Source: Luteimonas sp.
Lineage (GTDB): Bacteria > Pseudomonadota > Gammaproteobacteria > Xanthomonadales > Xanthomonadaceae
Length of the DNA stretch: 64,000 bases
NCBI GenBank assembly: GCA_024707405.1
Contig: JANPZU010000008.1
Span: 496,001-560,000 of the forward strand
Reading direction: 5' to 3'
Numbering within the stretch: position 1 is the stretch's first letter; each line of letters opens with the position of its first letter. Below are positions 1 to 64,000 of the stretch, in pieces. A program made the translations under genes and the position numbers. Under the pieces are notes generated by a model. It was not told the DNA's origin, did no database searches, and worked only from the letters and a program-made list of their open reading frames with translations.

Positions 1-852
1 ACCGCAAAGCAGGCGGTACATCACCATGCCCAGCGACCAGACGTCCATCGTGGTCGATGGCGGCGCCCCCGAAACCGCTTCGGGCGCCGTGTATCCCTCG
101 GAGATGGCGATGCGCGGCATGTGTTCGCCTGCCGACAACGATGCGGCCAGGCCGAAGTCCAGCAACTGCAGTTGACCGTCTTCGGCGATGAGCAGGTTGG
201 ATGGCTTGATGTCCTGGTGCAACACCATGCGCCCGTGTGCATACGCAAGCGCATCGCAGGCGCGGATCAGCAGCGTGACCCGTGCGCCCAACGGCAGTTC
301 CCGCTGGTCGCACCATTCGTCGATCGGCGCGCCCTGTATGTAACGCATCGCGAACCAAGGCGCGCCATCTTCGTCGACGCCGCCATCGAACAGGGTTGCG
401 ATGTTGGGATGATCCAGTCCCGCCAGGATCTCGCGTTCGCGACGGAAGCCTTCCAGTACGCGTTCCGACGCCAGTTCGAGGCGGATGCATTTCAAAGCGA
501 CGCGTTGCCGGTACTGGCCATCGTCGCGCCAGGCTTCGTAGACCGTGCCCATGCCGCCCGCGCCGATCATGCGCTCGATGCGCCACGGGCCTTTGCGCGT
601 GCCGATCCGCGGATCCGGATGGTCGTCGTCGCCGGCATGTCGGGCAAGCAGGGCTTCTGGCGGCGAGTCCAGCACGTGCTGCAGGCCGGCGACGCCATGC
701 AGTGCATCGTCGGAAGCGAGCAGCGAGGCGAGCGCGTCGTGGACACCGGGATCCTCCCGGCGCAGGTCGGCCAAGGCGCGGCGGCGCTGCCCCGGCGACA
801 TGCCGATGTAGGTGTCGAACAACGCAAGGGCGCGGGAAGCCTGCGAGCTCAT
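1..852 (-). CDS. Serine/threonine protein kinase, C-terminus cut by window edge
   Basis: This is a Hanks-type Ser/Thr kinase that phosphorylates protein substrates; only the first 284 residues lie in the window. Reading the minus strand gives a roughly 85-residue N-terminal segment, then a kinase domain with a GAGGMG P-loop (97-102), the ATP-contacting lysine (K121, ALKC), the catalytic loop HQDIKPSN (212-219), DFG (232-234) and APE (256-258). The usual HRD arginine is replaced by glutamine, which suggests activation that does not depend on the canonical activation-loop phosphate. No sensor domain is visible; many relatives carry C-terminal TPR repeats, which would lie outside the window. An ECF-like sigma gene lies 726 bp upstream on the same strand, a pairing common in this kinase group. 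The ATG at 852 is the first start in frame. Confidence 0.9.
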   Translation of the reverse strand, partial: MSSQASRALALFDTYIGMSPGQRRRALADLRREDPGVHDALASLLASDDALHGVAGLQHVLDSPPEALLARHAGDDDHPDPRIGTRKGPWRIERMIGAGGMGTVYEAWRDDGQYRQRVALKCIRLELASERVLEGFRREREILAGLDHPNIATLFDGGVDEDGAPWFAMRYIQGAPIDEWCDQRELPLGARVTLLIRACDALAYAHGRMVLHQDIKPSNLLIAEDGQLQLLDFGLAASLSAGEHMPRIAISEGYTAPEAVSGAPPSTTMDVWSLGMVMYRLLCG

Positions 853-1145
853 GGCATCACAACGCGCAAGTGCAGGGTCGGGCGAGGGGAGGATGTCCTG
901 ATTGCGTGTTCCATCGCGAGCATACCGGGGGTGTCGTCGTCGGCCAGGCAGATGGCATCCAGCGCATCCGCATCTCGATGCATCTCCGACCAGCTCCATG
1001 CCGCATCGCCGCCGCATCGAATGTGACGGCGGGCACGGTTTTGGGTCGACATCTTGAACCAGATCAGGACAAGGGAACAAATCTGGGAACGATCATTCAA
1101 TGGCGGGGCCGCGGCGAACGCCATGCGAACGAGGCCGTGGGCGCC

Positions 1146-1346
1146 ATGAACGGCGGACAGGACACCGGCGCCGGACATGTGGCGGTGCTGACCACGATCC
1201 GGACCAGCACCGGGCAGGTCACGTTGATCGTCAACGACGATTCGCACTGGAAGGCCAACGCGCTGTCGGTGATGTTGACCCAGGCGATCGGCGCCCTGGC
1301 GGGCATGCAGCCGCCGGGCGAGGCGGGGGCCTCGCCGCGGGCATGA
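1146..1346 (+). CDS. Small hypothetical protein (66 aa), first of a tandem pair
   Basis: I do not recognise a family. The 66-residue product has a strand-turn-strand-like segment (GQVTLIVNDD, about residues 25-34) followed by a helix-like stretch ending ALAGMQ and a short Gly/Pro/Ala tail. Its stop codon overlaps the ATG of the next gene (ATGA), so the two are probably translated as a coupled pair. The middle resembles the middle of the downstream protein (G-hydrophobic alternation, then an Ala/Leu helix), suggesting a duplication. It is encoded opposite to the flanking sigma factor and kinase. No clear ribosome site precedes the ATG; a GTG three codons upstream is an alternative. The 293 bp before it (853-1145) shows no other convincing gene. 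No predicted membrane segment or signal peptide. Confidence 0.5.
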   Translation: MNGGQDTGAGHVAVLTTIRTSTGQVTLIVNDDSHWKANALSVMLTQAIGALAGMQPPGEAGASPRA

Positions 1347-1570
1347 CGGTCGCTTCGGGAAAGGTGCCGGGGAGGCCCGTGGCCGAGCCGGCGGGCGATG
1401 GCATCGGCGACCCGGTGGCGACCCGGATCCTGCACGGGGATTGCGGTCGGATCGTGCTGACGGTGCAGGGCGCGTCCCCGGAACAGACGCGGATGCTGGC
1501 GCGCGTATGCACGGCAGGGTTGGAGGCCACCCTCCTGCGCGTCTACGGAGGCCGGTTGCAGCGGTTCTGA
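1343..1570 (+). CDS. Small hypothetical protein (75 aa), second of a tandem pair
   Basis: No family is recognised. The protein begins with about 30 Gly/Pro/Ala-rich residues, then a compact segment (GRIVLTVQGASPE, roughly residues 42-54) and a helix-like region ending in a basic tail (GGRLQRF). The segment lines up with residues 24-50 of the upstream product, so the two may be diverged copies. Its ATG overlaps the previous stop codon, and its stop lies 8 bp before the convergent sigma-factor stop. The pair could be a two-subunit small protein or an accessory to the sigma/kinase system; this is inference from position only. Confidence 0.5.
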   Translation: MTVASGKVPGRPVAEPAGDGIGDPVATRILHGDCGRIVLTVQGASPEQTRMLARVCTAGLEATLLRVYGGRLQRF

Positions 1571-1578
1571 GGCAGGCC

Positions 1579-2199
1579 TCAGTCGCCCGGCAGCAGCGAT
1601 TGCTCGGCATCGCCGAGTTGCGAATGCAGGAACGCCCTCGCCTTGCGCCAGTCGCGGCGGATGGTGCGTTCGGTGACACCGAGGATCTCGGCGACTTCCG
1701 GCTCGGTCAGTCCGCCGAAATAGCGCAGCTCCACCACGTCGGCGAGCCGGCTGTCGAGCCGGGCCAGGGCATTGAGTGCCTGGTCCAGGGACAGCAGTTG
1801 GTCGAGCGTGGAGGCCTGGCCGGGCTCCGGAGCCTCGTCGAGGGACAGCATCTCGGCGCCCTCCCCCCGCTTTTCCGTGAGCATCCGGCGGGTTTCATCC
1901 AGCAGGACGAAGCGCATTGCCCGTGCCATCAGCGTGATCAGGTGGGAGCGATCGTTGACCGCCATCGGGCTGCCGGCCAGACGCAGCCAGGTTTCGCTGA
2001 TCAGGGACGTGGGCGAGCCGGCGGCGCCACGGCGTTGCTGGCGGATCTGGGAGCGCGCGACGCGGCGCAGGTCGTCGTAAAGCAGGGCGTAGATGCGATC
2101 CCATGCGTCCGTCTGGCCGGCACGCGCTTCGCCGATCAGCCGCGTGACCGACTCCAGGGCCTGGTCGCTGAGTGCATGGGTGGCAATGGCCCCAGCCAT
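1579..2199 (-). CDS. ECF-like RNA polymerase sigma factor
   Basis: The 206-residue product is a sigma-70 family factor of the ECF-like type often found next to Ser/Thr kinases. It recruits RNA polymerase to specific promoters. The N-terminal part (about 25-115) matches region 2, with a helical segment followed by the ARAMRFVLLDETRRM motif; the C-terminal part (about 135-190) matches region 4, with a helix-turn-helix (LTEPEVAEILGVTERTIRRD). No anti-sigma gene is adjacent; the kinase downstream on the same strand is the likely partner. The ATG at 2199 gives the normal length for the group. Confidence 0.88.
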   Translation of the reverse strand: MAGAIATHALSDQALESVTRLIGEARAGQTDAWDRIYALLYDDLRRVARSQIRQQRRGAAGSPTSLISETWLRLAGSPMAVNDRSHLITLMARAMRFVLLDETRRMLTEKRGEGAEMLSLDEAPEPGQASTLDQLLSLDQALNALARLDSRLADVVELRYFGGLTEPEVAEILGVTERTIRRDWRKARAFLHSQLGDAEQSLLPGD

Positions 2200-2331
2200 G
2201 TCCGGATCGTCCCCTTGATCTCGATTGGCTTATGTATCGGGAGTCTACAGGCAATGCTCCCGGACGCGGCCGGGAGGGATCCCGTCCGCGCGACAGGCTA
2301 ACTGCAGGGACTCCCCGCCCGGCAGCTAGAC

Positions 2332-2483
2332 AGGCAACCCCTTTCCCCAAGCAAGGGGTTGCCTATGCGGTTCCATGGAATGGATCGGCCGGCCGATGGA
2401 GTGGCGGCACCCAGGGAATGGGACGCGGCAACCGTTGCCAGGAGGCGCGGCGGGGGCAGGTGCAATGCCTGCCCCCGGTTTTT
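2332..2483 (+). ncRNA. Candidate structured, GGA-rich small RNA
   Basis: This stretch between the sigma factor and the next gene contains a 12-bp perfect stem (2332-2343 with 2353-2364), further short inverted repeats (for example around 2427-2439), and ends in a strong intrinsic terminator at 2452-2483. Between the stem and terminator there are three ATGGA motifs (2375, 2380 and 2396), one AGGGA (2413), and additional GGA at 2421 and 2441. Repeated ANGGA in hairpins is the hallmark of RNAs that sequester RsmA/CsrA. No plus-strand gene ends here that would need the terminator. I could not identify a convincing promoter, so the 5' end is uncertain. The rest of 2200-2491 shows no gene. Confidence 0.3.
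2452..2483 (+). terminator. Rho-independent terminator
   Basis: A 9-bp GC stem (2452-2460 with 2468-2476), 7-base loop and a T run reaching 2483. It lies just before the next gene and follows no plus-strand coding region, so it most likely ends a non-coding transcript. Confidence 0.7.
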
Positions 2484-2518
2484 CCCGGAGCATGGCGAAC
2501 CATCACTCAGACAGCGAC

Positions 2519-2812
2519 ATGATTCTTTACTGTTGGCGCGACGGCAGCGTTGGCGCCGCACGCAAACTGCCCGCGGGAGCGATCGAACTGGCGCGGGGCG
2601 GCAAGAGCGCCGTGAACGCCATGCTGCTCGACATCGAAGGCGTGGCCGGCCAGGACGGCCTGCCGCAGTGGCCGGGATTGGCGGCAGAAGCCGATGAGCA
2701 CGCCGTGTGCGGCGTCTTGCGCGGCTGGATGCGGCAATGGGCCCGCAAACCCACCGGCGCGCACCTGACCTTCAACCACGCATTGGATCTGCGCTTCGTG
2801 GGCGCGGATTGA
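2519..2812 (+). CDS. Hypothetical protein (97 aa)
   Basis: No family recognised. The 97-residue soluble protein starts MILYCWRDGS and ends NHALDLRFVGAD. It has no signal peptide or membrane helix and a single internal cysteine (AVCGVL). An in-frame ATG at 2492 would add nine residues, but its purine stretch (GGAG) sits only one base away, so 2519 is preferred; neither start has an ideal ribosome site. The gene is convergent with the mechanosensitive channel gene, whose stop lies 17 bp away. Confidence 0.6.
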   Translation: MILYCWRDGSVGAARKLPAGAIELARGGKSAVNAMLLDIEGVAGQDGLPQWPGLAAEADEHAVCGVLRGWMRQWARKPTGAHLTFNHALDLRFVGAD

Positions 2813-2829
2813 TCATGGCGGCGTCGGGG

Positions 2830-3486
2830 TTACGGAAACCCGATGCTCCCGCCGCCACCGCCCTGCGCGGGCGGTGAAGGCCGGCGATCCCCCGGCGGGG
2901 GAAGCGCCACGGCGACCGGCTCGCCTTTCCAGCGCCTCGTGCTGCGCTGGAAGAACAGGCTGTTGGGGATGCGCAGTACGCTGTCCCCGCCTTCGGCATG
3001 GGTTTCCTGCAGTGTCACGTAGATCAGGTTCATGTCGACCACTTGTCCGCGCAGGCCGGGACGATCGCCGCCTTCGAGCAGTTCGATGTGGTCGTGCAGG
3101 CGGAACGGACGGGTGATCAGCAACAGCAGCGCGCAGAAGAGGTTGGTCAGCACGCTCCAGGCCGCGAAGAACGCGACCGCCGCCACCGCCGCGAACCCGG
3201 TGAAGGCCGTCCACAGCACGCTTCCGGATACGCCGAAGCGCTCGAGCACCAGCAGCAGCGTGCCGAAACCGAGCACGAAACCGGCGATGCGCCGCGCGCT
3301 GACCGTGATCTCGATCGGCAAGTCGTAGCGCCTTGAAACGCGCGTGATCAGGCGACGCAGCAGCCAGCGCAACAGGAACGCCGCGACCAGGATCAGCACC
3401 ACCTGTACCAGCAGGGTGAACTCGACGAACCATGCCTGCAGCCAGGCTGGCGATTGCGTCTTCAGGGTCGCGAACATGTGCTCCAC
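2830..3486 (-). CDS. MscS-type mechanosensitive ion channel family protein
   Basis: The 218-residue inner-membrane protein resembles the core of small mechanosensitive channels, which open under membrane tension to release solutes. Hydrophobic segments fall at about 25-42, 66-83 and 90-128; the last, GFAAVAAVAFFAAWSV, is the pore-lining helix with Gly/Ala packing. It is followed by the beta domain (RPFRLHDHIEL... GQVVDMNLIYVTL) and a short Pro/Gly tail. It is smaller than E. coli MscS (286 residues) because the C-terminal alpha/beta vestibule is abbreviated. The start at 3486 is the first ATG; a second in-frame ATG lies three codons later. Confidence 0.85.
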   Translation of the reverse strand: MEHMFATLKTQSPAWLQAWFVEFTLLVQVVLILVAAFLLRWLLRRLITRVSRRYDLPIEITVSARRIAGFVLGFGTLLLVLERFGVSGSVLWTAFTGFAAVAAVAFFAAWSVLTNLFCALLLLITRPFRLHDHIELLEGGDRPGLRGQVVDMNLIYVTLQETHAEGGDSVLRIPNSLFFQRSTRRWKGEPVAVALPPPGDRRPSPPAQGGGGGSIGFP

Positions 3487-3585
3487 GTCGGGTGGGCCGA
3501 AGCGATCAGCCGTGCGCGGGCATTCTAGCCAACGACCGCGGGGAAGCGTCGCCCGCGGCCGGGCAAGGAGGATCCGGGTGGCGCG

Positions 3586-4848
3586 CTAGACATCGAATGC
3601 CAGCAGATCCAGTCCCGTGGCCGCGCGCACGACGCGCCGGTACAGCAAGGCGCCGTTGGCACCGTTGGTCAGCACCACCAGCGCGCGTTGCCGCGCGGCA
3701 TCGCCCAGCGCGAAGTTCTTGAAGATCCCGCTGTTGCTGCCGGAGTGGTGGAACACCGGGCCTTGCGCAGTGGCTTCGACGTTCCAGCCCAGCGTCTTGT
3801 CATTCCATCGGCCCGGCACGTCGATCTGCTTCGACAGCATGGCTTGCCGCGTCGACGGCTTCAGTTCCCACGAGGTCTCTTGCGTGCGCACCATCAGCGC
3901 CATGAAGCGGGCGTAGTCCCGCACCGTGCAGCGCAGGCTGGCGGCGGCATTGGCGACGATGTCGCCTGGCCAGTTCACCAGCCCCGCGGGCGTTGCCGCC
4001 TGCACGTCGGCCAATGCACGGGCGGCATCGCCGTAGCGCCAGTCCGACAGCGTGGAGCCATTGCCCTGGGCCACGCGCAGCGCGGCGTTCCATTGCTCGC
4101 GCAGCACCTGCGCGGGCGCGCCGGGCGTGTCGTCGCCGGGCGCGCGATGCCCATGCACCGAACGTGCGGCAACGTTCGCATCCCAGGCAAACGTGCTGTC
4201 GTGCATGCCAGCCGGTTCGAACAACAGGCGCCTTGCGGTGGCATCGAGGCTCTCGCCGGTGATCGCCTCCACCACCCGCTGCAGCCAGAAGATCGCCTCG
4301 CCGGAGTAGTCGATGCGCGTGCCGGGTTCGGCGGCAGGCTCGAGGCGCTCGTGTGCGGGATCCTTGCGCCAGTTCGGCAGGCCGGTGGAATGGCGCAGCA
4401 CGTCGCGCGCGGTGATGCGCGCCAGCCAGGGGTGCGTGCCGAGGTATTCCGGCCGCAGGGTGGCGACCAGCGGCCGGTCGAGATCGAGTTCGCCGCGATC
4501 CACCAGCTGCAGCACGAGGTAGGCGAACACCGGCTTGCTGAGCGAGGCGACTTCGAACAGGGTGTCGTCGGTGGCCGGCGTGCCCTGCGCGGCATCGGCC
4601 AGGCCGTAGACCTGCGACCATGAAGGTGCGCCCGCTTCCACCACCGCGATGCCGACGCCCGGCACGCCGAGCGCCTGCATCAGCCGAGGCAGGTCGGCGA
4701 GGAAGTCGTCCATCGGAACCCAGCCCGTGCGCGGCGGACATCCCGCCGTGGCGGTTGCGAGCCGCGGCGCGGCCAGCAGCGACAGGCCCGCCAGCCATCC
4801 GATCCGCAGGCACTGGCGACGCTGGAGGGACACCGCGGACGCGTTCAT
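3586..4848 (-). CDS. Serine hydrolase, class C beta-lactamase/DD-peptidase fold
   Basis: The 420-residue exported protein belongs to the serine beta-lactamase-like family, whose members include esterases, D-aminopeptidases and PBP-like enzymes. The N-terminus has RR (RRQCLR) followed by a hydrophobic stretch and Ala-rich cleavage region, compatible with a Tat signal. The nucleophile motif is SLSK in EVASLSKPVFAY; the tyrosine motif reads YSG instead of the usual YxN; the third motif is HSG in FHHSGSNSGIF. True cephalosporinase activity is not implied. The reading frame stays open far upstream into the divergent aldolase gene; I chose the ATG at 4848 because it starts at the signal peptide. 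Confidence 0.85.
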   Translation of the reverse strand: MNASAVSLQRRQCLRIGWLAGLSLLAAPRLATATAGCPPRTGWVPMDDFLADLPRLMQALGVPGVGIAVVEAGAPSWSQVYGLADAAQGTPATDDTLFEVASLSKPVFAYLVLQLVDRGELDLDRPLVATLRPEYLGTHPWLARITARDVLRHSTGLPNWRKDPAHERLEPAAEPGTRIDYSGEAIFWLQRVVEAITGESLDATARRLLFEPAGMHDSTFAWDANVAARSVHGHRAPGDDTPGAPAQVLREQWNAALRVAQGNGSTLSDWRYGDAARALADVQAATPAGLVNWPGDIVANAAASLRCTVRDYARFMALMVRTQETSWELKPSTRQAMLSKQIDVPGRWNDKTLGWNVEATAQGPVFHHSGSNSGIFKNFALGDAARQRALVVLTNGANGALLYRRVVRAATGLDLLAFDV

Positions 4849-4971
4849 GGCCGCATTGCAGCGCGTTGTGCAGCACGTCGCAAGCAGGGCCCGGCGATGG
4901 ATCCCGCGACACGGCGGTATCATCCCCGTTCGCATTCCCTCCCTTCCGCTGACAGCACAGGACACTCGACC

Positions 4972-5865
4972 GTGGCAGTGAATCAGGCACAACTCGACAG
5001 GATCGCTTCCGGCAACGGCTTCATCGCGGCGCTCGACCAGAGCGGCGGCAGCACGCCGAAGGCGCTCAAGCTCTATGGCATCGAGGAATCGGAATACTCC
5101 GGCGACGCCGAGATGTTCGCGCTGGTGCACGCGATGCGCGAACGCATCGTCAGCAGCCCGGCGTTCAACGGCGAGCGCGTGTTCGGCGCGATCCTGTTCG
5201 AACGCACCATGGACGACGATTTCGGCGGCAAGCCGGCGGTGACGTACCTGTGGGAAGACAAGGGCGTGGTGCCGTTCCTGAAGATCGACAAGGGGCTCGA
5301 AGACGAGGCCGACGGCGTGCAACGCCTCAAGCCGATCCCGGGCCTGGCCGAACTGCTGGCACGCGCCAAGGCCAAGGGCGTGTTCGGCACCAAGGAACGC
5401 TCGGTCATCAAGCAGGACAACGCAAAAGGCATTGCCGACGTGCTCGACCAGCAGTTCGAACTCGGCCAGCAGGTGCTTGATGCCGGGTTGGTGCCGATCA
5501 TCGAACCGGAAGTCGACATCAACGCCGCCGACAAGGAAGCGATCGAAGTCGAATTGAAGAAAGGCCTGCTCGCGCGGCTCGACAAGGTCGATCCGAAGAC
5601 GCCGGTGATCCTCAAGCTCACCCTGCCCAGCGTCGACGGGTACTTCAAGGAACTGGTCGACCATCCCAGCGTGCTGAAGGTCGTGGCGCTGTCGGGCGGC
5701 TACAGCCGCGACGATGCCAACGCCAAACTCGCGAAGAACCCCGGCGTGGTCGCCAGCTTCAGCCGCGCGCTGAGTGAAGGCCTGAGCGCGAAGCAGGGCG
5801 ACGACGAGTTCAACTCTGCGCTGGATGCGGCGATCGAATCGATCTATCGTGCGTCGATTACCTGA
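4972..5865 (+). CDS. Class I fructose-bisphosphate aldolase
   Basis: This 297-residue cytosolic enzyme cleaves fructose 1,6-bisphosphate to two triose phosphates in glycolysis and runs the reverse in gluconeogenesis. The sequence is of the bacterial FdaB type: N-terminal ALDQSGGSTPKAL, middle EPEVDI, and the Schiff-base lysine in TPVILKLTLP. The start is a GTG at 4972 with AGGA nine bases upstream; a further GTG two codons later and an ATG at 4897 are less likely. Divergent from the serine hydrolase gene, and followed by its own strong terminator, so monocistronic. Confidence 0.95.
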   Translation: MAVNQAQLDRIASGNGFIAALDQSGGSTPKALKLYGIEESEYSGDAEMFALVHAMRERIVSSPAFNGERVFGAILFERTMDDDFGGKPAVTYLWEDKGVVPFLKIDKGLEDEADGVQRLKPIPGLAELLARAKAKGVFGTKERSVIKQDNAKGIADVLDQQFELGQQVLDAGLVPIIEPEVDINAADKEAIEVELKKGLLARLDKVDPKTPVILKLTLPSVDGYFKELVDHPSVLKVVALSGGYSRDDANAKLAKNPGVVASFSRALSEGLSAKQGDDEFNSALDAAIESIYRASIT

Positions 5866-5896
5866 GTTTCCACGCAGGCATCGATGGGCAAGCAAG

Positions 5897-5924
5897 AAGC
5901 CGGCGTGCAAACGCCGGCTTTTTT
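5897..5924 (+). terminator. Rho-independent terminator of the aldolase gene
   Basis: A 10-bp perfect stem (5897-5906 with 5911-5920), GCAA loop and a T run to 5924, beginning 31 bp after the aldolase stop codon. Confidence 0.92.
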
Positions 5925-5986
5925 ATTCGCGAATGAAGGCAGGATGCGGGAGTGTGTGGCCGCGTGCCAAGCCATCGCCATCGGAA

Positions 5987-6427
5987 TCAAGGTGCGTCCG
6001 CAGCCTCGATCATGTCGCAGAGGTATTTCATCACCGTTGATTCACGTGCGGATTGCCCGCCGTAGATGGTGAATTGCAGCGACACATCCACCCCGCCCCC
6101 GTCGCGTGGCGTCACGTAGCCTCGCAGTGGCGCATTCGCGCCACCACCGTCTCCGCCGCGCACCGGATTGGCGGCGCGGATGAAGCCGTTCTTCTCCTGC
6201 ACGGCGAGCACGTTCAAGCCCAAATCCTGGATCTTGTCGCGCACCCTGTAGAGCGCCGGCAGGTACTCGACCTCGGGCACCTCGACCTCGGTGGAATAGG
6301 TGCGCCCTTCGCTGAAGGAACCGGACGTCGTGAAATTGCTCTCGCACTGCTGGCGGGTGTTGCTCGCGGCGGCGGGCAGGGACACGCAGAGCAAGGCAGC
6401 CACAGCAAGGCGGCGGGCAGGTGTCAT
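5987..6427 (-). CDS. Hypothetical secreted protein (146 aa)
   Basis: No family recognised. The product has a clear Sec signal peptide (basic MTPARR, hydrophobic core, cleavage near AAAS around residue 22). The mature part is hydrophilic and contains two cysteines (RQQCES and KYLCDM), which could form a disulfide in the periplasm, and a Gly-rich loop (RGGDGGGANA). It stands alone; the 153 bp upstream (6428-6580) hold no gene. Confidence 0.72.
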   Translation of the reverse strand: MTPARRLAVAALLCVSLPAAASNTRQQCESNFTTSGSFSEGRTYSTEVEVPEVEYLPALYRVRDKIQDLGLNVLAVQEKNGFIRAANPVRGGDGGGANAPLRGYVTPRDGGGVDVSLQFTIYGGQSARESTVMKYLCDMIEAADAP

Positions 6428-6580
6428 CGTTCAACTCCATTTGACGGAATCCAACACATCGAGCGGAGGCATGGGGATCCCCGAAAACCATGCCCGCACG
6501 CAGTATAGGCACGCCGCCGTCGAAACCTTGCGGACAACATCACCCGCGCCAAACCGGGTGCGGATCCAGACACGTGCAGG

Positions 6581-6841
6581 TCAATCGAGCCCGGTCTGCC
6601 GCTTCACCGCATCCTCGTGCAGCGATTCGTTGAGCTGATCCACCACCATCGCCCATGGGGCGTCGGCGCGCAGCTGTTCGCTGATGAACTGGCGTTGCCC
6701 GTCGTTCCAGTACGGCGCATCGGCAAGGAGCACTTCCGCTGCGAGCTGGTGCGCGGCGATGAACCTGGCGATCCCCTGCTCGCTGGCGTCGAGGCCGAGT
6801 TGCAGGAACAGGTTGCTCATCGTTGGCGCGGTGTCGTCCAT
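6581..6841 (-). CDS. DUF2789 family protein
   Basis: An 86-residue soluble protein matching the DUF2789 pattern: LFLQLGL near the N-terminus, FIAAHQL in the middle, then AEVLLADAPYW, FISEQLRADAPW and VVDQLNESL. The function of the family is not known. The ATG at 6841 gives MDDTAPTM; a second ATG seven codons later (MSNLF) is closer to the usual family start. Likely a separate unit from the downstream secreted protein. Confidence 0.8.
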   Translation of the reverse strand: MDDTAPTMSNLFLQLGLDASEQGIARFIAAHQLAAEVLLADAPYWNDGQRQFISEQLRADAPWAMVVDQLNESLHEDAVKRQTGLD

Positions 6842-6921
6842 GGCGTTTCCTGGCGTCGGGAAAAGGACAGCCATCGTAGATCGGTGCCGGTGTTGGCCGC
6901 GTGTCCGGCCACGGGCCGCGG

Positions 6922-8253
6922 TTACGGTGCGGCCAGTGCCGCGCGCGTCTTCGCGACGTCGCCGTCGTTCGTGGCCGGGGCGATGCCCAGCACGTGGGCT
7001 ACCAGCGGATAGACATCCACGCTGTCGATCGCCGGCAGGACGACGCCACTGCGGAAGGCCGGGCCGCGGGCAATGAATGGTGCATGCATGTCCGGATGGC
7101 GGTGGTCGTAGCCGTGTTCGCCGTGCAGGCGATGGCCCTTGCGCTGCAGTGCCGCGCGGGTCGTGACCTGCCAGCCGTGCTCGGCCTGGCAGAAATACAT
7201 TGGTACCCGCCGATGGCGGCCGTATTGGTACTCGGCCGGAATCTGTTCGCGGGTCATGCAGGAAAAATGCGGGTGATCGCCCAGCAGCGACTGCGCTTGC
7301 GCCTCGCCGCCGGGCAGCGCGTTGAATGCCGCGAAGGCGCCCGTCCACAGGAAGTCAAGGCGTTCGGTATCGACCAGATCATCCAGGTAGAGTTCGCGCT
7401 CGGGCGAGGTCGCGGCCATGCCGTGGTCGGAGACCACCACCACGTTGGTCGCGTGATCGAGTGCCAATGCCTGCAGTCCTGCTTGCAGTCGCGCCATCGC
7501 GGCATCGACCTCGGCCAGCGCCGCATCCACTTCGGGCGCGTCCGGGCCATGCAGGTGGCCGGCGGTGTCGACCACGTCGAAGTATAGGGTCAGCAGGTGC
7601 GGGCGTTGATCCGGCGGCAGCGCCAGCCAGGCCAGGATCTGATCCACCCGCGCATCGGATCCGACCCGGATGTCGAACGGTCGCCAGTATTCCGGCAGGG
7701 CGCCGTGGATCGGCGCTTCCGAGCCGACCCAGAACATCGTGCCCGCGCGTCCCCCGTGCTGGCGCACCAGCGTCCACAGCGGGGTGCCGCCGTTCCACCA
7801 GCGGGCATCGGCCACCGTCTCCCGGTCGAACATCGAAAAGCGCACACCCGGGATGTCCGGATCGGTCATGAAGTTGGCGATCGCACCGTGCCGATCCGGG
7901 TGCAGGCCGGTGACCAGCGTGTAGTGGTTGGGGAACGTGATCGACGGATACGAGGGCCGCATGAATTCGGCACGCACGCCCTCGCGCGCCATGCGCGCAA
8001 GCGTCGGCGTCAAGCCGCGGTCGAGATAGTCGTTGCGGAAGCCGTCGATGGAGACCAGCAGCAGCGGTGCATCGGCATCCGCCGGCAGCGGTGCCGTTGC
8101 TTCGGCGCTGGAGAGCTTGTGCGACGGATTGGCCGATGGCGGCCCATCACCCGGGGCCGAGGCGCAGGCAGCCAACAGCAGACACGCCATCAACGCGCAG
8201 CCAAACGACAGGCCATGGAGACGCGGGCGGCATGATGGCGGGCGCAGGGTCAT
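6922..8253 (-). CDS. Nucleotide pyrophosphatase/phosphodiesterase-like lipoprotein
   Basis: A 443-residue protein of the alkaline-phosphatase superfamily, related to ectonucleotide pyrophosphatases that hydrolyse phosphodiester and pyrophosphate bonds. The N-terminus carries a lipoprotein signal (LLLAAC, cysteine near residue 30), so it is anchored to a membrane facing the periplasm. The metal-binding and nucleophile elements are visible: SIDGFRNDYL near residue 70, then PSITFPNHYTLVTG with threonine as expected nucleophile, later VSDHGM and the GEHGYDH motif. Substrate cannot be read from sequence. Confidence 0.88.
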   Translation of the reverse strand: MTLRPPSCRPRLHGLSFGCALMACLLLAACASAPGDGPPSANPSHKLSSAEATAPLPADADAPLLLVSIDGFRNDYLDRGLTPTLARMAREGVRAEFMRPSYPSITFPNHYTLVTGLHPDRHGAIANFMTDPDIPGVRFSMFDRETVADARWWNGGTPLWTLVRQHGGRAGTMFWVGSEAPIHGALPEYWRPFDIRVGSDARVDQILAWLALPPDQRPHLLTLYFDVVDTAGHLHGPDAPEVDAALAEVDAAMARLQAGLQALALDHATNVVVVSDHGMAATSPERELYLDDLVDTERLDFLWTGAFAAFNALPGGEAQAQSLLGDHPHFSCMTREQIPAEYQYGRHRRVPMYFCQAEHGWQVTTRAALQRKGHRLHGEHGYDHRHPDMHAPFIARGPAFRSGVVLPAIDSVDVYPLVAHVLGIAPATNDGDVAKTRAALAAP

Positions 8254-8317
8254 GCGACGGGTTGCAGGCGAGTGGCCGACAGCATGCCTCGACCGTGTCG
8301 CGGGTGGTGGTGCCTGC

Positions 8318-8713
8318 TCACGTCGCCAGCGCCGGCACCGGCGTCGGTTTGCCCGTGCTGTCTAGCGCGATCATCGTGAAGCGGCCGCGCGTGCACAGTT
8401 CGCGCTGTCCGCTGAGCAGGTCTTCGGCCACCACGTCCACCTGCACCTGCATCGAAGTGTTGCCCACCTCGACCACGCGCGCGATGGTCTCGACCAACTG
8501 CCCCTGCTTGATCGGCAGCTTGAAGTCGACCTGCTCCGACCGTGCGGTGACCACCGTGCAGCGTGCATAGCGCGATGCGGCGATGAAGGCCGCCTTGTCC
8601 ATCCATGCCAGCGCCTGCCCACCGAACAGCGTGCCCAGGTGGTTGGTGTGGTCGGGAAAGACGATCTCCAGCATCCGGGCCTCGGTCTGGGGCGTGTCCG
8701 CTGCGTGCGTCAT
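8318..8713 (-). CDS. Acyl-CoA thioesterase, hotdog fold
   Basis: A 131-residue cytosolic hotdog thioesterase of the YciA/BACH type, hydrolysing acyl-CoA to free acid and CoA. Typical signatures are FPDHTNHLGTLFGGQALAWMD near residues 19-40 and TRGRFTMIALD near the C-terminus. Its ATG overlaps the stop codon of the upstream thioredoxin-like gene (ATGA at 8710-8713), pointing to translational coupling. An upstream in-frame extension exists but runs inside the thioredoxin gene and is not used. Confidence 0.9.
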   Translation of the reverse strand: MTHAADTPQTEARMLEIVFPDHTNHLGTLFGGQALAWMDKAAFIAASRYARCTVVTARSEQVDFKLPIKQGQLVETIARVVEVGNTSMQVQVDVVAEDLLSGQRELCTRGRFTMIALDSTGKPTPVPALAT

Positions 8714-9060
8714 GCGGCGCTGTCGACCGGAGCGCCGAGATGCAGCGCCACCGCCTGCGCGATCTGGCCCGGCGCCTGGAAACCGGCCAACCGCTTCGCT
8801 TCGTTGCCGTCCTTGAACAGCGACAGCGTCGGCGTCTGGCGCAGGCCGAGGCCGCGGAAGAATTCCTCGCCCACGATTTCCATCTTCACCTTGAGCAGCA
8901 CCACGCCTTCGGCGGCGGCATCGGTGGCGAACTTCTGCAGCGACATGTCCAGCATCTTGCAGCCGGGGCAATCGTCCTTGTAGTAGTCCACCAGCAGGCG
9001 CGGATGCGCGGCAAGGGCGGCGGCGTAATCGTCAGGCGACGAAGCGTGCAGGGTCTGCAT
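8710..9060 (-). CDS. Thioredoxin-family protein
   Basis: A 116-residue protein with thioredoxin fold: active-site CPGC (residues 31-34) in DYYKDDCPGCKML and the cis-proline element RQTPTLSLFKDG. It lacks a signal peptide, so it acts in the cytoplasm as a thiol-disulfide oxidoreductase. The CPGC dipeptide differs from CGPC of housekeeping thioredoxin, implying a different redox potential. It overlaps the flavodoxin gene by 29 bp upstream and the thioesterase start downstream, so all three are one transcript. Confidence 0.85.
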   Translation of the reverse strand: MQTLHASSPDDYAAALAAHPRLLVDYYKDDCPGCKMLDMSLQKFATDAAAEGVVLLKVKMEIVGEEFFRGLGLRQTPTLSLFKDGNEAKRLAGFQAPGQIAQAVALHLGAPVDSAA

Positions 9061-9511
9061 GGGGCATGTTCTCTGTGCAATTCAAGATGTGATCAGTCCA
9101 GCGCTGGATCTTGTGCGCGTCGCGGTCGCCGTGCGGCATCTGTTCGATTTCAAGGCGCGGAAAACGCGTCTCGAAGAACGCCGCCATGCGCCGCACCGCA
9201 CCGCAGTAGTACTCCTCGCCCCACTGCGTCTCGCCGGTGCCGAACACCGCGAGCCGTTCCGGCTTGCCGACGGCCTCCACCAGGTCGGCGATGAAATGCT
9301 TCATCTCCGAAGGCGTGCGCCCGGCGTTGTCGCTCCAGCTGCCGAGCAGGTACAGGTCGTGATTCGGATCGGGCGAAACCTGTGCCAGCTTCTGGATGTC
9401 GGTTTCGATCCATGTCACTTCGTGCCCCCGCGCCTCGCAACGCGCACGCACCATCCGCGCGACATCACGCGTGTTGCCGCTGAGCGAGGTGAAGGCGATG
9501 AGGATGCGCAT
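9032..9511 (-). CDS. Flavodoxin
   Basis: A 159-residue flavodoxin-like electron carrier. The FMN phosphate loop TSLSGNT (8-14) is intact, followed by the alternating strand/helix pattern with LLGSWSDNAGRTP (ring-binding loop) and GTGETQWGEEYY. It transfers single electrons in the cytoplasm. It is the first gene of a three-gene overlapping cluster with a thioredoxin-like protein and a thioesterase. The partner reductase is not in the window. Confidence 0.85.
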   Translation of the reverse strand: MRILIAFTSLSGNTRDVARMVRARCEARGHEVTWIETDIQKLAQVSPDPNHDLYLLGSWSDNAGRTPSEMKHFIADLVEAVGKPERLAVFGTGETQWGEEYYCGAVRRMAAFFETRFPRLEIEQMPHGDRDAHKIQRWTDHILNCTENMPHADPARFVA

Positions 9512-9555
9512 GGATCAGGGTCGATATTCAATCAGTGTCGGAATGGAATACGCGA

Positions 9556-9840
9556 TCAAGGCACCCAGATCTTGTCCGCCAGCACCACTTCGGCGCCCTT
9601 CGGCAACGCCAGCGCCGTCGCCGATTTGGTGACGAACGCCAGCCCCTTGTAGCTGACGAGGTAGTGATACCGCTTGCGCGCCAGACGTGTGGTGGCGTGC
9701 ACCACCAACGGCTCCTTCTGCCTGCCCAGCACGGCCAGGAACGCCTCCGGCTCCACCGTCACGATCGTGCCCGACGCCTTGACCGCCATCGCGATCTGCG
9801 CTGCGGCCGCTGCCACTGCCCCGCCTGCTGCTCCACTCAT
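9556..9840 (-). CDS. Hypothetical protein (94 aa)
   Basis: No family recognised. It starts with an Ala/Gly-rich segment (about 20 residues) that is probably not a cleaved signal, then a soluble part, ALARKRYHYLV-type basic patch and ending VLADKIWVP. It lies 44 bp upstream of the flavodoxin gene on the same strand and may share its transcript. Beyond it begins the long repeat-rich stretch. Confidence 0.55.
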   Translation of the reverse strand: MSGAAGGAVAAAAAQIAMAVKASGTIVTVEPEAFLAVLGRQKEPLVVHATTRLARKRYHYLVSYKGLAFVTKSATALALPKGAEVVLADKIWVP

Positions 9841-9919
9841 CGGATCTTTTCCTGTGTTCGATTTGATTGCACTTCACCAACAACGCAATGGTTGAGCCAA
9901 GAAACCTTTGATCAGGCCC

Positions 9920-10003
9920 CGTCATCCCCGCGAAGGCGGTGATCCATGGGCGGCAACCCATTGAAAGCAAAGTCCATGGATTCCCGCCTTCGCGGGAACG
10001 ACG
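9920..10003. repeat. Palindromic dispersed repeat (REP/MITE-like)
   Basis: Two 30-base arms (9920-9949 and 9974-10003) are inverted copies with only a few mismatches, separated by 24 bases. The core reads CCCGCGAAGGCGG / CCGCCTTCGCGGG, a sequence type that is widespread between genes in Xanthomonadaceae. No coding function. Confidence 0.8.
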
Positions 10004-10019
10004 AGCAAAGATCGACTTT

Positions 10020-10600
10020 TTAGGCCGCTCCCTAACGCAGAACCGATAGCCTTTCCGCAGGGTCAAGGACAGAAACAAAGCTTCCGCCCGCTGCGCGGAC
10101 GGGTTCATTTCTTTTGATAAGCGTCAAAAGAAACGAACCAAAGAAAAACGCTTTTCCCCGCAAGGTCACAAGCCCGCCCCCGAGTTGCCATCGAGATTTT
10201 CCGACTCGGCATCCATGCCTCGGTCGGAAAACGCCGCCCATCCATGGGCGGCGCCCTCCGGGTCTGCAAACAACAGGGGCAGCTGCAGGAAAGTTCAAAA
10301 GCACAAGCTCTCTGCCGTTGCTGTTGACCTTGCCGTTGTTCTTGCCCTTGATCTTCCGAGCCGTAAAGCGAGCCGAGCATCGCAGGGCGGCGGGGCCGGA
10401 GAGCGGCCCATGTTTGAGCGCAGCGAGTTTGGGCCGCGTGCCCCGCCGACCGAGAAGCGCAGGGGCCCGGTGTGGCGCAGCCGCACCGGATCGCGTCCGG
10501 CGAAAACGGTTTTGGTTCCTTTTGCCAAGACAAAGGAACTCGCGCGCAGCGCGAAAGCTTTGCTCCTCGCCTCAACGGATGAAGTCGCGCAACTGTCCAC
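10020..10600. repeat. Long non-coding repeat-derived region
   Basis: About 600 bases without a credible gene. It contains short palindromes, for example TCTTTTGA..TCAAAAGA (about 10111-10132) and a pair of inverted segments around TTTTCCGACTCGGCATCCATGCC / CATGCCTCGGTCGGAAAA (about 10196-10230). It also holds the segment encoding MFERSEFGPRAPPTEK in one frame, a peptide that I associate with spurious annotations arising from a dispersed repeat in Xanthomonadaceae and relatives. Open frames here overlap on both strands with no ribosome sites, so I treat them as artefacts. Confidence 0.55.
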
Positions 10601-10631
10601 GAAAAGTGAGCCTGACCCCGTTCTTAGGTGC

Positions 10632-11102
10632 CTAGATAGTTAGATAGACCTGTTTTTCATTTGAATCGCTGAATCCATCAATCCAACGAAATCGAGCGAC
10701 ATGTTTGCTGTCCGAGCCGAGATAAACGTTCGCAAGTAGATCGACAGACTGCAAGGGTTCAAGAGCCTCTAAAGGAAACTTGCGAGCCATATCGGATTCG
10801 CTGGCGATCTTGTTCCCGTTCGGAAAATCGATCTGAACTTGAGTTGCACTGGCCATTCCCTTGTTGAAGACCCTGATGCGATAACTAGTCCCTACTTTGA
10901 TGAGCTTGGCGCCGATATCAGCGCGCTGCGCGTGCTCAGATTCTGCCGAGTCTCTGGCGAGCAGGCGCTTATTAAGGGCCTCTTGAGACTCAAGCAGAGA
11001 TTTCTGGCGCGAATTAAATCTTGCGGTCGTCCATGTTGCATAGCCGGACAGTAAGAGTGCGGCTATTGCGATCACATCACTTAGCGAGAAAGAAATGTTC
11101 AC
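10632..11102 (-). CDS. Hypothetical membrane-anchored protein (156 aa)
   Basis: No family recognised. One N-terminal membrane helix (about residues 5-28, IAIAALLLSGYATW) is followed by a coiled-coil-like linker rich in Lys/Glu/Arg, then a beta-rich domain (YRIRVFNKGMASATQVQIDF) resembling an immunoglobulin-like sandwich. The start is GTG at 11102, placed immediately after the stop of the upstream zinc-ribbon gene (zero spacing), so the two are co-translated. Base composition is clearly lower in GC than neighbours, which suggests horizontal acquisition. Confidence 0.65.
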   Translation of the reverse strand: MNISFSLSDVIAIAALLLSGYATWTTARFNSRQKSLLESQEALNKRLLARDSAESEHAQRADIGAKLIKVGTSYRIRVFNKGMASATQVQIDFPNGNKIASESDMARKFPLEALEPLQSVDLLANVYLGSDSKHVARFRWIDGFSDSNEKQVYLTI

Positions 11103-11375
11103 TTATCTAATCTTTATGAACTTCGATTTTGAAAATGTCTTTCGGAGCTCTTTGCGAAATTCGTCGATTACTTGCTTCCTTATCTGATCTTTCGCGGCGT
11201 TGATGCTCGCGTGGTTTTCTTCAATCAGCGCGGATCGCGTGATCTTTAACGAACACGAATTACAAGTCAGCATTTGATCCGAACCAGATTGCATTGGCTC
11301 ATCCGACTCAAACTGGCTTTCACCACAAGTCGGACAAATGAGTTGAACCGATTGCCGAATATCAGACTTGATCAT
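11103..11375 (-). CDS. Small zinc-ribbon protein (90 aa)
   Basis: A 90-residue protein with a C4 zinc ribbon: CPTC (residues 14-17) and CNSC (about 38-41), followed by a charged helical C-terminus (DQIRKQVIDEFRKELRKTF). Function unknown; zinc ribbons bind nucleic acid or protein. It is low-GC like its downstream partner and the two form a tiny operon wedged between a repeat region and nrdB. Confidence 0.65.
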   Translation of the reverse strand: MIKSDIRQSVQLICPTCGESQFESDEPMQSGSDQMLTCNSCSLKITRSALIEENHASINAAKDQIRKQVIDEFRKELRKTFSKSKFIKIR

Positions 11376-11403
11376 TTCGATAATCTAAGTTGATTGAATG
11401 GCT

Positions 11404-12465
11404 CTACAAGTCATCAAACCCATTATCCGAATTCGTCTTCTTGTAAGACGCATTCCGCATCTCGAAGAAATCCGTCTTCGTCTCCGTGAAGTTGTCAGCA
11501 TACGCCTTGATCCACGGCATCACGTTGTCCGTCGTATCCGAATACAACTTCTCGATCCCCAGCATCCCCGACATCTTGTTCGCCCGGTACTTCACGTAGC
11601 GGATCATCTCGTCCACGTCGATCCCGTCGATCCCGTCCAGCACCTCGCCCGTCCACTGCGTCTCCAGCGTGATCGCATGCTCGAACGCCTGGTGCACGTA
11701 ATCGGTCAGCTCGTCCGTCTGCAACTCCGGGTTCTCGCCGACGATCGCCCGGATCACCTCGCTGATGAACTTGGTGTGCGCCAGTTCGTCGCGGTTGATG
11801 AAGCTGATGATCTTGCCGGTGCCGGTCATCCGGTTCTGCCGCACCAGGTTGTAGAAGTACGCGAAGCCGGAATAGAAGTTGATGCCTTCCAGGATCGACG
11901 ACTGGATCAGCGAGCGCAGCAGCGTCTCGGCCGTCTTCTCGCGCATGAAGTCGTCGTAGGACGCCATGATCGGCGCATTGCGCGCGACGATGGTCGGGTG
12001 CGTGCGCGCGAGCTCGAACACGCGGTTCTGGTTGGACAGGTCGGTGATCGACGCCAGCACGTAGCTGTAGCTCTCGTTGTGGATCACTTCCTGCTGGCCG
12101 ATGATCGCGGCGTTGGCGTGCGCGGCCGGGTCGGTGATGTATTCGGCCACGTTGTAGATGAAGCGCGTCTGCGGCGAATCCAGCGTGGCCAGCAGGCCGA
12201 TGATCGAGTCATAGGCGTTCTTCTCGCGCGCGGACAGCTCGCCGTACTGCTTGGCGTCGCCCTTCATGTCGACTTCGTCCGGAATCCAGAAGTTGGTCGA
12301 GAGTTCCTTGTAGGCGCGGTAGAACGACGGATACGGGATGTCGTTCCAGTTGAGGATGCCGGAGGTCTTGCCGTTGATGATGCCGGTCGAGCGATTGGGA
12401 TGGCGCGGCTCGAGGATCTTGATGCGGTCGAGGGGTGTGGCGGTCAGGGGGGCGGTGGCGGACAT
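11404..12465 (-). CDS. nrdB: Ribonucleoside-diphosphate reductase class I, beta subunit
   Basis: The 353-residue R2 subunit carries the di-iron centre and tyrosyl radical for reduction of ribonucleotides. The EVIHNESY motif supplies the iron ligands E126 and H129 and the radical tyrosine Y133, so this is a conventional tyrosyl-radical enzyme. C-terminal NGFDDL is the usual tail that docks into the alpha subunit. It follows nrdA on the same strand after a 154-bp gap that holds a palindromic repeat. Expression is expected to follow the nrdA promoter and riboswitch. Confidence 0.97.
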   Translation of the reverse strand: MSATAPLTATPLDRIKILEPRHPNRSTGIINGKTSGILNWNDIPYPSFYRAYKELSTNFWIPDEVDMKGDAKQYGELSAREKNAYDSIIGLLATLDSPQTRFIYNVAEYITDPAAHANAAIIGQQEVIHNESYSYVLASITDLSNQNRVFELARTHPTIVARNAPIMASYDDFMREKTAETLLRSLIQSSILEGINFYSGFAYFYNLVRQNRMTGTGKIISFINRDELAHTKFISEVIRAIVGENPELQTDELTDYVHQAFEHAITLETQWTGEVLDGIDGIDVDEMIRYVKYRANKMSGMLGIEKLYSDTTDNVMPWIKAYADNFTETKTDFFEMRNASYKKTNSDNGFDDL

Positions 12466-12490
12466 GTCTGATCGGGTCTCTGGATTCTGC

Positions 12491-12595
12491 TCCCCTCTCC
12501 CGCTTGCGAGAGAGGGGCTGGGGGTGAGGGCGCGTGGCGAAGAGCACCCTCATCCGGCCCTTCGGGCCACCTTCTCCCGCTTGCGGGAGAAGGGA
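12491..12595. repeat. Palindromic repeat between nrdA and nrdB
   Basis: Two adjacent hairpins: CCCCTCTC...GAGAGAGGGG (about 12492-12518) and CTTCTCCCGC-TT-GCGGGAGAAG (about 12571-12592), joined by GGGGTGAGGG / CACCCTCATC-type sequence and a GGCCCTTCGGGCC palindrome. This is the form of a common dispersed intergenic repeat in this family. It may stabilise or attenuate the nrdA-nrdB transcript. Confidence 0.75.
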
Positions 12596-12619
12596 CGGAT
12601 CAATGCGGTGTTGCGTGCG

Positions 12620-15121
12620 TCAGCTGCTGCACCACTCGCACTCGGCGATATCGATGTCGTTGGATCGCACGTAGTACGTCGTCTTCATGCCTTCGCGCCA
12701 GGCGGTCATGTGCAGTTCCAGCAGCGTGGATGCCCGAATGGTCGATGGCACGTAGAAGTTGAAGCTGATCGCCTGGTCGACATGGCGCTGGCGGCGTGCG
12801 TTCTGGCGCACCGATGCGAACTGGTCGACCTTGTACGCGCCCTTCTCGTAGTACGGCCAGGTCTCCAGCGACAGGCCGGGCGCGGCGACGGGGCGGCGAT
12901 AGTCCTTCTTCTCCTCGTAGTAGAACGCGGAGTAGATCGGGTCGATCGACGCGGTGCTGCCGGCGATCTGCGCGGTCGACATGTTGGGCGCGACCGCCAT
13001 CAGCCAGCCGTTGCGCATGCCATTGACCGATACCTGCGCCGACAGCTCCAGCCACTGCGGGCTGTTGTAGTCGCGGGCGCGGAAGTATTCGCCGTTGTGC
13101 CAGTCGCTGCCGAGGAAGGCGCTGTAGGTGCCCTTTTCCTTCGCCAGTTCCATGCTCGCCTGCACGGTGAGGAAGTTGATGCGTTCGTACAGCGTGTCGC
13201 TGTAGTCCTCGGCCTCGGGCGTGTTCCAGTGGATGCCCTTCTGCGCCAGCAGGTGGTGCCAGCCGAAGGTGCCCAGGCCAATCGCGCGGTACTTCTGGTT
13301 GGTGATCGTGGCCTGTGGCACCGGCAGCTCGTTGAGGTCGATCACGTTGTCGAGCATGCGCACCTGGATCGGGATCAGCCGTTCCAGCACGTCGGTGATC
13401 AGGTCGCCTTGGTCTTCCTGCGGCAGCACGGCGCGGCCGAGGTTGACTGACGACAGGTTGCAGACCACGAAGTCGCCGGCCTGTTTCGTCGTGACGATCT
13501 GATTGCCGGAAATGATCTCCTGCATCATCCGCGTGGGACTCATGTTCTGCAGGATCTCGGTGCAGAGGTTGGACGAATACACCATGCCGACGTGCTTGTT
13601 CGGGTTCTTCCGGTTCACCTCGTCGCGGTAGAACATGAAGGGATTGCCGGTCTCGAGCTGCGACACCATGATCCGCTTGAAGATGTCGATGGCCTTGACC
13701 GTCTTGCGCGCGATGCGCTCGTCGGCCACGACTTCTTCGTAGCGCTTGCGGAAGCTGCCGTTGGGGTCGCCCTTCTTCTCGTCGAAGAAGTCCTGCAGGT
13801 ACCAGCCCTTGATCCGCTTCACTTCGTAGGGATCGAACAGGTACCAGTCGCCGCGACGCTCGACCGCTTCCATGAAGATGTCGGGGATGCAGACCGAGGT
13901 GAACACGTCGTGCGCGCGCAGGCGCTGGTCGCCGTTGTTGAGGCGCAGGTCGAGGAAGGCCTCGATGTCGCGATGCCAGATGTCGAGGTACACCGCGACC
14001 GCGCCCTTGCGCTGGCCGAGCTGGTCGACCGATACGGCCGTGTTGTTGAGCTGCTTGATCCACGGCACCACGCCGCCGGACGAATTGGGCACGCCGCGGA
14101 TCGACGAACCGCTGGAGCGCACGTAGCCGATGTACGCGCCCACGCCACCGCCGCCCTTGGACACGCGCGCGATGTCGGTGTTGGAGTCGTAGATGCCCTG
14201 CAGCGAATCGTCGATGGTGTCGATGAAGCACGACGACAGCTGGCCACCGATCTTGCCGGCGTTCTGCAGCGTGGGCGTGGCGACGGTCATGTAGAGGTTC
14301 GACAGCGCCCAGTAGGCCTCGCCCACCAGCTGCATGCGACGCTCGCGACCGCCCTGGGTCTCGTTCTGCATCAGGTACAGCGCGATGGTGAGCCAGCGCT
14401 CCTGCGGCAGCTCGAACACGTTGCGCGCGTGATCGGTGGCAAGGTAACGCGTGGCCAGCAGGTACAGGCCGGCATAGGTGAACAGGCGGTCGCGCTCGGG
14501 CGCGATCATGCGCCCGGCTTCCTGCAACTCTTCCTTCGAGTACGCGCGCAGGATGTCGTTGGAATAGATGTTGCGGTCGGCCAGCGATTCCTGCAGGCCC
14601 ACGTACGAGCCGTACTGCTGCTCGGCATCGTAGAAACGGTTGCGGCTGGCGCGCTTGTACAGGCGATGCAGGTAGATGCGTGCGGCGAACAGCTCCCACT
14701 CCGGCGCGGTCACGTCCACGCGCGCTTCGGCTTCGCGGATCAGGTGGTCGACCAGGTCGTCGGCGTTCACCGCGTCCTTGCGCTCGACGAAGCCGAACAC
14801 GCTGCGCTTGTAGTCGGCGATGTCGAGCTGCGGGAACTCGGCATGCGTGCGGTCGATGCTGCGCTCCAGGCGCGTGCGGTCGTAGGGGATGCGGCGGTTG
14901 CCGGCTTCCTTGGTGATCCAGGTGGCGACGTCCTGGTCGGCGATGGCCTGGGCGGGCATGTCGGTACTCGTGTCTGCGGGCTTGGGTGGCGGGATGGCAT
15001 CGCCGCTGTCGTCGTCCTCGACGATGCGTGCAACGGCGGGTTTCACCTCGGCGGTCGGGGCCGGGGTGGCGGGAATCTGTTCGATGGCCGGGTCTGTGGC
15101 CGTGGTGTCGCTGCTGGTCAT
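12620..15121 (-). CDS. nrdA: Ribonucleoside-diphosphate reductase class I, alpha subunit
   Basis: The 833-residue R1 subunit reduces ribonucleoside diphosphates with NrdB. After a low-complexity N-terminal stretch of about 70 residues comes an ATP-cone (VATWITKEAG... ), then the catalytic barrel. The redox cysteines are visible in LSSCFID, NLCTEIL and VVCNLSS, and the C-terminal shuttle pair is CEWC. Length exceeds the 761 residues of E. coli NrdA because of the N-terminal extension. The ATG at 15121 follows GGAGGA; the frame stays open upstream through the riboswitch but that part is non-coding. Regulated by the riboswitch and NrdR boxes listed separately. Confidence 0.96.
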   Translation of the reverse strand: MTSSDTTATDPAIEQIPATPAPTAEVKPAVARIVEDDDSGDAIPPPKPADTSTDMPAQAIADQDVATWITKEAGNRRIPYDRTRLERSIDRTHAEFPQLDIADYKRSVFGFVERKDAVNADDLVDHLIREAEARVDVTAPEWELFAARIYLHRLYKRASRNRFYDAEQQYGSYVGLQESLADRNIYSNDILRAYSKEELQEAGRMIAPERDRLFTYAGLYLLATRYLATDHARNVFELPQERWLTIALYLMQNETQGGRERRMQLVGEAYWALSNLYMTVATPTLQNAGKIGGQLSSCFIDTIDDSLQGIYDSNTDIARVSKGGGGVGAYIGYVRSSGSSIRGVPNSSGGVVPWIKQLNNTAVSVDQLGQRKGAVAVYLDIWHRDIEAFLDLRLNNGDQRLRAHDVFTSVCIPDIFMEAVERRGDWYLFDPYEVKRIKGWYLQDFFDEKKGDPNGSFRKRYEEVVADERIARKTVKAIDIFKRIMVSQLETGNPFMFYRDEVNRKNPNKHVGMVYSSNLCTEILQNMSPTRMMQEIISGNQIVTTKQAGDFVVCNLSSVNLGRAVLPQEDQGDLITDVLERLIPIQVRMLDNVIDLNELPVPQATITNQKYRAIGLGTFGWHHLLAQKGIHWNTPEAEDYSDTLYERINFLTVQASMELAKEKGTYSAFLGSDWHNGEYFRARDYNSPQWLELSAQVSVNGMRNGWLMAVAPNMSTAQIAGSTASIDPIYSAFYYEEKKDYRRPVAAPGLSLETWPYYEKGAYKVDQFASVRQNARRQRHVDQAISFNFYVPSTIRASTLLELHMTAWREGMKTTYYVRSNDIDIAECEWCSS

Positions 15122-15310
15122 GCGTCCTCCATTGCATGGCGCACGCTCCGTGCCTGTCCCTCGCAGGCGGGCGTGGCCCTGGAACGCAGGATGGGAAAGC
15201 GGCGTCGCAGGGACCGGGACTGGCGATGGATTGCCGTCGGCCCTGCTTCGCCAGCCATCTCCCCCCGGAGACTCCACGGCCGGCACCGCGCGGCGTGCAG
15301 GCGCGCGGCT

Positions 15311-15500
15311 GTCGGCAGGTCTTCGGACTCGTGGACGCGGAAGGCCTTGCCCTCCCCCTAGCCCGTCGCTTCCCGGGGCCAGGCCCCAGTGCCAAAGACG
15401 GGTTCGTTTCCACCTACCGCTGCGGGGCAGTGCCGGCATGGCGCGAGCGCGTCACCGGCTTCCCTTTTGATCCGTTGGCTTGCGGGCCGCCGGAACCGAC
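15311..15500 (-). promoter_or_regulatory. Cobalamin (vitamin B12) riboswitch upstream of nrdAB
   Basis: On the minus strand the leader contains the B12 box AGTCCGAAGACCTGCCG at 15312-15329, one base from the consensus, at the 3' end of the aptamer. Upstream are GGATCAAAAGGGAAGCCGG, CTGCCCCGCAGCGGTAGGTGG and GGCACTGGGGCC...GGGAAG, which fit the cobalamin aptamer core. The 190-base leader that follows up to the nrdA ATG shows no T-rich terminator, so control may be translational or Rho-dependent. Coenzyme B12 binding is expected to lower NrdAB expression. Confidence 0.9.
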
Positions 15501-15502
15501 GG

Positions 15503-15550
15503 CCACAACATAGTGGGGTGTCATCAAACCGTCAACACGAAATGTTGTGG
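15503..15550 (-). promoter_or_regulatory. nrdAB promoter with two probable NrdR boxes
   Basis: On the minus strand TTGACG (15535-15530) and TATGTT (15512-15507) are separated by 17 bases, a good sigma-70 promoter. Two imperfect NrdR-like boxes, CCACAACATAGTGGGG (15503-15518) and ACACGAAATGTTGTGG (15535-15550), lie 32 bp apart start-to-start, the spacing usual for NrdR. They overlap the -10 and -35 elements, so NrdR binding would block transcription. Confidence 0.7.
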
Positions 15551-15601
15551 AACAAGATGCAATCAATGTTCCACGCCGTGCGCAGGCCGGGGCAGCCGGA
15601 T

Positions 15602-16705
15602 TCAGTGCCGATGTTCGGCCGACAGGTAGGCGGCGCTCTGCATTTCGACCAGCCGCGAGGCGGTGCGCTCGAAGGCGCTGGCCAGACGTTCGCCGGCATA
15701 GAGTGCGTGCGGCGCGGCGGCGGCGGTGCAGACCAGGTTGACGTGGTGGTCGTACAGCTCGTCGATGAGGGTGACGAAACGACGCGCGGCATCGTCGCGG
15801 TCGCCGTGGAGCACGGGAATGCCGCCGAGCAGCACCGTGTGGAACTCGCGCGCGACCTCGATGTAGTCGGCCGCGCCACGCGGGCCTTCGCACAAGGCGT
15901 CGAAATCGAACCAGGCCATGCCCTTGTCGCGGGCGCGCACGCAGATGCGGCGGCCGTCGATCTCGATGCCGGCGTCGCGGTGCGCGTCGTCGCCGCCGAG
16001 TTCGTGCCAGCGCGCGTCGAGCCAGGCGTCGTCGCCGTCGTCGAGCGGCGCGCGGTACACCGGCGAGCGCGTCAGCGCACGCAGGCGGTAGTCGGTGTCG
16101 CTTTCCAGATACACCACCTGGCAGTGCGCGAGGATGAGGTCGATCGCCGGCAGGAAGCGCGCGCGCTGCAGGCCATCTCTGTAGAGATCGGGCGGGTCGA
16201 CGTTCGACGTGGTCACCACCACGATGCCTTCGGCGAACAGGCGTTCGAGCAGCCGCGCGAGGAGCATCGCGTCGCCGATGTCGCTGACGAAGAATTCGTC
16301 CAGCACCAGTACCCGCAGGGTGCGTTTCCACTCGCGCACGATCGCCGCCAGCGGGTCGCGTTCGCCGGCATGCGCGCGGATCCGCTCGTGCACTTCGCGC
16401 ATGAAGCGATGGAAATGGGTGCGGCGCTTTTCCGGGAGAGGCAGGCCCGCGAAGAACAGGTCGACGAGGAAGGTCTTGCCGCGCCCTACCCCACCCCACA
16501 GGTACAGGCCGTCCGGCGGTGGCGTGCGGTCGCGGCCAAGCAACTTGCCGACCAGGCCGCGTGGTTGCGGCTGCAGCAGTGCATCGTGGATGCGGTCGAG
16601 CGCGTGCAGCGCATCGTGCTGGGCCGGATCATCGTTCCACTCGCCGCGCGCGACACCGGCGCGATAGCACTCCGACGGCGTTGCCGCACCCTCGATGTCA
16701 CTCAT
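15602..16705 (-). CDS. zapE: Cell division protein ZapE (AFG1-like ATPase)
   Basis: A 367-residue P-loop ATPase of the ZapE/AFG1 family that associates with the FtsZ ring. Walker A GGVGRGKT is at 71-78, Walker B VLVLDEFFVSD follows, and the sensor region VVTTSN is present. The gene overlaps the end of the upstream hydrolase gene by 8 bp, so they share a transcript. It is divergent in orientation to nothing upstream; the nrdA promoter lies past its 3' end. Confidence 0.92.
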   Translation of the reverse strand: MSDIEGAATPSECYRAGVARGEWNDDPAQHDALHALDRIHDALLQPQPRGLVGKLLGRDRTPPPDGLYLWGGVGRGKTFLVDLFFAGLPLPEKRRTHFHRFMREVHERIRAHAGERDPLAAIVREWKRTLRVLVLDEFFVSDIGDAMLLARLLERLFAEGIVVVTTSNVDPPDLYRDGLQRARFLPAIDLILAHCQVVYLESDTDYRLRALTRSPVYRAPLDDGDDAWLDARWHELGGDDAHRDAGIEIDGRRICVRARDKGMAWFDFDALCEGPRGAADYIEVAREFHTVLLGGIPVLHGDRDDAARRFVTLIDELYDHHVNLVCTAAAAPHALYAGERLASAFERTASRLVEMQSAAYLSAEHRH

Positions 16706-17366
16706 TCGCGGCAGGCAGGTACTGGCGCACGCCGTGCTTGATCGCGCCGCGCAGGTCGATCAGCTTGCGATGGAAGAAGTGGCTGGTGTCGGGCATGCGC
16801 ACCAGTTCGGCCTGCGCGTTGGCGCGGTCGAGCCATTCGTACACGGCCTGCGGATCGACGATCTCGTCGTTCTCGCCCTGGATCACCAGCCACGGCATCG
16901 TCGGCATGGCGATGGTGTCGAAGTCCCAGCGGCCTGCCGGCGGCGCCACCGATACCAGCAACGACGGTTTCAGTTCCTCGGCGGCCTGCAGCGAGACATA
17001 GGCGCCGAAACTGAAGCCGGCCAGCCACAGGACATCCCCGGGGCGTTGCGCGCGCACCCAGGCCGCGACCGCGCGCAGGTCGTCGAGTTCGCCGCGGCCT
17101 TCGTCGAAGGTGCCTTCGGAGTTGCCGGTGCCGCGGAAGTTGAAGCGCACCGTGGCCGCACCGAGTTCGCGCAGGCTGCGCGCGACCATGGTGACCACCT
17201 TGTTGTGCATCGTGCCGCCTTCGGTGGGCAGCGGATGGCAGACGATCGCGACCAGCGGCAAACGCGTGACGTCGGCTTCGGGCAAATCGACGGCGACTTC
17301 CAGTGCGCCCGCCGGGCCGGGCAGGGTCAAGGTCGCGGATGCGGTCGGGAAGGCGGGGGAGGCCAT
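16698..17366 (-). CDS. Alpha/beta hydrolase
   Basis: A 222-residue alpha/beta hydrolase of the small prokaryotic type (dienelactone-hydrolase-like). The oxyanion region CHPLPTEGGTMHNK precedes the nucleophile elbow GFSFG (about residues 114-118); an acid in GENDEIVDP and histidine in DTSHFFH complete the triad. Its substrate is not evident. It lies upstream of zapE with an 8-bp overlap, an arrangement I believe recurs in this family. Confidence 0.85.
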   Translation of the reverse strand: MASPAFPTASATLTLPGPAGALEVAVDLPEADVTRLPLVAIVCHPLPTEGGTMHNKVVTMVARSLRELGAATVRFNFRGTGNSEGTFDEGRGELDDLRAVAAWVRAQRPGDVLWLAGFSFGAYVSLQAAEELKPSLLVSVAPPAGRWDFDTIAMPTMPWLVIQGENDEIVDPQAVYEWLDRANAQAELVRMPDTSHFFHRKLIDLRGAIKHGVRQYLPAANE

Positions 17367-17395
17367 GGGGCGATGATAGACGTTCGGATGCGGTG

Positions 17396-18844
17396 TCAGC
17401 GCGATCCCAGCCGGAGGCCGATGACCAGCGGGTCATGGTCGGAGCTGCGCCATGGAGATGCCGGAAGATCGCCGGTCTTAGCACCACGATAGCCGATGTT
17501 GGAGGGTTCATCGGCATTGCTGTGCCACTTGGCGGCACCGGCGAGGCGCGATGCGAGCGTGGGCGACAGCAGGGCGTGGTCGAGCCGGCCCGCCTGGCCG
17601 TCGAAGACATAGCTGTAGGGCGCCGGGCCGGTGTCTGTGGAGAAGGCATCGCGCCAGCCGGCATCGAGGAAGGCGCGGATCGGGTCTTCCATGGCATAGG
17701 CGTTGAAATCACCGACGATGGCGACAAGATCGCTGCCGGATCGGGTGGGATCGGCGTCCAGCCAGGCCATCAATCGATGGGCGGAGTCGACCCGCAGCGC
17801 GTTCCAGCAGGCCTGGCCGTCGCCGATGTCGCGATCGGCGCCCTCGGCTTCGCTGCAGCCTTTGGACTTGAAGTGGTTGGCCACGACCACGAAGGTCGGC
17901 CCGTCGTGGCCGCCGGTTCCGAGGGGCACGAAGGCCTGCGCCAGCGGCGCACGGCTGCGGGGGCCGAACGGGCCTTCCTCCAGCGTGGCAGGGGATCCAA
18001 CCGGGCGGATCTTGCCTGCGCGGTAGAGCAGCCCGACGCGGATGGCGTCGTCGCCCGGGCCGTGGCCGGCATCGACGAAGCGCCAGTCGCTGCCATCGGC
18101 ATTGAGGGCATCCACCAGTTGTGCGATGGCCGATTGCGGGCCGAAGCCGTCGTTCTCCAGTTCCATCAGCGCGGCGATGTGCGGGTCGAGTCCGCGGATG
18201 GTGGCCACAAGCCGGGCCTGCTGGGCCTCGTACTCGGCCTGCGTGCGTGCGCCGCGTGGGGTCGGGAAACCGTCGCCGCGGCCATCGCCGTTGAACAGGT
18301 TCTCGAGGTTGAACGCGGCGATGCGCACGTCGCCTGCCACTTGCGGCGGTTCCGGGCGCGGGGCGGGCTCGATCCGCAGGGGCGTGGTGGCTTGCAGCCG
18401 GTACTGGCCGTTGCGCTGCTCGATCACGCCTTCGGCCAGGGTGATGGTGCTGCCGCTGCGCGGTGCGGGTTGCCCGGCGAGGTAGGCGATGGTGGACGGG
18501 CGCTCCTCGTCGCTGCCGTCGTCGATCAGCAGGGTGCGGCGGGCATTGTCGGCCCTGAGCGCGCGTGCGGCGTCGCCCGGCAGCGCGACTTCGGTGGGCG
18601 TGGACAGCCGGCCATCGAAGCTGGCCACCAGCACGCCCCGGCGCTGCAGGTCGTGCTGGCCGCTGACCGTAAGCGGTGCGGTGATGCGCACCGGCAAGCC
18701 TTCGTAGCGTGCCCAGTTGTCGGGCAGGGTGTCGATGACGACGGGTGTCGAGGGCGCGGTGGCGTGCCGCGACGGCTCGCCTTGCGTGGCGCAGCCGGCA
18801 AGGCCGAGCATGAGGACGAGGCAAGGCAGGAAACGCAGGGCCAT
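17396..18844 (-). CDS. Extracellular endonuclease/phosphatase-family lipoprotein (ExeM/NucH type)
   Basis: A 482-residue exported nuclease-like protein. The N-terminus MALRFLPCLVLMLGLAGC is a lipoprotein signal; an OB-like segment (about 40-150) precedes the endonuclease/exonuclease/phosphatase domain starting at RIAAFNLENLF and ending WRSSDHDPLV. Metal and catalytic residues are seen in FNLENLF, ELENDGF, GDFNAY and SDHDP. It would degrade extracellular DNA. The ATG at 18844 follows GGAG at proper spacing and is preferred over 18871. Confidence 0.87.
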   Translation of the reverse strand: MALRFLPCLVLMLGLAGCATQGEPSRHATAPSTPVVIDTLPDNWARYEGLPVRITAPLTVSGQHDLQRRGVLVASFDGRLSTPTEVALPGDAARALRADNARRTLLIDDGSDEERPSTIAYLAGQPAPRSGSTITLAEGVIEQRNGQYRLQATTPLRIEPAPRPEPPQVAGDVRIAAFNLENLFNGDGRGDGFPTPRGARTQAEYEAQQARLVATIRGLDPHIAALMELENDGFGPQSAIAQLVDALNADGSDWRFVDAGHGPGDDAIRVGLLYRAGKIRPVGSPATLEEGPFGPRSRAPLAQAFVPLGTGGHDGPTFVVVANHFKSKGCSEAEGADRDIGDGQACWNALRVDSAHRLMAWLDADPTRSGSDLVAIVGDFNAYAMEDPIRAFLDAGWRDAFSTDTGPAPYSYVFDGQAGRLDHALLSPTLASRLAGAAKWHSNADEPSNIGYRGAKTGDLPASPWRSSDHDPLVIGLRLGSR

Positions 18845-18868
18845 CGGTGTCTCCGGGTTCGGTCGCCG

Positions 18869-18898
18869 CAAACGAAGACGCCGCCCGGAGGCGGCGTC
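18869..18898 (-). terminator. Terminator after the cytochrome c gene
   Basis: On the minus strand a 9-bp stem (GACGCCGCC with GGCGGCGTC, 18898-18877) and 4-base loop are followed by TTCGTTT. It lies 29 bp past the cytochrome stop. Confidence 0.65.
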
Positions 18899-18926
18899 GG
18901 AGCGCTGCTCGCGTCGGGGCGGCAGC

Positions 18927-19442
18927 TTACTTCAGGTTGCCGACCATCCAGTCGACGGTGGCGTGGATCTGTTCGTCGGTCAGCGCCGGGTTGCCGCCCT
19001 TGGCGGGCATCACGCCGGTGCTGCCGGTGAAGCCTTCGATCGAATGGCGGTACAGGGTGTCGATGCCCTGGGCGATGCGCGCATCCCAGTGCGCATGGTC
19101 GAGGGTCGGCGCGCCGCCAGCCCCGGAGGTGTGGCAACCGGCGCACAGGTTGCCGTAGATCACCGAGCCGTCCAGCGTGCCGCCGTAGGCCACCTGGGCC
19201 GCCGCTGCGGCCGCGGCCGCGGCGCTGGCAGCCGCCTGGGCGGCCGCGCCGGTGCTGCCGGCGTAGACCGCGCCGACCGGCGCGATGCGGTTCTCGGTGC
19301 GCTTGGCGGTGGCCGGATCGACTTCCGGCGGCAGTGCGCGATGCAGGAACGCGGCACCGATGATCAGGCCCAGTGTGACCAATACCAGGAAGCCGATCAC
19401 CAGCGAGAAGCGCTTGAGGAATTCGAGATCGTAGTTGCGCAC
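18927..19442 (-). CDS. Membrane-anchored c-type cytochrome (cytochrome c5-like)
   Basis: A 171-residue protein with an uncleaved N-terminal membrane helix (about 11-33), a linker with a run of 13 consecutive small residues mostly Ala (about 68-84), and one heme-c site CAGCH (100-104). The distal ligand is the methionine in GVMPAKGG (145). It passes electrons in the periplasm, probably towards a terminal oxidase. The long alanine linker would let the heme domain swing between partners. Confidence 0.9.
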   Translation of the reverse strand: MRNYDLEFLKRFSLVIGFLVLVTLGLIIGAAFLHRALPPEVDPATAKRTENRIAPVGAVYAGSTGAAAQAAASAAAAAAAAAQVAYGGTLDGSVIYGNLCAGCHTSGAGGAPTLDHAHWDARIAQGIDTLYRHSIEGFTGSTGVMPAKGGNPALTDEQIHATVDWMVGNLK

Positions 19443-19534
19443 GGATCACCTTTGGCACGCGGCATTCGGGCCGCAGCTAGTCGCGAAGTATAAACACCGC
19501 CGGGCTGGCGCGGCCCGGTGGCCGGCCGGATTGG

Positions 19535-19608
19535 CGCGCCTGGAGGGATTCGAACCCCCGACCAATGGCTTCGGAAGCCACTACTCTATCCGGCTGAGCT
19601 ACAGGCGC
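19535..19608 (-). tRNA. tRNA-Arg (anticodon CCG)
   Basis: The 74-base minus-strand sequence folds as a tRNA: acceptor stem GCGCCTG with CAGGCGC, D arm, anticodon loop TTCCGAA giving CCG, and T arm GGGGG-TTCGAAT-CCCTC. It lies between the cytochrome and ubiA. Confidence 0.97.
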
Positions 19609-19675
19609 GAGCCGCGTATTGTTCCATGATCGTGCCCCGTGGCGCGAGTACGGCGGGTCGTCAGGTCGGGAGAAG

Positions 19676-20584
19676 ATGGGTTACGAACGCTATGCACCCC
19701 CCGCGACGAAGCCGGTTCCGCGTTGGCGGGAACGGCTGGGGCAGTACTGGACGCTGGTGCGCGGCGACCGGCCGATCGGCTGGCTGCTGCTGCTGTGGCC
19801 GACGTGGTGGGGACTGTGGATCGCGTCGGGCGGGGTGCCGTCGTGGTGGATCCTGTTCGTGTTCAGCGCGGGCGTGTGGCTGACGCGTTCGGCCGGTTGC
19901 GTGATCAACGACTATGCCGACCGCTGGCTCGATGGCAGCGTCGAGCGCACGAAGAACCGGCCGCTGGCAACCGGCGCGGTGTCCGGGCGCGAGGCGCTGG
20001 TGGTGTTCGCGGTGTTGATGCTGGCCGCGTTCGCGCTGGTGCTCACGCTCAACCGCCTGACGATGCTGATGAGCGTGGTCGGCGTGATTCTCGCCGCCAG
20101 CTACCCGTACCTAAAGCGTTACACGTATCTGCCGCAGGTGTACCTGGGCATGGCGTTCGGTTGGGGCATCCCGATGGGCTTCGCGGCGGTGCAGGGCGAA
20201 GTGCCGCCGGTGGCATGGGTGCTGTACGTGGCCAACATCTTCTGGGCGACCGCCTACGACACGTGGTACGCGATGGTCGACCGCGACGACGACATCCGCA
20301 TGGGTGCGAAATCCACCGCCATCCTGTTCGGCGATCTCGACCTCGTTGCGCAGGGCGTGCTGTACGCGATGACGTTCTCGGCGCTCGCATTGGTCGGTCG
20401 CGAAGCGGGGATGGGGAATTACTTCTGGTACGGGCTGGGCGTGGCGCTGCTGTTCGTGCTTTACCAGTTCGCCATTGCGCGCAGCCGCGAGCGCGAGGCC
20501 TGCTTCCGCGCCTTCCTCAACAACCACTGGGTCGGCATGGCGGTGTTCGCGGGGATCGCGGCGGATTACGCGCTCGCCGGCTGA
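19676..20584 (+). CDS. ubiA: 4-hydroxybenzoate polyprenyltransferase
   Basis: A 302-residue integral membrane prenyltransferase that joins the polyprenyl tail to 4-hydroxybenzoate in ubiquinone synthesis. The two Asp-rich motifs, [10 protein letters not shown] (78-87) and [13 protein letters not shown] (about 197-209), bind Mg-diphosphate; seven to nine hydrophobic helices follow the usual pattern. The ATG at 19676 has GGGAG just upstream; the longer frame from 19619 adds a hydrophilic extension that is not typical. UbiK, an accessory ubiquinone factor, is encoded at 62.2 kb. Confidence 0.95.
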
Positions 20585-21313
20585 TCACGGCACGCGCGCA
20601 CAGACCCACGCATCCACGCGCACCACGCCGGCCCGGTGCAGCGCACGGGCCGCCGAGTGCAGGGTGGCCCCGGTGGTCATCACGTCGTCGACCAGTGCGA
20701 CATGGGTAGGGAGCGGCCGGGCGCCGCTGACGATGAAGGCGCCACGCAGGTTGCGTTTGCGCGCCCGGGCGTCGAGTCGCGATTGCGGCGTGGTTTCACG
20801 CACGCGCCGCAAGCTGTCCGCCAGCAGGGGCAGGGCGAGCCTGCTGGCGAGCGGTTTCGCCAGTTCCAGTGCCTGGTCGTAGCCGCGCCGCCGCAGCCGC
20901 GCCGTGTGCAAGGGGATCGGGACGATGGCGTCCGGCAGGGGCAGGCCGGCGAAAGCGCGGGCCATGGCGTCGGCAAGCAAGCGCCCCGCGGCAAGGTCGC
21001 GATGGAACTTGAGCCTCGGCAACAGGCGGTCGAGGGGATGGCCATAGACGAAGGCGGCGCGGGTTTCGGCGACCGGCGGCGGGCGGGACAGGCATGCGCC
21101 GCAGACGATGCCCGTGGCAGGCAAGGGGATGGCGCAGCGCAGGCAGGCCGCGTGGAGCCAGGGCAGGGTGGCGGTACAGGCCGCGCAAAGATCGTGGCCG
21201 TCCTGCCCGGCTTCGCGGCACAACAGGCAGCGTGGCGAGGCCAGCCGACGGACGAGCCGCCCCCACCAGCCGTCAACTTCTGCGCGTGGCGTTTGGTTGA
21301 CAGGGTCAGGCAT
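20585..21313 (-). CDS. ComF family phosphoribosyltransferase-like protein
   Basis: A 242-residue ComF-type protein linked to DNA uptake and to biotin gene neighbourhoods (GntX of E. coli). The N-terminus has Cys-rich zinc-binding pairs (CLLC, CAAC, CLRC, CGAC), followed by a phosphoribosyltransferase fold with PRPP motif [13 protein letters not shown] (about 204-216). The stop abuts that of convergent ubiA with no gap. It is divergent from bioB (49-bp gap); the start at 21313 avoids overlap with bioB. The frame open past 21313 is antisense to bioB and is not used. Confidence 0.88.
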
Positions 21314-21362
21314 GCTTCCCAGACTGCCGACCCCAAGCCCATGCGTCTGTCGGGAAACGCCC

Positions 21363-22412
21363 ATGACTGCCGTCAGCCAAGCCCCATCCGCCCTCCGCCA
21401 CGACTGGGGGCTGCGCGAGATCGAGGCCCTGTTCGACCTGCCGTTCCCGGAACTGCTGCATCGCGCAGCGACCGTGCACCGCGAAACCTTCGATCCGGCC
21501 GAGGTGCAGGTCAGCACCCTGCTGTCGGTGAAGACCGGTGGCTGCCCGGAGGACTGCGCCTACTGCCCGCAGGCCCAGCGCTACCATACCGGTGTCGACG
21601 CGACCAAGCTGATGAGCACCGAGGACGTGGTGGAGAAGGCCAGGCAGGCCAAGGCCGCCGGCGCCTCGCGCTTCTGCATGGGCGCGGCGTGGCGCTCACC
21701 GAAGGATCGCGACATCCCCAAGGTCGCGGCGATGATCCGCGAGGTGAAGGCGCTGGGTCTCGAAACCTGCGCGACGCTGGGTATGCTGAGTGGCGACCAG
21801 GCGACCGCGTTGCGCGCCGCCGGCCTCGATTACTACAACCACAACATCGACACCGATCCCGAGTTCTACGACTCGATCATCCGCACCCGCGAGATCCAGG
21901 ATCGCCTCGACACGCTCGAACACGTGCGCGACGCCGGCATGAAGACCTGCTGCGGCGGCATCGTCGGCATGGGCGAGACGCGGCGCCAGCGTGCCGGTTT
22001 CCTGCGCACGCTGGCCAACCTGCCTGCGCATCCCGATTCGGTGCCGATCAACCGCCTGGTGCAGGTGGAAGGCACGCCGCTGCACGGCACGCAGCAGCTG
22101 GATCCGTTCGAATTCGTGCGCACCATCGCGGTCGCGCGCCTGCTGATGCCGCAGTCTATGGTCAGGCTCTCGGCGGGGCGCGAGGAGATGAGCGACGAAC
22201 TGCAGGCGTTGTGCTTCATGGCCGGCGCCAATTCGATCTTCTACGGCGAAAAGTTGCTGACCACCGGCAATCCGGACACCGAGCGCGACATGGCGTTGTT
22301 CGCACGCCTCGGCCTGCGACCGATGCAGGTGACCGTGGATGCGCACGACCATGACCATGGTGGCACCGTGCATGCCGACATCGTCGAGGGCGCACGTCCC
22401 TGCGCGGCCTGA
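21363..22412 (+). CDS. bioB: Biotin synthase
   Basis: A 349-residue radical-SAM enzyme that inserts sulfur into dethiobiotin. The radical-SAM cysteines C61, C65 and C68 are in [10 protein letters not shown]; the sequence keeps YNHNID, the [2Fe-2S] ligand region [10 protein letters not shown] and the C-terminal extension. It is the first gene of the biotin operon; the 49-bp gap to comF must contain promoter and any regulator site. Confidence 0.97.
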
Positions 22413-22433
22413 GCCGCGCGGGCACGCAACGCC

Positions 22434-23651
22434 ATGGCCGATCGCGCCGACCTGCGTGAGCGCGTTGCCGTGCAGCGTGGGCAACGCATCGCGCAGGCCG
22501 CGGTGCGCCAGCGGCGGACGGTGCTGCATCGCGACGGCGTGCGTTGCGAAGTCGGCGACGGGCAGGGCGCATCGCGCTGGCTGCTGAACTTCTGCGGCAA
22601 CGACTACCTCGGTCTGTCGCAACAATTCGCCGTGGTCAATGCGCTGGAGGATGCAGCCTCGCGCGAAGGCGTGGGCGCCACCGCCTCGCATCTGGTCAGC
22701 GGCCACCATGCCGCGCACGAGGCGCTGGAGCGCGAAGTCGCCGACTGGCTGGAAGTGCCCGCCGCATTGCTGTTCGGCAATGGTTACCTCGCCAATCTCG
22801 CCGTGCTGCAGGCGCTGCTCGGCGACGACGACGTCTGCGTGCAGGATCGCCTCAACCACGCCAGCCTGGTCGATGCCGCGCGCCTGTCCGGTTGCCGCCT
22901 GCGGCGCTATCCGCATGGCGATGCCGAAGGTGCGCTGCGCCAGTTGCGTGCGTCACCATCCGGCGCCGCGCTGCTGGCGACCGACGGCGTGTTCAGCATG
23001 GATGGCGATGTCGCGCCGCTGCGCGAACTGTCGTTGGCCGCGCGCATGCAGAAGGCCTTGCTGTATGTCGACGACGCGCACGGCATCGGCGTACTCGGCC
23101 CGCAGGGCCGTGGTTCCGTAGCCGACGCCGGGCTCGACCTGCGCGGCGCGCCGTTGCGGTTGATCACGTTGGGCAAGGCGCTCGGCGGCTATGGCGCAGT
23201 GGTGGCCGGCGATGCGGATCTGGTGCGCCACCTTGCCGAAACCGCGCGGCCTTACATCTACACCACGGCCTTGCCGCCGGCGCAGGCCGCCGCGTCACTG
23301 GCGGCGGTGAAGCTGGCGCGGCGCGAGGACTGGCGGCGCGACAAGCTGGCATCGCTGGTCGCGCAATTCCGCGGCGGTGCGCAACGGCATGGTCTCGACG
23401 TGATGGCCTCGGACACGCCGATCCAGCCGGTGCTGTGCGGCGACAACGCCACCGCGCTGGCGATGTCCGCCGAACTCGAGCGCGCCGGCTTCTGGGTGGC
23501 GGCGATCCGCCCGCCGACCGTGCCCGAAGGCCGTGCACGGTTGCGCGTCACGCTGACCGCGGCGCATGCCGATGCCGATGTCGATGCCCTGCTCGAAGCC
23601 CTCGTGGCGGCGCGCGACCGCGTCGGCCACGCCACCAGCCGCGTCGCATGA
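22434..23651 (+). CDS. bioF: 8-amino-7-oxononanoate synthase
   Basis: A 405-residue PLP-dependent enzyme that condenses pimeloyl-ACP with alanine, the first step of ring assembly in biotin synthesis. The PLP lysine is K248 in [19 protein letters not shown] and [10 protein letters not shown] are the other conserved motifs. It starts 21 bp after bioB and overlaps the next gene by ATGA. Confidence 0.95.
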
Positions 23652-24652
23652 GCCACGGCAACGCGCAGGGCCGCCTCGCGCTGGCGGCGGTCGGCATCGC
23701 CTTGCTGTCGGCGCTGTTCTTCACCATGACCTACGTGCTCAACCGTGCCAGTGCGAACGAGGGCGGGCATTGGGCATGGATGGCATCGCTGCGTTACCTC
23801 ATCACGCTGCCGCTGATGTTGCCGCTGATGCGCATGCAGGGTGGAATGGCGCCGGTGCTGCGTGCGATCGCAGCGCATCCGTGGGCATGGCTGCGCTGTT
23901 CGGCCATCGGCTTCGTGCTGTTCTACTGCACCTTGAGTTTCGCCGCGGCCAGCGGGCCGTCGTGGCTGGTGGCGGGCACGTTCCAGTTCACGGTGATCGC
24001 CGGCATGCTGTGCGCGCCGTTTCTTTACAACGATGCGCGTCGGCACATTCCGCCCGCAGGACTTGCCGTCGCCGGTGTCATCTTCGCCGGCGTGCTGCTG
24101 ATGCAGTTCGGCCATGCCAGCGGCGCGCTCGATCGCGCGGCATGGATCGCACTGGGCTGCGTGCTGGTCGCGGCGTTTGCGTATCCGCTGGGCAATCGCC
24201 TGCTGCTGCTGCATCTCGAACGCAGTGGCGAATCGCTCAATGCGACGCAGCGCGTACTCGGCATGACGCTCGCCAGCCAGCCGCTATGGCTGCTGCTGGC
24301 GCTGTACGCCGGCACCACGCAGGGCACGCCGTCGCTATCGCATGTCTGGCTTGCCGCAGGCGTGGCGCTGTTCGCGGGCGTGATCGCGACGATCCTGTTT
24401 TTCCAGGCCACCGGCATGGTGCGCGACCAGCCGCTGGCGCTGGGCGCGGCCGAAGCGATGCAGGGCGCCGAAGTGGTGTTCGCCGTGCTGCTGGGCATGT
24501 TGTTGCTGGGCGAAGCACGGCCGACCGGCAGCGCGTTGTGGGGCGCGGCCGTGGTGATCGCGGGGATCGCGGCATTCGCATGGGTGGTGGCGCGACCGGC
24601 GGCAGGCAGCGATCGTGCGACGAAAGCCCTGCGCACGGACAAGGGCGCATGA
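23648..24652 (+). CDS. DMT/EmrE-like membrane transporter inside the biotin operon
   Basis: A 334-residue protein with about ten membrane helices of the drug/metabolite-transporter superfamily (multidrug-resistance efflux subgroup). Start and stop codons overlap bioF and bioH (ATGA on both sides), so it is an integral operon member. Its substrate is unknown. Its position suggests a role with pimelate-derived or biotin-related metabolites, but this is inference. Confidence 0.85.
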
Positions 24653-25455
24653 GCATGCGCGGTGATGCATTGCACATCGAAACGCGCGGCGCGGGCCCCG
24701 ACCTGATCCTGTTGCATGGCTGGGCGATGCATTCGGGCGTGTTCGATGCGCTGGCGTTGCACCTGTCGTCGCGTTTCACGCTGCACCTGGTCGACCTGCC
24801 AGGGCATGGGCACAGCCACGACAGCGCATTGCCGCTCGCACTCGAACCGGTGGTCGACGCACTCGCCGCGCGCTTCCCGCGCGCGCTGTGGGCGGGGTGG
24901 TCGCTGGGCGGCCTGTTCGCGCTGCACGCCGCCGCGACGCGGCCCGAGGCGGTCGCGGGACTGGCGATGATCTGTGCCAGCCCGAAATTCGTGCGCGGCG
25001 AGGACTGGCCGCAAGGGATGTTGCCCGAGGTCTTCCGTGGATTTGCGCGTGGCCTGCGTGGCGACTACCGCGCCACGCTCGATCGCTTCATCGCGCTGGA
25101 GGCGTTCGGTTCGGACGATGCGCGTGGCGAGATCCGCACGCTGCGCGACGAAGTATTCGCGCGCGGCGAGCCGGCGGCGCACGTGCTGGCCGATGGCTTG
25201 TCCCTGCTCGAAGACACGGATCTGCGCAATGTGTTGTCCGGCCTGCAGATGCCGACGCTGTGGTACGCGGGGCGTCGCGACCGCCTGGTCGATCCGCGCG
25301 CGATGCAGGCGGCGGCAGGACTCGTGGCGGATGCGCGCATAGTGGTCGCCGAACATGCCGGCCACGCGCCTTTCCTGACCCATGCCGATGCCGTTGCGGC
25401 GGAACTGCTTGCATTCGCGGCCCATGTCGAGCGCTTGGAAGGAGGCTCGCGATGA
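24649..25455 (+). CDS. bioH: Pimeloyl-ACP methyl ester esterase
   Basis: A 268-residue alpha/beta hydrolase that removes the methyl ester from pimeloyl-ACP, ending the BioC/BioH route. Nucleophile elbow GWSLGG with S85, oxyanion region LHGWAMHSG, acid in GRRDRLVD and histidine in EHAGHAPFL are all present. ATGA overlaps link it with its neighbours on both sides. An ATG two codons later is possible. Confidence 0.92.
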   Translation: MSMRGDALHIETRGAGPDLILLHGWAMHSGVFDALALHLSSRFTLHLVDLPGHGHSHDSALPLALEPVVDALAARFPRALWAGWSLGGLFALHAAATRPEAVAGLAMICASPKFVRGEDWPQGMLPEVFRGFARGLRGDYRATLDRFIALEAFGSDDARGEIRTLRDEVFARGEPAAHVLADGLSLLEDTDLRNVLSGLQMPTLWYAGRRDRLVDPRAMQAAAGLVADARIVVAEHAGHAPFLTHADAVAAELLAFAAHVERLEGGSR

Positions 25456-26366
25456 GTCGCCTGCCTCGCGAGGTATTCGACGTGCGCCAGGTGCGTCGTG
25501 CGTTCGCGCGCGCCTCCGGTGGATACGAAGGCGCGGCGGCCTTGCAGCGCGAGGTCGAGGCGCGGTTGCTGGAATCGCTGGATTACCTCGACGACACCGT
25601 GCCGGGCGTGGTGCTCGATGTCGGCAGCGGCCCGGGCCGTGCCGCGCGCGCGATGCGCAAGCGCTGGCCGAAGGCGCGGATCGTCGCGCTCGACCTCGCG
25701 TTGCCGATGTTGCGGCAGTTGCCGCCGCGCGAGGGCTGGGCGCTGCGCGAAGCGCTGGGCTTGCAGCATCCCCTTGATCGCGTCTGCGCCGACCTGCGTG
25801 CCTTGCCGCTGGCAGACGGCAGTGTCGACGTGCTGTTCTCCAACCTGTGCCTGCAATGGATCGACGACCTGCCGGCGGCGTTCGCCGAATTCCGCCGTGC
25901 GCTCAAGCCCGGCGGCCTGCTGCTGTGCTCGACCTTCGGCCCGGATACGTTGTGGGAATTGCGCGAGGCTTTTGCCCGTGCCGACGAAGCTGCGCACGTC
26001 AGCCCGTTCGCGTCGATCGCCGATTTCGGCGATGCGCTGATGCGCGCCGGGTTTCGCGATCCCGTGCTCGACCGCGACCTGCTCGTGCACGGCCATCCCG
26101 ACATGGCATCGCTGATGCGTGAGCTGCGCACGCTGGGGGCGACCAATGCCCTGCATTCGCGCCGCCACACCCTGACCGGACGCGCACGTTTCGCAGCGGC
26201 CGCAGCGGCCTACGAACCCTTGCGTGGTGGCGACGGCATGTTGCCGGCGAGCTGGGAGGTGATCACCGCGATGGCGTGGTCGCCGGCACCGGGCGCGCCG
26301 ATCCGCGCCCAGGGCGCCGAGATCGCCAGTTTCCCTGCCGATCGCATTCCGGTGCGCAGGCGCTAG
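25452..26366 (+). CDS. bioC: Malonyl-ACP O-methyltransferase
   Basis: A 304-residue SAM-dependent methyltransferase that methylates malonyl-ACP to start pimelate synthesis. The N-terminus RRAFARASGGYEGAAALQ and SAM motif VLDVGSGPGR (54-63) are typical of BioC; SNLCLQWIDDL follows. It is the last gene of the coupled cluster, with an ATGA overlap to bioH. Confidence 0.94.
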   Translation: MSRLPREVFDVRQVRRAFARASGGYEGAAALQREVEARLLESLDYLDDTVPGVVLDVGSGPGRAARAMRKRWPKARIVALDLALPMLRQLPPREGWALREALGLQHPLDRVCADLRALPLADGSVDVLFSNLCLQWIDDLPAAFAEFRRALKPGGLLLCSTFGPDTLWELREAFARADEAAHVSPFASIADFGDALMRAGFRDPVLDRDLLVHGHPDMASLMRELRTLGATNALHSRRHTLTGRARFAAAAAAYEPLRGGDGMLPASWEVITAMAWSPAPGAPIRAQGAEIASFPADRIPVRRR

Positions 26367-26372
26367 GACGTT

Positions 26373-27083
26373 TTGCCGAATGTCGCCGATGGCAGGCGGC
26401 GGCTAAGCTGCGCGGCCATTCGCCGGCGTTTCCCCGTGCAACCTCCGTCATCCCGCGTCGAATCCGATTCCGCGCAGGTGCCAGCCGGCGCGCTGCCGCG
26501 CCATGGCCTGATCGACGACATCCAGGGGCTTTGCATCGCCGCCATCGTGGCGGCACTGGGTGTGTCGATCCTTGCCTCGGGCGGACTGATGGCCGGCGGC
26601 ATCACCGGGGTCGCGTTGCTGCTGCACTACCTGGGCGGCTGGGGCTTCGGCCTGTTGTTCGTACTGCTCAACCTGCCGTTCTACGTGCTGGCGCGGCGGC
26701 GCATGGGCTGGGAGTTCGCGCTCAAGACCTTCCTCGCGGTCTGCGTGACCGGTCTGGTCGCGGAGTTGATCCCGCGCGTCGCGACGCTGTCGATGCATCC
26801 GTTGTTCGCGGCGGTGTTCGGCGGCGCGCTGGCGGGGGTCGGCATCCTGTTGTTCATTCGCCATCGTGCGAGCCTGGGCGGCATCGGCATCGTGGTGGTC
26901 TGGCTGCAACAGACGCGCGGCTGGAGCGCGGGCAAATTGCAGATGGGGTTCGATGCGCTGGTGATGCTGGCCTCGCTCGCGGTGCTGTCGCCGGTCGAAG
27001 TGCTGTATTCGCTGGTCGGCGTAGCGATGGTGAACCTGGTGCTGGTGTTCAACCACCGCCCCGGGCGCTACATGGGCACCTGA
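26373..27083 (+). CDS. YitT family membrane protein
   Basis: An integral membrane protein with about six helices and the GGLMAGGITGVALLLHY signature of the YitT/DUF161 family. Function is not established. The frame opens at ATG 26373, six bases after bioC; a GTG at 26436 would give a shorter product starting before the hydrophilic segment, and I cannot decide between them. May be read from the biotin transcript. Confidence 0.82.
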   Translation: MPNVADGRRRLSCAAIRRRFPVQPPSSRVESDSAQVPAGALPRHGLIDDIQGLCIAAIVAALGVSILASGGLMAGGITGVALLLHYLGGWGFGLLFVLLNLPFYVLARRRMGWEFALKTFLAVCVTGLVAELIPRVATLSMHPLFAAVFGGALAGVGILLFIRHRASLGGIGIVVVWLQQTRGWSAGKLQMGFDALVMLASLAVLSPVEVLYSLVGVAMVNLVLVFNHRPGRYMGT

Positions 27084-27155
27084 CCGCCCAACGGCAGCCG
27101 CGATTCAGGCGCAGGACGACAGACTCGCCGCTGGTTCACCAGGCGGGGCGAAGCA

Positions 27156-27770
27156 ATGACGGATTGGATGCGCAACATGGCCGGCATCGTGCTTTGCGCG
27201 AGCCTTGCGCTGCCCGCCGCCGCGCGTGCGCAACAGGCATTCGAATTCGACCTGTCCGCCTTCGATCCCGCGACTGCGGCCTTGCTCGCACAGGACGTGC
27301 TGTTGCGGGCGCCCGATGCCGACATCGACCGCCTGTTCAAGGCGGTGCATGCCGCATCGCGGGTCGATGGCGATGCCGCGGTGGTATGCGCCTTGTTCGA
27401 ACCGGATGCGGAACGTTCGCCCGCCGCGTTGCAGCGGATGGCCAGCCGGTTGAGCGCGGACAGCCGGCAGCGTTTCCTCGATGCGCTCGCGGCGGTGGCC
27501 GTCGCCGGCCTGCAGTCGCCACGACAACCCTACGATGCTGCCGCCGGTTTGCAGGTGGTGAAGTCCGCCGGTGTGAAGGCGATGTTCCTCAACGAAGGAT
27601 TCGCCGAGGGCATGGCGGCCGATGGCGTCGATGAAAGCAGTCGTCGCCAGCGCTGCCAATCGATGCGCTGGCTGGTGGGTGCGCTGGAGGGTTTCGAGCC
27701 GTTCGAGCGCGCGGCGGCGACTCGCTATTTGATGCTGGAAGGACTGGCACTGTCCGCAGGCGAGCCCTGA
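27156..27770 (+). CDS. Hypothetical secreted protein (204 aa)
   Basis: No family recognised. An N-terminal signal peptide (IVLCASLALPAAARAQQ, cleavage near residue 25) is followed by a helical domain with repeated Ala/Arg/Asp content, FDPATAALLAQDVLL, and two cysteines (VVCALF and QRCQSM). Likely periplasmic. It is convergent with the next gene. Confidence 0.72.
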   Translation: MTDWMRNMAGIVLCASLALPAAARAQQAFEFDLSAFDPATAALLAQDVLLRAPDADIDRLFKAVHAASRVDGDAAVVCALFEPDAERSPAALQRMASRLSADSRQRFLDALAAVAVAGLQSPRQPYDAAAGLQVVKSAGVKAMFLNEGFAEGMAADGVDESSRRQRCQSMRWLVGALEGFEPFERAAATRYLMLEGLALSAGEP

Positions 27771-27777
27771 TCCGCGC

Positions 27778-28212
27778 TCAGCGCACCTGTGCCAGCCAGT
27801 CCTCGAGGTTGTAGTAGTTGCTGACGCGCGCGATGCGGCCATCGCCGCCCTCGTCCTGGACGATATCGAAGAACGCACCGCCCGGCAGCACGTAGCGCTG
27901 GCCGCTGGCCGGCGGCAGTCCCTCGTCGGTGGCCTTGTACTCGCCGTGCACCACGTATTCGGCCGCGGCCCGCGTGCCGTCGTCGCTTGCGAGCACCACG
28001 ATGTCACGCAACTGTTCGCGGTAGCTGCGATCCATCCGTTGCAGGAAGGCGGCGAAGGCATCGCGGCCACGTTCGCGCGGGCCCTGGTTGAGGTCGTGGG
28101 CAACGTCATCGGCCAGCCGCGACAACATGGCGTCCCAGTCACCGGCATTGAACGCGGCGTAGTACGACTCGACGAGGGCGATGGCGGCGGCTTGCGGGGA
28201 GGCTGTGGTCAT
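27778..28212 (-). CDS. SnoaL-like/ketosteroid-isomerase-related protein
   Basis: A 144-residue NTF2-fold protein with the pattern ALVESYYAAFNAGDWDAML, DVAHDLNQGPRERG and a C-terminal SNYYNLEDWLAQV. Members of this family bind or isomerise small molecules; the actual substrate is unknown. The ATG at 28212 is preferred over 28239, which adds a short unconserved stretch. Confidence 0.82.
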   Translation of the reverse strand: MTTASPQAAAIALVESYYAAFNAGDWDAMLSRLADDVAHDLNQGPRERGRDAFAAFLQRMDRSYREQLRDIVVLASDDGTRAAAEYVVHGEYKATDEGLPPASGQRYVLPGGAFFDIVQDEGGDGRIARVSNYYNLEDWLAQVR

Positions 28213-28251
28213 GGTGCTTGATAGTGGGGGGAGTATCAAGCCATGATGCCA

Positions 28252-28875
28252 TCATCCGGCCGAGCCGAACAGGTCGCGGTGGAAGAAGTAGGTTTCGCGC
28301 GCCAGGAATTCCAGCCGCGTGCGCCAGCTGCGGAAGCGGCTGCTGGGCGTCGGCGAACCGACTGCGTCGATGCCGAGCCGGCGGCTCAATCGCAATGCGC
28401 GCGACATGTGAAGCGGGTCGCTGACCAGGATGACGCGGCGGAGGCCGTTGTCCAGCATCAGTTGCCGGGCCTCGACCAGGTTGTCGTAGGTGGTGCGCGA
28501 TTTCGATTCGATCAGGATGGCGTCGCCGGGGATGCCTTCGCGCAAGGCATAGCGGCGCGCGACCTGCGATTCGGAGAAGCGCGCGCGGCTGCCGCCGTAG
28601 CCGCCGGTGAAGATCAGCTTCGGCGCGAAGCCGCGGCGGTAGAGGTCGAGGCCGTGTTCGATGCGGGCGGCGAACACTGGCGACGGTTGCGCATCGTAGG
28701 CGGCGGCGCCCAGCACCACGATGGCATCGGCGGGGCGTGCGTCGTCGCGCTCGCCGACCCAGGTGATCCATGCCGCCACGCCGCCGAGCCACAGCAAGGC
28801 GACCACCGAAAGCTTCAGCACGAAGCGCAGCAGGCTGCCCAGCAGCGAACCTTTCCGGGCCTTCGGCTTCACCAT
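28252..28875 (-). CDS. YdcF family protein (DUF218)
   Basis: A 207-residue protein with one N-terminal membrane helix (about 15-38) and a DUF218 domain: DAIVVLGAAAYDAQPSP, TGGYGGS, ESKSRTTYDNL, LVSDPLHMSRA. Some relatives act in envelope or vancomycin-resistance pathways, but most are uncharacterised. It overlaps the 3' end of the dehydratase gene by 7 bp and is co-transcribed with it. Confidence 0.88.
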   Translation of the reverse strand: MVKPKARKGSLLGSLLRFVLKLSVVALLWLGGVAAWITWVGERDDARPADAIVVLGAAAYDAQPSPVFAARIEHGLDLYRRGFAPKLIFTGGYGGSRARFSESQVARRYALREGIPGDAILIESKSRTTYDNLVEARQLMLDNGLRRVILVSDPLHMSRALRLSRRLGIDAVGSPTPSSRFRSWRTRLEFLARETYFFHRDLFGSAG

Positions 28876-29822
28876 GGCAAGGCATCCGGATCGAGGTTGC
28901 CGCCGGTGAGGACTACGCCGACGCGCAGGCCGGCGAAGCGCGTCGCATTCGCCATCACGACGGCGAAGGCGATGGCTGATGAGGGTTCGACCAGCGCCTT
29001 GGTGCGCTGGAACAGCAGTCGCATCGCCGCGCGGGTGTCGTCGTCGGAGACCGCGACCACCTCGGGCGCGTGGCGGCGCAGGATCTCGAAATTGGGCGCC
29101 CCCAGCGTGCCGCGCAGGCCATCGCAGATGGTGTTTGGCGTGAAATCGACCATGCGCCTGCCGTGCTGCAGCGACTGCAGGGTGTCGTCGGCCCCGGCGG
29201 GTTCGGCGAGGATCAATGTCGTCGCCGGCGACATCGCCGCCACCGTGATAGCCGTGCCCGCCGCGAGGCCACCGCCGCCGACCGGTACCACCAGCACGTC
29301 GAGCGGTTGTTCGCGCAGCAGCTCCAGCGCCGCGGTGCCCTGGCCCGCGATGACACGCGGATCGGCATACGGATGCACGACTTCCGCGCCGGTGTCGCGC
29401 TGCACCGCCTCGCACATCGCTTCGCGCGCGGCGATGCTCGCGGCGCAGCGATGCACGGTGGCGCCCTGGGCCTCGATGGCGGCGAGCTTGGAGCGCACCG
29501 CGCCCTCCGGCACCACGACATGGCAAGGGATTCCGCGCAACCGGGCCGCGAGCGCCAGCGCGCCACCGTGGTTGCCGGAAGAATGCGTGACCACGCCGCG
29601 GGCGCCACCGTCGTCGCCCAGCATCGACACCGCGTTGCAGGCGCCGCGGAACTTGAAGGCGCCACCGCGTTGCAGGTGTTCTGCCTTGAACGACAGCATG
29701 CAACCAAGGTCGGCGTCGAGGCTGCGCGAGTGCAGCACGGGCGTTGCGTGCGCCTGCGGCGCGATGCGCGCGGCGGCGGCCAGTACGTCCGTGTAGCTTG
29801 GCAACGCGGATGGAGCATTCAT
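28869..29822 (-). CDS. PLP-dependent threonine/serine dehydratase-like enzyme
   Basis: A 317-residue fold-type II PLP enzyme. The PLP lysine K57 is in GAFKFRGA; the phosphate-binding glycine loop is VGGGGLAAG (about residue 182-190), and SSGNHGGALA is the substrate loop. It lacks the C-terminal regulatory domain of biosynthetic IlvA, so it is closer to catabolic dehydratase or serine racemase. The frame extends upstream, but the ATG at 29822 gives the proper N-terminus. Confidence 0.88.
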   Translation of the reverse strand: MNAPSALPSYTDVLAAAARIAPQAHATPVLHSRSLDADLGCMLSFKAEHLQRGGAFKFRGACNAVSMLGDDGGARGVVTHSSGNHGGALALAARLRGIPCHVVVPEGAVRSKLAAIEAQGATVHRCAASIAAREAMCEAVQRDTGAEVVHPYADPRVIAGQGTAALELLREQPLDVLVVPVGGGGLAAGTAITVAAMSPATTLILAEPAGADDTLQSLQHGRRMVDFTPNTICDGLRGTLGAPNFEILRRHAPEVVAVSDDDTRAAMRLLFQRTKALVEPSSAIAFAVVMANATRFAGLRVGVVLTGGNLDPDALPW

Positions 29823-30006
29823 GCGCGAAAGACTATCCGATGCGTGTCCGGGAAACCCATCCCGCACCGCGTTCGCGACGGACTGGCCCCGGTCGACGTA
29901 TCTTGAGGCGTACACGTTCAGCTTCCGCAACACCGTGCCGGCAGGATTAAGCACGGATTCAATCCTGCAGGCAGATGCTGGCTTCATCATGAACAGGGGC
30001 ATGACC

Positions 30007-30699
30007 ATGACACGCACGAAGTGGATCGCCATCGCGGCGACGCTGCTGTTGTCGGGTTGCGTGAGCGACTACGCATACCGTGGCGGCAGTGGCGACTACT
30101 ACTACAGCCGTCCCAGCGCGCAGTACGTTTACGGCGCGCCGTACAGCAGCCTCGGGTATGGCTATCCGGGTGGCTGGTACGGTCGGGTCGGCTTGGGCTT
30201 CGGCTATGGCTCGCCCTACGGTTATCCCTACGGCTATTCGGCCCGCTTCGGCCATGGCTACGGGTACTGGCCGTATTACTACCGCCCGCACTACTACTAC
30301 CGTCCGCACCGCCCCCATCGGCCGCACCGTCCGGACGACCGCCCGCAGCCCGATGCGGTGGTGCCGGTGACGGGTGGCCAGCGCCCAGCCATCCGTCGTC
30401 CGCCACAGCCCGCCGAGCCGGGGTATGCGCGGCCGCGCCCGGGCGGTATGGAGACCGGCGGCCCCGGCTACCGTCCGCGCATGCAGACCGGTGACCGGCC
30501 CATGGGTCGTCCGGTGGCGTCGCCCGACCAGCCGCGGCGGGCCGTCGGCAGCCAGCCGATGACCCGACCGGTTGACCGCGCGCCGATGCAGGCCCCCGCA
30601 CGGTCGTCGGCACCTGCTGCTGCGCCCAGGCCGGTGCGTTCCGCGCCGCCGCCCCGCCCCATGTCGGCTCCCAGAGCGGATGGCCAGCAGGAGCCCTGA
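30007..30699 (+). CDS. Tyr/Gly-rich then Arg/Pro-rich lipoprotein
   Basis: A 230-residue lipoprotein with signal and lipobox LLLSGC near residue 16. The mature chain has a Gly/Tyr-rich segment (YGYPYGYSARFGHGYGYWP), a His/Arg/Pro patch (RPHRPHRPHRP), and then a disordered Arg/Pro/Met/Gly tail. Such composition fits a cell-envelope low-complexity protein; no function can be named. The ATG at 30007 has AGGGG seven bases upstream; ATGs at 30001 and 29989 are alternatives. Confidence 0.72.
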   Translation: MTRTKWIAIAATLLLSGCVSDYAYRGGSGDYYYSRPSAQYVYGAPYSSLGYGYPGGWYGRVGLGFGYGSPYGYPYGYSARFGHGYGYWPYYYRPHYYYRPHRPHRPHRPDDRPQPDAVVPVTGGQRPAIRRPPQPAEPGYARPRPGGMETGGPGYRPRMQTGDRPMGRPVASPDQPRRAVGSQPMTRPVDRAPMQAPARSSAPAAAPRPVRSAPPPRPMSAPRADGQQEP

Positions 30700-30796
30700 T
30701 CCAGAAATCGCTTGCGCACGAAGGCGCATGACGCCAAGCTAGGCGCATGTGACCGGTTGTGTCGCAAAGCGACGTAACCTGTCTTGTGTCCTTGTC

Positions 30797-30873
30797 GACA
30801 CCCGGCGGGGGATTACCGGATCCCCCCTGTTCCGCTCCCGCCGGGCGTCGGCGCTTCCCGTTGCGGGAGCGCC
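30797..30873 (+). other. Two tandem hairpins in a 400-bp gap
   Basis: GACACCCGGCGGG (30797-30809) pairs with CCCGCCGGGCGTC (30837-30849) and GGCGCTTCCCG with CGGGAGCGCC (about 30850-30873). Together with the terminator that follows they make a three-hairpin block between the lipoprotein and mnmG. The rest of 30700-31103 shows no gene. Confidence 0.55.
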
Positions 30874-30883
30874 GAAAAGAACA

Positions 30884-30916
30884 GGGGCCGGATGTCCCCC
30901 GACATCCGGCCCCTTT
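30884..30916 (+). terminator. Strong intrinsic terminator
   Basis: A 13-bp perfect stem (30884-30896 with 30901-30913), CCCC loop and TTT, 185 bp beyond the lipoprotein stop codon. It lies before mnmG. Confidence 0.85.
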
Positions 30917-31103
30917 GCTTCCCCGCGTTGTGCATGGCCGGCCCTGTTCCAATCTCCAGCCGCGCCCCCTACAGACGCTTGCCACCGCGGGTGCCTCTGG
31001 ATTCAAGCAGGAAGCGTGCCAATCCGGTCGCGCGTGCGGCCGGACATTGCCGATTCGGCGAAAATGATTGTCGCCGCCGGGTTGCGCCATATTCCTCGAT
31101 GCC

Positions 31104-32999
31104 ATGACCAACCATTCCTTCCACCAGCATGACGTGATCGTGATCGGCGGCGGCCATGCCGGCACCGAAGCCGCGCTCGCGTCCGCGCGCGCAGGCGCAC
31201 GCACGTTGCTGCTCACCCACAGCATCGAGACCGTCGGCGCGATGAGCTGCAACCCGGCCATCGGCGGCATCGGCAAGGGACATCTGGTCAAGGAAATCGA
31301 TGCGCTTGGCGGCGTGATGGCGAAAGCCGCCGACGCCGCCGGCATCCAATGGCGTCGATTGAATGCATCGAAGGGGCCGGCGGTACGCGCCACGCGTGCG
31401 CAGGCAGATCGTTCGCTGTATCGCGCCTTCATCCGTCGCGCGGTCGAACACCAGCCCAACCTCACCGTGTTCCAGGCGGCGGTCGACGACCTCGTCATCG
31501 AAGGCGATGCCGTGCGCGGCGTCATCACCAACACCGGCTTGCGCTTCGATGCGAACGCCGTGGTGCTGACCGCAGGCACCTTCCTTGCGGGCAAGGTGCA
31601 CATCGGCGAGACGCAGTACGCGGCCGGTCGCATGGGCGATCCACCCGCGACCACGCTTGCGGCGAAACTGCGCGAGCGTCCATTCGTCATCGACCGCCTC
31701 AAGACCGGCACGCCGCCGCGCATCGATGGCCGCTCGCTCGATTATTCGAAGATGGACGAACAGCCCGGTGACGATCCGCGACCGGTGTTCTCGTTCATGG
31801 GCACGCACGCCGACCATCCGCAACAGGTGCCGTGCTGGATCACCCACACCACCGAGCGCACGCACGAGATCATCCGTGGCGCGCTGCATCGCTCGCCGAT
31901 GTATTCGGGACAGATCGAAGGCATTGGCCCGCGCTACTGCCCGAGCATCGAGGACAAGGTGGTGCGCTTCGCCGAGAAGGCCAGCCACCAGATCTTCGTC
32001 GAGCCAGAGGGATTGGACGTGGTGGAGATCTATCCCAACGGCATCTCCACCTCACTGCCGTTCGACGTGCAGCTTGAACTGGTGCGTTCGATCACCGGCT
32101 TCGAGCAGGCACACATCACCCGCCCCGGTTACGCCATCGAATACGATTACTTCGATCCACGCGGGCTGAAGACGTCGCTGGAAACCAAGGCCATCGACGG
32201 GCTGTTCTTCGCCGGCCAGATCAACGGCACCACCGGCTACGAGGAAGCAGCCGCGCAAGGCTTGCTGGCCGGTGTGAATGCCGCGCGTTTCGTGCGCAGT
32301 GTTGATGCGTGGTCGCCGCGTCGCGACCAGGCCTACCTAGGCGTATTGGTCGATGACCTCATCACCCACGGCACCACCGAGCCGTATCGCATGTTCACCT
32401 CGCGCGCCGAATACCGGCTGCAGCTGCGCGAGGACAATGCCGATTTGCGCCTGACGCCCATCGGCCGCGAACTCGGCTTGGTCGACGACGCGCGCTGGAC
32501 ACGCTTCGAGACCAAGCGCGATGCGATCGAACGCGAAACGCAGCGCCTCGGCGGCCTGTGGGCCTCGCCCAACAACGCTGCCGGCCGCGAGGCTGTCGAG
32601 ACGCTGGGCATCGAACTGAGCCGCGAGAACAGCGCGCTCGACCTGCTGCGCCGGCCGGAACTCGATTACGCGAAGATCGCTTCGTTGTCGGCGTTCGCGC
32701 CGGAAACGCCCGTCGATGCCGACGTGGCCGAGCAGGTCGAAATCGAAACCAAATACGCCGGCTACCTGCAGCGCCAGCGCGACGAGATCGCGCGCGCGCA
32801 GCGCAACGAAGGCACGCCGATCCCGGATGGCTTCGATTACGCGCAGGCGCGTGGGCTCTCAGCCGAGCTATTGCAGAAGCTCGAACGCGTCCGTCCGCAA
32901 ACCGTGGGTCAGGCGCAGCGCATTCCTGGCATGACGCCGGCAGCGATTTCGCTGCTGCTGGTGCATCTGGAGCGAGACCGCCGCAGTCGCGTGGCCTAG
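31104..32999 (+). CDS. mnmG: tRNA uridine-5-carboxymethylaminomethyl modification enzyme
   Basis: A 631-residue FAD enzyme (GidA) that with MnmE modifies uridine 34 of tRNAs. The FAD motif [14 protein letters not shown] is near residues 11-24; [25 protein letters not shown]-type signatures, the catalytic cysteine region and the C-terminal helical domain with [12 protein letters not shown] are conserved. ATG 31104 fits the family start. Monocistronic. Confidence 0.97.
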
Positions 33000-33010
33000 G
33001 AACGAAAGTC

Positions 33011-33532
33011 TCAACGCAGTGCGCGATTCCACGGCATAAATACCAGTACGCGCGCCAGTCCACAGAAGCCGGAAGCACCGGCGAACACGAGTCCCACGCC
33101 GATGGCGGCCGGCAATGCGTGCCACGCGGGCGATACAGTGAAGCCAAGCAGCGCGCCGAGGACGATCAGCGAGCCTGCGGCGATCTGCACTTGGCGGTTG
33201 AGTTCGATCGGCTGCGACGCATCGCGTTCGACCGGCAGGCCGGCGCGCTTCCAGGCATCGATGCCGCCGTCGAGGATGTAGGCATTACAATCGTTTCCTG
33301 CCGCGGCGGAGAGCGCTTCGGCATTCGATGCAGTGCGCATGCCGGAGCGGCAATGGAACACGATGATCTGTCCGCCGCCAGCGGGCAATGAAGCCGCATC
33401 CATCGCCTGCAAGGGATGGTGGCGGGCGCCGGGGATGCGTTCGCGCGCGTGTTCGTCGCGTTCGCGGATGTCGAGCAGCACGGCGCCGGATTGGAGCAGG
33501 GTCGCGACGGCGTTGGCGTCGATGCGTTGCAT
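33011..33532 (-). CDS. Rhodanese with C-terminal membrane domain (YgaP-like)
   Basis: A 173-residue protein with an N-terminal rhodanese domain (catalytic C61 in FHCRSGMRT) and two C-terminal membrane helices (about 115-133 and 138-158, DUF2892 type). It matches E. coli YgaP, a membrane sulfurtransferase that handles persulfide. It follows an ArsR-type regulator by 9 bp, the same order as E. coli ygaV-ygaP. Confidence 0.88.
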   Translation of the reverse strand: MQRIDANAVATLLQSGAVLLDIRERDEHARERIPGARHHPLQAMDAASLPAGGGQIIVFHCRSGMRTASNAEALSAAAGNDCNAYILDGGIDAWKRAGLPVERDASQPIELNRQVQIAAGSLIVLGALLGFTVSPAWHALPAAIGVGLVFAGASGFCGLARVLVFMPWNRALR

Positions 33533-33541
33533 GGGGAGTCC

Positions 33542-33853
33542 TCAGGGACAGAAGGTTTTCTTGAGCGTGGTGACCAGCGTTTCCACGCGCGGATCTGCGA
33601 TCCGGTAGTACACGGTCTGTGCCTCGCGTCGGAAGGCGACCAGTTCGTCGTCGCGCATGCGTGCGAGGTGCTGCGACAGCGCGGACTGGCTCAGGTCGAC
33701 GTGGGCGTGCATCTCGCCGACGCTCAATTCACCGTGCTCGATCAACAGGCACAGCAGCAGCAGGCGATGCTCGTTGCCGAGCGTGCGCAGCATCGCGGCG
33801 GCCTGCTCGGCCCCGCGTTGCATGAACTGGCGGTCTTGCTTGGTCGGGCTCAT
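33542..33853 (-). CDS. ArsR-family regulator, BigR/YgaV type
   Basis: A 103-residue winged-helix repressor. The helix-turn-helix is around SVGEMHAHVDLSQSALSQHLARM. Cysteines C35 (LLLLCLL) and C102 (KTFCP) occupy the places of the redox pair in BigR/SqrR-type persulfide sensors, so it probably loses DNA binding when an intramolecular polysulfide forms. It leads the rhodanese gene and is divergent from an AhpD-like gene. Confidence 0.88.
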   Translation of the reverse strand: MSPTKQDRQFMQRGAEQAAAMLRTLGNEHRLLLLCLLIEHGELSVGEMHAHVDLSQSALSQHLARMRDDELVAFRREAQTVYYRIADPRVETLVTTLKKTFCP

Positions 33854-33940
33854 CGTTCATTTATATCATTAATTGCTAAATTAGTAGTATCTAATATAAA
33901 GTCGCCACAGAGTCACTCCCAATTCCATGCAGGAAACATC
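33854..33940. promoter_or_regulatory. AT-rich divergent regulatory region with dyads
   Basis: The 87-bp gap is conspicuously AT-rich in a GC-rich genome and holds CTAAATTAG (about 33877-33885) and TTAGTAGTATCTAA (about 33882-33895), overlapping inverted repeats of TTAG/CTAA. This is a plausible operator for the adjacent ArsR-type repressor controlling both directions. Confidence 0.6.
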
Positions 33941-34300
33941 ATGCCCACCGATTACTACCAGCAGCTGACCCGCGACATTTCGCGCAACCTCACCCCGCTG
34001 CGCACCCACATTCCCGACGTGATGCAGGGCTTCGGCGCGCTGAGCAAGGCGGCGATGGCGCCGGGCGCAATCGACGAGAAGACCAAGGAACTGATCGCGA
34101 TGGCGATCGGTGTGGCCAATCGCTGCGATGGCTGCCTGGGCTTCCACGCGAAGGCGCTGGTGCGTCTGGGTGCCTCGCCGGAGGAGTTCCGCGAAATGCT
34201 CGGCGTCGCGGTCTACATGGGCGGAGGCCCATCGTTGATGTACGCGGCCAATGCACAAGCGGCGTTCGACGAGTTCACAAGCATCGCCAAGGCCGCATAG
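33941..34300 (+). CDS. AhpD-like/carboxymuconolactone decarboxylase family protein
   Basis: A 119-residue helical protein with CDGCLGFH, the CxxCxxxH motif of AhpD-type alkylhydroperoxidases. It may reduce peroxides with a thiol partner. The gene is divergent from the sulfide-sensing-type regulator and likely its target; AGGAAAC precedes the ATG. Confidence 0.88.
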   Translation: MPTDYYQQLTRDISRNLTPLRTHIPDVMQGFGALSKAAMAPGAIDEKTKELIAMAIGVANRCDGCLGFHAKALVRLGASPEEFREMLGVAVYMGGGPSLMYAANAQAAFDEFTSIAKAA

Positions 34301-34321
34301 TCTGCGCAGGATGCGACGCAG

Positions 34322-34690
34322 TCAGCCCTGCCGTCCGTCCAGCATGAGGAGCAGGGTGATGATGAGTAGCAGCAGCGCGGCGAACAGCACCAGGTACAAC
34401 GGCAGCACGATCCGCGAGAACCAGATGAACCATGGCGGCGCCAGTCGCCACGCTGTCTCCAGGCCGCGGCGCTTTCCGCTGGCTGGAAATGCAGCCACGC
34501 GCATCAACGCGGCCATGCGCACGAGTCGGTTGCTGCGGGCGATGTAGTCCAGTTCGTAAGTCGTGAAATAGTCGGCGCCAAAGCAATGCCGTACGAATGT
34601 CGGCGGAAGGAAGCGCCATGCAATGGCAATCGCCAGCGAGAGCAGCAGGAGGGCGCCGGTCAGGCATGCAAAGCCGATCGCGAAGGCCAT
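34322..34690 (-). CDS. Hypothetical membrane protein (122 aa)
   Basis: Two hydrophobic helices, N-terminal (about 3-28) and C-terminal (about 91-115), flank a basic cytosolic or periplasmic loop (RSNRLVRMAALM). No family recognised. Confidence 0.6.
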   Translation of the reverse strand: MAFAIGFACLTGALLLLSLAIAIAWRFLPPTFVRHCFGADYFTTYELDYIARSNRLVRMAALMRVAAFPASGKRRGLETAWRLAPPWFIWFSRIVLPLYLVLFAALLLLIITLLLMLDGRQG

Positions 34691-34752
34691 GTCAGCGTTC
34701 TGGATCCAGGTGGCCGCTGCTTCGCCTGTTCAACACAGGGATGATGGCTGGA

Positions 34753-34971
34753 TCATGCTGCATCGGGATGCCGTGCCAGCCATGCGGCCAGCCGCTCACG
34801 ATAGAGCTGCAGCTCGTCGTTGTAGCTGTCGTAGACGCACGGGTCGCAGCCGCTGTCGCAGCAATCGGAGGGCAGCGGCGCCTCCGGCGGGATCGGACGC
34901 GGATCGTGGTCGTGGTTGTGGGGAGTGCTCAACGGAAGGGCTTGCGTGGTGGCCGATGGCGATGTTGCCAA
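34753..34971 (-). CDS. Oxidoreductase-like small protein, CCxSGCxxC motif
   Basis: A 72-residue protein with PPEAPLPSDCCDSGCDPCVYD, matching the oxidoreductase-like N-terminal domain family (short, Cys-rich, named from the N-terminus of larger oxidoreductases). The Cys cluster probably binds metal. It has a histidine-rich HNHDHD segment near the N-terminus. Exact activity unknown. Confidence 0.8.
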   Translation of the reverse strand: MATSPSATTQALPLSTPHNHDHDPRPIPPEAPLPSDCCDSGCDPCVYDSYNDELQLYRERLAAWLARHPDAA

Positions 34972-35005
34972 AGCCGCGCTGCCACGGCCACCACGCCGCG
35001 CCGTT

Positions 35006-35461
35006 TCAGTGGAACAGGCGCTGCACGGTGCGTTTGAGCCAGCCGCCCTGCTCGTGGTGGCGGGCGAAGTCGTTGAGGTGGCGCTTGACGGTATCGGAGT
35101 ACGCCTTGTCGTCGCCGCGGATGTGGTTGAACAGCCAGCGCGCGAGCATCGTGCGCAATTCGTCCAGGATGTCCTCGCCTGCCTCGAACCGCAGTCGGTA
35201 GTCCTGGACGCGCTTGCCGAAGATCTCGTGCACGCGGCGGTGCGCGGCGCAGAACGGGTAACCGGCCTGCTCCATCAGCGCTTCCTCGAACGCGAAGTGC
35301 GAGAGCGTGTAGTCGACCAGTTCGTCGAGCACTTCGACGATCGCCACCTGCGACGCGGACAATCGCGCGGCTTCGAGCTGGTTGATCATCTCGACGATGC
35401 GACGGTGTTGGCCGTCGATGACGTCGATCCCGGTATCCAGGTCTTCCTGCCAGACCAGCAT
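35006..35461 (-). CDS. Bacteriohemerythrin
   Basis: A 151-residue single-domain hemerythrin that binds O2 with a non-heme di-iron centre. All ligands are visible: H19, H55, E59, H74, H78, H113 and D118. Likely an oxygen sensor or carrier. The ATG at 35461 fits exactly; upstream frame is non-coding. Confidence 0.92.
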
Positions 35462-35571
35462 GGCGTGCCCCTTCGTGCCTTTGAACGAAGGCACTCTGGT
35501 GCCGCGGCGGGGCGGCGGCATTGATCGCGCGCATTGACCCGCGTGCGCGGATGGCACTGGCGATGCCGGGA

Positions 35572-35979
35572 TCAGCCGTTGCCGGCGACGGAGGCGGGCT
35601 TCCAGGAAAAGACCAGCAGCACGAGGCCGGTGATGATGAAAATTGCGGCCCCGGACAGCAGGAAGGGGTCGGTGAAGATCGGCGAGCCGAACGCGAACTC
35701 GCCCGCCTGCATCCGGCGCCAGCCCGCGAAGTGCTGGGTGACCGCGACCACCAGGCCGAACGCTGCGAGCACCGCGGACAGGTAACGCACCAGCCAATGC
35801 CCCGGGTTGGGCAGCAGCATCAACAACCCGAGCAGGCCGATCACCGTGCGCTGCGCGCGGCAGAACGGGCAGATGTAGACCAAGCCGGCAAGATCCACGG
35901 CCCATGTCGCGAGGCTGAGCAGGATCGCGGCCAGCGCGATCCAGCGGATGCGGCGATGAAGTGTGTCCAGCGATGGCAT
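35572..35979 (-). CDS. Membrane protein with CPFC motif, DsbB-like topology
   Basis: A 135-residue protein with four membrane helices and one cysteine pair, C37-C40 ([10 protein letters not shown]), just after the first helix, reminiscent of DsbB. The second periplasmic cysteine pair of true DsbB is missing, so disulfide-generating activity is doubtful. Confidence 0.6.
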
Positions 35980-36042
35980 GGGGCGTTCCTCTCGGCCGGG
36001 CGCGGCGGCGACGCGTGTTGTCGCACGCCGCGGGCCGGGCCA

Positions 36043-38400
36043 TCAAGGTTTGCGTGCGCGAGCGAAGGCGTCGGCCAGTGCGTTGTTGGCCGGCGGCCCG
36101 CCCTGCCGCGGCGCATTGCCGCCGGGGCGGCCACCGCCGCGCGGGGCCTGGCGTGGATCGCGCTGGGTGTTGTCGCGCCGGGCGTCGTTGCGCGACTCGC
36201 GCGGGGCGGGCGTGTCGTCCAGTCGCCGCGTCAGCGCGATGCGCTTGCGTGCCACGTCGACCTCCAGCACCTTGACCTTGACGATGTCGCCGGCCTTCAC
36301 CACCTCGCGCGGATCCTTCACGAAGGTGTCCGACAGCGCCGAGATGTGCACCAGTCCGTCCTGGTGCACGCCGATGTCGACGAAGGCGCCGAACGCGGCG
36401 ACGTTGCTGACCACGCCTTCGAGGATCATGCCTTCGCGCAGGCCCTTGATGTCTTCCACACCGTCGGCGAATTGCGCCGCCTTGAATTCCGGGCGCGGGT
36501 CGCGGCCCGGTTTTTCCAGCTCGCCGAGGATGTCGCGCACGGTGGGCTCGCCGAAACGTTCGTCGGTGAATTGTGATGGCTTGAGCGAGCGCACGAATCC
36601 CGCGTCACCCACCAGTGCGTGGATCGGCTTGCCGGTGGCGGCGACGATGCGCTCGACCACCGGATAGGCTTCCGGATGCACGGCGGAAGCATCCAGCGGT
36701 TCGTCGCCGTCGGCGATACGCAGGAAGCCGGCGCACTGCTCGAACGTCTTGTCGCCCAGGCGCGGTACCTTCAACAGTGATTTTCGCGACGTGAACGGGC
36801 CATCGGCATCGCGATGCGCAACGATGTTCTCGGCCACGCCCGACGACAGTCCCGACACGCGCGACAGCAACGCGGCGGACGCGGTGTTGACGAACACGCC
36901 GACGGCGTTCACGCAGTCCTCGACCTTCGCATCCAGCGCGCGCGCCAGCTTGTACTGATCCACGTCGTGCTGGTACTGGCCGACGCCGATGGCTTTCGGT
37001 TCTATTTTCACCAGTTCCGCCAGTGGATCCTGCAGGCGGCGCGCGATGGACACCGCGCCACGCAGCGACACATCGAGGCCCGGGAATTCCTTCGCCGCCA
37101 GCTCGGACGCCGAGTAGACCGAGGCGCCCGCTTCGCTGACCACGATCTTCTGCATCTTCGCCGCGGGCATGCGCTTGAGCAGGTCGCCAGCCAGTTTGTC
37201 GGTCTCGCGGCTGGCGGTGCCGTTGCCGATGGCGATGAGCTGCACGCCGTGCGCGGCGCACAGCTTTTCCAGCGTTGCCAGCGACTGATCCCATTGCCGG
37301 CGCGGCTCGTGCGGATAGATGGTGTCGGTGGCGACCAGCTTGCCGGTGGCATCGACCACGGCGACCTTGCAACCGGTGCGGATGCCGGGGTCGAGCCCCA
37401 GCACCGCCTTCGGGCCGGCCGGCGCGGCGAGCATCAGATCCTTGAGGTTGTCGCCGAACACCGCGATGGCCTCGGCTTCGGCTTTCTCGCGCGCCTGCGC
37501 GAACAGGTCGATCAGCAGGTGCAGGTGCAGCTTGGCCTTCCACGTCAGCCGGCAGGCGTTGCGCAACCAGGCATCGGCGGCGCGGCCTTCGTCGCGAATG
37601 CCGGCATGCAGCGCGACCCGGCCTTCGGCATACAGGTGGCCGGCATCGGCATCGCTGCCCGGTTCCAGATCGAGGGTGATGAACTCCTCGCGGCGCCCGC
37701 GATACAGCGCCAGCAGGCGATGCGAAGGAATCCTGGCCAGCGATTCGGCATGGTCGAAGTAATCGCGGAATTTCTCGCCCTCGGCTTCCTTGCCCTCGAC
37801 CACCTTGGCGCGGATCACGCCCACTTCGTGCAGCCAGCCACGCAGTTCGCCGACCAGCGCGGCATCCTCGCCCCAGCGTTCGATCAGGATCGCGCGTGCG
37901 CCTTCCAGTGCGGCCTTCGTGTCCGCCACGCCCTTGTCGGCATCGACGAATTGCGTGGCGAAGTCTTCGGGTACGCGCGTGGGGTCTTCCAGCAGGCCAT
38001 CGGCCAGCGGCTCCAGGCCGGCTTCGCGTGCGATCTGCGCGCGGGTGCGGCGCTTGGGCTTGTAGGGCAGGTACAGGTCTTCGAGGCGGGCCTTGCTGTC
38101 GGCGGCTTCGATGTCGGCGCGAAGTTCCGGCGTCAGCTTGCCCTGTTCGTCGATGCTGGACAGGATCGCGGCGCGACGGTCTTCCATCTCGCGCAGATAG
38201 GTCAAACGCGTTTCGAGGTTGCGCAACTGGGTGTCGTCGAGTCCGCCGGTGACTTCCTTGCGGTAGCGCGCGATGAACGGCACGGTCGCGCCTTCGTCGA
38301 GCAGGGCGATGGCGGCGACGGCCTGTTCGGGTTTCGCGCCGATCTCGTCGGCGATGGTGGAAGCGATCTTGCGCGCGAGCGCCGGGGAAATCTCTGCCAT
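36043..38400 (-). CDS. tex: Tex family transcription accessory protein
   Basis: A 785-residue Tex protein. N-terminal helices, YqgF-like RNase H fold ([14 protein letters not shown], about 329-345), helix-hairpin-helix region, and an S1 RNA-binding domain ([21 protein letters not shown], about 640-705) followed by an Arg/Gly/Pro-rich tail. It binds nucleic acid and influences transcription. It is monocistronic. Confidence 0.95.
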
Positions 38401-38508
38401 GTCATCCGTGCTGCGTGCGGCATCCGGCCGCGGGACGGCGATTGTGGCAATGCCTGCGACGCGCGGGAACCCGTTGACAGTCGCGGCGATGCCGTGTGGC
38501 GATCGGGG

Positions 38509-38886
38509 TCAGGCGTCGCGCACAGCGTCGTCGCCGGTCTTGCGTCGCCGCCACGGCAACGGGATGCCGAGCAGCATCGACACCACCCACGCCAGCCGGC
38601 TGGTGCCGGTTTCGCGGTCAGGCGCATGCAGGCCGGGTGCGGCGGGTTCGCCATCGTCGTCGATGGCGTAGTGGCCGGCTTCGATGGCCTGCAGGATTGC
38701 GCGCGCCTGTTCGACCTGCCCGGCAGGCACGCGCAGCTTGGCGCCGCCGATGGCCAGCCGCCATTCCCAGTTGGCGAGCGCGGCGTGCTCGTCGCCCAGG
38801 TGCGCGTCGATGCCTTCGGCCTGCAGCAGGCCGCGCGCGATCTGCGCCTCCAGAGGGTCGGTATAGCTGGCGACGATGATGAACAT
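38509..38886 (-). CDS. DUF2007-type small protein
   Basis: A 125-residue protein whose first 65 residues match the DUF2007 fold (SYTDPLEAQIARGLLQAEGIDAHLGDE), with a C-terminal hydrophobic segment (about 97-113). Thought to be signal-related but without firm function. Confidence 0.8.
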   Translation of the reverse strand: MFIIVASYTDPLEAQIARGLLQAEGIDAHLGDEHAALANWEWRLAIGGAKLRVPAGQVEQARAILQAIEAGHYAIDDDGEPAAPGLHAPDRETGTSRLAWVVSMLLGIPLPWRRRKTGDDAVRDA

Positions 38887-38927
38887 GCGTGGATGCTTCG
38901 GGCCCGGTGACAGGCTACGCTAGCGGC

Positions 38928-40229
38928 ATGGCACGATCCAGAACATCCATGCATGCGTTCGGGGTTGCGGCACTGGTGGCCGCGATGGCGTTTTCGGGCT
39001 GTGGCGACGACCGCGCGGATGCAACGCGCGACGCGGGCGCCAGCGGCGATCCTTCGGCGCCCAGCCAGGTCGTCGAATGGACGCTGCCATCCACGCTGCC
39101 CGGTTCGGCATCGCCCAGCCTGGCCGATGGCCCGGGCGATCGCCTGTTGCTGAGCTGGATCAATTCGCAGCAGGGCCGTCGCCACATCCTGCAGTTCAGC
39201 AGCTGGTCGACCGAACTGCAGCGCTGGATGCACGGCATGTCGACCATCGCCATCGGCCACAGCATGTTCGTCAACTGGGCCGACGTGCCGCACATGGCGG
39301 CGACGCCCGACGGTGCGCTGTGGGCGCACTGGCTGCAGAAGAACGGCGATGCGCCCTATGCCTACGACGTGGTGGTCTCGCGTTCGCGCGATGGCGGCGC
39401 CAACTGGGCCGCGCCGGCGGTGCCGCATGACGACCGCACCAAGACCGAGCACGGCTTCGTGTCGATGTGGCCGCAGGGGCCGCAACAGCTCGGCATCGCC
39501 TGGCTGGATGGCCGCAACACCGGCGGTGGCGGACACGACGGGCATGCGGGGCATGGTGGCGCGATGACGTTGCGCGCGGCGGTGTTCGACGGCGAACTGC
39601 AGCGCACGCAGGATGCCGAGATCGACGCCAGCGTGTGTGACTGTTGCCAGACCGCAGTCGCGATGACGTCGCAAGGCGCGTTGCTGGTGTACCGCGGCCG
39701 CGCCGAAGGCGAAGTGCGAGACATCCTGTCCACCCGTTTCGACGGCGAGGCGTGGCGCGCGCCACGCGCGGTGCACGCCGATGGCTGGGTGATGCCGGCC
39801 TGCCCGGTCAATGGCCCGGACGTGGCCGCGAATGGCACGCAGGCGATCGTCGGCTGGTATACCGAAGCCGGCGGGCAACCCGAAATCCGCCTGGCCCACA
39901 GTGACGATGCCGGCGACACATTCGCCGCCCCGGTGTCGCTGGATGCCGGACAGCCGGTGCTGGGACGCATTGCCGTCGCACTGGATGCACGACAGGCATG
40001 GGCGCTGTGGATGCGCGAGGAGGGCGAGCGGCAATCGCTGTGGCTGTCGCGGCGCAGCCCCGACCTCGCCACCGAGTACGAGCGCATCGAAGTGTCGAAG
40101 GTCAATGGCGTCGGACGCGCGACCGGCTTCCCGCAGATCTCGGTGCGCGGCGGGTCGGCCTACATCGTGTGGACGGATGTCGCCAACGGCGTGCCGAACC
40201 TCAAGGGCGTGCGCGTCGTGCGGGAGTGA
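38928..40229 (+). CDS. BNR/sialidase-like lipoprotein
   Basis: A 433-residue lipoprotein (lipobox MAFSGC) with a beta-propeller style, including Asp-box SRSRDGGANW and HSDDAGDTF. It also has a His/Gly-rich loop (GGGGHDGHAGHGG) and a CDCC motif, both possible metal sites. Sialidase activity is not shown because the arginine triad cannot be identified with certainty. An ATG at 38889 would add a non-signal extension; 38928 is used. Confidence 0.75.
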   Translation: MARSRTSMHAFGVAALVAAMAFSGCGDDRADATRDAGASGDPSAPSQVVEWTLPSTLPGSASPSLADGPGDRLLLSWINSQQGRRHILQFSSWSTELQRWMHGMSTIAIGHSMFVNWADVPHMAATPDGALWAHWLQKNGDAPYAYDVVVSRSRDGGANWAAPAVPHDDRTKTEHGFVSMWPQGPQQLGIAWLDGRNTGGGGHDGHAGHGGAMTLRAAVFDGELQRTQDAEIDASVCDCCQTAVAMTSQGALLVYRGRAEGEVRDILSTRFDGEAWRAPRAVHADGWVMPACPVNGPDVAANGTQAIVGWYTEAGGQPEIRLAHSDDAGDTFAAPVSLDAGQPVLGRIAVALDARQAWALWMREEGERQSLWLSRRSPDLATEYERIEVSKVNGVGRATGFPQISVRGGSAYIVWTDVANGVPNLKGVRVVRE

Positions 40230-40271
40230 GCGAGCGCGTATTGTGTTGGATGAAGGAGAGTGCAGGATCGG

Positions 40272-40976
40272 ATGAAGCGAATTTTTGTTCCGACTCAAAG
40301 CGGATCCGACTGGCAGCGCCTTCTCGGAAAACCAAGTTTGCATTGGAAGATGGGGCGATCTGCAATGTCAGCCGCCGCGTGCTGGGAAGACGCCAATCCA
40401 GACCTTCCGGCAGATGTCTTGCAGACTCTCAACGCAAGCGACGATCCGGCACTGAAAGACTTGGAGTTGCTCGCTGCCATTCCGGAATGGGAAGTCGATC
40501 TGCCTGGCGGGAAAAGACCTTCTCAAACAGACGTTCTTGCCGTGGCAAGAAACACCACGAACCTTGTGGTGATCGGCGTCGAGGCAAAGGTCGATGAAGC
40601 ATTCGGCCCCACCATCGGCGAGAAAAGAGCTGGTTCATCCGCAGGCCAACTGGAGCGCCTCGCATATCTTGAAAAAGAACTGGGATCGACCAAGCCGCTT
40701 CCGGACTCGATTCGATACCAATTGCTGCACAGGTCGGTTTCGGCTTTGCTCACTGCTCGGGCTTTCCACGCGCCAATTGCGGTGATGCTCGTTCATTCGT
40801 TCTGTCAGGCATCTACCTGGAGGGGCGATTTCGCATCGTTTTGCACCGAATTGTCATGCAAGCAGGTCACCGCCGACTTGTACGAAGTGCCCAACATCAC
40901 CGATCGGCGACTACTCCTGGGTTGGTGCAAGGGCAATGCCTGCTATTTGGGCGCAGAATTGCCAAGCGCGCTCTGA
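40272..40976 (+). CDS. Nuclease-like protein, DUF6946 family
   Basis: A 234-residue soluble protein, lower in GC than its neighbours. The central EAK (VIGVEAKVDE) follows a DVLAVAR strand, giving the D...ExK spacing of the PD-(D/E)XK nuclease superfamily. I match it to DUF6946 by its N-terminus KRIFVPTQSGSDWQRLL. No methylase or other restriction partner lies beside it. Start at 40272 (ATG) or GTG at 40260. Confidence 0.7.
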   Translation: MKRIFVPTQSGSDWQRLLGKPSLHWKMGRSAMSAAACWEDANPDLPADVLQTLNASDDPALKDLELLAAIPEWEVDLPGGKRPSQTDVLAVARNTTNLVVIGVEAKVDEAFGPTIGEKRAGSSAGQLERLAYLEKELGSTKPLPDSIRYQLLHRSVSALLTARAFHAPIAVMLVHSFCQASTWRGDFASFCTELSCKQVTADLYEVPNITDRRLLLGWCKGNACYLGAELPSAL

Positions 40977-41108
40977 AAATCCATTCAATCTGCCTTTGCT
41001 TTGCAGCTTGGCTTGATCGGCCTTCCCGGGGCGGGCCCAGCACAGCCCTACGCATGCAAACGATTCATCTGTTTCTGTCATCAAGCGGGCAACGGGAGGA
41101 GAACCGCA

Positions 41109-41450
41109 ATGGCGAAGTACCTGATCTCGTTTCCCGCCGCCGCCATGGTCGCGCGCGACGATGCGTTGGCCGCGGCGGATCGTGATTCGCACGCGGTAAT
41201 CGAAGCGGCGAAGGCCGCCGGTGTCTACGTCTTCGGCGGCGGGATCGATGCCGCCGTGCCGCCGGTGCTGGTGTCCGCGGGCGGCGAGGTCGCCGACGGC
41301 GGTTATCCGTGGGCACCACCGCTCGACGGCGGTTTCACCATCCTCGAACTGCCTTCGCGCGAGGAGGCCGTCGTGTGGGCGGCTCGCATCGCGCAGGCTT
41401 GCCGCTGCGACCAGGAGCTGCGCGTATTCCTGTTCGATCCGCAATCCTGA
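41109..41450 (+). CDS. YCII/DGPF-related small protein
   Basis: A 113-residue ferredoxin-like-fold protein: MAKYLISFP..., GGGIDAAVPP and DGGFTILELPSREEAVVWAARIAQACRC. Related proteins sit with ECF sigma genes or act on small molecules; function here unknown. The ATG at 41109 follows AGGAGAA. Confidence 0.75.
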   Translation: MAKYLISFPAAAMVARDDALAAADRDSHAVIEAAKAAGVYVFGGGIDAAVPPVLVSAGGEVADGGYPWAPPLDGGFTILELPSREEAVVWAARIAQACRCDQELRVFLFDPQS

Positions 41451-41488
41451 GTCGAAGCCGCGTGGGGCACGAGAGTATCGAGTGCCAT

Positions 41489-41519
41489 GAAAAAAGGCGG
41501 CCCGTTCCCGGGCCGCCTT
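41489..41519 (-). terminator. Terminator of the M16 peptidase gene
   Basis: An 11-bp stem (41494-41504 with 41509-41519), TTCC loop, and on the minus strand a T run reaching 41489. It lies 27 bp past the stop codon. Confidence 0.85.
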
Positions 41520-41545
41520 GGTCGTGACGCAATTGCGGCGGACGA

Positions 41546-44299
41546 TTATTCCGTCGCTTCACCCGTGCGCTTGGCGGCGCCTTCGAAATCACCGGCGGCG
41601 ATGATGGTGATGTCGGCGGGCTTGAGGTGGCGTTGCAGTGCGGCGCGTACGATTTCCGGGGTGAGTGCGCGCAGGTCGTCCTCGAACTTCGCCGCGTCGG
41701 CCATGGTGCGGTCGAGGTAGAGGTTGCTGGCGAGCGTGCCGACCAGTTCACCGTCGTTGGCGCGCGAGGTGCGACGCGCCTTGAGCATGCCGTCCAGTGC
41801 TTCGTCGAACTCGGCCTGCGGGATGCCGTCGGCAAGCAGCGTGTCGATCTCCTCGCGGAACGCCGCTTCCACCTTGGCCACGTTTTCCGGCGCGGCGATG
41901 GCATAGGCACTGAAGCTGCCGGCTTCGTCCAGCGCACTGGCGCTGAAGCTGGAACCCACGCCGTAGCTCAGGCCTTCCTTCTGGCGGATGCGGTCGGCCA
42001 GGCGCGACTTGAGCGAACCGCCGCCGAGGATGTAGTTGCCCAGCACCAGTGCCGGGTAATCGGCGTGGTCTTGTCCGACGGGCACCGGCAGCATCGTCAT
42101 GAACACGGCGTTGGGTTTGTCGGCCACTTCGATCAACTCGTGCCTGGCCGGCATGCCGTGGTAGGGCGATGGAATGCGCGTGAACGCATGGGTCGCGTTC
42201 CAGTTGCCGAAGAGGTTGGCAACCTGCGCATGGATCGCGTCGGCATCGACATCGCCGACCACGGCGATGCTGGCACCGCCGGTGCCATAGAAATCGCGAT
42301 GGAAGGCGCGAAGCTCGTCCAGTTTGGCGGCTTCGAGCGATGCGAGGTTCTCGTCGAACGTGCCGCTGTAGTACGGATGTCCCTTCGGCCAGCGGTTGAA
42401 GTAGCGGCTCATCGCGTTGCCGGCGATCGCGCCGGGTTCGGTCATGCTGCTCCTGAGGCCGGTGATCGCCTGCGTCCGCAGTTGCGCGAACTCGCTCTCC
42501 GGCAGCGTCGGCTGCTTGAGGATGGTGGCGATCAGGTCGAGCAGCGCAGACACGTTGTCGCGGTCGGTGGTGGCCGCGACGGACACGCCGGTGGCGCTGC
42601 CGTTCACGCTGAGCGACGACTTGAGTTCGACCAGCCGGTGCGAGATCGCGGCGCGATCCAAGCCTTCGGTGCCACGCATCAGCATGCCGCCGAGCAGGCT
42701 GGCGGCGGTGCTGCGGTCGGTCAGCGAGGTTTCGTCGCCGAAGCGCAGCTGCATGCGCAACTGCACGGCTTGCCCGCGGGTGGACTTGGCCAGCACCGCC
42801 AGTTCCGCGCCGTTGTCGAGCGTGAACGTCTGCGTACGCGCGTCGATGTTGGCGTTCGAGGGATCGAACGCCTCGCCCGCGGCGAGTGCTTCGCGACCGA
42901 CATAGCCTTCCAGCAGGCTCGCGGCGCTGGGCGCCTCGGCGATGGTGACGCGTTCGGCCTTCTCGGTCGGCACGAAGCGCGCGCTGGTACGGTTGTCGGT
43001 CTTGAAATAGGTCGAAGCGACGCGTTGCACATCGTCCAGGGTGACGCTACCCAGCCGGTCGCGTGCCAGCAGGAACAGGCGCCAGTCGCCTTGCGCGATG
43101 GCCTCGGACAAGGCCACGCCGATGGCGTTGGGGTCGCGCATCGCCACTTCCGCCGAGGTGAGCAGTCGTTGGCGCGCGGCGGCGAAATCCTGCTCGGTGA
43201 GCGAGGCCGGGTCGATGCCTTCGACCAGTGCGGCCATCTCCGCTTCCAGCGCGTCGAGGTCGGCGTCGGCGGGGGCTTCGGCGAAGAACATCATGTAGCC
43301 CGGTTCGTCCATGGCGAAACCGATCGCCGAGACGCCGGTTGCCTTGCCGGTCTCCACCAGCGCCTTGTGCAGGCGGCCGGTCGGGGTGTGGCCGAGCATC
43401 TGGCCGAGCACGGTCATCGGAGTGCTGTCGGCGTGGCGTCCGGCCGGCATGTGGTAGCCGAGCGCGAGGTAGGGCGTCTTGCCGACGCGACGTACGGTCA
43501 CGCTGCGCTGCCCGTCCTGCGCGGGCTCGCGGGTATAGGTGGCCTGCAGCGTGCGCGTGGGCTTCTTGAGCTTGCCGAACGTCCGGTTCACGGACTGCAG
43601 CGCAGCAGCGGGATCGAAGTCGCCGGCGATCACCAGCACCGCGTTGTCGGGCTGGTAGAAATTCCGGTAGAACGCCTGCAAGCGGTCGATCGGCACGTTT
43701 TCCACGTCGGCGCGGGCGCCGATGGTGGAGTTGCCGTAGTTGTGCCAGATGTAGGCGGTGGACATGAGCCGTTGCAACAACACGCGGAACGGGTTGTTCT
43801 CGCCCGATTCCATCTCGTTGCGCACCACGGTCATCTCGCTGTCGAGGTCGCTGCGCGAGACGTGCGAATTGACCATGCGGTCGGCTTCCATGCCCAGCAG
43901 CCACTCCAGCGTGGCCGGATCGGCCGCGAAGCTGGCGAAATAGTTGGTGCGGTCGAACCAGGTGGTGCCGTTGAAGCGGATGCCGCGTTTCTTCATCTCG
44001 CCGGGGATGTCGGCATGCGTCGGCGTGCCCTTGAACACCAGGTGCTCGAGCAGGTGCGCCATGCCGGTCTCGCCGTAGTTCTCGTGGCGCGAACCGACCA
44101 GGTATGTGACGTTGACCGTGGTCACCGGCTTGCTGTTGTCCGGGAACAGCACCACGCGCAAGCCGTTGTCGAGCCGGTATTCGGAAATGCCCTCTGCCGT
44201 CGCGACCGGCTGCGCAGGCGCGGGCGTGCGGGCATGCAGTGGCATGGCGCCGGCCAGCGCAAGCGCGGCCAGCAACGCCATAGAATGACGAAATCGCAT
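41546..44299 (-). CDS. M16 family zinc peptidase (double-domain)
   Basis: A 917-residue exported protease related to pitrilysin. Signal peptide 1-24; the first half has the inverted zinc motif HLLEH (82-86) and downstream glutamate in RNEMESGENN; the second half repeats the fold without zinc ligands. Works in the periplasm on small proteins or peptides. ATG 44299 begins the signal peptide. Confidence 0.92.
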   Translation of the reverse strand: MRFRHSMALLAALALAGAMPLHARTPAPAQPVATAEGISEYRLDNGLRVVLFPDNSKPVTTVNVTYLVGSRHENYGETGMAHLLEHLVFKGTPTHADIPGEMKKRGIRFNGTTWFDRTNYFASFAADPATLEWLLGMEADRMVNSHVSRSDLDSEMTVVRNEMESGENNPFRVLLQRLMSTAYIWHNYGNSTIGARADVENVPIDRLQAFYRNFYQPDNAVLVIAGDFDPAAALQSVNRTFGKLKKPTRTLQATYTREPAQDGQRSVTVRRVGKTPYLALGYHMPAGRHADSTPMTVLGQMLGHTPTGRLHKALVETGKATGVSAIGFAMDEPGYMMFFAEAPADADLDALEAEMAALVEGIDPASLTEQDFAAARQRLLTSAEVAMRDPNAIGVALSEAIAQGDWRLFLLARDRLGSVTLDDVQRVASTYFKTDNRTSARFVPTEKAERVTIAEAPSAASLLEGYVGREALAAGEAFDPSNANIDARTQTFTLDNGAELAVLAKSTRGQAVQLRMQLRFGDETSLTDRSTAASLLGGMLMRGTEGLDRAAISHRLVELKSSLSVNGSATGVSVAATTDRDNVSALLDLIATILKQPTLPESEFAQLRTQAITGLRSSMTEPGAIAGNAMSRYFNRWPKGHPYYSGTFDENLASLEAAKLDELRAFHRDFYGTGGASIAVVGDVDADAIHAQVANLFGNWNATHAFTRIPSPYHGMPARHELIEVADKPNAVFMTMLPVPVGQDHADYPALVLGNYILGGGSLKSRLADRIRQKEGLSYGVGSSFSASALDEAGSFSAYAIAAPENVAKVEAAFREEIDTLLADGIPQAEFDEALDGMLKARRTSRANDGELVGTLASNLYLDRTMADAAKFEDDLRALTPEIVRAALQRHLKPADITIIAAGDFEGAAKRTGEATE

Positions 44300-44313
44300 C
44301 AGCTTGGATCCCC

Positions 44314-45081
44314 TTGTCGTTGGATGACGGACTGGAAGATAGCAAAAGTGGTCATCTGCCCGGTGCGGATGGCGATGCCGTGCGTGTGTTGTGGCAGGAC
44401 GAGCATCTGGCGGTGGTGGACAAGCCCGCGGGCCTGATGGCGCACGACAGCAAGCTCGCCCGCGGTGAAACCGATTTCCTCGCCGACCGCCTGCGCATGC
44501 AGTTCGGCAGGCCGATCTTCCTGGTGCACCGGCTCGACCGCGCGACCAGCGGCTGCCTGTTGCTCGCGTTCGACCGCGATAGCGCGTCGGCGCTGGGCAA
44601 GGCGCTGATGGCCCGCGACGTGGACAAGCACTATCTCGCGGTGTGCCGCGGCTGGCCTGCGGAACCATCCTTCACCATCGACCATCCGCTCGATGGCGGG
44701 CCCGGCAAACCGGAGAAGAAACCGGCAATCACGCACTTCGAGCGATTGGCGACGGTGGAACTGGAGATGCCGTCCGCGGGGTTCGCGACATCGCGCTACG
44801 CCTTGCTGCGTGCCGAACCCGAGACCGGGCGTTTTCGCCAGATCCGCAGGCACCTCAAGCATGCCTCGCACCACCTGATCGGCGACACCAGCCATGGCGA
44901 TGGCCGCCACAACCGCAATTTCCGCATGCTCGGTATCCACCGGATGCTGCTGCATGCGCAGCGCCTGTCGTTCGCGCATCCGCATAGCGGCGAGCGCCTC
45001 GTGGTGGAGGCGCCGCCGGAGGGTGAATTCGCGAAAGTGTTGACGATGTTCTGTGCGGTGTCCGGAGAGTTATTCGGCTAG
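44314..45081 (+). CDS. RluA-family pseudouridine synthase
   Basis: A 255-residue pseudouridine synthase (TruC/RluA type) with catalytic D75 in VHRLDRATSG. No ATG lies in frame near the N-terminus; TTG at 44314 (or 44320, or a later GTG) must be used. It is divergent from the peptidase gene with 14 bp between. It overlaps the end of the convergent DUF2059 gene by 12 bp. Confidence 0.8.
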   Translation: MSLDDGLEDSKSGHLPGADGDAVRVLWQDEHLAVVDKPAGLMAHDSKLARGETDFLADRLRMQFGRPIFLVHRLDRATSGCLLLAFDRDSASALGKALMARDVDKHYLAVCRGWPAEPSFTIDHPLDGGPGKPEKKPAITHFERLATVELEMPSAGFATSRYALLRAEPETGRFRQIRRHLKHASHHLIGDTSHGDGRHNRNFRMLGIHRMLLHAQRLSFAHPHSGERLVVEAPPEGEFAKVLTMFCAVSGELFG

Positions 45082-45570
45082 TGACTGGTTGCGAAAATCC
45101 TGTTCCATCTGTTGCAACATGGGCAGGATCAGCCTTTGTACGGCGGCCATTGTGTTTTGCATCAACTCTGGCATGCGATCAAGGACGCGCTGGCCCGACG
45201 GACTGGAATAGAACTCGAGCATCGCATCGATATCCTCGTTGCTGAACGTCTGCGTATAGATGTCGCGATATAACGGCAACAGGCTCTCCCAAGCCAGAAT
45301 TTCACGCACCTGTTGATCTGACTTGGTGATGATGGCGTCCAGACGGGCCTTGCGCTCCTCATCCAGCGCGTGGCCAGCGGCAGCCTGTGCCATCATCTCT
45401 TGTTGCATTTGTCCGAACTGTACCAGCAGTCCGTCAGTCATGTCTTTGGCACGCACCACTTCGAGTAGCCGGTCGATTTTGGCTGCACCAGCATCCTGGG
45501 CCGAGGCCTGCGGGAGAGTGAAGAGTCCGATGGCTAGCAAAAGCACCAGCATAGGGGGTCTGAGCGACAT
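45070..45570 (-). CDS. DUF2059 family secreted protein
   Basis: A 166-residue periplasmic protein with signal peptide (cleavage after ASA, about residue 24) and a helical DUF2059 domain (FYSSPSGQRVLDRMPELM). Function unknown. Lower GC than neighbours. Confidence 0.85.
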   Translation of the reverse strand: MSLRPPMLVLLLAIGLFTLPQASAQDAGAAKIDRLLEVVRAKDMTDGLLVQFGQMQQEMMAQAAAGHALDEERKARLDAIITKSDQQVREILAWESLLPLYRDIYTQTFSNEDIDAMLEFYSSPSGQRVLDRMPELMQNTMAAVQRLILPMLQQMEQDFRNQSLAE

Positions 45571-45654
45571 GATGTCGTCCTTGCGTGTCCTGTGGAATTC
45601 CGATTGTATCCTTTGCCGGTGAAGTGACCTGGACAGGTTGCGCGATCCGATTTC

Positions 45655-46059
45655 ATGAGTATCGAGATCCCGGAAGACGAACTCGTCGAGCGCTTCGTGC
45701 GCGCGTCGGGCGCGGGCGGGCAGAACGTCAACAAGGTGGCGACGGCGGTGGAACTGCGCTTCGACGTGGCCAACTCGCCGTCGCTCGACGATGCCGTGCG
45801 CGCCCGGTTGTTGGCGAGGCGGGATCGACGAATCACGGCCGAAGGCGTGCTGGTGATCCAGGCGCAACGGTTCCGCACGCAGGAGCGCAATCGTGAGGAT
45901 GCACGGACACGCCTGCAGGCGTTCCTCGATGCTGGCCTCCATGTACCCAAGCCGCGCGTGGCCACCAAGCCTTCACGGGGCGCGAAGGAGCGACGCCTCG
46001 GCGAAAAGCGCCAGCGTAGTACGATCAAGCAGACCCGCTCGAAGCGCGATTGGGATTGA
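45655..46059 (+). CDS. arfB: Alternative ribosome-rescue factor ArfB
   Basis: A 134-residue peptidyl-tRNA hydrolase that rescues stalled ribosomes. GGQ at 21-23 in SGAGGQNVNKVATAVELRF and a basic Lys/Arg tail (GEKRQRSTIKQTRSKRDWD) that enters the mRNA channel are conserved. Confidence 0.94.
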   Translation: MSIEIPEDELVERFVRASGAGGQNVNKVATAVELRFDVANSPSLDDAVRARLLARRDRRITAEGVLVIQAQRFRTQERNREDARTRLQAFLDAGLHVPKPRVATKPSRGAKERRLGEKRQRSTIKQTRSKRDWD

Positions 46060-46087
46060 TGGCGGGGCGATCAGGCGTGGGAGGCGC

Positions 46088-46693
46088 ATGACCGCAAACA
46101 ACGATGACGTGGTGCCACCGCTGCCGCCCAGCGCGCCGCGCGTGAAACCCAATGCCTTCACCCGCTGGCTCGGGCGCAGTGTGCTGCGCCTGGGGGGCTG
46201 GCGCGTGGTCGGCACCTTGCCCGATGTGTCGAAGCTGGTGCTGATCGCCGCGCCGCATTCGTCCAACTGGGATGGCATCTGGGGCTTCGCTGCCAAGCTC
46301 GCGCTCGGTTTCGAGGCGCGGGTGCTGGGCAAGTCGCAACTGTTCTGGTGGCCGCTCGGGCCGCTGCTGCGCAGGCTGGGCGTGATCGCCATCGACCGCG
46401 ATGCCGCGCATGGCACGGTCGGGCAGGCGATCGACATGATCCGCGGCAGCGACAGGATCTGGTTCGCGCTCGCGCCGGAAGGCACGCGCAAGCGGGTGGA
46501 GCACTGGAAGACCGGCTTCTGGAAGATCGCGCACGGCGCGCAGGTGCCGATCCTGCCGGCGTACTTCCACTATCCGGAAAAGCGCATCGGCATCGGCCCG
46601 CTGTTCGCCACCAGTGGAGACATGGAAGCCGACATGCAGGTGCTGCGCGAGTGGTACCGGCCATGGCAGGGCAAGAACCGCGGCACGACCTGA
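46088..46693 (+). CDS. Lysophospholipid acyltransferase family protein
   Basis: A 201-residue membrane-associated acyltransferase with HSSNWD (57-62, HX4D catalytic box) and PEGTRKR. It would transfer acyl chains to a lysophospholipid or related acceptor. 28 bp after arfB. Confidence 0.87.
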   Translation: MTANNDDVVPPLPPSAPRVKPNAFTRWLGRSVLRLGGWRVVGTLPDVSKLVLIAAPHSSNWDGIWGFAAKLALGFEARVLGKSQLFWWPLGPLLRRLGVIAIDRDAAHGTVGQAIDMIRGSDRIWFALAPEGTRKRVEHWKTGFWKIAHGAQVPILPAYFHYPEKRIGIGPLFATSGDMEADMQVLREWYRPWQGKNRGTT

Positions 46694-46698
46694 CGGGC

Positions 46699-46728
46699 AA
46701 AAAAGAAGCCCGCAACCGTGCGGGCTTC
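46699..46728 (-). terminator. Terminator of the TonB receptor gene
   Basis: On the minus strand a 10-bp stem (46728-46719 with 46714-46705) and T6 run (46704-46699), 23 bp past the receptor stop. Confidence 0.88.
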
Positions 46729-46751
46729 GTGGAGTGCGCGAGCAATCCAAA

Positions 46752-49700
46752 TCAAAGTGGGCTGCCGCCGAGTTTCCAGGTGACCTGCAGGAAGTAGCTG
46801 CGGCCGACGCTGTCGAACCACGCGGTGTCGTAGTACGGATAGTTCGACCACGTCGGGTCGTGCGGCGGCATCTTGTCGAGCAGGTTGTTGACCGTCAGCG
46901 AGACGCGCAGGTGGTCGTTGATGTCGTAGCGTGCGCCGGCGTTGAAGCGCCAGCTGGCCGGCATCCAGGCATCGTCGGCATAGTTGGGGACGCGGCCGAG
47001 GTAGTTGCCGAACACGCTGGCGCCCCATGCGTTCTTGTCCCAGCTCACGCCCAGGTTGCCCTTCCTGCGCGGGAGCGCGGGGCTGTAGGTGTCGTAATGC
47101 AGCATGTCGAGCGTCGGGTCGCCCGGATACTGCCGGCTCTCGTGGCGATGTACCCAGGTGTAGTTGCCGGTGAAGCGGAAGTCGCCGGCATTGGCGGTCT
47201 GCATGCGGTAGTTGACGCTGGTGTCGATGCCCGAGGTTTCTTCGCTGGCGATGTTGATCGGGCCGAAGTGGACGCTGGTGATCACGCCGTCCTCGTCGCG
47301 GATCACGCGGGCGATCGCGTCCTGGCAGGTCGGAGAGTTGATGTCGACCTGCGTGCCGCTGTCGGTGACGCCGAGGCGGCAGCTGGCTTCGTCGCTGCGC
47401 AGCCGTTCGCGGCTCTGCGTCTGCACCTGGTTCATGACGCGGATCTTGTAGTAGTCCATCGACAAGTCGAAGCCGGTGAACGGCGACCACACGAAGCCGG
47501 CGGAGAACGACTTGCTGGTCTCCACGGCCAGCTCCATGTTGCCGCCGTAGACGTCGAAGGTGCTGACGTCGTAGCTGCCGTCGTCGTAGCAGTAGTCGTC
47601 GGTGGCGCCGGGTTCGGCGGTGCGGCAATCGTAGTAGTCGGTCGCGAAGCGGGTGCGGTAGTAGTCGCTGCCCGCGAACAGGTAGTGCATGTCGGGCGCG
47701 CGGAAACCGGTGCCGTAGGAACTGCGCACCAGCAGCGTGTCCACCGGCCGCCATTCGAGTCCCGCGCTCCAGGTGAACTTGCCCGGATCCTTGTTGCCGT
47801 ACGAATAGCGGTCGTAGCGGCCGGCCAGGCTGGCGTGCAGGGTGGAGAGCAACGGCAGGCGCAGTTCGCCCGCGGCGCTCCAGCGGTCGCGCTCGCCGCT
47901 GCCGTCGCCGTAGCGCGGGCCGTAGTAGGCGTCTTCGGTCAGTGCCAGCGGATCGGGATTGATGCGATACGACTGGCGGCCGTATTCCAGCGCGCCGGCA
48001 AAGCCGACGTCGCCAGCCGGCATCGTGAACAGCGAGGTGGTGTCGACGGTGAAGCCCAGGTTGTCGTTCTTGGCCTCCGGGTGCCATGTGGACATCGTCG
48101 AGATGGACTCGAACTCGGCTTGCGTCAGCGGCGTGAACATGCGCGCCGGATCGGGGGCGTAGATGGCATAGCCGCGGCCGGTGTAGCCCAGCAGTTCGCC
48201 CAGGAACAGCCGGTTGGCGGCTTCGGCGCGGATGCGCGGCATTTCAACGTCGGCCTTGTACTGGGAGTGGTTCCAGGCGGCTTCCCAGTTCCAGTCGTCG
48301 CCGAACATGCCCTTGAAGCCGGTGGTCACCGCCAGCGTCTTCTGCACGGTGGTGTTCATGCGGTTGCGCAGGCCGCCGGTTTCCTCGGGCGTGAACTGGC
48401 GCGACCAGATCTCGCGCTGGTCAGTGAGTGCGTTGTAGAAGATCTTGTTGCGGTAGTTGTCGAACGAATCCGGGTCGTGGAATTCCCAGCCCATGTGGTC
48501 GCTGGCCACGTCGTTGCCGTTGGTGCCGGTCAGCAGCCGCACGGTCTGGCGGCCAAGTTGCACGTCGGCGAACCACGACAGTTCGTCCGAGATGCGGTAC
48601 TCGAACGCGCCGTAAATGTTGCCGCCCTTGCGCTCGTTGGTGATGGTGCGATACGCGATGGCGCGCTCGCTGCCGCAGTAGGGCTCGCCGAAACGATCGA
48701 GGTGCAGGCCGGTCGTGCCTTCGTTCAAGCCGGACATCGCCGCGCAATCGTCCGCAGGCGCGAGGTTGGTGTCGTCTTCCCAGTTGAGGATCTGCGCGGT
48801 CAGGCGTGGCAGGCGCCTGCGATCCGTGGGCGCATCGAGCGTGGAGTCCTGGATGTCGCGCTCGAAGCCCCACAGCGGACGCTTGTCCAGCAGTTCCACG
48901 CCGACGATGCCGCTGAAGGCGCCGCGCTCGAAGCCGGTGGTCAGCGTGAGCCGGTGCGATTCGCCGCCGCCGCGTTCGGTATCGCCGTAGCGGTAGTCGA
49001 AGATGGTGCCGTCGACCGACTTCTTGAGGATGAAGTTGATCACGCCGGCCATCGCGTCGGAGCCGTACACGGCCGAGGCGCTGCCGGTGAGCACTTCGAC
49101 GCGATCGATCATGCCCAGCGGGATGTTGCCGATGTCGGTGAAGTTGCTGCGGCTGTTGAGCGGCAACGGGAAGTCGGCGATGCGGCGGCCGTTGATCAGC
49201 ACCAGCGTGTGGTTGGGGCCGAGGCCGCGCAGGTCGACGGCCTGCGCGCCGGGGGTCGACTGCGCACTGGTCGTGTTCTGCTGGCCTTGCACCGTGCCGC
49301 TGTTCTGGCTGAGCGAGCGCAGCACGTCGGGCACGCTGGTGAAGCCGCTGGCCTGGATCTGTTCGGCGGTGACCACGGTGATCGGTGCCGGGCCTTCGAT
49401 CTGCGAACGCGGGATGCGCGAACCGGTGACCTGCACGGTTTCCAGTTCGGTCGGTTGTTCCGGCGGCGCGGGAGGTGGCGGTGGTGGCGCAGGACGCGGC
49501 GCGGGCGGCGGTGTTTGCGTGGCTTGCGCCAGCACCGGTTGCTGCACGATCACCACCGCGCCCGAGGCGTCGTGGCGTGCGCTGAATCCGCTGCCCCTGA
49601 GCAGGCGATCGAGTGCCTGTTGCGGGGACAGGTCGCCGCTGGCGCCGGCCGTGCGCGTGCCTTGCAACTGGTCGGCGCGGTAGAGGATCTGCGTGCCCGA

Positions 49701-49847
49701 TTGCCGTGCGTAGGCATCGAGTGCCGAAGCGAGGTCGCCGGCGGGAATGTCGACCTTCGTCGAGGTCGGTGCCTGTGCATGCGCGGCGAGCGCGGCCGAA
49801 CAGGCGAGGGACAGGAGCAGCAGGCGGAGCGGACGTGGCGATTTCAA
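46752..49847 (-). CDS. TonB-dependent receptor with STN signalling domain
   Basis: A 1031-residue outer-membrane receptor. Signal peptide 1-24; STN domain (about 33-90) that signals to FecR; Pro-rich linker; plug (about 125-250, LRGLGPNHTLVLINGRR, SAVYGSDAMAGVINFIL); and a long barrel ending in a C-terminal beta strand (SYFLQVTWKLGG). The barrel is at the long end of the usual range. With the upstream FecR/sigma pair it forms a complete surface-signalling unit. Substrate is not readable from the sequence. Confidence 0.93.
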   Translation of the reverse strand: MKSPRPLRLLLLSLACSAALAAHAQAPTSTKVDIPAGDLASALDAYARQSGTQILYRADQLQGTRTAGASGDLSPQQALDRLLRGSGFSARHDASGAVVIVQQPVLAQATQTPPPAPRPAPPPPPPAPPEQPTELETVQVTGSRIPRSQIEGPAPITVVTAEQIQASGFTSVPDVLRSLSQNSGTVQGQQNTTSAQSTPGAQAVDLRGLGPNHTLVLINGRRIADFPLPLNSRSNFTDIGNIPLGMIDRVEVLTGSASAVYGSDAMAGVINFILKKSVDGTIFDYRYGDTERGGGESHRLTLTTGFERGAFSGIVGVELLDKRPLWGFERDIQDSTLDAPTDRRRLPRLTAQILNWEDDTNLAPADDCAAMSGLNEGTTGLHLDRFGEPYCGSERAIAYRTITNERKGGNIYGAFEYRISDELSWFADVQLGRQTVRLLTGTNGNDVASDHMGWEFHDPDSFDNYRNKIFYNALTDQREIWSRQFTPEETGGLRNRMNTTVQKTLAVTTGFKGMFGDDWNWEAAWNHSQYKADVEMPRIRAEAANRLFLGELLGYTGRGYAIYAPDPARMFTPLTQAEFESISTMSTWHPEAKNDNLGFTVDTTSLFTMPAGDVGFAGALEYGRQSYRINPDPLALTEDAYYGPRYGDGSGERDRWSAAGELRLPLLSTLHASLAGRYDRYSYGNKDPGKFTWSAGLEWRPVDTLLVRSSYGTGFRAPDMHYLFAGSDYYRTRFATDYYDCRTAEPGATDDYCYDDGSYDVSTFDVYGGNMELAVETSKSFSAGFVWSPFTGFDLSMDYYKIRVMNQVQTQSRERLRSDEASCRLGVTDSGTQVDINSPTCQDAIARVIRDEDGVITSVHFGPINIASEETSGIDTSVNYRMQTANAGDFRFTGNYTWVHRHESRQYPGDPTLDMLHYDTYSPALPRRKGNLGVSWDKNAWGASVFGNYLGRVPNYADDAWMPASWRFNAGARYDINDHLRVSLTVNNLLDKMPPHDPTWSNYPYYDTAWFDSVGRSYFLQVTWKLGGSPL

Positions 49848-49932
49848 GCGAGTACCCCCGGATGGCGCCGGCTGCGCCTTTCGCTATCAGGACGAACGAC
49901 GCCAAGAAATCCCCCCGTGCCTGTCGGCAGGG

Positions 49933-51009
49933 TCAGGGCGCGTGCAGGACGATGCGGTCGCGGCCGTAATCGGCGCGCACCGGGAAGCCTTGTTCGAGCA
50001 GGCGCACGAAGGCTTCCGCGTTCTCCCAGCGGAAGCTGCCGCCGATGCGCAGGTCGCCCACGGTGTCGTCGACGATGACGATCTTGCGCGCGTTGTAGCG
50101 GTTGAATTCGCTGGCGGCCTCGGACAGCGTGGTGTCGCGGAAGACCAGCAGGCCGCTGCGCCAGTCGACCAGTTGCTCGGCTTCGGCCAGCGGCACGGTC
50201 TTCACCAGCACGCCGTCGCGCCGGGCCAGCGCGATGCTGCCCGCGGGCAGCAGGGTGGCCGGTTGCGGCGTGCCGTCGCCGGGCAGGGCCTCCAGCCGCA
50301 CCACGCCTTCGGTCACCACCACGCGCAGGTCTTCGCCATCGCGCCGCACCGAGAAGCGCGTACCCACGGCCACCACCTGCCGGCCCGCGGCTTCGACCAC
50401 GAAGGGCCGGCGAGGATCCTTGGCGGCATCGAAGAACGCCTCGCCCCGCTGCAGGTCGATGCGTCGTTCGCGGCGCGACAGGCGCACGTCGATGCGGCTG
50501 TCGCTGGCCAGCGTGGTACGCGAACCATCCGCCAGCGCCACGGTGTCCATGCCGCCGAGCGCAGTGCCGTGCGACGACTCCTCCACCGCGCCGAATGCGT
50601 GCCAGCCCCAGCCGACCGCGAGTGCACACGCGGCGATGGCCGCCGTCGCAGCCAGGGGCCACGTGCGTCGGCGTTGTGGTTTGGCGCGGGGTGCGAAGAC
50701 CAGCGTGGCGGGATCGGGCGTGTCTGCATTCACCCGTTCGCGCGGAACGGAGGCCCATGCGCCACGCGGCGGGATGTCGCCCGGCGCGCCTGCGCCAAGC
50801 GCCTGCAGTCGCCCCGCGTGTTCCCACGCGGCCTGCAACCGCAGGAACGCGACCCGGTGCGCGGTGTCGCGCGACAGCCATGCCTCCAGCGCCGCGGCAT
50901 CGTCGTCCGTCCACGCGCCGGCGTCGCGGCGGGCCAGCCATTCCGCCGCGATGCGTTCGACGTCCCGGCCATGGCCGGTGGTCGGTTCAGTCGGCCTGGT
51001 GTCGTCCAT
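49933..51009 (-). CDS. FecR-type anti-sigma/signal transducer
   Basis: A 358-residue inner-membrane protein. Cytosolic N-terminal region with DUF4880-type motif (AAEWLARRDAGAWTDDD), membrane helix at about 116-135, and periplasmic FecR domain followed by an STN-like tail that contacts the receptor. Starts inside the sigma gene end (23-bp overlap). ATG 51009 preferred over 51051. Confidence 0.92.
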   Translation of the reverse strand: MDDTRPTEPTTGHGRDVERIAAEWLARRDAGAWTDDDAAALEAWLSRDTAHRVAFLRLQAAWEHAGRLQALGAGAPGDIPPRGAWASVPRERVNADTPDPATLVFAPRAKPQRRRTWPLAATAAIAACALAVGWGWHAFGAVEESSHGTALGGMDTVALADGSRTTLASDSRIDVRLSRRERRIDLQRGEAFFDAAKDPRRPFVVEAAGRQVVAVGTRFSVRRDGEDLRVVVTEGVVRLEALPGDGTPQPATLLPAGSIALARRDGVLVKTVPLAEAEQLVDWRSGLLVFRDTTLSEAASEFNRYNARKIVIVDDTVGDLRIGGSFRWENAEAFVRLLEQGFPVRADYGRDRIVLHAP

Positions 51010-51562
51010 CCGCTCGTCCCTGCGCGACCGTCGTCGGCGCATCCATGGCATCGCCGTCGCCGTAGAAACTCTCGGCGATCAGTCGCATGCCCTTGGCGAT
51101 GTGCTTTTCCACGGTCTTCTCACTGATCCCGAGTCGCATGGCGACCTCCTTCTGCGACAGATCCTCGACCCGACGCAGCCACACCACCTCGCGGCAGCGG
51201 TCGGGCAGGCGGTCGAAGGCATCGGCCAGCCGGCGGAGGATCTGCCTGCCGCCGCACCAGCGTTCCGGCGACAGGTCATCCACCAAGACGTTCGAGGGCT
51301 CGAAATCACCCATCGGCTCGATCGAGACCACCTTGGCGCGGCGGGCGCGGTCGGCCAGCAGGTGGCGGGCGGCGGCGAACAGGAAGGGCTTGGGTTGCAG
51401 CGGCAGCGACTTCGCGGCCGACTCGTACACGCGCGCGTAGATTTCCTGGCGCAGGTCGTGGATCTCGTCGCGGTGCGGCCAGTTGCGCAACAGGTAGCGC
51501 ACCAGCGCCGCCTCGTGGACGAGCACCTGTTCGGTGAACCATCGGTCGAGTTCGGCCGCCAT
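50987..51562 (-). CDS. FecI-type ECF sigma factor
   Basis: A 191-residue ECF sigma factor, with region 2 (LRNWPHRDEIHDLRQEIYARVYE) and region 4 helix-turn-helix (LSQKEVAMRLGISEKTVEKHI). It is released by FecR when the receptor binds ligand and then activates the receptor gene. ATG 51562 chosen; a longer frame starts in the intergenic gap. Confidence 0.92.
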   Translation of the reverse strand: MAAELDRWFTEQVLVHEAALVRYLLRNWPHRDEIHDLRQEIYARVYESAAKSLPLQPKPFLFAAARHLLADRARRAKVVSIEPMGDFEPSNVLVDDLSPERWCGGRQILRRLADAFDRLPDRCREVVWLRRVEDLSQKEVAMRLGISEKTVEKHIAKGMRLIAESFYGDGDAMDAPTTVAQGRADGRHQAD

Positions 51563-51671
51563 GGCGGGCAACATAGCCGATCGCGGGCCGCCGCGACCGG
51601 TGCGGGCGGGGGAATTGCCGCCGCCGTTCGTCACAACCAGCATTGCCCGCATGGGCGGAGGAAGCGAAACG

Positions 51672-53600
51672 ATGAAGCAGGGGATCGTCAGGTCGATGGT
51701 GTTGGCGCTTTGCCTGTTGCATGCGGGGGCCGCGGCTGCGTCCGACCTGCAGCGTCATTTCATCGGCGACGCCGCGCTGCCCACGCCGGGCAAGCCGGCG
51801 CCGGGCCTGCTGCTGATGGGCGGCGGCGACCGCAACTTCGATGCGCTGCGCTGGTTCCTCGCCAAGGCCGGCAACGGCCACGTGGTGGTCTTGCGCGCTT
51901 CGATGGGCGGCGAGATCGGCGAGGAGTTCCACGACGAAGTGGGAGGTGTCGCGTCGGTGGAGACCTTCGTGTTCACCAGTCGCGACCAGGCCACCGATGC
52001 GCGCATGCTCGCCAGCCTGCGCAAGGCCGACGGCATCTTCATCGCCGGCGGCGACCAGTCGCGCTACGTGCGCTACTGGCGCGGCACGCCGGTCGCCGAG
52101 GCGCTGGACGCACACGTCAAGGCGGGCAAGCCGCTGGGCGGCACCAGCGCCGGTCTGGCGATGCTGGGCGAGTTTCTCTACGGCGCGATGGATGGCGGCA
52201 GCCTGCGCAGTCCCGCTGCACTTGCCGATCCGTTGGGCGACGGCAACACCATCGAACGCGAGTTCCTGCATCTCGACCTGCTGCGTGGCGTGGTCACCGA
52301 CACGCATTTCCGCGAGCGCAACCGCCTGGGACGGTTGGTCGCCTTCGTCGCCAAATCCGAAGCATTGGCCCGCGACGGTCGCGTAATCATCGGCCTCGGC
52401 GTGGACGAGGATGCGGCGGTTGCCGTGGAAGGCAATGGCCGTGCGCGCGTGTTCGCCACTGCACCCGGTGCAGGTGCACTGGTGGTGCGTGGCGGTTTCA
52501 CGCAGCAGCAGGAAGAAGACGAAGCGATGAACCTCGATCATGTGGAGACGATTGGCGTCGGCGTGGAGTCGGTGCTGTACCTGCCGTCCGGGCGCGTCGA
52601 CAAGCCGATGTCCAGGCGTGACTACGCCGTGCGCGATGGCGTGCTGGTGGCGTTGCAGTCGCCGGTGCTGGCGATCCATGGCGGCGCCGGTGTCGAACGC
52701 GGCGACCTCACGCCGGAAGAGGAGGTTGCGGCACGACAGGCACTGGAGGCGGCGCTGCGTGCGGGCCATGCGGAGTTGCAGGCGGGCAAGCCGGCACTCG
52801 ATGCGGTGTCTGCCGCGATCGTGGTGCTCGAGGATGCGCCGATGTTCAACGCCGCGCGCGGCGCGGTGTTCACCCACGATGGCCGCAACGAGCTCGACAC
52901 CTCGATCATGGATGGCGCCAGCGGCAAGGCCGGCGCAGCAGCAGTCCTGCATCGCGTGAAGAATCCGATCCTGCTGGCGCGCGCCATCATGGAACGCTCG
53001 CGCCACGTGATGATGGTCGGCGAAGGTGCCGAAATCTTTGCCGGCGAGCACGGCATCACGCTGGTCGATCCGTCCTACTTCCGCACCGAGAAGCGCTGGC
53101 AGCAACTGCAGCGCGCGCTGGACGCCGAGAAGACACCGCAAACGCAGGTCGACACCGGCGGCAAGGCCTACTTCGGCACCGTGGGTGCGGTCGCGCTGGA
53201 CAACAACGGCCACCTCGCCGCGGGCACGTCCACCGGCGGCATGACCAACAAGCGCTACGGCCGCGTCGGCGACTCGCCGATCATCGGTGCGGGCACCTGG
53301 GCCGACGACAACTGCGCGGTCTCGGGCACCGGCTGGGGCGAGTACTACATCCGCACCGCTGCCGCGCATGAAATCTGCGCGCGCGTGCGCCTGGCCGGTG
53401 ATGGCATCGAACGCGCCGCCGACCGCGTGATCAACCGCGTCATTCCCGCCGCCGGTGGCGATGGCGGCGCGATTGCGCTCGATGCCGCGGGCACCGTCGC
53501 GTTCCCGTTCAATACGCCCGGCATGTACCGCGGCTGGATCGGCGCCGATGGCGTGCCGCACGTGGCGGTGTACGCCGAGGATGACTTGCCGATGCCGTAG
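51672..53600 (+). CDS. Fusion of cyanophycinase and isoaspartyl peptidase/asparaginase
   Basis: A 642-residue exported protein with two enzymes in one chain. After the signal peptide (cleavage near residue 24), residues about 45-320 match cyanophycinase (S51 family): GGDRNFDALRWF, nucleophile S159 in GGTSAGLAML, and a catalytic-region histidine in DTHFRERNR. Residues 331-642 match plant-type isoaspartyl peptidase/L-asparaginase (Ntn hydrolase): AIHGGAG (335-340) and T503 in FGTVGAVALDNNGHLAAGTSTGG, the autoprocessing threonine. The first domain cuts cyanophycin into beta-Asp-Arg dipeptides; the second could split them. GGAGGAAG precedes the ATG. It is divergent from the FecI-like sigma gene with about 109 bp between. 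Confidence 0.92.
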   Translation: MKQGIVRSMVLALCLLHAGAAAASDLQRHFIGDAALPTPGKPAPGLLLMGGGDRNFDALRWFLAKAGNGHVVVLRASMGGEIGEEFHDEVGGVASVETFVFTSRDQATDARMLASLRKADGIFIAGGDQSRYVRYWRGTPVAEALDAHVKAGKPLGGTSAGLAMLGEFLYGAMDGGSLRSPAALADPLGDGNTIEREFLHLDLLRGVVTDTHFRERNRLGRLVAFVAKSEALARDGRVIIGLGVDEDAAVAVEGNGRARVFATAPGAGALVVRGGFTQQQEEDEAMNLDHVETIGVGVESVLYLPSGRVDKPMSRRDYAVRDGVLVALQSPVLAIHGGAGVERGDLTPEEEVAARQALEAALRAGHAELQAGKPALDAVSAAIVVLEDAPMFNAARGAVFTHDGRNELDTSIMDGASGKAGAAAVLHRVKNPILLARAIMERSRHVMMVGEGAEIFAGEHGITLVDPSYFRTEKRWQQLQRALDAEKTPQTQVDTGGKAYFGTVGAVALDNNGHLAAGTSTGGMTNKRYGRVGDSPIIGAGTWADDNCAVSGTGWGEYYIRTAAAHEICARVRLAGDGIERAADRVINRVIPAAGGDGGAIALDAAGTVAFPFNTPGMYRGWIGADGVPHVAVYAEDDLPMP

Positions 53601-53610
53601 AGTTACAAGA

Positions 53611-53629
53611 CCCCGAATGGTATTCGGGG
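53611..53629 (+). terminator. Small hairpin after the fusion gene
   Basis: CCCCGAAT (53611-53618) pairs with ATTCGGGG (53622-53629), loop GGT, 10 bp after the stop codon. No T run, so possibly only a processing or weak stop element. Confidence 0.4.
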
Positions 53630-53651
53630 CATGGCGACGGGGAACACAGCG

Positions 53652-54371
53652 ATGACGCGATGGATATGTGGCGTTGGATTGGCTTTGACTATTGGCTCGG
53701 TGGCGGCGAGCGAGTCCACAGCTGCCCCGGTGAAGTTCTGGGCGAATGCGCGCGTATCCATTGATCAGCACGGCACACCGCAACGTGTGGAGCCGAGCGT
53801 GAAGCTCGGCGAAGTTGTGCGGACGCTTGTCGAACAACGGGTATTACGCTGGCGTTTCGAGCCTGCGGTTGTCGAAGGCCAGGCCAAAGCGGGAGTTACA
53901 TACGTCTTCCTGGCGGGTTGCGCGGTTCCGAGCAGTGACGGAACCTTCGATGTCGCGATGGCGTTTACGGGTCATGGCCCCGGCCCCGTTGATGGCGAAC
54001 TCATTCGCCGGCCTCCTGCGTACCCACCGAATGCCGCGCGTGCCGGAAACGAGGGCCGCTTTCGCGTCACGATGAGAGTTGGAACCGATGGCAAGGCAAC
54101 GCTGGAGTCGGTCGATGCCATCGAAGGCAATGCCAGGCCTTTCAGAGAAGCGTTACGTGCTTGGGTTGGCTCGCGACTTTACGTTCCAGAAGAGGTGGAT
54201 GGAATGCCAGTGTCTACCTCTATTTCGAGCGAGGTGGATTTCTGGTTGCCTCCCCCCGGGGAGACGGGGCGAGCGCCCGACCCGACGACTTGCGAAGGTA
54301 TCCTCGCGGAGGCTGTAGAGAAGTCTTCGACGACATCCGACTCGCCGTTCAAGCCGCTCGATACGGATTGA
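53652..54371 (+). CDS. TonB C-terminal-like exported protein
   Basis: A 239-residue secreted or periplasmic protein with signal peptide (about 1-20) and a C-terminal region resembling the TonB energy-transducer domain (PPAYPPNAARAGNEGRFRVTMRVGTDGKATLESV). It lacks the N-terminal transmembrane anchor with Pro-rich spacer of TonB proper. It follows the cyanophycinase fusion and may share its transcript. GC content is lower. ATG 53652 preferred to 53631, whose upstream lies in a hairpin. Confidence 0.7.
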   Translation: MTRWICGVGLALTIGSVAASESTAAPVKFWANARVSIDQHGTPQRVEPSVKLGEVVRTLVEQRVLRWRFEPAVVEGQAKAGVTYVFLAGCAVPSSDGTFDVAMAFTGHGPGPVDGELIRRPPAYPPNAARAGNEGRFRVTMRVGTDGKATLESVDAIEGNARPFREALRAWVGSRLYVPEEVDGMPVSTSISSEVDFWLPPPGETGRAPDPTTCEGILAEAVEKSSTTSDSPFKPLDTD

Positions 54372-54387
54372 TTGAGCGCGCGGGTGC

Positions 54388-55347
54388 TCAACGCTCCGAA
54401 TGGCCGCTGTCGTAGTAGTCGCGCCGTACGAACAGGTCGGGCTGGATCAGATCCATGAACGCACGCGCCTGTGCCGACGGTAGCTTGCCTTTGCGCATCA
54501 CCACGCCGTAGCTGCGATCGGGGAAGAAGCGACCGACCGATCGCGTGGCGATGCGGCCGCGGTCGGCTTCGGTCAGGCAGATCGACGAGAGGATGCTGAT
54601 GCCCATGCCCATCGCCACGTACTGCTTGATCACCTCCCAGCCACCGACTTCCAGCGCCACGGTGTAGGGCACGCGGTTCTGCTGGAACACCAGGTCGACC
54701 AGTCGCCAGGTGATCTGGCGCTTGGGCGGCAGGATCAGACCGTGCTGGCCGATGTCGGCCAGCGACAGGTCGGGTTTGTCGGCCAGCGGATGTCCGACCG
54801 GCATCACCAGCATCTGCTCGAAGCGGTGCAGCGGCGCGTAGCTGAGGTCGCCCGGCACGTCCTGCATCGAGCCGACCACCAGATCCACCGCATCCGAGCG
54901 CAACAGGTCGGTGCCGTCGGCGCTGACGGTGTTGTGCAGGCTCAGGCGCACATCCGGATGGTGCTCGCGGAAGCGCTCCACGATCCGCGGCAGCAGGTAG
55001 AGGATGGTCGAGCTGTTGGCGGCGATGTTGAGCTCGCCCGCATCCATGCCCTTGAGCTGGTTCTGGAATGCGGCGGGCAGGGTGTCGATGCCTTCCACCA
55101 GTGGACGGGCCAGCTCGTACAGCGCCTCGCCGGCACGGGTCGGCACCAGCCGGCGCCCGCTGCGTTCGAACAGCTTCTGTCCCAGCTCCCGTTCCAGTGC
55201 CTGCAATTGCAGGGTGATGGCGGGTTGGCTGACGAACAGGGCCTCGGCCGCTCGCGACACGGAACCGAGCCGGGCGGTCTGGCAGAAGGCCCGCAGGGGC
55301 TTCAGCCGGTCGGCCTTGTAGGCGAAGCGGGGCAGCGAATCAGCCAC
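54388..55347 (-). CDS. LysR-type transcriptional regulator
   Basis: A 319-residue LysR protein with an N-terminal winged helix (SVSRAAEALFVSQPAITLQLQALERELG) and a substrate-binding domain with CysB-like length. It is divergent from aceB with a 125-bp AT-rich gap, so it probably controls the glyoxylate shunt. Inducer unknown. Confidence 0.9.
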   Translation of the reverse strand: MADSLPRFAYKADRLKPLRAFCQTARLGSVSRAAEALFVSQPAITLQLQALERELGQKLFERSGRRLVPTRAGEALYELARPLVEGIDTLPAAFQNQLKGMDAGELNIAANSSTILYLLPRIVERFREHHPDVRLSLHNTVSADGTDLLRSDAVDLVVGSMQDVPGDLSYAPLHRFEQMLVMPVGHPLADKPDLSLADIGQHGLILPPKRQITWRLVDLVFQQNRVPYTVALEVGGWEVIKQYVAMGMGISILSSICLTEADRGRIATRSVGRFFPDRSYGVVMRKGKLPSAQARAFMDLIQPDLFVRRDYYDSGHSER

Positions 55348-55393
55348 GAAGCCCTTGTTTTGATTGATTTATAAGTTAATCAAATGAATTACA

Positions 55394-55421
55394 TTGATAA
55401 AACTGGTTTGTCAAATACATT
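55394..55421 (+). promoter_or_regulatory. aceB promoter in AT-rich divergent region
   Basis: TTGATA (55394-55399), 16-base spacer, TACATT (55416-55421). The flanking region 55350-55430 is AT-rich and contains T-N11-A style dyads (for example around 55370-55395) suited to LysR binding. Confidence 0.6.
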
Positions 55422-55472
55422 GGATGCGAGGAAGGTTCTGCTGCACCGCAATACCGCCGCAGGAGCCAGCCG

Positions 55473-57095
55473 ATGTCCGCCGTCCTCAAGGAAATCCCGT
55501 CCGCCCCCACCGATGCCGGCATCCGGTTCCCGGCCGGAGCGCCCGCCGACCTGATCGATCCGGCCGCGCAGGTCTTCCTCGCCGGGCTGCATCGCCGCTT
55601 CGAAGGCGAGCGACAGGCCCGGCTGGCGGCCCGTCGCCGGCGCCAGGCCGAATTCGATGCCGGCGCGCTGCCGGATTTCCGCGATGACACCCGCGCGATC
55701 CGCGACGGCCACTGGCGCGTCGCCCCGTTGCCGGCGGCCTTGCTGGATCGCCGCGTCGAGATCACCGGGCCGGTCGATCCGAAGATGGTCATCAACGCGC
55801 TCAACTCCGGCGCCAACTGCTACATGGCCGACTTCGAGGATTCGACGGCGCCGACCTGGGACAACCTGCTCACCGGCCAGCGCGCGCTGCGCGAGGCGAT
55901 TGCCAACACGCTCACCTTCGTCGGAGAGAACGGCAAGTGCTACGAACTGAAGCCGCAAGACGAGCGTGCGGTGCTGATCGTGCGTCCGCGTGGCTGGCAC
56001 CTCGACGAGAAGCACGTCCTGGTCGATGGCGAACGCCTGTCCGGCGCGCTGTTCGATGCCGGCCTGTTCGCGTTCCACAACGCCACCGCACTGGCGAAGC
56101 AGGATCGCGGCCCGTACTTCTACCTGCCCAAGCTGCAGTCGATGGAAGAAGCGCAGCTGTGGCAGCAGGTGCTGTCGCACATCGAAACCGAACTCGGCCT
56201 GCCGCAGGGCCGGATCAAGGTCACCGTGCTGATCGAGACGCTGCCGGCGGTGTTCGAGATGGACGAGATCCTGCATGCGTTGAAGGAGCGCATCGTCGGC
56301 CTCAATTGCGGGCGCTGGGATTACATCTTTTCGTACATCAAGACCTTCCGCCGCCATCGCGACCGCGTGTTGCCCGAGCGCTCACAGGTCGGCATGACCC
56401 AGCCGTTCCTGCGCGCCTACTCGGAACTGCTGATCCAGACCTGCCATCGCCGCGGCGCGCATGCGATGGGTGGCATGGCGGCGCAGATCCCGATCAACAA
56501 CGATGCAGAGGCGAACGAAAAGGCCTTGGCCCGTGTGCGCGCCGACAAGCTGCGTGAAGTCACCGCCGGACACGACGGCACCTGGGTTGCGCATCCGGCG
56601 CTGATCCCGCTGGCGAAGGCAGTGTTCGACGAGCGCATGCACGGCCCGCACCAGCAGCATCTGGGGCGTGAGGAAGTGATCGTCGAACGCAACGACCTGA
56701 TCCGTCCGTCGCTGGGTTCGATCACGCGCGCCGGTTTCGAGAACAACGTCGAGGTGTGCGTGCGCTATCTCGCCGCATGGCTCGACGGCAACGGCTGCGT
56801 GCCGATCCACTGGCTGATGGAAGACGCGGCCACCGCCGAGATCGGACGCGCGCAGCTGTGGCAATGGCTGCATGCCGCGGACGATGGTCGTTGCCCGCTG
56901 CACCTGGACGACGGCACCGCGATCGACGATGCGCTGTTCGAACGTGCGCTGCTCAACCTGCCCTCGCGCCTCGCCGGCCAATCGATTCCGGGCGCCACGC
57001 GCGTGCCCGAAGCCATCGCGATGCTGGAGGAACTCACCCGCCGCGACACGCTCGAGGACTTCCTCACGCTGCCCGCCTACGAACGCATCGACTGA
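55473..57095 (+). CDS. aceB: Malate synthase A
   Basis: A 540-residue cytosolic enzyme that condenses glyoxylate and acetyl-CoA to malate in the glyoxylate shunt. TIM-barrel motifs ITGPVDPKMVINALNSGA, DFEDSTAPTW, VLIETLPAVFEMDEIL and GMAAQIPI are typical of the A isoform; length is as expected. First gene of the aceB-aceA operon. Confidence 0.97.
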   Translation: MSAVLKEIPSAPTDAGIRFPAGAPADLIDPAAQVFLAGLHRRFEGERQARLAARRRRQAEFDAGALPDFRDDTRAIRDGHWRVAPLPAALLDRRVEITGPVDPKMVINALNSGANCYMADFEDSTAPTWDNLLTGQRALREAIANTLTFVGENGKCYELKPQDERAVLIVRPRGWHLDEKHVLVDGERLSGALFDAGLFAFHNATALAKQDRGPYFYLPKLQSMEEAQLWQQVLSHIETELGLPQGRIKVTVLIETLPAVFEMDEILHALKERIVGLNCGRWDYIFSYIKTFRRHRDRVLPERSQVGMTQPFLRAYSELLIQTCHRRGAHAMGGMAAQIPINNDAEANEKALARVRADKLREVTAGHDGTWVAHPALIPLAKAVFDERMHGPHQQHLGREEVIVERNDLIRPSLGSITRAGFENNVEVCVRYLAAWLDGNGCVPIHWLMEDAATAEIGRAQLWQWLHAADDGRCPLHLDDGTAIDDALFERALLNLPSRLAGQSIPGATRVPEAIAMLEELTRRDTLEDFLTLPAYERID

Positions 57096-57125
57096 CACGC
57101 CATCGCATTCTTCCGGAGAACCGAC

Positions 57126-58463
57126 ATGACCACCCCACAGCAACAGATCGAAGCCCTGCAGCGCGACTGGGACAGCAACCCGCGCTGGAACGGCATCCAG
57201 CGCCCGTATTCCGCCGCCGACGTGGTGCGCCTGCGCGGCAGCCTGCAGCCCGAACACACGCTGGCCAAGCGCGGTGCGGAAAAGCTGTGGAAGCTGGTCA
57301 ACGGCGAGGCGAAGAAGGGTTACGTCAATGCCTTCGGCGCGATCAGCGCCGGCCAGGCGATGCAGCAGGCCAAGGCCGGTCTGGAAGCGGTGTACCTGTC
57401 GGGCTGGCAGGTGGCCGCCGACGGCAACACCAGCGAAACCATGTACCCCGACCAGTCGCTGTACGCGTACGACTCGGTGCCGACGATGGTGCGCCGGATC
57501 AACAACACCTTCCAGCGCGCCGACGAGATCCAGTGGAAGAACATCGTCGACGGCAAGGCGAAGTCAGAAGACGCAATCGACTTCTTCCTGCCGATCGTCG
57601 CCGACGGCGAGGCCGGCTTCGGTGGCGTGCTCAACGCCTACGAGCTGATGAAGAACATGATCATCGCCGGTGCGGCAGGCGTGCACTTTGAAGACCAGTT
57701 GGCGGCGGTGAAGAAGTGTGGCCACATGGGCGGCAAGGTGCTGGTGCCCACGCAGGAGGCCGTGCAGAAGCTGGTGGCCGCGCGACTGGCGGCCGACGTG
57801 CTGGGCGTGCCCACGATTGTCCTTGCCCGCACCGATGCGGAAGCCGCGAACCTGCTGACCAGCGACTTCGATCCGAACGACCAGCCGTTCGTCACCGGCG
57901 AGCGCACGTCCGAGGGTTTCTACAAGGTGCGCAATGGACTGGAGCAGTCGATCAGCCGCGGCATCGCCTACGCCGCCTATGCCGACCTGGTGTGGTGCGA
58001 GACCGGTACGCCCGACATCGGCTTCGCCCGCGAGTTCGCGCAGGCGGTGCATGCCAAGCATCCGGGCAAGCTGCTGTCATACAACTGCTCGCCGAGCTTC
58101 AACTGGAAGAAGAACCTCGACGATAAGCAAATTGCCTCGTTCCAGGAAGAACTGTCGGCACTGGGCTACAAGTACCAGTTCATCACCCTGGCCGGCATCC
58201 ACATCAACTGGTTCAACACCTTCAAGTTCGCGCATGACTATGCGCGTGGCGAAGGCATGAAGCACTATGTCGAGCAGGTGCAGGAGCCCGAGTTCGCCGC
58301 GCGCGAGAAGGGTTACACCTTCGTCAGCCACCAGCAGGAAGTAGGCGCGGGTTACTTCGACGACGTGACCACGGTGATCCAGGGCGGCGCCTCGAGCGTC
58401 ACCGCGCTGAAGGGCTCGACCGAGGAAGAGCAGTTCTACGACAACAAGAAGGCCGCAGCCTGA
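57126..58463 (+). CDS. aceA: Isocitrate lyase
   Basis: A 445-residue enzyme splitting isocitrate to glyoxylate and succinate. Catalytic motif KKCGHMGGK with C198; SCGSTS-type regions and C-terminal lid are conserved. It starts 30 bp after aceB with GGAG before the ATG. Confidence 0.98.
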
Positions 58464-58488
58464 CGGAACCGTGGGAGAGGGAAACGGA

Positions 58489-58518
58489 AAAGGGGCGGCC
58501 GCTGGCCGCCCCTTTGCT
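58489..58518 (+). terminator. Terminator of aceBA (bidirectional)
   Basis: A 12-bp stem (58489-58500 with 58504-58515), GCT loop, TTTGCTT tail; A/T tracts on both sides let it serve the convergent peptidase gene as well. Confidence 0.85.
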
Positions 58519-58544
58519 TTCCGTCGCATCGTGCCTGCGCGAGA

Positions 58545-60632
58545 TTACTTCTTCACTTCCTGCGTGTGCGCCTGCAACGCTTCGGCCAGGCCGGGCACGT
58601 CGCCCGCGCCGGTCGGCACGGTGATGCTGGAACCGGTGAAGTCCCCGCCGATCGGCTGCACGCGACCGCCGAGGCAGGTGCCGAGGAAACCTTCAGTCAC
58701 CGCATTGAACGCCTTGCTGTTCTCGGGCCGTGCGAAGCCATGGCCTTCGTCGGGGAACAGCACGTAGGTGACCGGGATGTTCTTGGCCTTCATCGCCTCG
58801 ACGATCTGGTCGCTCTCGGCCTGCACCACGCGCGGGTCATTCGCGCCCTGTCCGATCAGCAGTGGCTTCTTGATGTTGTCGACGTGCGTGATTGGCGAAG
58901 CCTGTACCAGCGCCTGCATGCCGGCTTCGGTACGCGGATCGCCGACGCGGCGATACCACTGCTCCATGAAGCTCGCCCAGTAGGCCGGGAAGGTCTCGAA
59001 CAACGTGACAAGGTTGGACGGGCCGACGATGTCGACGCCGCACTTGAACACGTCCGGCGTGAACGTCATGCCGACCAGCGTGGCGTAACCGCCGTAGCTG
59101 CCACCCATGATCGCGACGTTCTCGCGGGTGGTGACGCCGTTCGACACCGCCCATTCGACGCCGTCGATCAGGTCGTCGTGCATCGCCTTCGACCACTGCC
59201 CTTCGCTGGCGTTGACGAACGACTTGCCGAAGCCGGTCGAGCCGCGGTAGTTCACCTGCAGCACGGCGTAGCCGCGGTTGGCGAGCCACTGGTTCCAGCC
59301 GCTGTAGCCGTAGCCGTCGCGCGCCCACGGGCCGCCATGCACCAGCAGCACCATCGGCACCGGCTGGTCGGCCTTGCCGTCGTTGTTTGCGTCGGCTTCC
59401 TTCGGCAGGGTGAGGTAGCTCACGAGCGTCTTGCCGTCGCGCGAAGGGATTTCCTGCGGCCATTGCGGCACCAGCGGCTTGCCTTCCAGCGCGGGACGCG
59501 CGCTGAACAGGCGCGTCAGCGTGCCTTCGCCGTCGCCGCGGTCGTAACGGTAGTACTCGACCGGCGTTTCCGCGGCCGAGTAGGCAACGATCCAGGTGCG
59601 GTCGTCGAAGCTGCGCGATGCCACCGATGCGGTGCCGGGGCCGATGCCGTCGAGTTTCTGCAGGTCGGCGGCAATCGAGGCATCGATCGCTTTCCATTCC
59701 TCGCGCAGGTATTCGGAGGCCGCGGCCTGCACCACGCCGGTCTGCGGATGTGTCAGCGTCTCCTGGATGTCCGCGCGCGGATCCTCGAACACCACGGTCT
59801 TCTTCTTGCTCGCGGTGTCGATCGCGACCAGTGCGGTAGTGTCGCGGCCGCGCGATTCGTTCAAGTACAGGGTGCTGCCGTCGGTGGTCATGCCGGCGAA
59901 GCCGGTCGACAGGTAATCCTCGAAAGGCACTTCCTCGATCACCTGCCAGCCACCCTTGCCGTCGGGTTCGAGCAGGTCGGTGCCGCCGTCGGCGCGCGAG
60001 CGTTGCGCGTAGCGCACGCCGTAATCGGCGTCGACGACGTAGCCGGCGATGTCGTCGTCGTTGCGTTCGACCAGCGTGCGCTGGCCGCTGGCCAGATCGA
60101 CGCGATAGAGATCGTGCCAGCTCGTGTTGCGGTCGTTCATGCCGACCAGCACCGCGTCCGGATGCTTGTGGCTGACGCCGTAGACGAGCGCACGCGTCTT
60201 CGGGAACGGGGTGAGGTCGCGCGGCTCGCCGCCGGCGACATCGACCGAATACAGGTGGAAATCCTCGTCGCCGCCGGTGTCGCGCATGAACAGCAACGTG
60301 CCCGGCTTGTAGCTCCAGAAGTACTGGCGGATGCCACGCGCCTTGTCGGCGGTCACCGCGCGCGCCTTGTCCAGTTCGCCGATGGGCGCTACCCAGACGT
60401 TGAGTACGCCATCGACCGGCGCGATCCAGCTCAGGTGCTGTCCGTCCGGGCTGACCTGCACGTTCGCGCGCTCGGGGTTGCCGAACAGGGTGTCGCGGGG
60501 GATCAGTTCGGGTGGCTGCGCCGGAGCGCTGCCCGCGGCATCGCTGCCGGCCGGGGTCGTGGACGTGGATTCACCGCCGCCGCAGGCGGTCAGGGCGAGG
60601 GCGACGGCGGAAACGAGGACGAGGCGACGCAT
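58545..60632 (-). CDS. S9 family prolyl-oligopeptidase-like lipoprotein
   Basis: A 695-residue lipoprotein (LTACGGG lipobox, Cys 17) with a seven-bladed propeller region and C-terminal alpha/beta hydrolase domain. Nucleophile GGSYGGYA, aspartate in GANDPRV and histidine in DEGHGF form the triad. It degrades peptides in the envelope. Confidence 0.92.
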   Translation of the reverse strand: MRRLVLVSAVALALTACGGGESTSTTPAGSDAAGSAPAQPPELIPRDTLFGNPERANVQVSPDGQHLSWIAPVDGVLNVWVAPIGELDKARAVTADKARGIRQYFWSYKPGTLLFMRDTGGDEDFHLYSVDVAGGEPRDLTPFPKTRALVYGVSHKHPDAVLVGMNDRNTSWHDLYRVDLASGQRTLVERNDDDIAGYVVDADYGVRYAQRSRADGGTDLLEPDGKGGWQVIEEVPFEDYLSTGFAGMTTDGSTLYLNESRGRDTTALVAIDTASKKKTVVFEDPRADIQETLTHPQTGVVQAAASEYLREEWKAIDASIAADLQKLDGIGPGTASVASRSFDDRTWIVAYSAAETPVEYYRYDRGDGEGTLTRLFSARPALEGKPLVPQWPQEIPSRDGKTLVSYLTLPKEADANNDGKADQPVPMVLLVHGGPWARDGYGYSGWNQWLANRGYAVLQVNYRGSTGFGKSFVNASEGQWSKAMHDDLIDGVEWAVSNGVTTRENVAIMGGSYGGYATLVGMTFTPDVFKCGVDIVGPSNLVTLFETFPAYWASFMEQWYRRVGDPRTEAGMQALVQASPITHVDNIKKPLLIGQGANDPRVVQAESDQIVEAMKAKNIPVTYVLFPDEGHGFARPENSKAFNAVTEGFLGTCLGGRVQPIGGDFTGSSITVPTGAGDVPGLAEALQAHTQEVKK

Positions 60633-60709
60633 GGCGGTGTTCCTGGTCGGAGGAGCCCGGACGGTAGCAACGCGGGTGCGGCGCTGCGACTGCCGGTCGT
60701 CACTCTCCC

Positions 60710-63893
<3,184 letters not shown>

Positions 63894-63953
63894 AAATTTC
63901 AAAGCGACAGCTAATGCAGGACGGGGCAAGAGCCGCCCTGCGGTGTTGCGATC

Positions 63954-64000
63954 TCACTCGCCCAGCGCTTCGGCGACGAACGGCGGCAGGTGTTGCGCGC
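63954..64000 (-). CDS. C-terminal end of an unidentified gene
   Basis: The minus strand encodes ...AQHLPPFVAEALGE before a TGA at 63954-63956. Only 14 whole codons are in the window, so no family can be assigned. Confidence 0.5.
   Translation of the reverse strand, partial: AQHLPPFVAEALGE

Follow-up and report, generated by a model that had tools for sequence, protein, structure and literature searches.

The fused gene and its surroundings

The window, that is, the whole stretch of 64,000 nucleotides that was analysed, contains a gene predicted to encode a single exported polypeptide in which a cyanophycinase of peptidase family S51 is joined to an isoaspartyl peptidase of the IaaA (Ntn-hydrolase) type (Table 1). 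Genes for an ECF sigma factor, a FecR-type sigma regulator and a TonB-dependent receptor lie beside it in divergent orientation, and one promoter-like motif precedes both the fused gene and the receptor gene.

Table 1. Positions of the genes, domains, key residues and motifs at the locus
Feature	Position	Strand	Basis
Fused gene, exported cyanophycinase (S51) and isoaspartyl peptidase (IaaA/Ntn), 642 aa	51672-53600	+	ORF, domains, residue alignments
Predicted Sec-type signal peptide, residues 1-23, without lipobox	51672-51740	+	Sequence and hydrophobicity scan; cleavage site inferred
S51 cyanophycinase domain, about residues 24-325	51741-52646	+	Pfam PF03575; Foldseek to 7uqw/3en0/7uqv, target TM 0.76-0.82
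S159, proposed S51 nucleophile (CphB S132)	52146-52148	+	Alignment
D210 T211 H212 R216 R218 R221, catalytic His and pocket (CphB D172 Q173 H174 R178 R180 R183)	52299-52334	+	Alignment
E246, third S51 triad member (CphB E201)	52407-52409	+	Alignment
IaaA (plant-type asparaginase, Ntn) domain, residues 331-633	52662-53570	+	Pfam PF01112; Foldseek to EcAIII precursor 2zak, target TM 0.96
G502-T503, predicted autocleavage site and N-terminal nucleophile	53175-53180	+	Alignment
Promoter-like motif GGGGA-N12-GTTCGTC, 39 bases before the fusion ATG	51609-51632	+	Upstream alignment, pattern scan
Same promoter-like motif before the TonB receptor gene	49891-49914	-	Pattern scan; same place in other loci
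ECF sigma factor (ORF as listed; the real start may lie further inside)	50987-51652	-	Model matches
FecR-type sigma regulator	49933-51051	-	Model matches
TonB-dependent receptor with STN signalling domain	46752-49847	-	Model matches

The fused gene is one uninterrupted frame ending in a stop. Pfam analysis detected Asparaginase_2 at residues 331-633 (E 2.3e-105) and Peptidase_S51 at residues 110-255 (E 3.6e-10), the two families that an earlier note on this DNA had named, and only a few residues lie between the end of the S51 part and the start of the IaaA part. The coordinates given in that note, and the nucleophiles it had placed at S159 in GGTSAG and T503 in GTVGAV, were exact. Foldseek comparison of predicted structures grouped the S51 half with cyanophycinases and the Ntn half with the E. 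coli EcAIII precursor, in line with its assignments. The full-length model (residue numbers of which, plus 22, give the protein numbering) had a pTM of 0.65, so nothing was deduced from it on the relative placement of the domains or on channelling.

The signal peptide was called with a crude hydrophobicity scan of our own rather than with SignalP. The same scan found a hydrophobic N-terminal stretch in the 65 fused sequences compared, except for the truncated one of locus L040; these 65 include several near-copies, and two of them are the window itself. A lipobox-like string was flagged in two fused sequences with an identical leader (L027 and L118).

The S51 half

The first half carries the catalytic and substrate-binding residues of a cyanophycinase. 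A search of PDB sequences matched S159 to the serine in the GTSAG motif of Synechocystis CphB (3en0), and S159, H212 and E246 align with the Ser-His-Glu triad S132, H174 and E201 of CphB. Residues of CphB needed for activity or forming the pocket are Gln101, Ser132, Asp172, Gln173, Arg178, Arg180 and Arg183 (PMC3235067, in the parts covered here). Q129, D210, R216, R218 and R221 correspond to Gln101, Asp172, Arg178, Arg180 and Arg183, and the sole change in the pocket is a threonine (T211) at the place of Gln173. Threonine at this position is also reported, in the same parts of that paper, for CphE, a cyanophycinase that acts outside the cell and whose activity was measured (PMC3235067). The two features of the CphE type, an export signal and Thr for Gln173, thus occur together in the fusion.

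These residues are strongly conserved. Q129, S159, D210, T211, H212, R216, R218 and R221 were invariant in all 64 fused sequences that reach the region, and E246 was present in 62 of the 64. Gln replaces this catalytic Glu in L136 and L142, fusions of one genus, the first half of which may be altered or inactive judging from this substitution. At the Gln173 position the split-gene relatives (14 sequences) had Thr in six, Ser in seven and Gln in one, and the cytosolic CphB of the window's genome had Gln. The motifs G-T-S-A-G and D-[ST]-H-F-..-R-.-R were present in five fusions from outside the class, in a comparison that did not extend to the Glu position.

Modelled alone, the S51 domain had a pLDDT of 91.7 and a pTM of 0.91. 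The nine best chains in its fold search were the cyanophycinases 7uqw, 3en0 and 7uqv, and these were followed by eleven peptidase E-like entries (target TM 0.57-0.67). Two observations count against a cyanophycinase: the identity to solved members is about 21%, and the score against the NCBIfam equivalog TIGR02069 was 100.4 bits, below the cut-off of 126.6. The S51 protein of the split-gene locus L042 scored 96 bits, likewise below the cut-off, and the genome's own cytosolic CphB scored 244 bits, above it. Peptidase E was considered as another identity for this half and judged less likely, since it ranked under cyanophycinase in NCBIfam (17.6 vs. 100.4 bits), in the PDB sequence search and in the fold search.

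The IaaA half

The closest solved relative of the second half is the E. coli IaaA/EcAIII precursor 2zak (48% identity). The half passed the Pfam PF01112 cut-off with 352.6 bits (cut-off 27) and stayed below that of the NCBIfam equivalog NF007589 (302.6 vs. 567 bits). T503 paired with the first residue of the beta chain in solved enzymes of the IaaA family, and the cleavage and active-site residues G502, T503, T521, R531, D534, T553 and G554 were all found. Together with N393, these correspond to EcAIII N67, G178, T179, T197, R207, D210, T230 and G231, whose roles we take to be the ones familiar for that enzyme, and all eight were invariant in the 65 fused sequences. Both active sites, which the earlier note had read as intact, thus align with the catalytic sets of solved enzymes.

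That note had left open whether the Ntn part still processes itself and releases its C-terminal half. The only stretch of the model with a pLDDT below 50 is residues 490-497, just N-terminal of G502-T503, as would be expected of a flexible loop before cleavage. In IaaA enzymes the two subunits normally stay together after cleavage, and the C-terminal half is therefore expected to be retained as the beta subunit. By this analogy, the Ntn half probably cleaves itself without releasing its C-terminal half. The masses computed for the predicted products are 50.7 kDa for the S51-alpha chain and 14.2 kDa for the beta chain.

Next to the substrate-binding Thr-Gly, the fusion has W555 (53334-53336) where EcAIII has T232. 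Trp occupies this position in 64 of the 65 fused sequences and in 14 of 14 split ones, but in only 31 of 63 IaaA sequences without an S51 partner, and is a possible mark of specificity from its distribution. The genome encodes a second IaaA (L135, about 3450-4382 on the minus strand of C2) with a signal-like leader and about 57% identity to the fused IaaA domain.

Since IaaA enzymes are promiscuous, the presence of this half does not in itself prove a role with cyanophycin. An unlikely alternative is that the protein is a broad exported isoaspartyl or beta-aspartyl peptidase, the S51 half of which cuts other Asp- or isoAsp-peptides. IaaA and IadA proteins clustered with cyanophycin genes are reported to be unspecific for beta-Asp-Arg (PMC10206079, in the parts covered here), the order has many IaaA genes with no S51 half, and the TIGR02069 shortfall points the same way. 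Against this alternative speak the pocket, whose residues tied to cyanophycin binding are preserved except for a threonine shared with CphE, and the placing of cyanophycinases above peptidase E in the fold and NCBIfam searches.

Receptor, FecR and sigma factor genes

The neighbouring genes form a set of the Fec type, an STN-bearing receptor, a FecR and an ECF sigma factor occurring together. Residues 7-108 of the receptor, its STN region, match the FecA model, and the regulator scores against the model of the ferric citrate FecR.

The receptor was the most constant neighbour of the fusion. It adjoined the fused gene in 31 of the 32 loci with sufficient flanks, comprising 16 of 17 named loci, 10 of 10 further loci of the order and 5 of 5 loci outside the class. 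Among the 18 named fused loci, 16 had an adjoining receptor and 15 had sigma factor and FecR as well; L040, where the contig ends inside the gene, was left out of this judgement. Locus L038 had a receptor with no match to sigma factor or FecR. In L034 (1-4330), the 4.3 kb upstream of the fusion hold other genes with no match to receptor, FecR or sigma factor, which shows that the enzyme is not bound to the cassette. Receptor, FecR and sigma factor were all present in the 10 further fused loci of the order. No sigma factor or FecR match was obtained at the five loci outside the class, where wide flanks were available at one locus only, and six Stenotrophomonas split pairs had kept the receptor and not the sigma factor and FecR.

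The window's receptor is 72-80% identical to those of L027, L029, L030, L032, L036, L049, L050, L055 and L064, a scattered set that includes most of the Stenotrophomonas split pairs. With the receptor that occupies this place in most other fused loci it shares only about 50% identity. These values suggest an exchange of two receptor types at a single site.

A promoter-like motif shared by receptor and enzyme genes

Alignment of the regions upstream of 19 hand-picked fused genes revealed a conserved GGGGGA...GTTCGTC block, the shape of which resembles ECF promoters. The pattern GGGGA-N(11-13)-GTTCGTC occurs exactly twice in the window (0.05 expected), once before the fusion and once before the receptor gene. 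Genome-wide it has three sites, close to the two for reversed-pattern controls, so the count means little and the positions carry the argument. The third genomic copy lies at C7:61283-61307 (+ strand, L162), where no gene related to the locus was recognised in the ORF list.

The motif was counted in 38 loci longer than 6 kb that match both receptor and S51, a set to which L034 and the window do not belong. All 34 exact matches lay before the enzyme (17) or the receptor (17). With one mismatch allowed, all 31 sigma-bearing loci had the motif at the receptor and 27 of them had it at the enzyme; the seven loci without a sigma factor had it at neither place. A further 17 matches were scattered over the 547 kb of the sigma-bearing loci, which corresponds to a chance expectation of about 0.15 of 31 loci at either place (17 per 1.09 million positions, 320 positions per site). 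When two mismatches were allowed, all 31 loci with a sigma factor had it before both genes and one of the seven without had it before the receptor, while scattered matches rose to 210 and 25, respectively. The pattern was derived from the alignment upstream of fused genes, so the enzyme-side counts are partly circular and the receptor side provides the independent test; many loci are close relatives, and the counts are therefore not independent events. The simplest reading of these positions is that the local sigma factor would drive both the receptor and the enzyme genes.

An ordinary iron-type signalling system that is a neighbour by chance is an improbable account of the cassette. The FecA and ferric citrate FecR matches are what such a system would give, and the L034 fusion does without the cassette, but across loci the receptor and the enzyme share an upstream motif that is not found where the sigma factor is absent, and the receptor stays beside the enzyme even without sigma factor and FecR.

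Source of the polymer

Apart from the exported fusion, the window's genome has an ordinary cytosolic set of cphB, cphA1 and a shorter cphA-like gene (C8:294152-299422, L134). Among the 52 carriers listed from the sample of the order described below, some of them incomplete assemblies, 17 had a CphA1 match at 1e-200 and 35 had none; the substrate of the latter most likely comes from outside, allowing for the incomplete assemblies. Carriage of the fusion showed no association with CphA1 in either direction in this sample (odds ratio 1.26, p 0.51, for the 52 listed carriers), and a tie between the fusion and the cell's own cyanophycin synthesis was rejected as unsupported. It is very unlikely that the enzyme serves to recycle the cell's own polymer, set free when sister cells lyse, and not that of other species: the cphB-cphA1 pair of this genome would allow it, but the 35 listed carriers without a CphA1 match, even with some assemblies incomplete, speak against it.

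Distribution and history of the fusion

The fusion recurs widely in the order. It was detected at full length in 7 of 61 genomes searched as relatives, and as one frame without a stop in at least 52 of 398 genomes of an even sample of the order (the window's own genome is included in both). At a threshold of 1e-115, at which weaker fusions would be missed, it was found in 2 of 369 genomes of the class and in 3 of 398 genomes of the phylum, one of them outside the class; the order of that outside carrier had it in 5 of 200 genomes. Because at least 52 genomes have the same single frame, free of internal stops, a frameshift or assembly join that would have made two genes into one is excluded. 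A chance open frame or other artefact therefore has a negligible probability, no support for it having been found beyond the many long frames on both strands of the window, and both domains being conserved.

Of 80 named loci, 18 were fused (17 of them complete, since a contig end cuts off most of the S51 half of L040), 13 had the two genes side by side and 49 had no S51 match beside the IaaA gene. Named carriers of the fusion include Luteimonas, Pseudoxanthomonas, Thermomonas, Vulcaniibacterium, Arenimonas composti, Lysobacter ruishenii and Xanthomonas sp. XNM01, and split pairs were found in Stenotrophomonas, Lysobacter, Tahibacter and Pedobacter. In 14 split loci the S51 and IaaA genes generally each had a signal-like leader of their own; that of the Pedobacter S51 protein resembles the lipoprotein type. 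The fused architecture is fairly common in this order and not unique.

A single clade of all fusions was rejected on the IaaA domain (p-AU 5e-6) and not on the S51 domain (p-AU 0.097), and a single clade of the Lysobacterales fusions alone was rejected on both (p 4e-4 and 2e-7). These tests used 55 and 40 hand-picked sequences from larger trees; the IaaA tree omitted L102, which is short, and 23 sequences more than 97% identical to others, and the second tree omitted the long branches L101, L099 and L093. Repeated fusion, an ancestral fusion with later splits and losses, or transfer are all possible histories. In the tree, some IaaA genes that lack S51 branch from among the fused genes. At L045, L053 and L054 the same chromosomal site, flanked by DUF2059 on one side and LysR/malate synthase-like/isocitrate lyase genes on the other, holds an IaaA gene with a leader and gives no match to S51, receptor, FecR or sigma factor, an arrangement that reads as loss.

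Proposed function and relation to known systems

We consider it likely that the gene product is a Sec-exported enzyme that degrades cyanophycin in two steps and belongs to a self-inducing scavenging locus, its activities and signalling being read from sequence comparison. The N-terminal CphE-type S51 domain would cut beta-Asp-Arg dipeptides from cyanophycin, and the IaaA-type domain, after cleaving itself at G502-T503 into alpha and beta chains that stay attached, would split beta-Asp-Arg to aspartate and arginine. The TonB receptor, through its signalling domain, would bind a ligand derived from cyanophycin, upon which FecR would free the ECF sigma factor for transcription of receptor and enzyme from their matching promoters. 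This arrangement suggests a dedicated system for consuming the nitrogen stores of other microbes. A more specific proposal, made only tentatively, is a cyanophycin-sensing regulon in which the FecA-like receptor reads a polymer fragment instead of an iron carrier and one enzyme passes beta-Asp-Arg between its active sites.

The compartment of digestion bears on the role of the receptor. The type II secretin present in the window's genome and the extracellular location of CphE (PMC3235067, in the parts covered) favour digestion outside the cell. The receptor persists even where the switch is absent, which speaks for soluble fragments being taken up and then digested in the periplasm, and we lean slightly toward the periplasm. 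Free amino acids made outside would leave the TonB receptor without an evident cargo, which is a point against the scavenging locus. The cytosolic cphB-cphA1 cluster of the window's genome also counts against it, as does the finding that carriers of the fusion are no poorer in CphA1 than the rest of the order.

Each half has well-described relatives. CphE of Pseudomonas alcaligenes and P. anguilliseptica shares the export signal, the S51 triad, the pocket and the Thr for Gln173, but is a mature protein of 43.6 kDa for which the parts of PMC3235067 covered here mention no isoaspartyl peptidase half; this comparison is by description and not by alignment. CphB (3en0, 7uqw) has the fold, catalytic triad and Arg pocket of the S51 half, but it is intracellular (PMC3235067, same parts), lacks a second domain and has Gln173. 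E. coli IaaA/EcAIII shares fold, catalytic and cleavage residues with the Ntn half; it is a stand-alone enzyme, whereas in the exported fusion the N-terminus of the alpha chain is joined to S51 and T232 is replaced. The adjacent cyanophycinase and IaaA genes of Stenotrophomonas, Lysobacter and Tahibacter have the same domains in the same order with the same kind of TonB receptor next door, but make two proteins, each with a leader resembling a signal peptide. In Citromicrobium sp. JLT1363 a TonB receptor lies near a cyanophycinase gene and cyanophycin was proposed as substrate (PMC3400609); the parts of that paper covered mention neither a fusion nor a sigma/FecR switch. FecA-FecR-FecI signalling has the same three components as the locus, but here the enzyme is a second target and the proposed ligand is not an iron carrier.

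The published accounts covered, in part, describe the degradation of cyanophycin to amino acids as the work of two enzymes. The words fusion and fused are absent from the main text of PMC10206079, and no description of the fusion or of a sigma/FecR switch for cyanophycin was found in the covered parts of PMC10206079, PMC3235067, PMC3400609, PMC4742617 and PMC12661447 (mostly open literature, supplements excluded). The locus can be described as a new joining of two known enzymes, placed under a putative Fec-type switch, absence from the literature being weak evidence of novelty. A single exported protein for both steps would explain how scavengers capture the full nitrogen of the polymer without leaking dipeptide, and would offer an enzyme ready for use in the conversion of cyanophycin to arginine and aspartate. 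The receptor, the switch and the motif at two promoters make the detection and uptake of another organism's nitrogen store directly testable. If the regulon reading is true, heterotrophs would have a nitrogen-polymer counterpart of carbohydrate utilisation loci.

One more gene at the locus deserves mention. A gene for a protein with a TonB C-terminal domain (53631-54371, + strand), for which no match was obtained at 1e-8 in the loci surveyed for receptors, begins 30 bases past the stop of the fusion and may serve the receptor.
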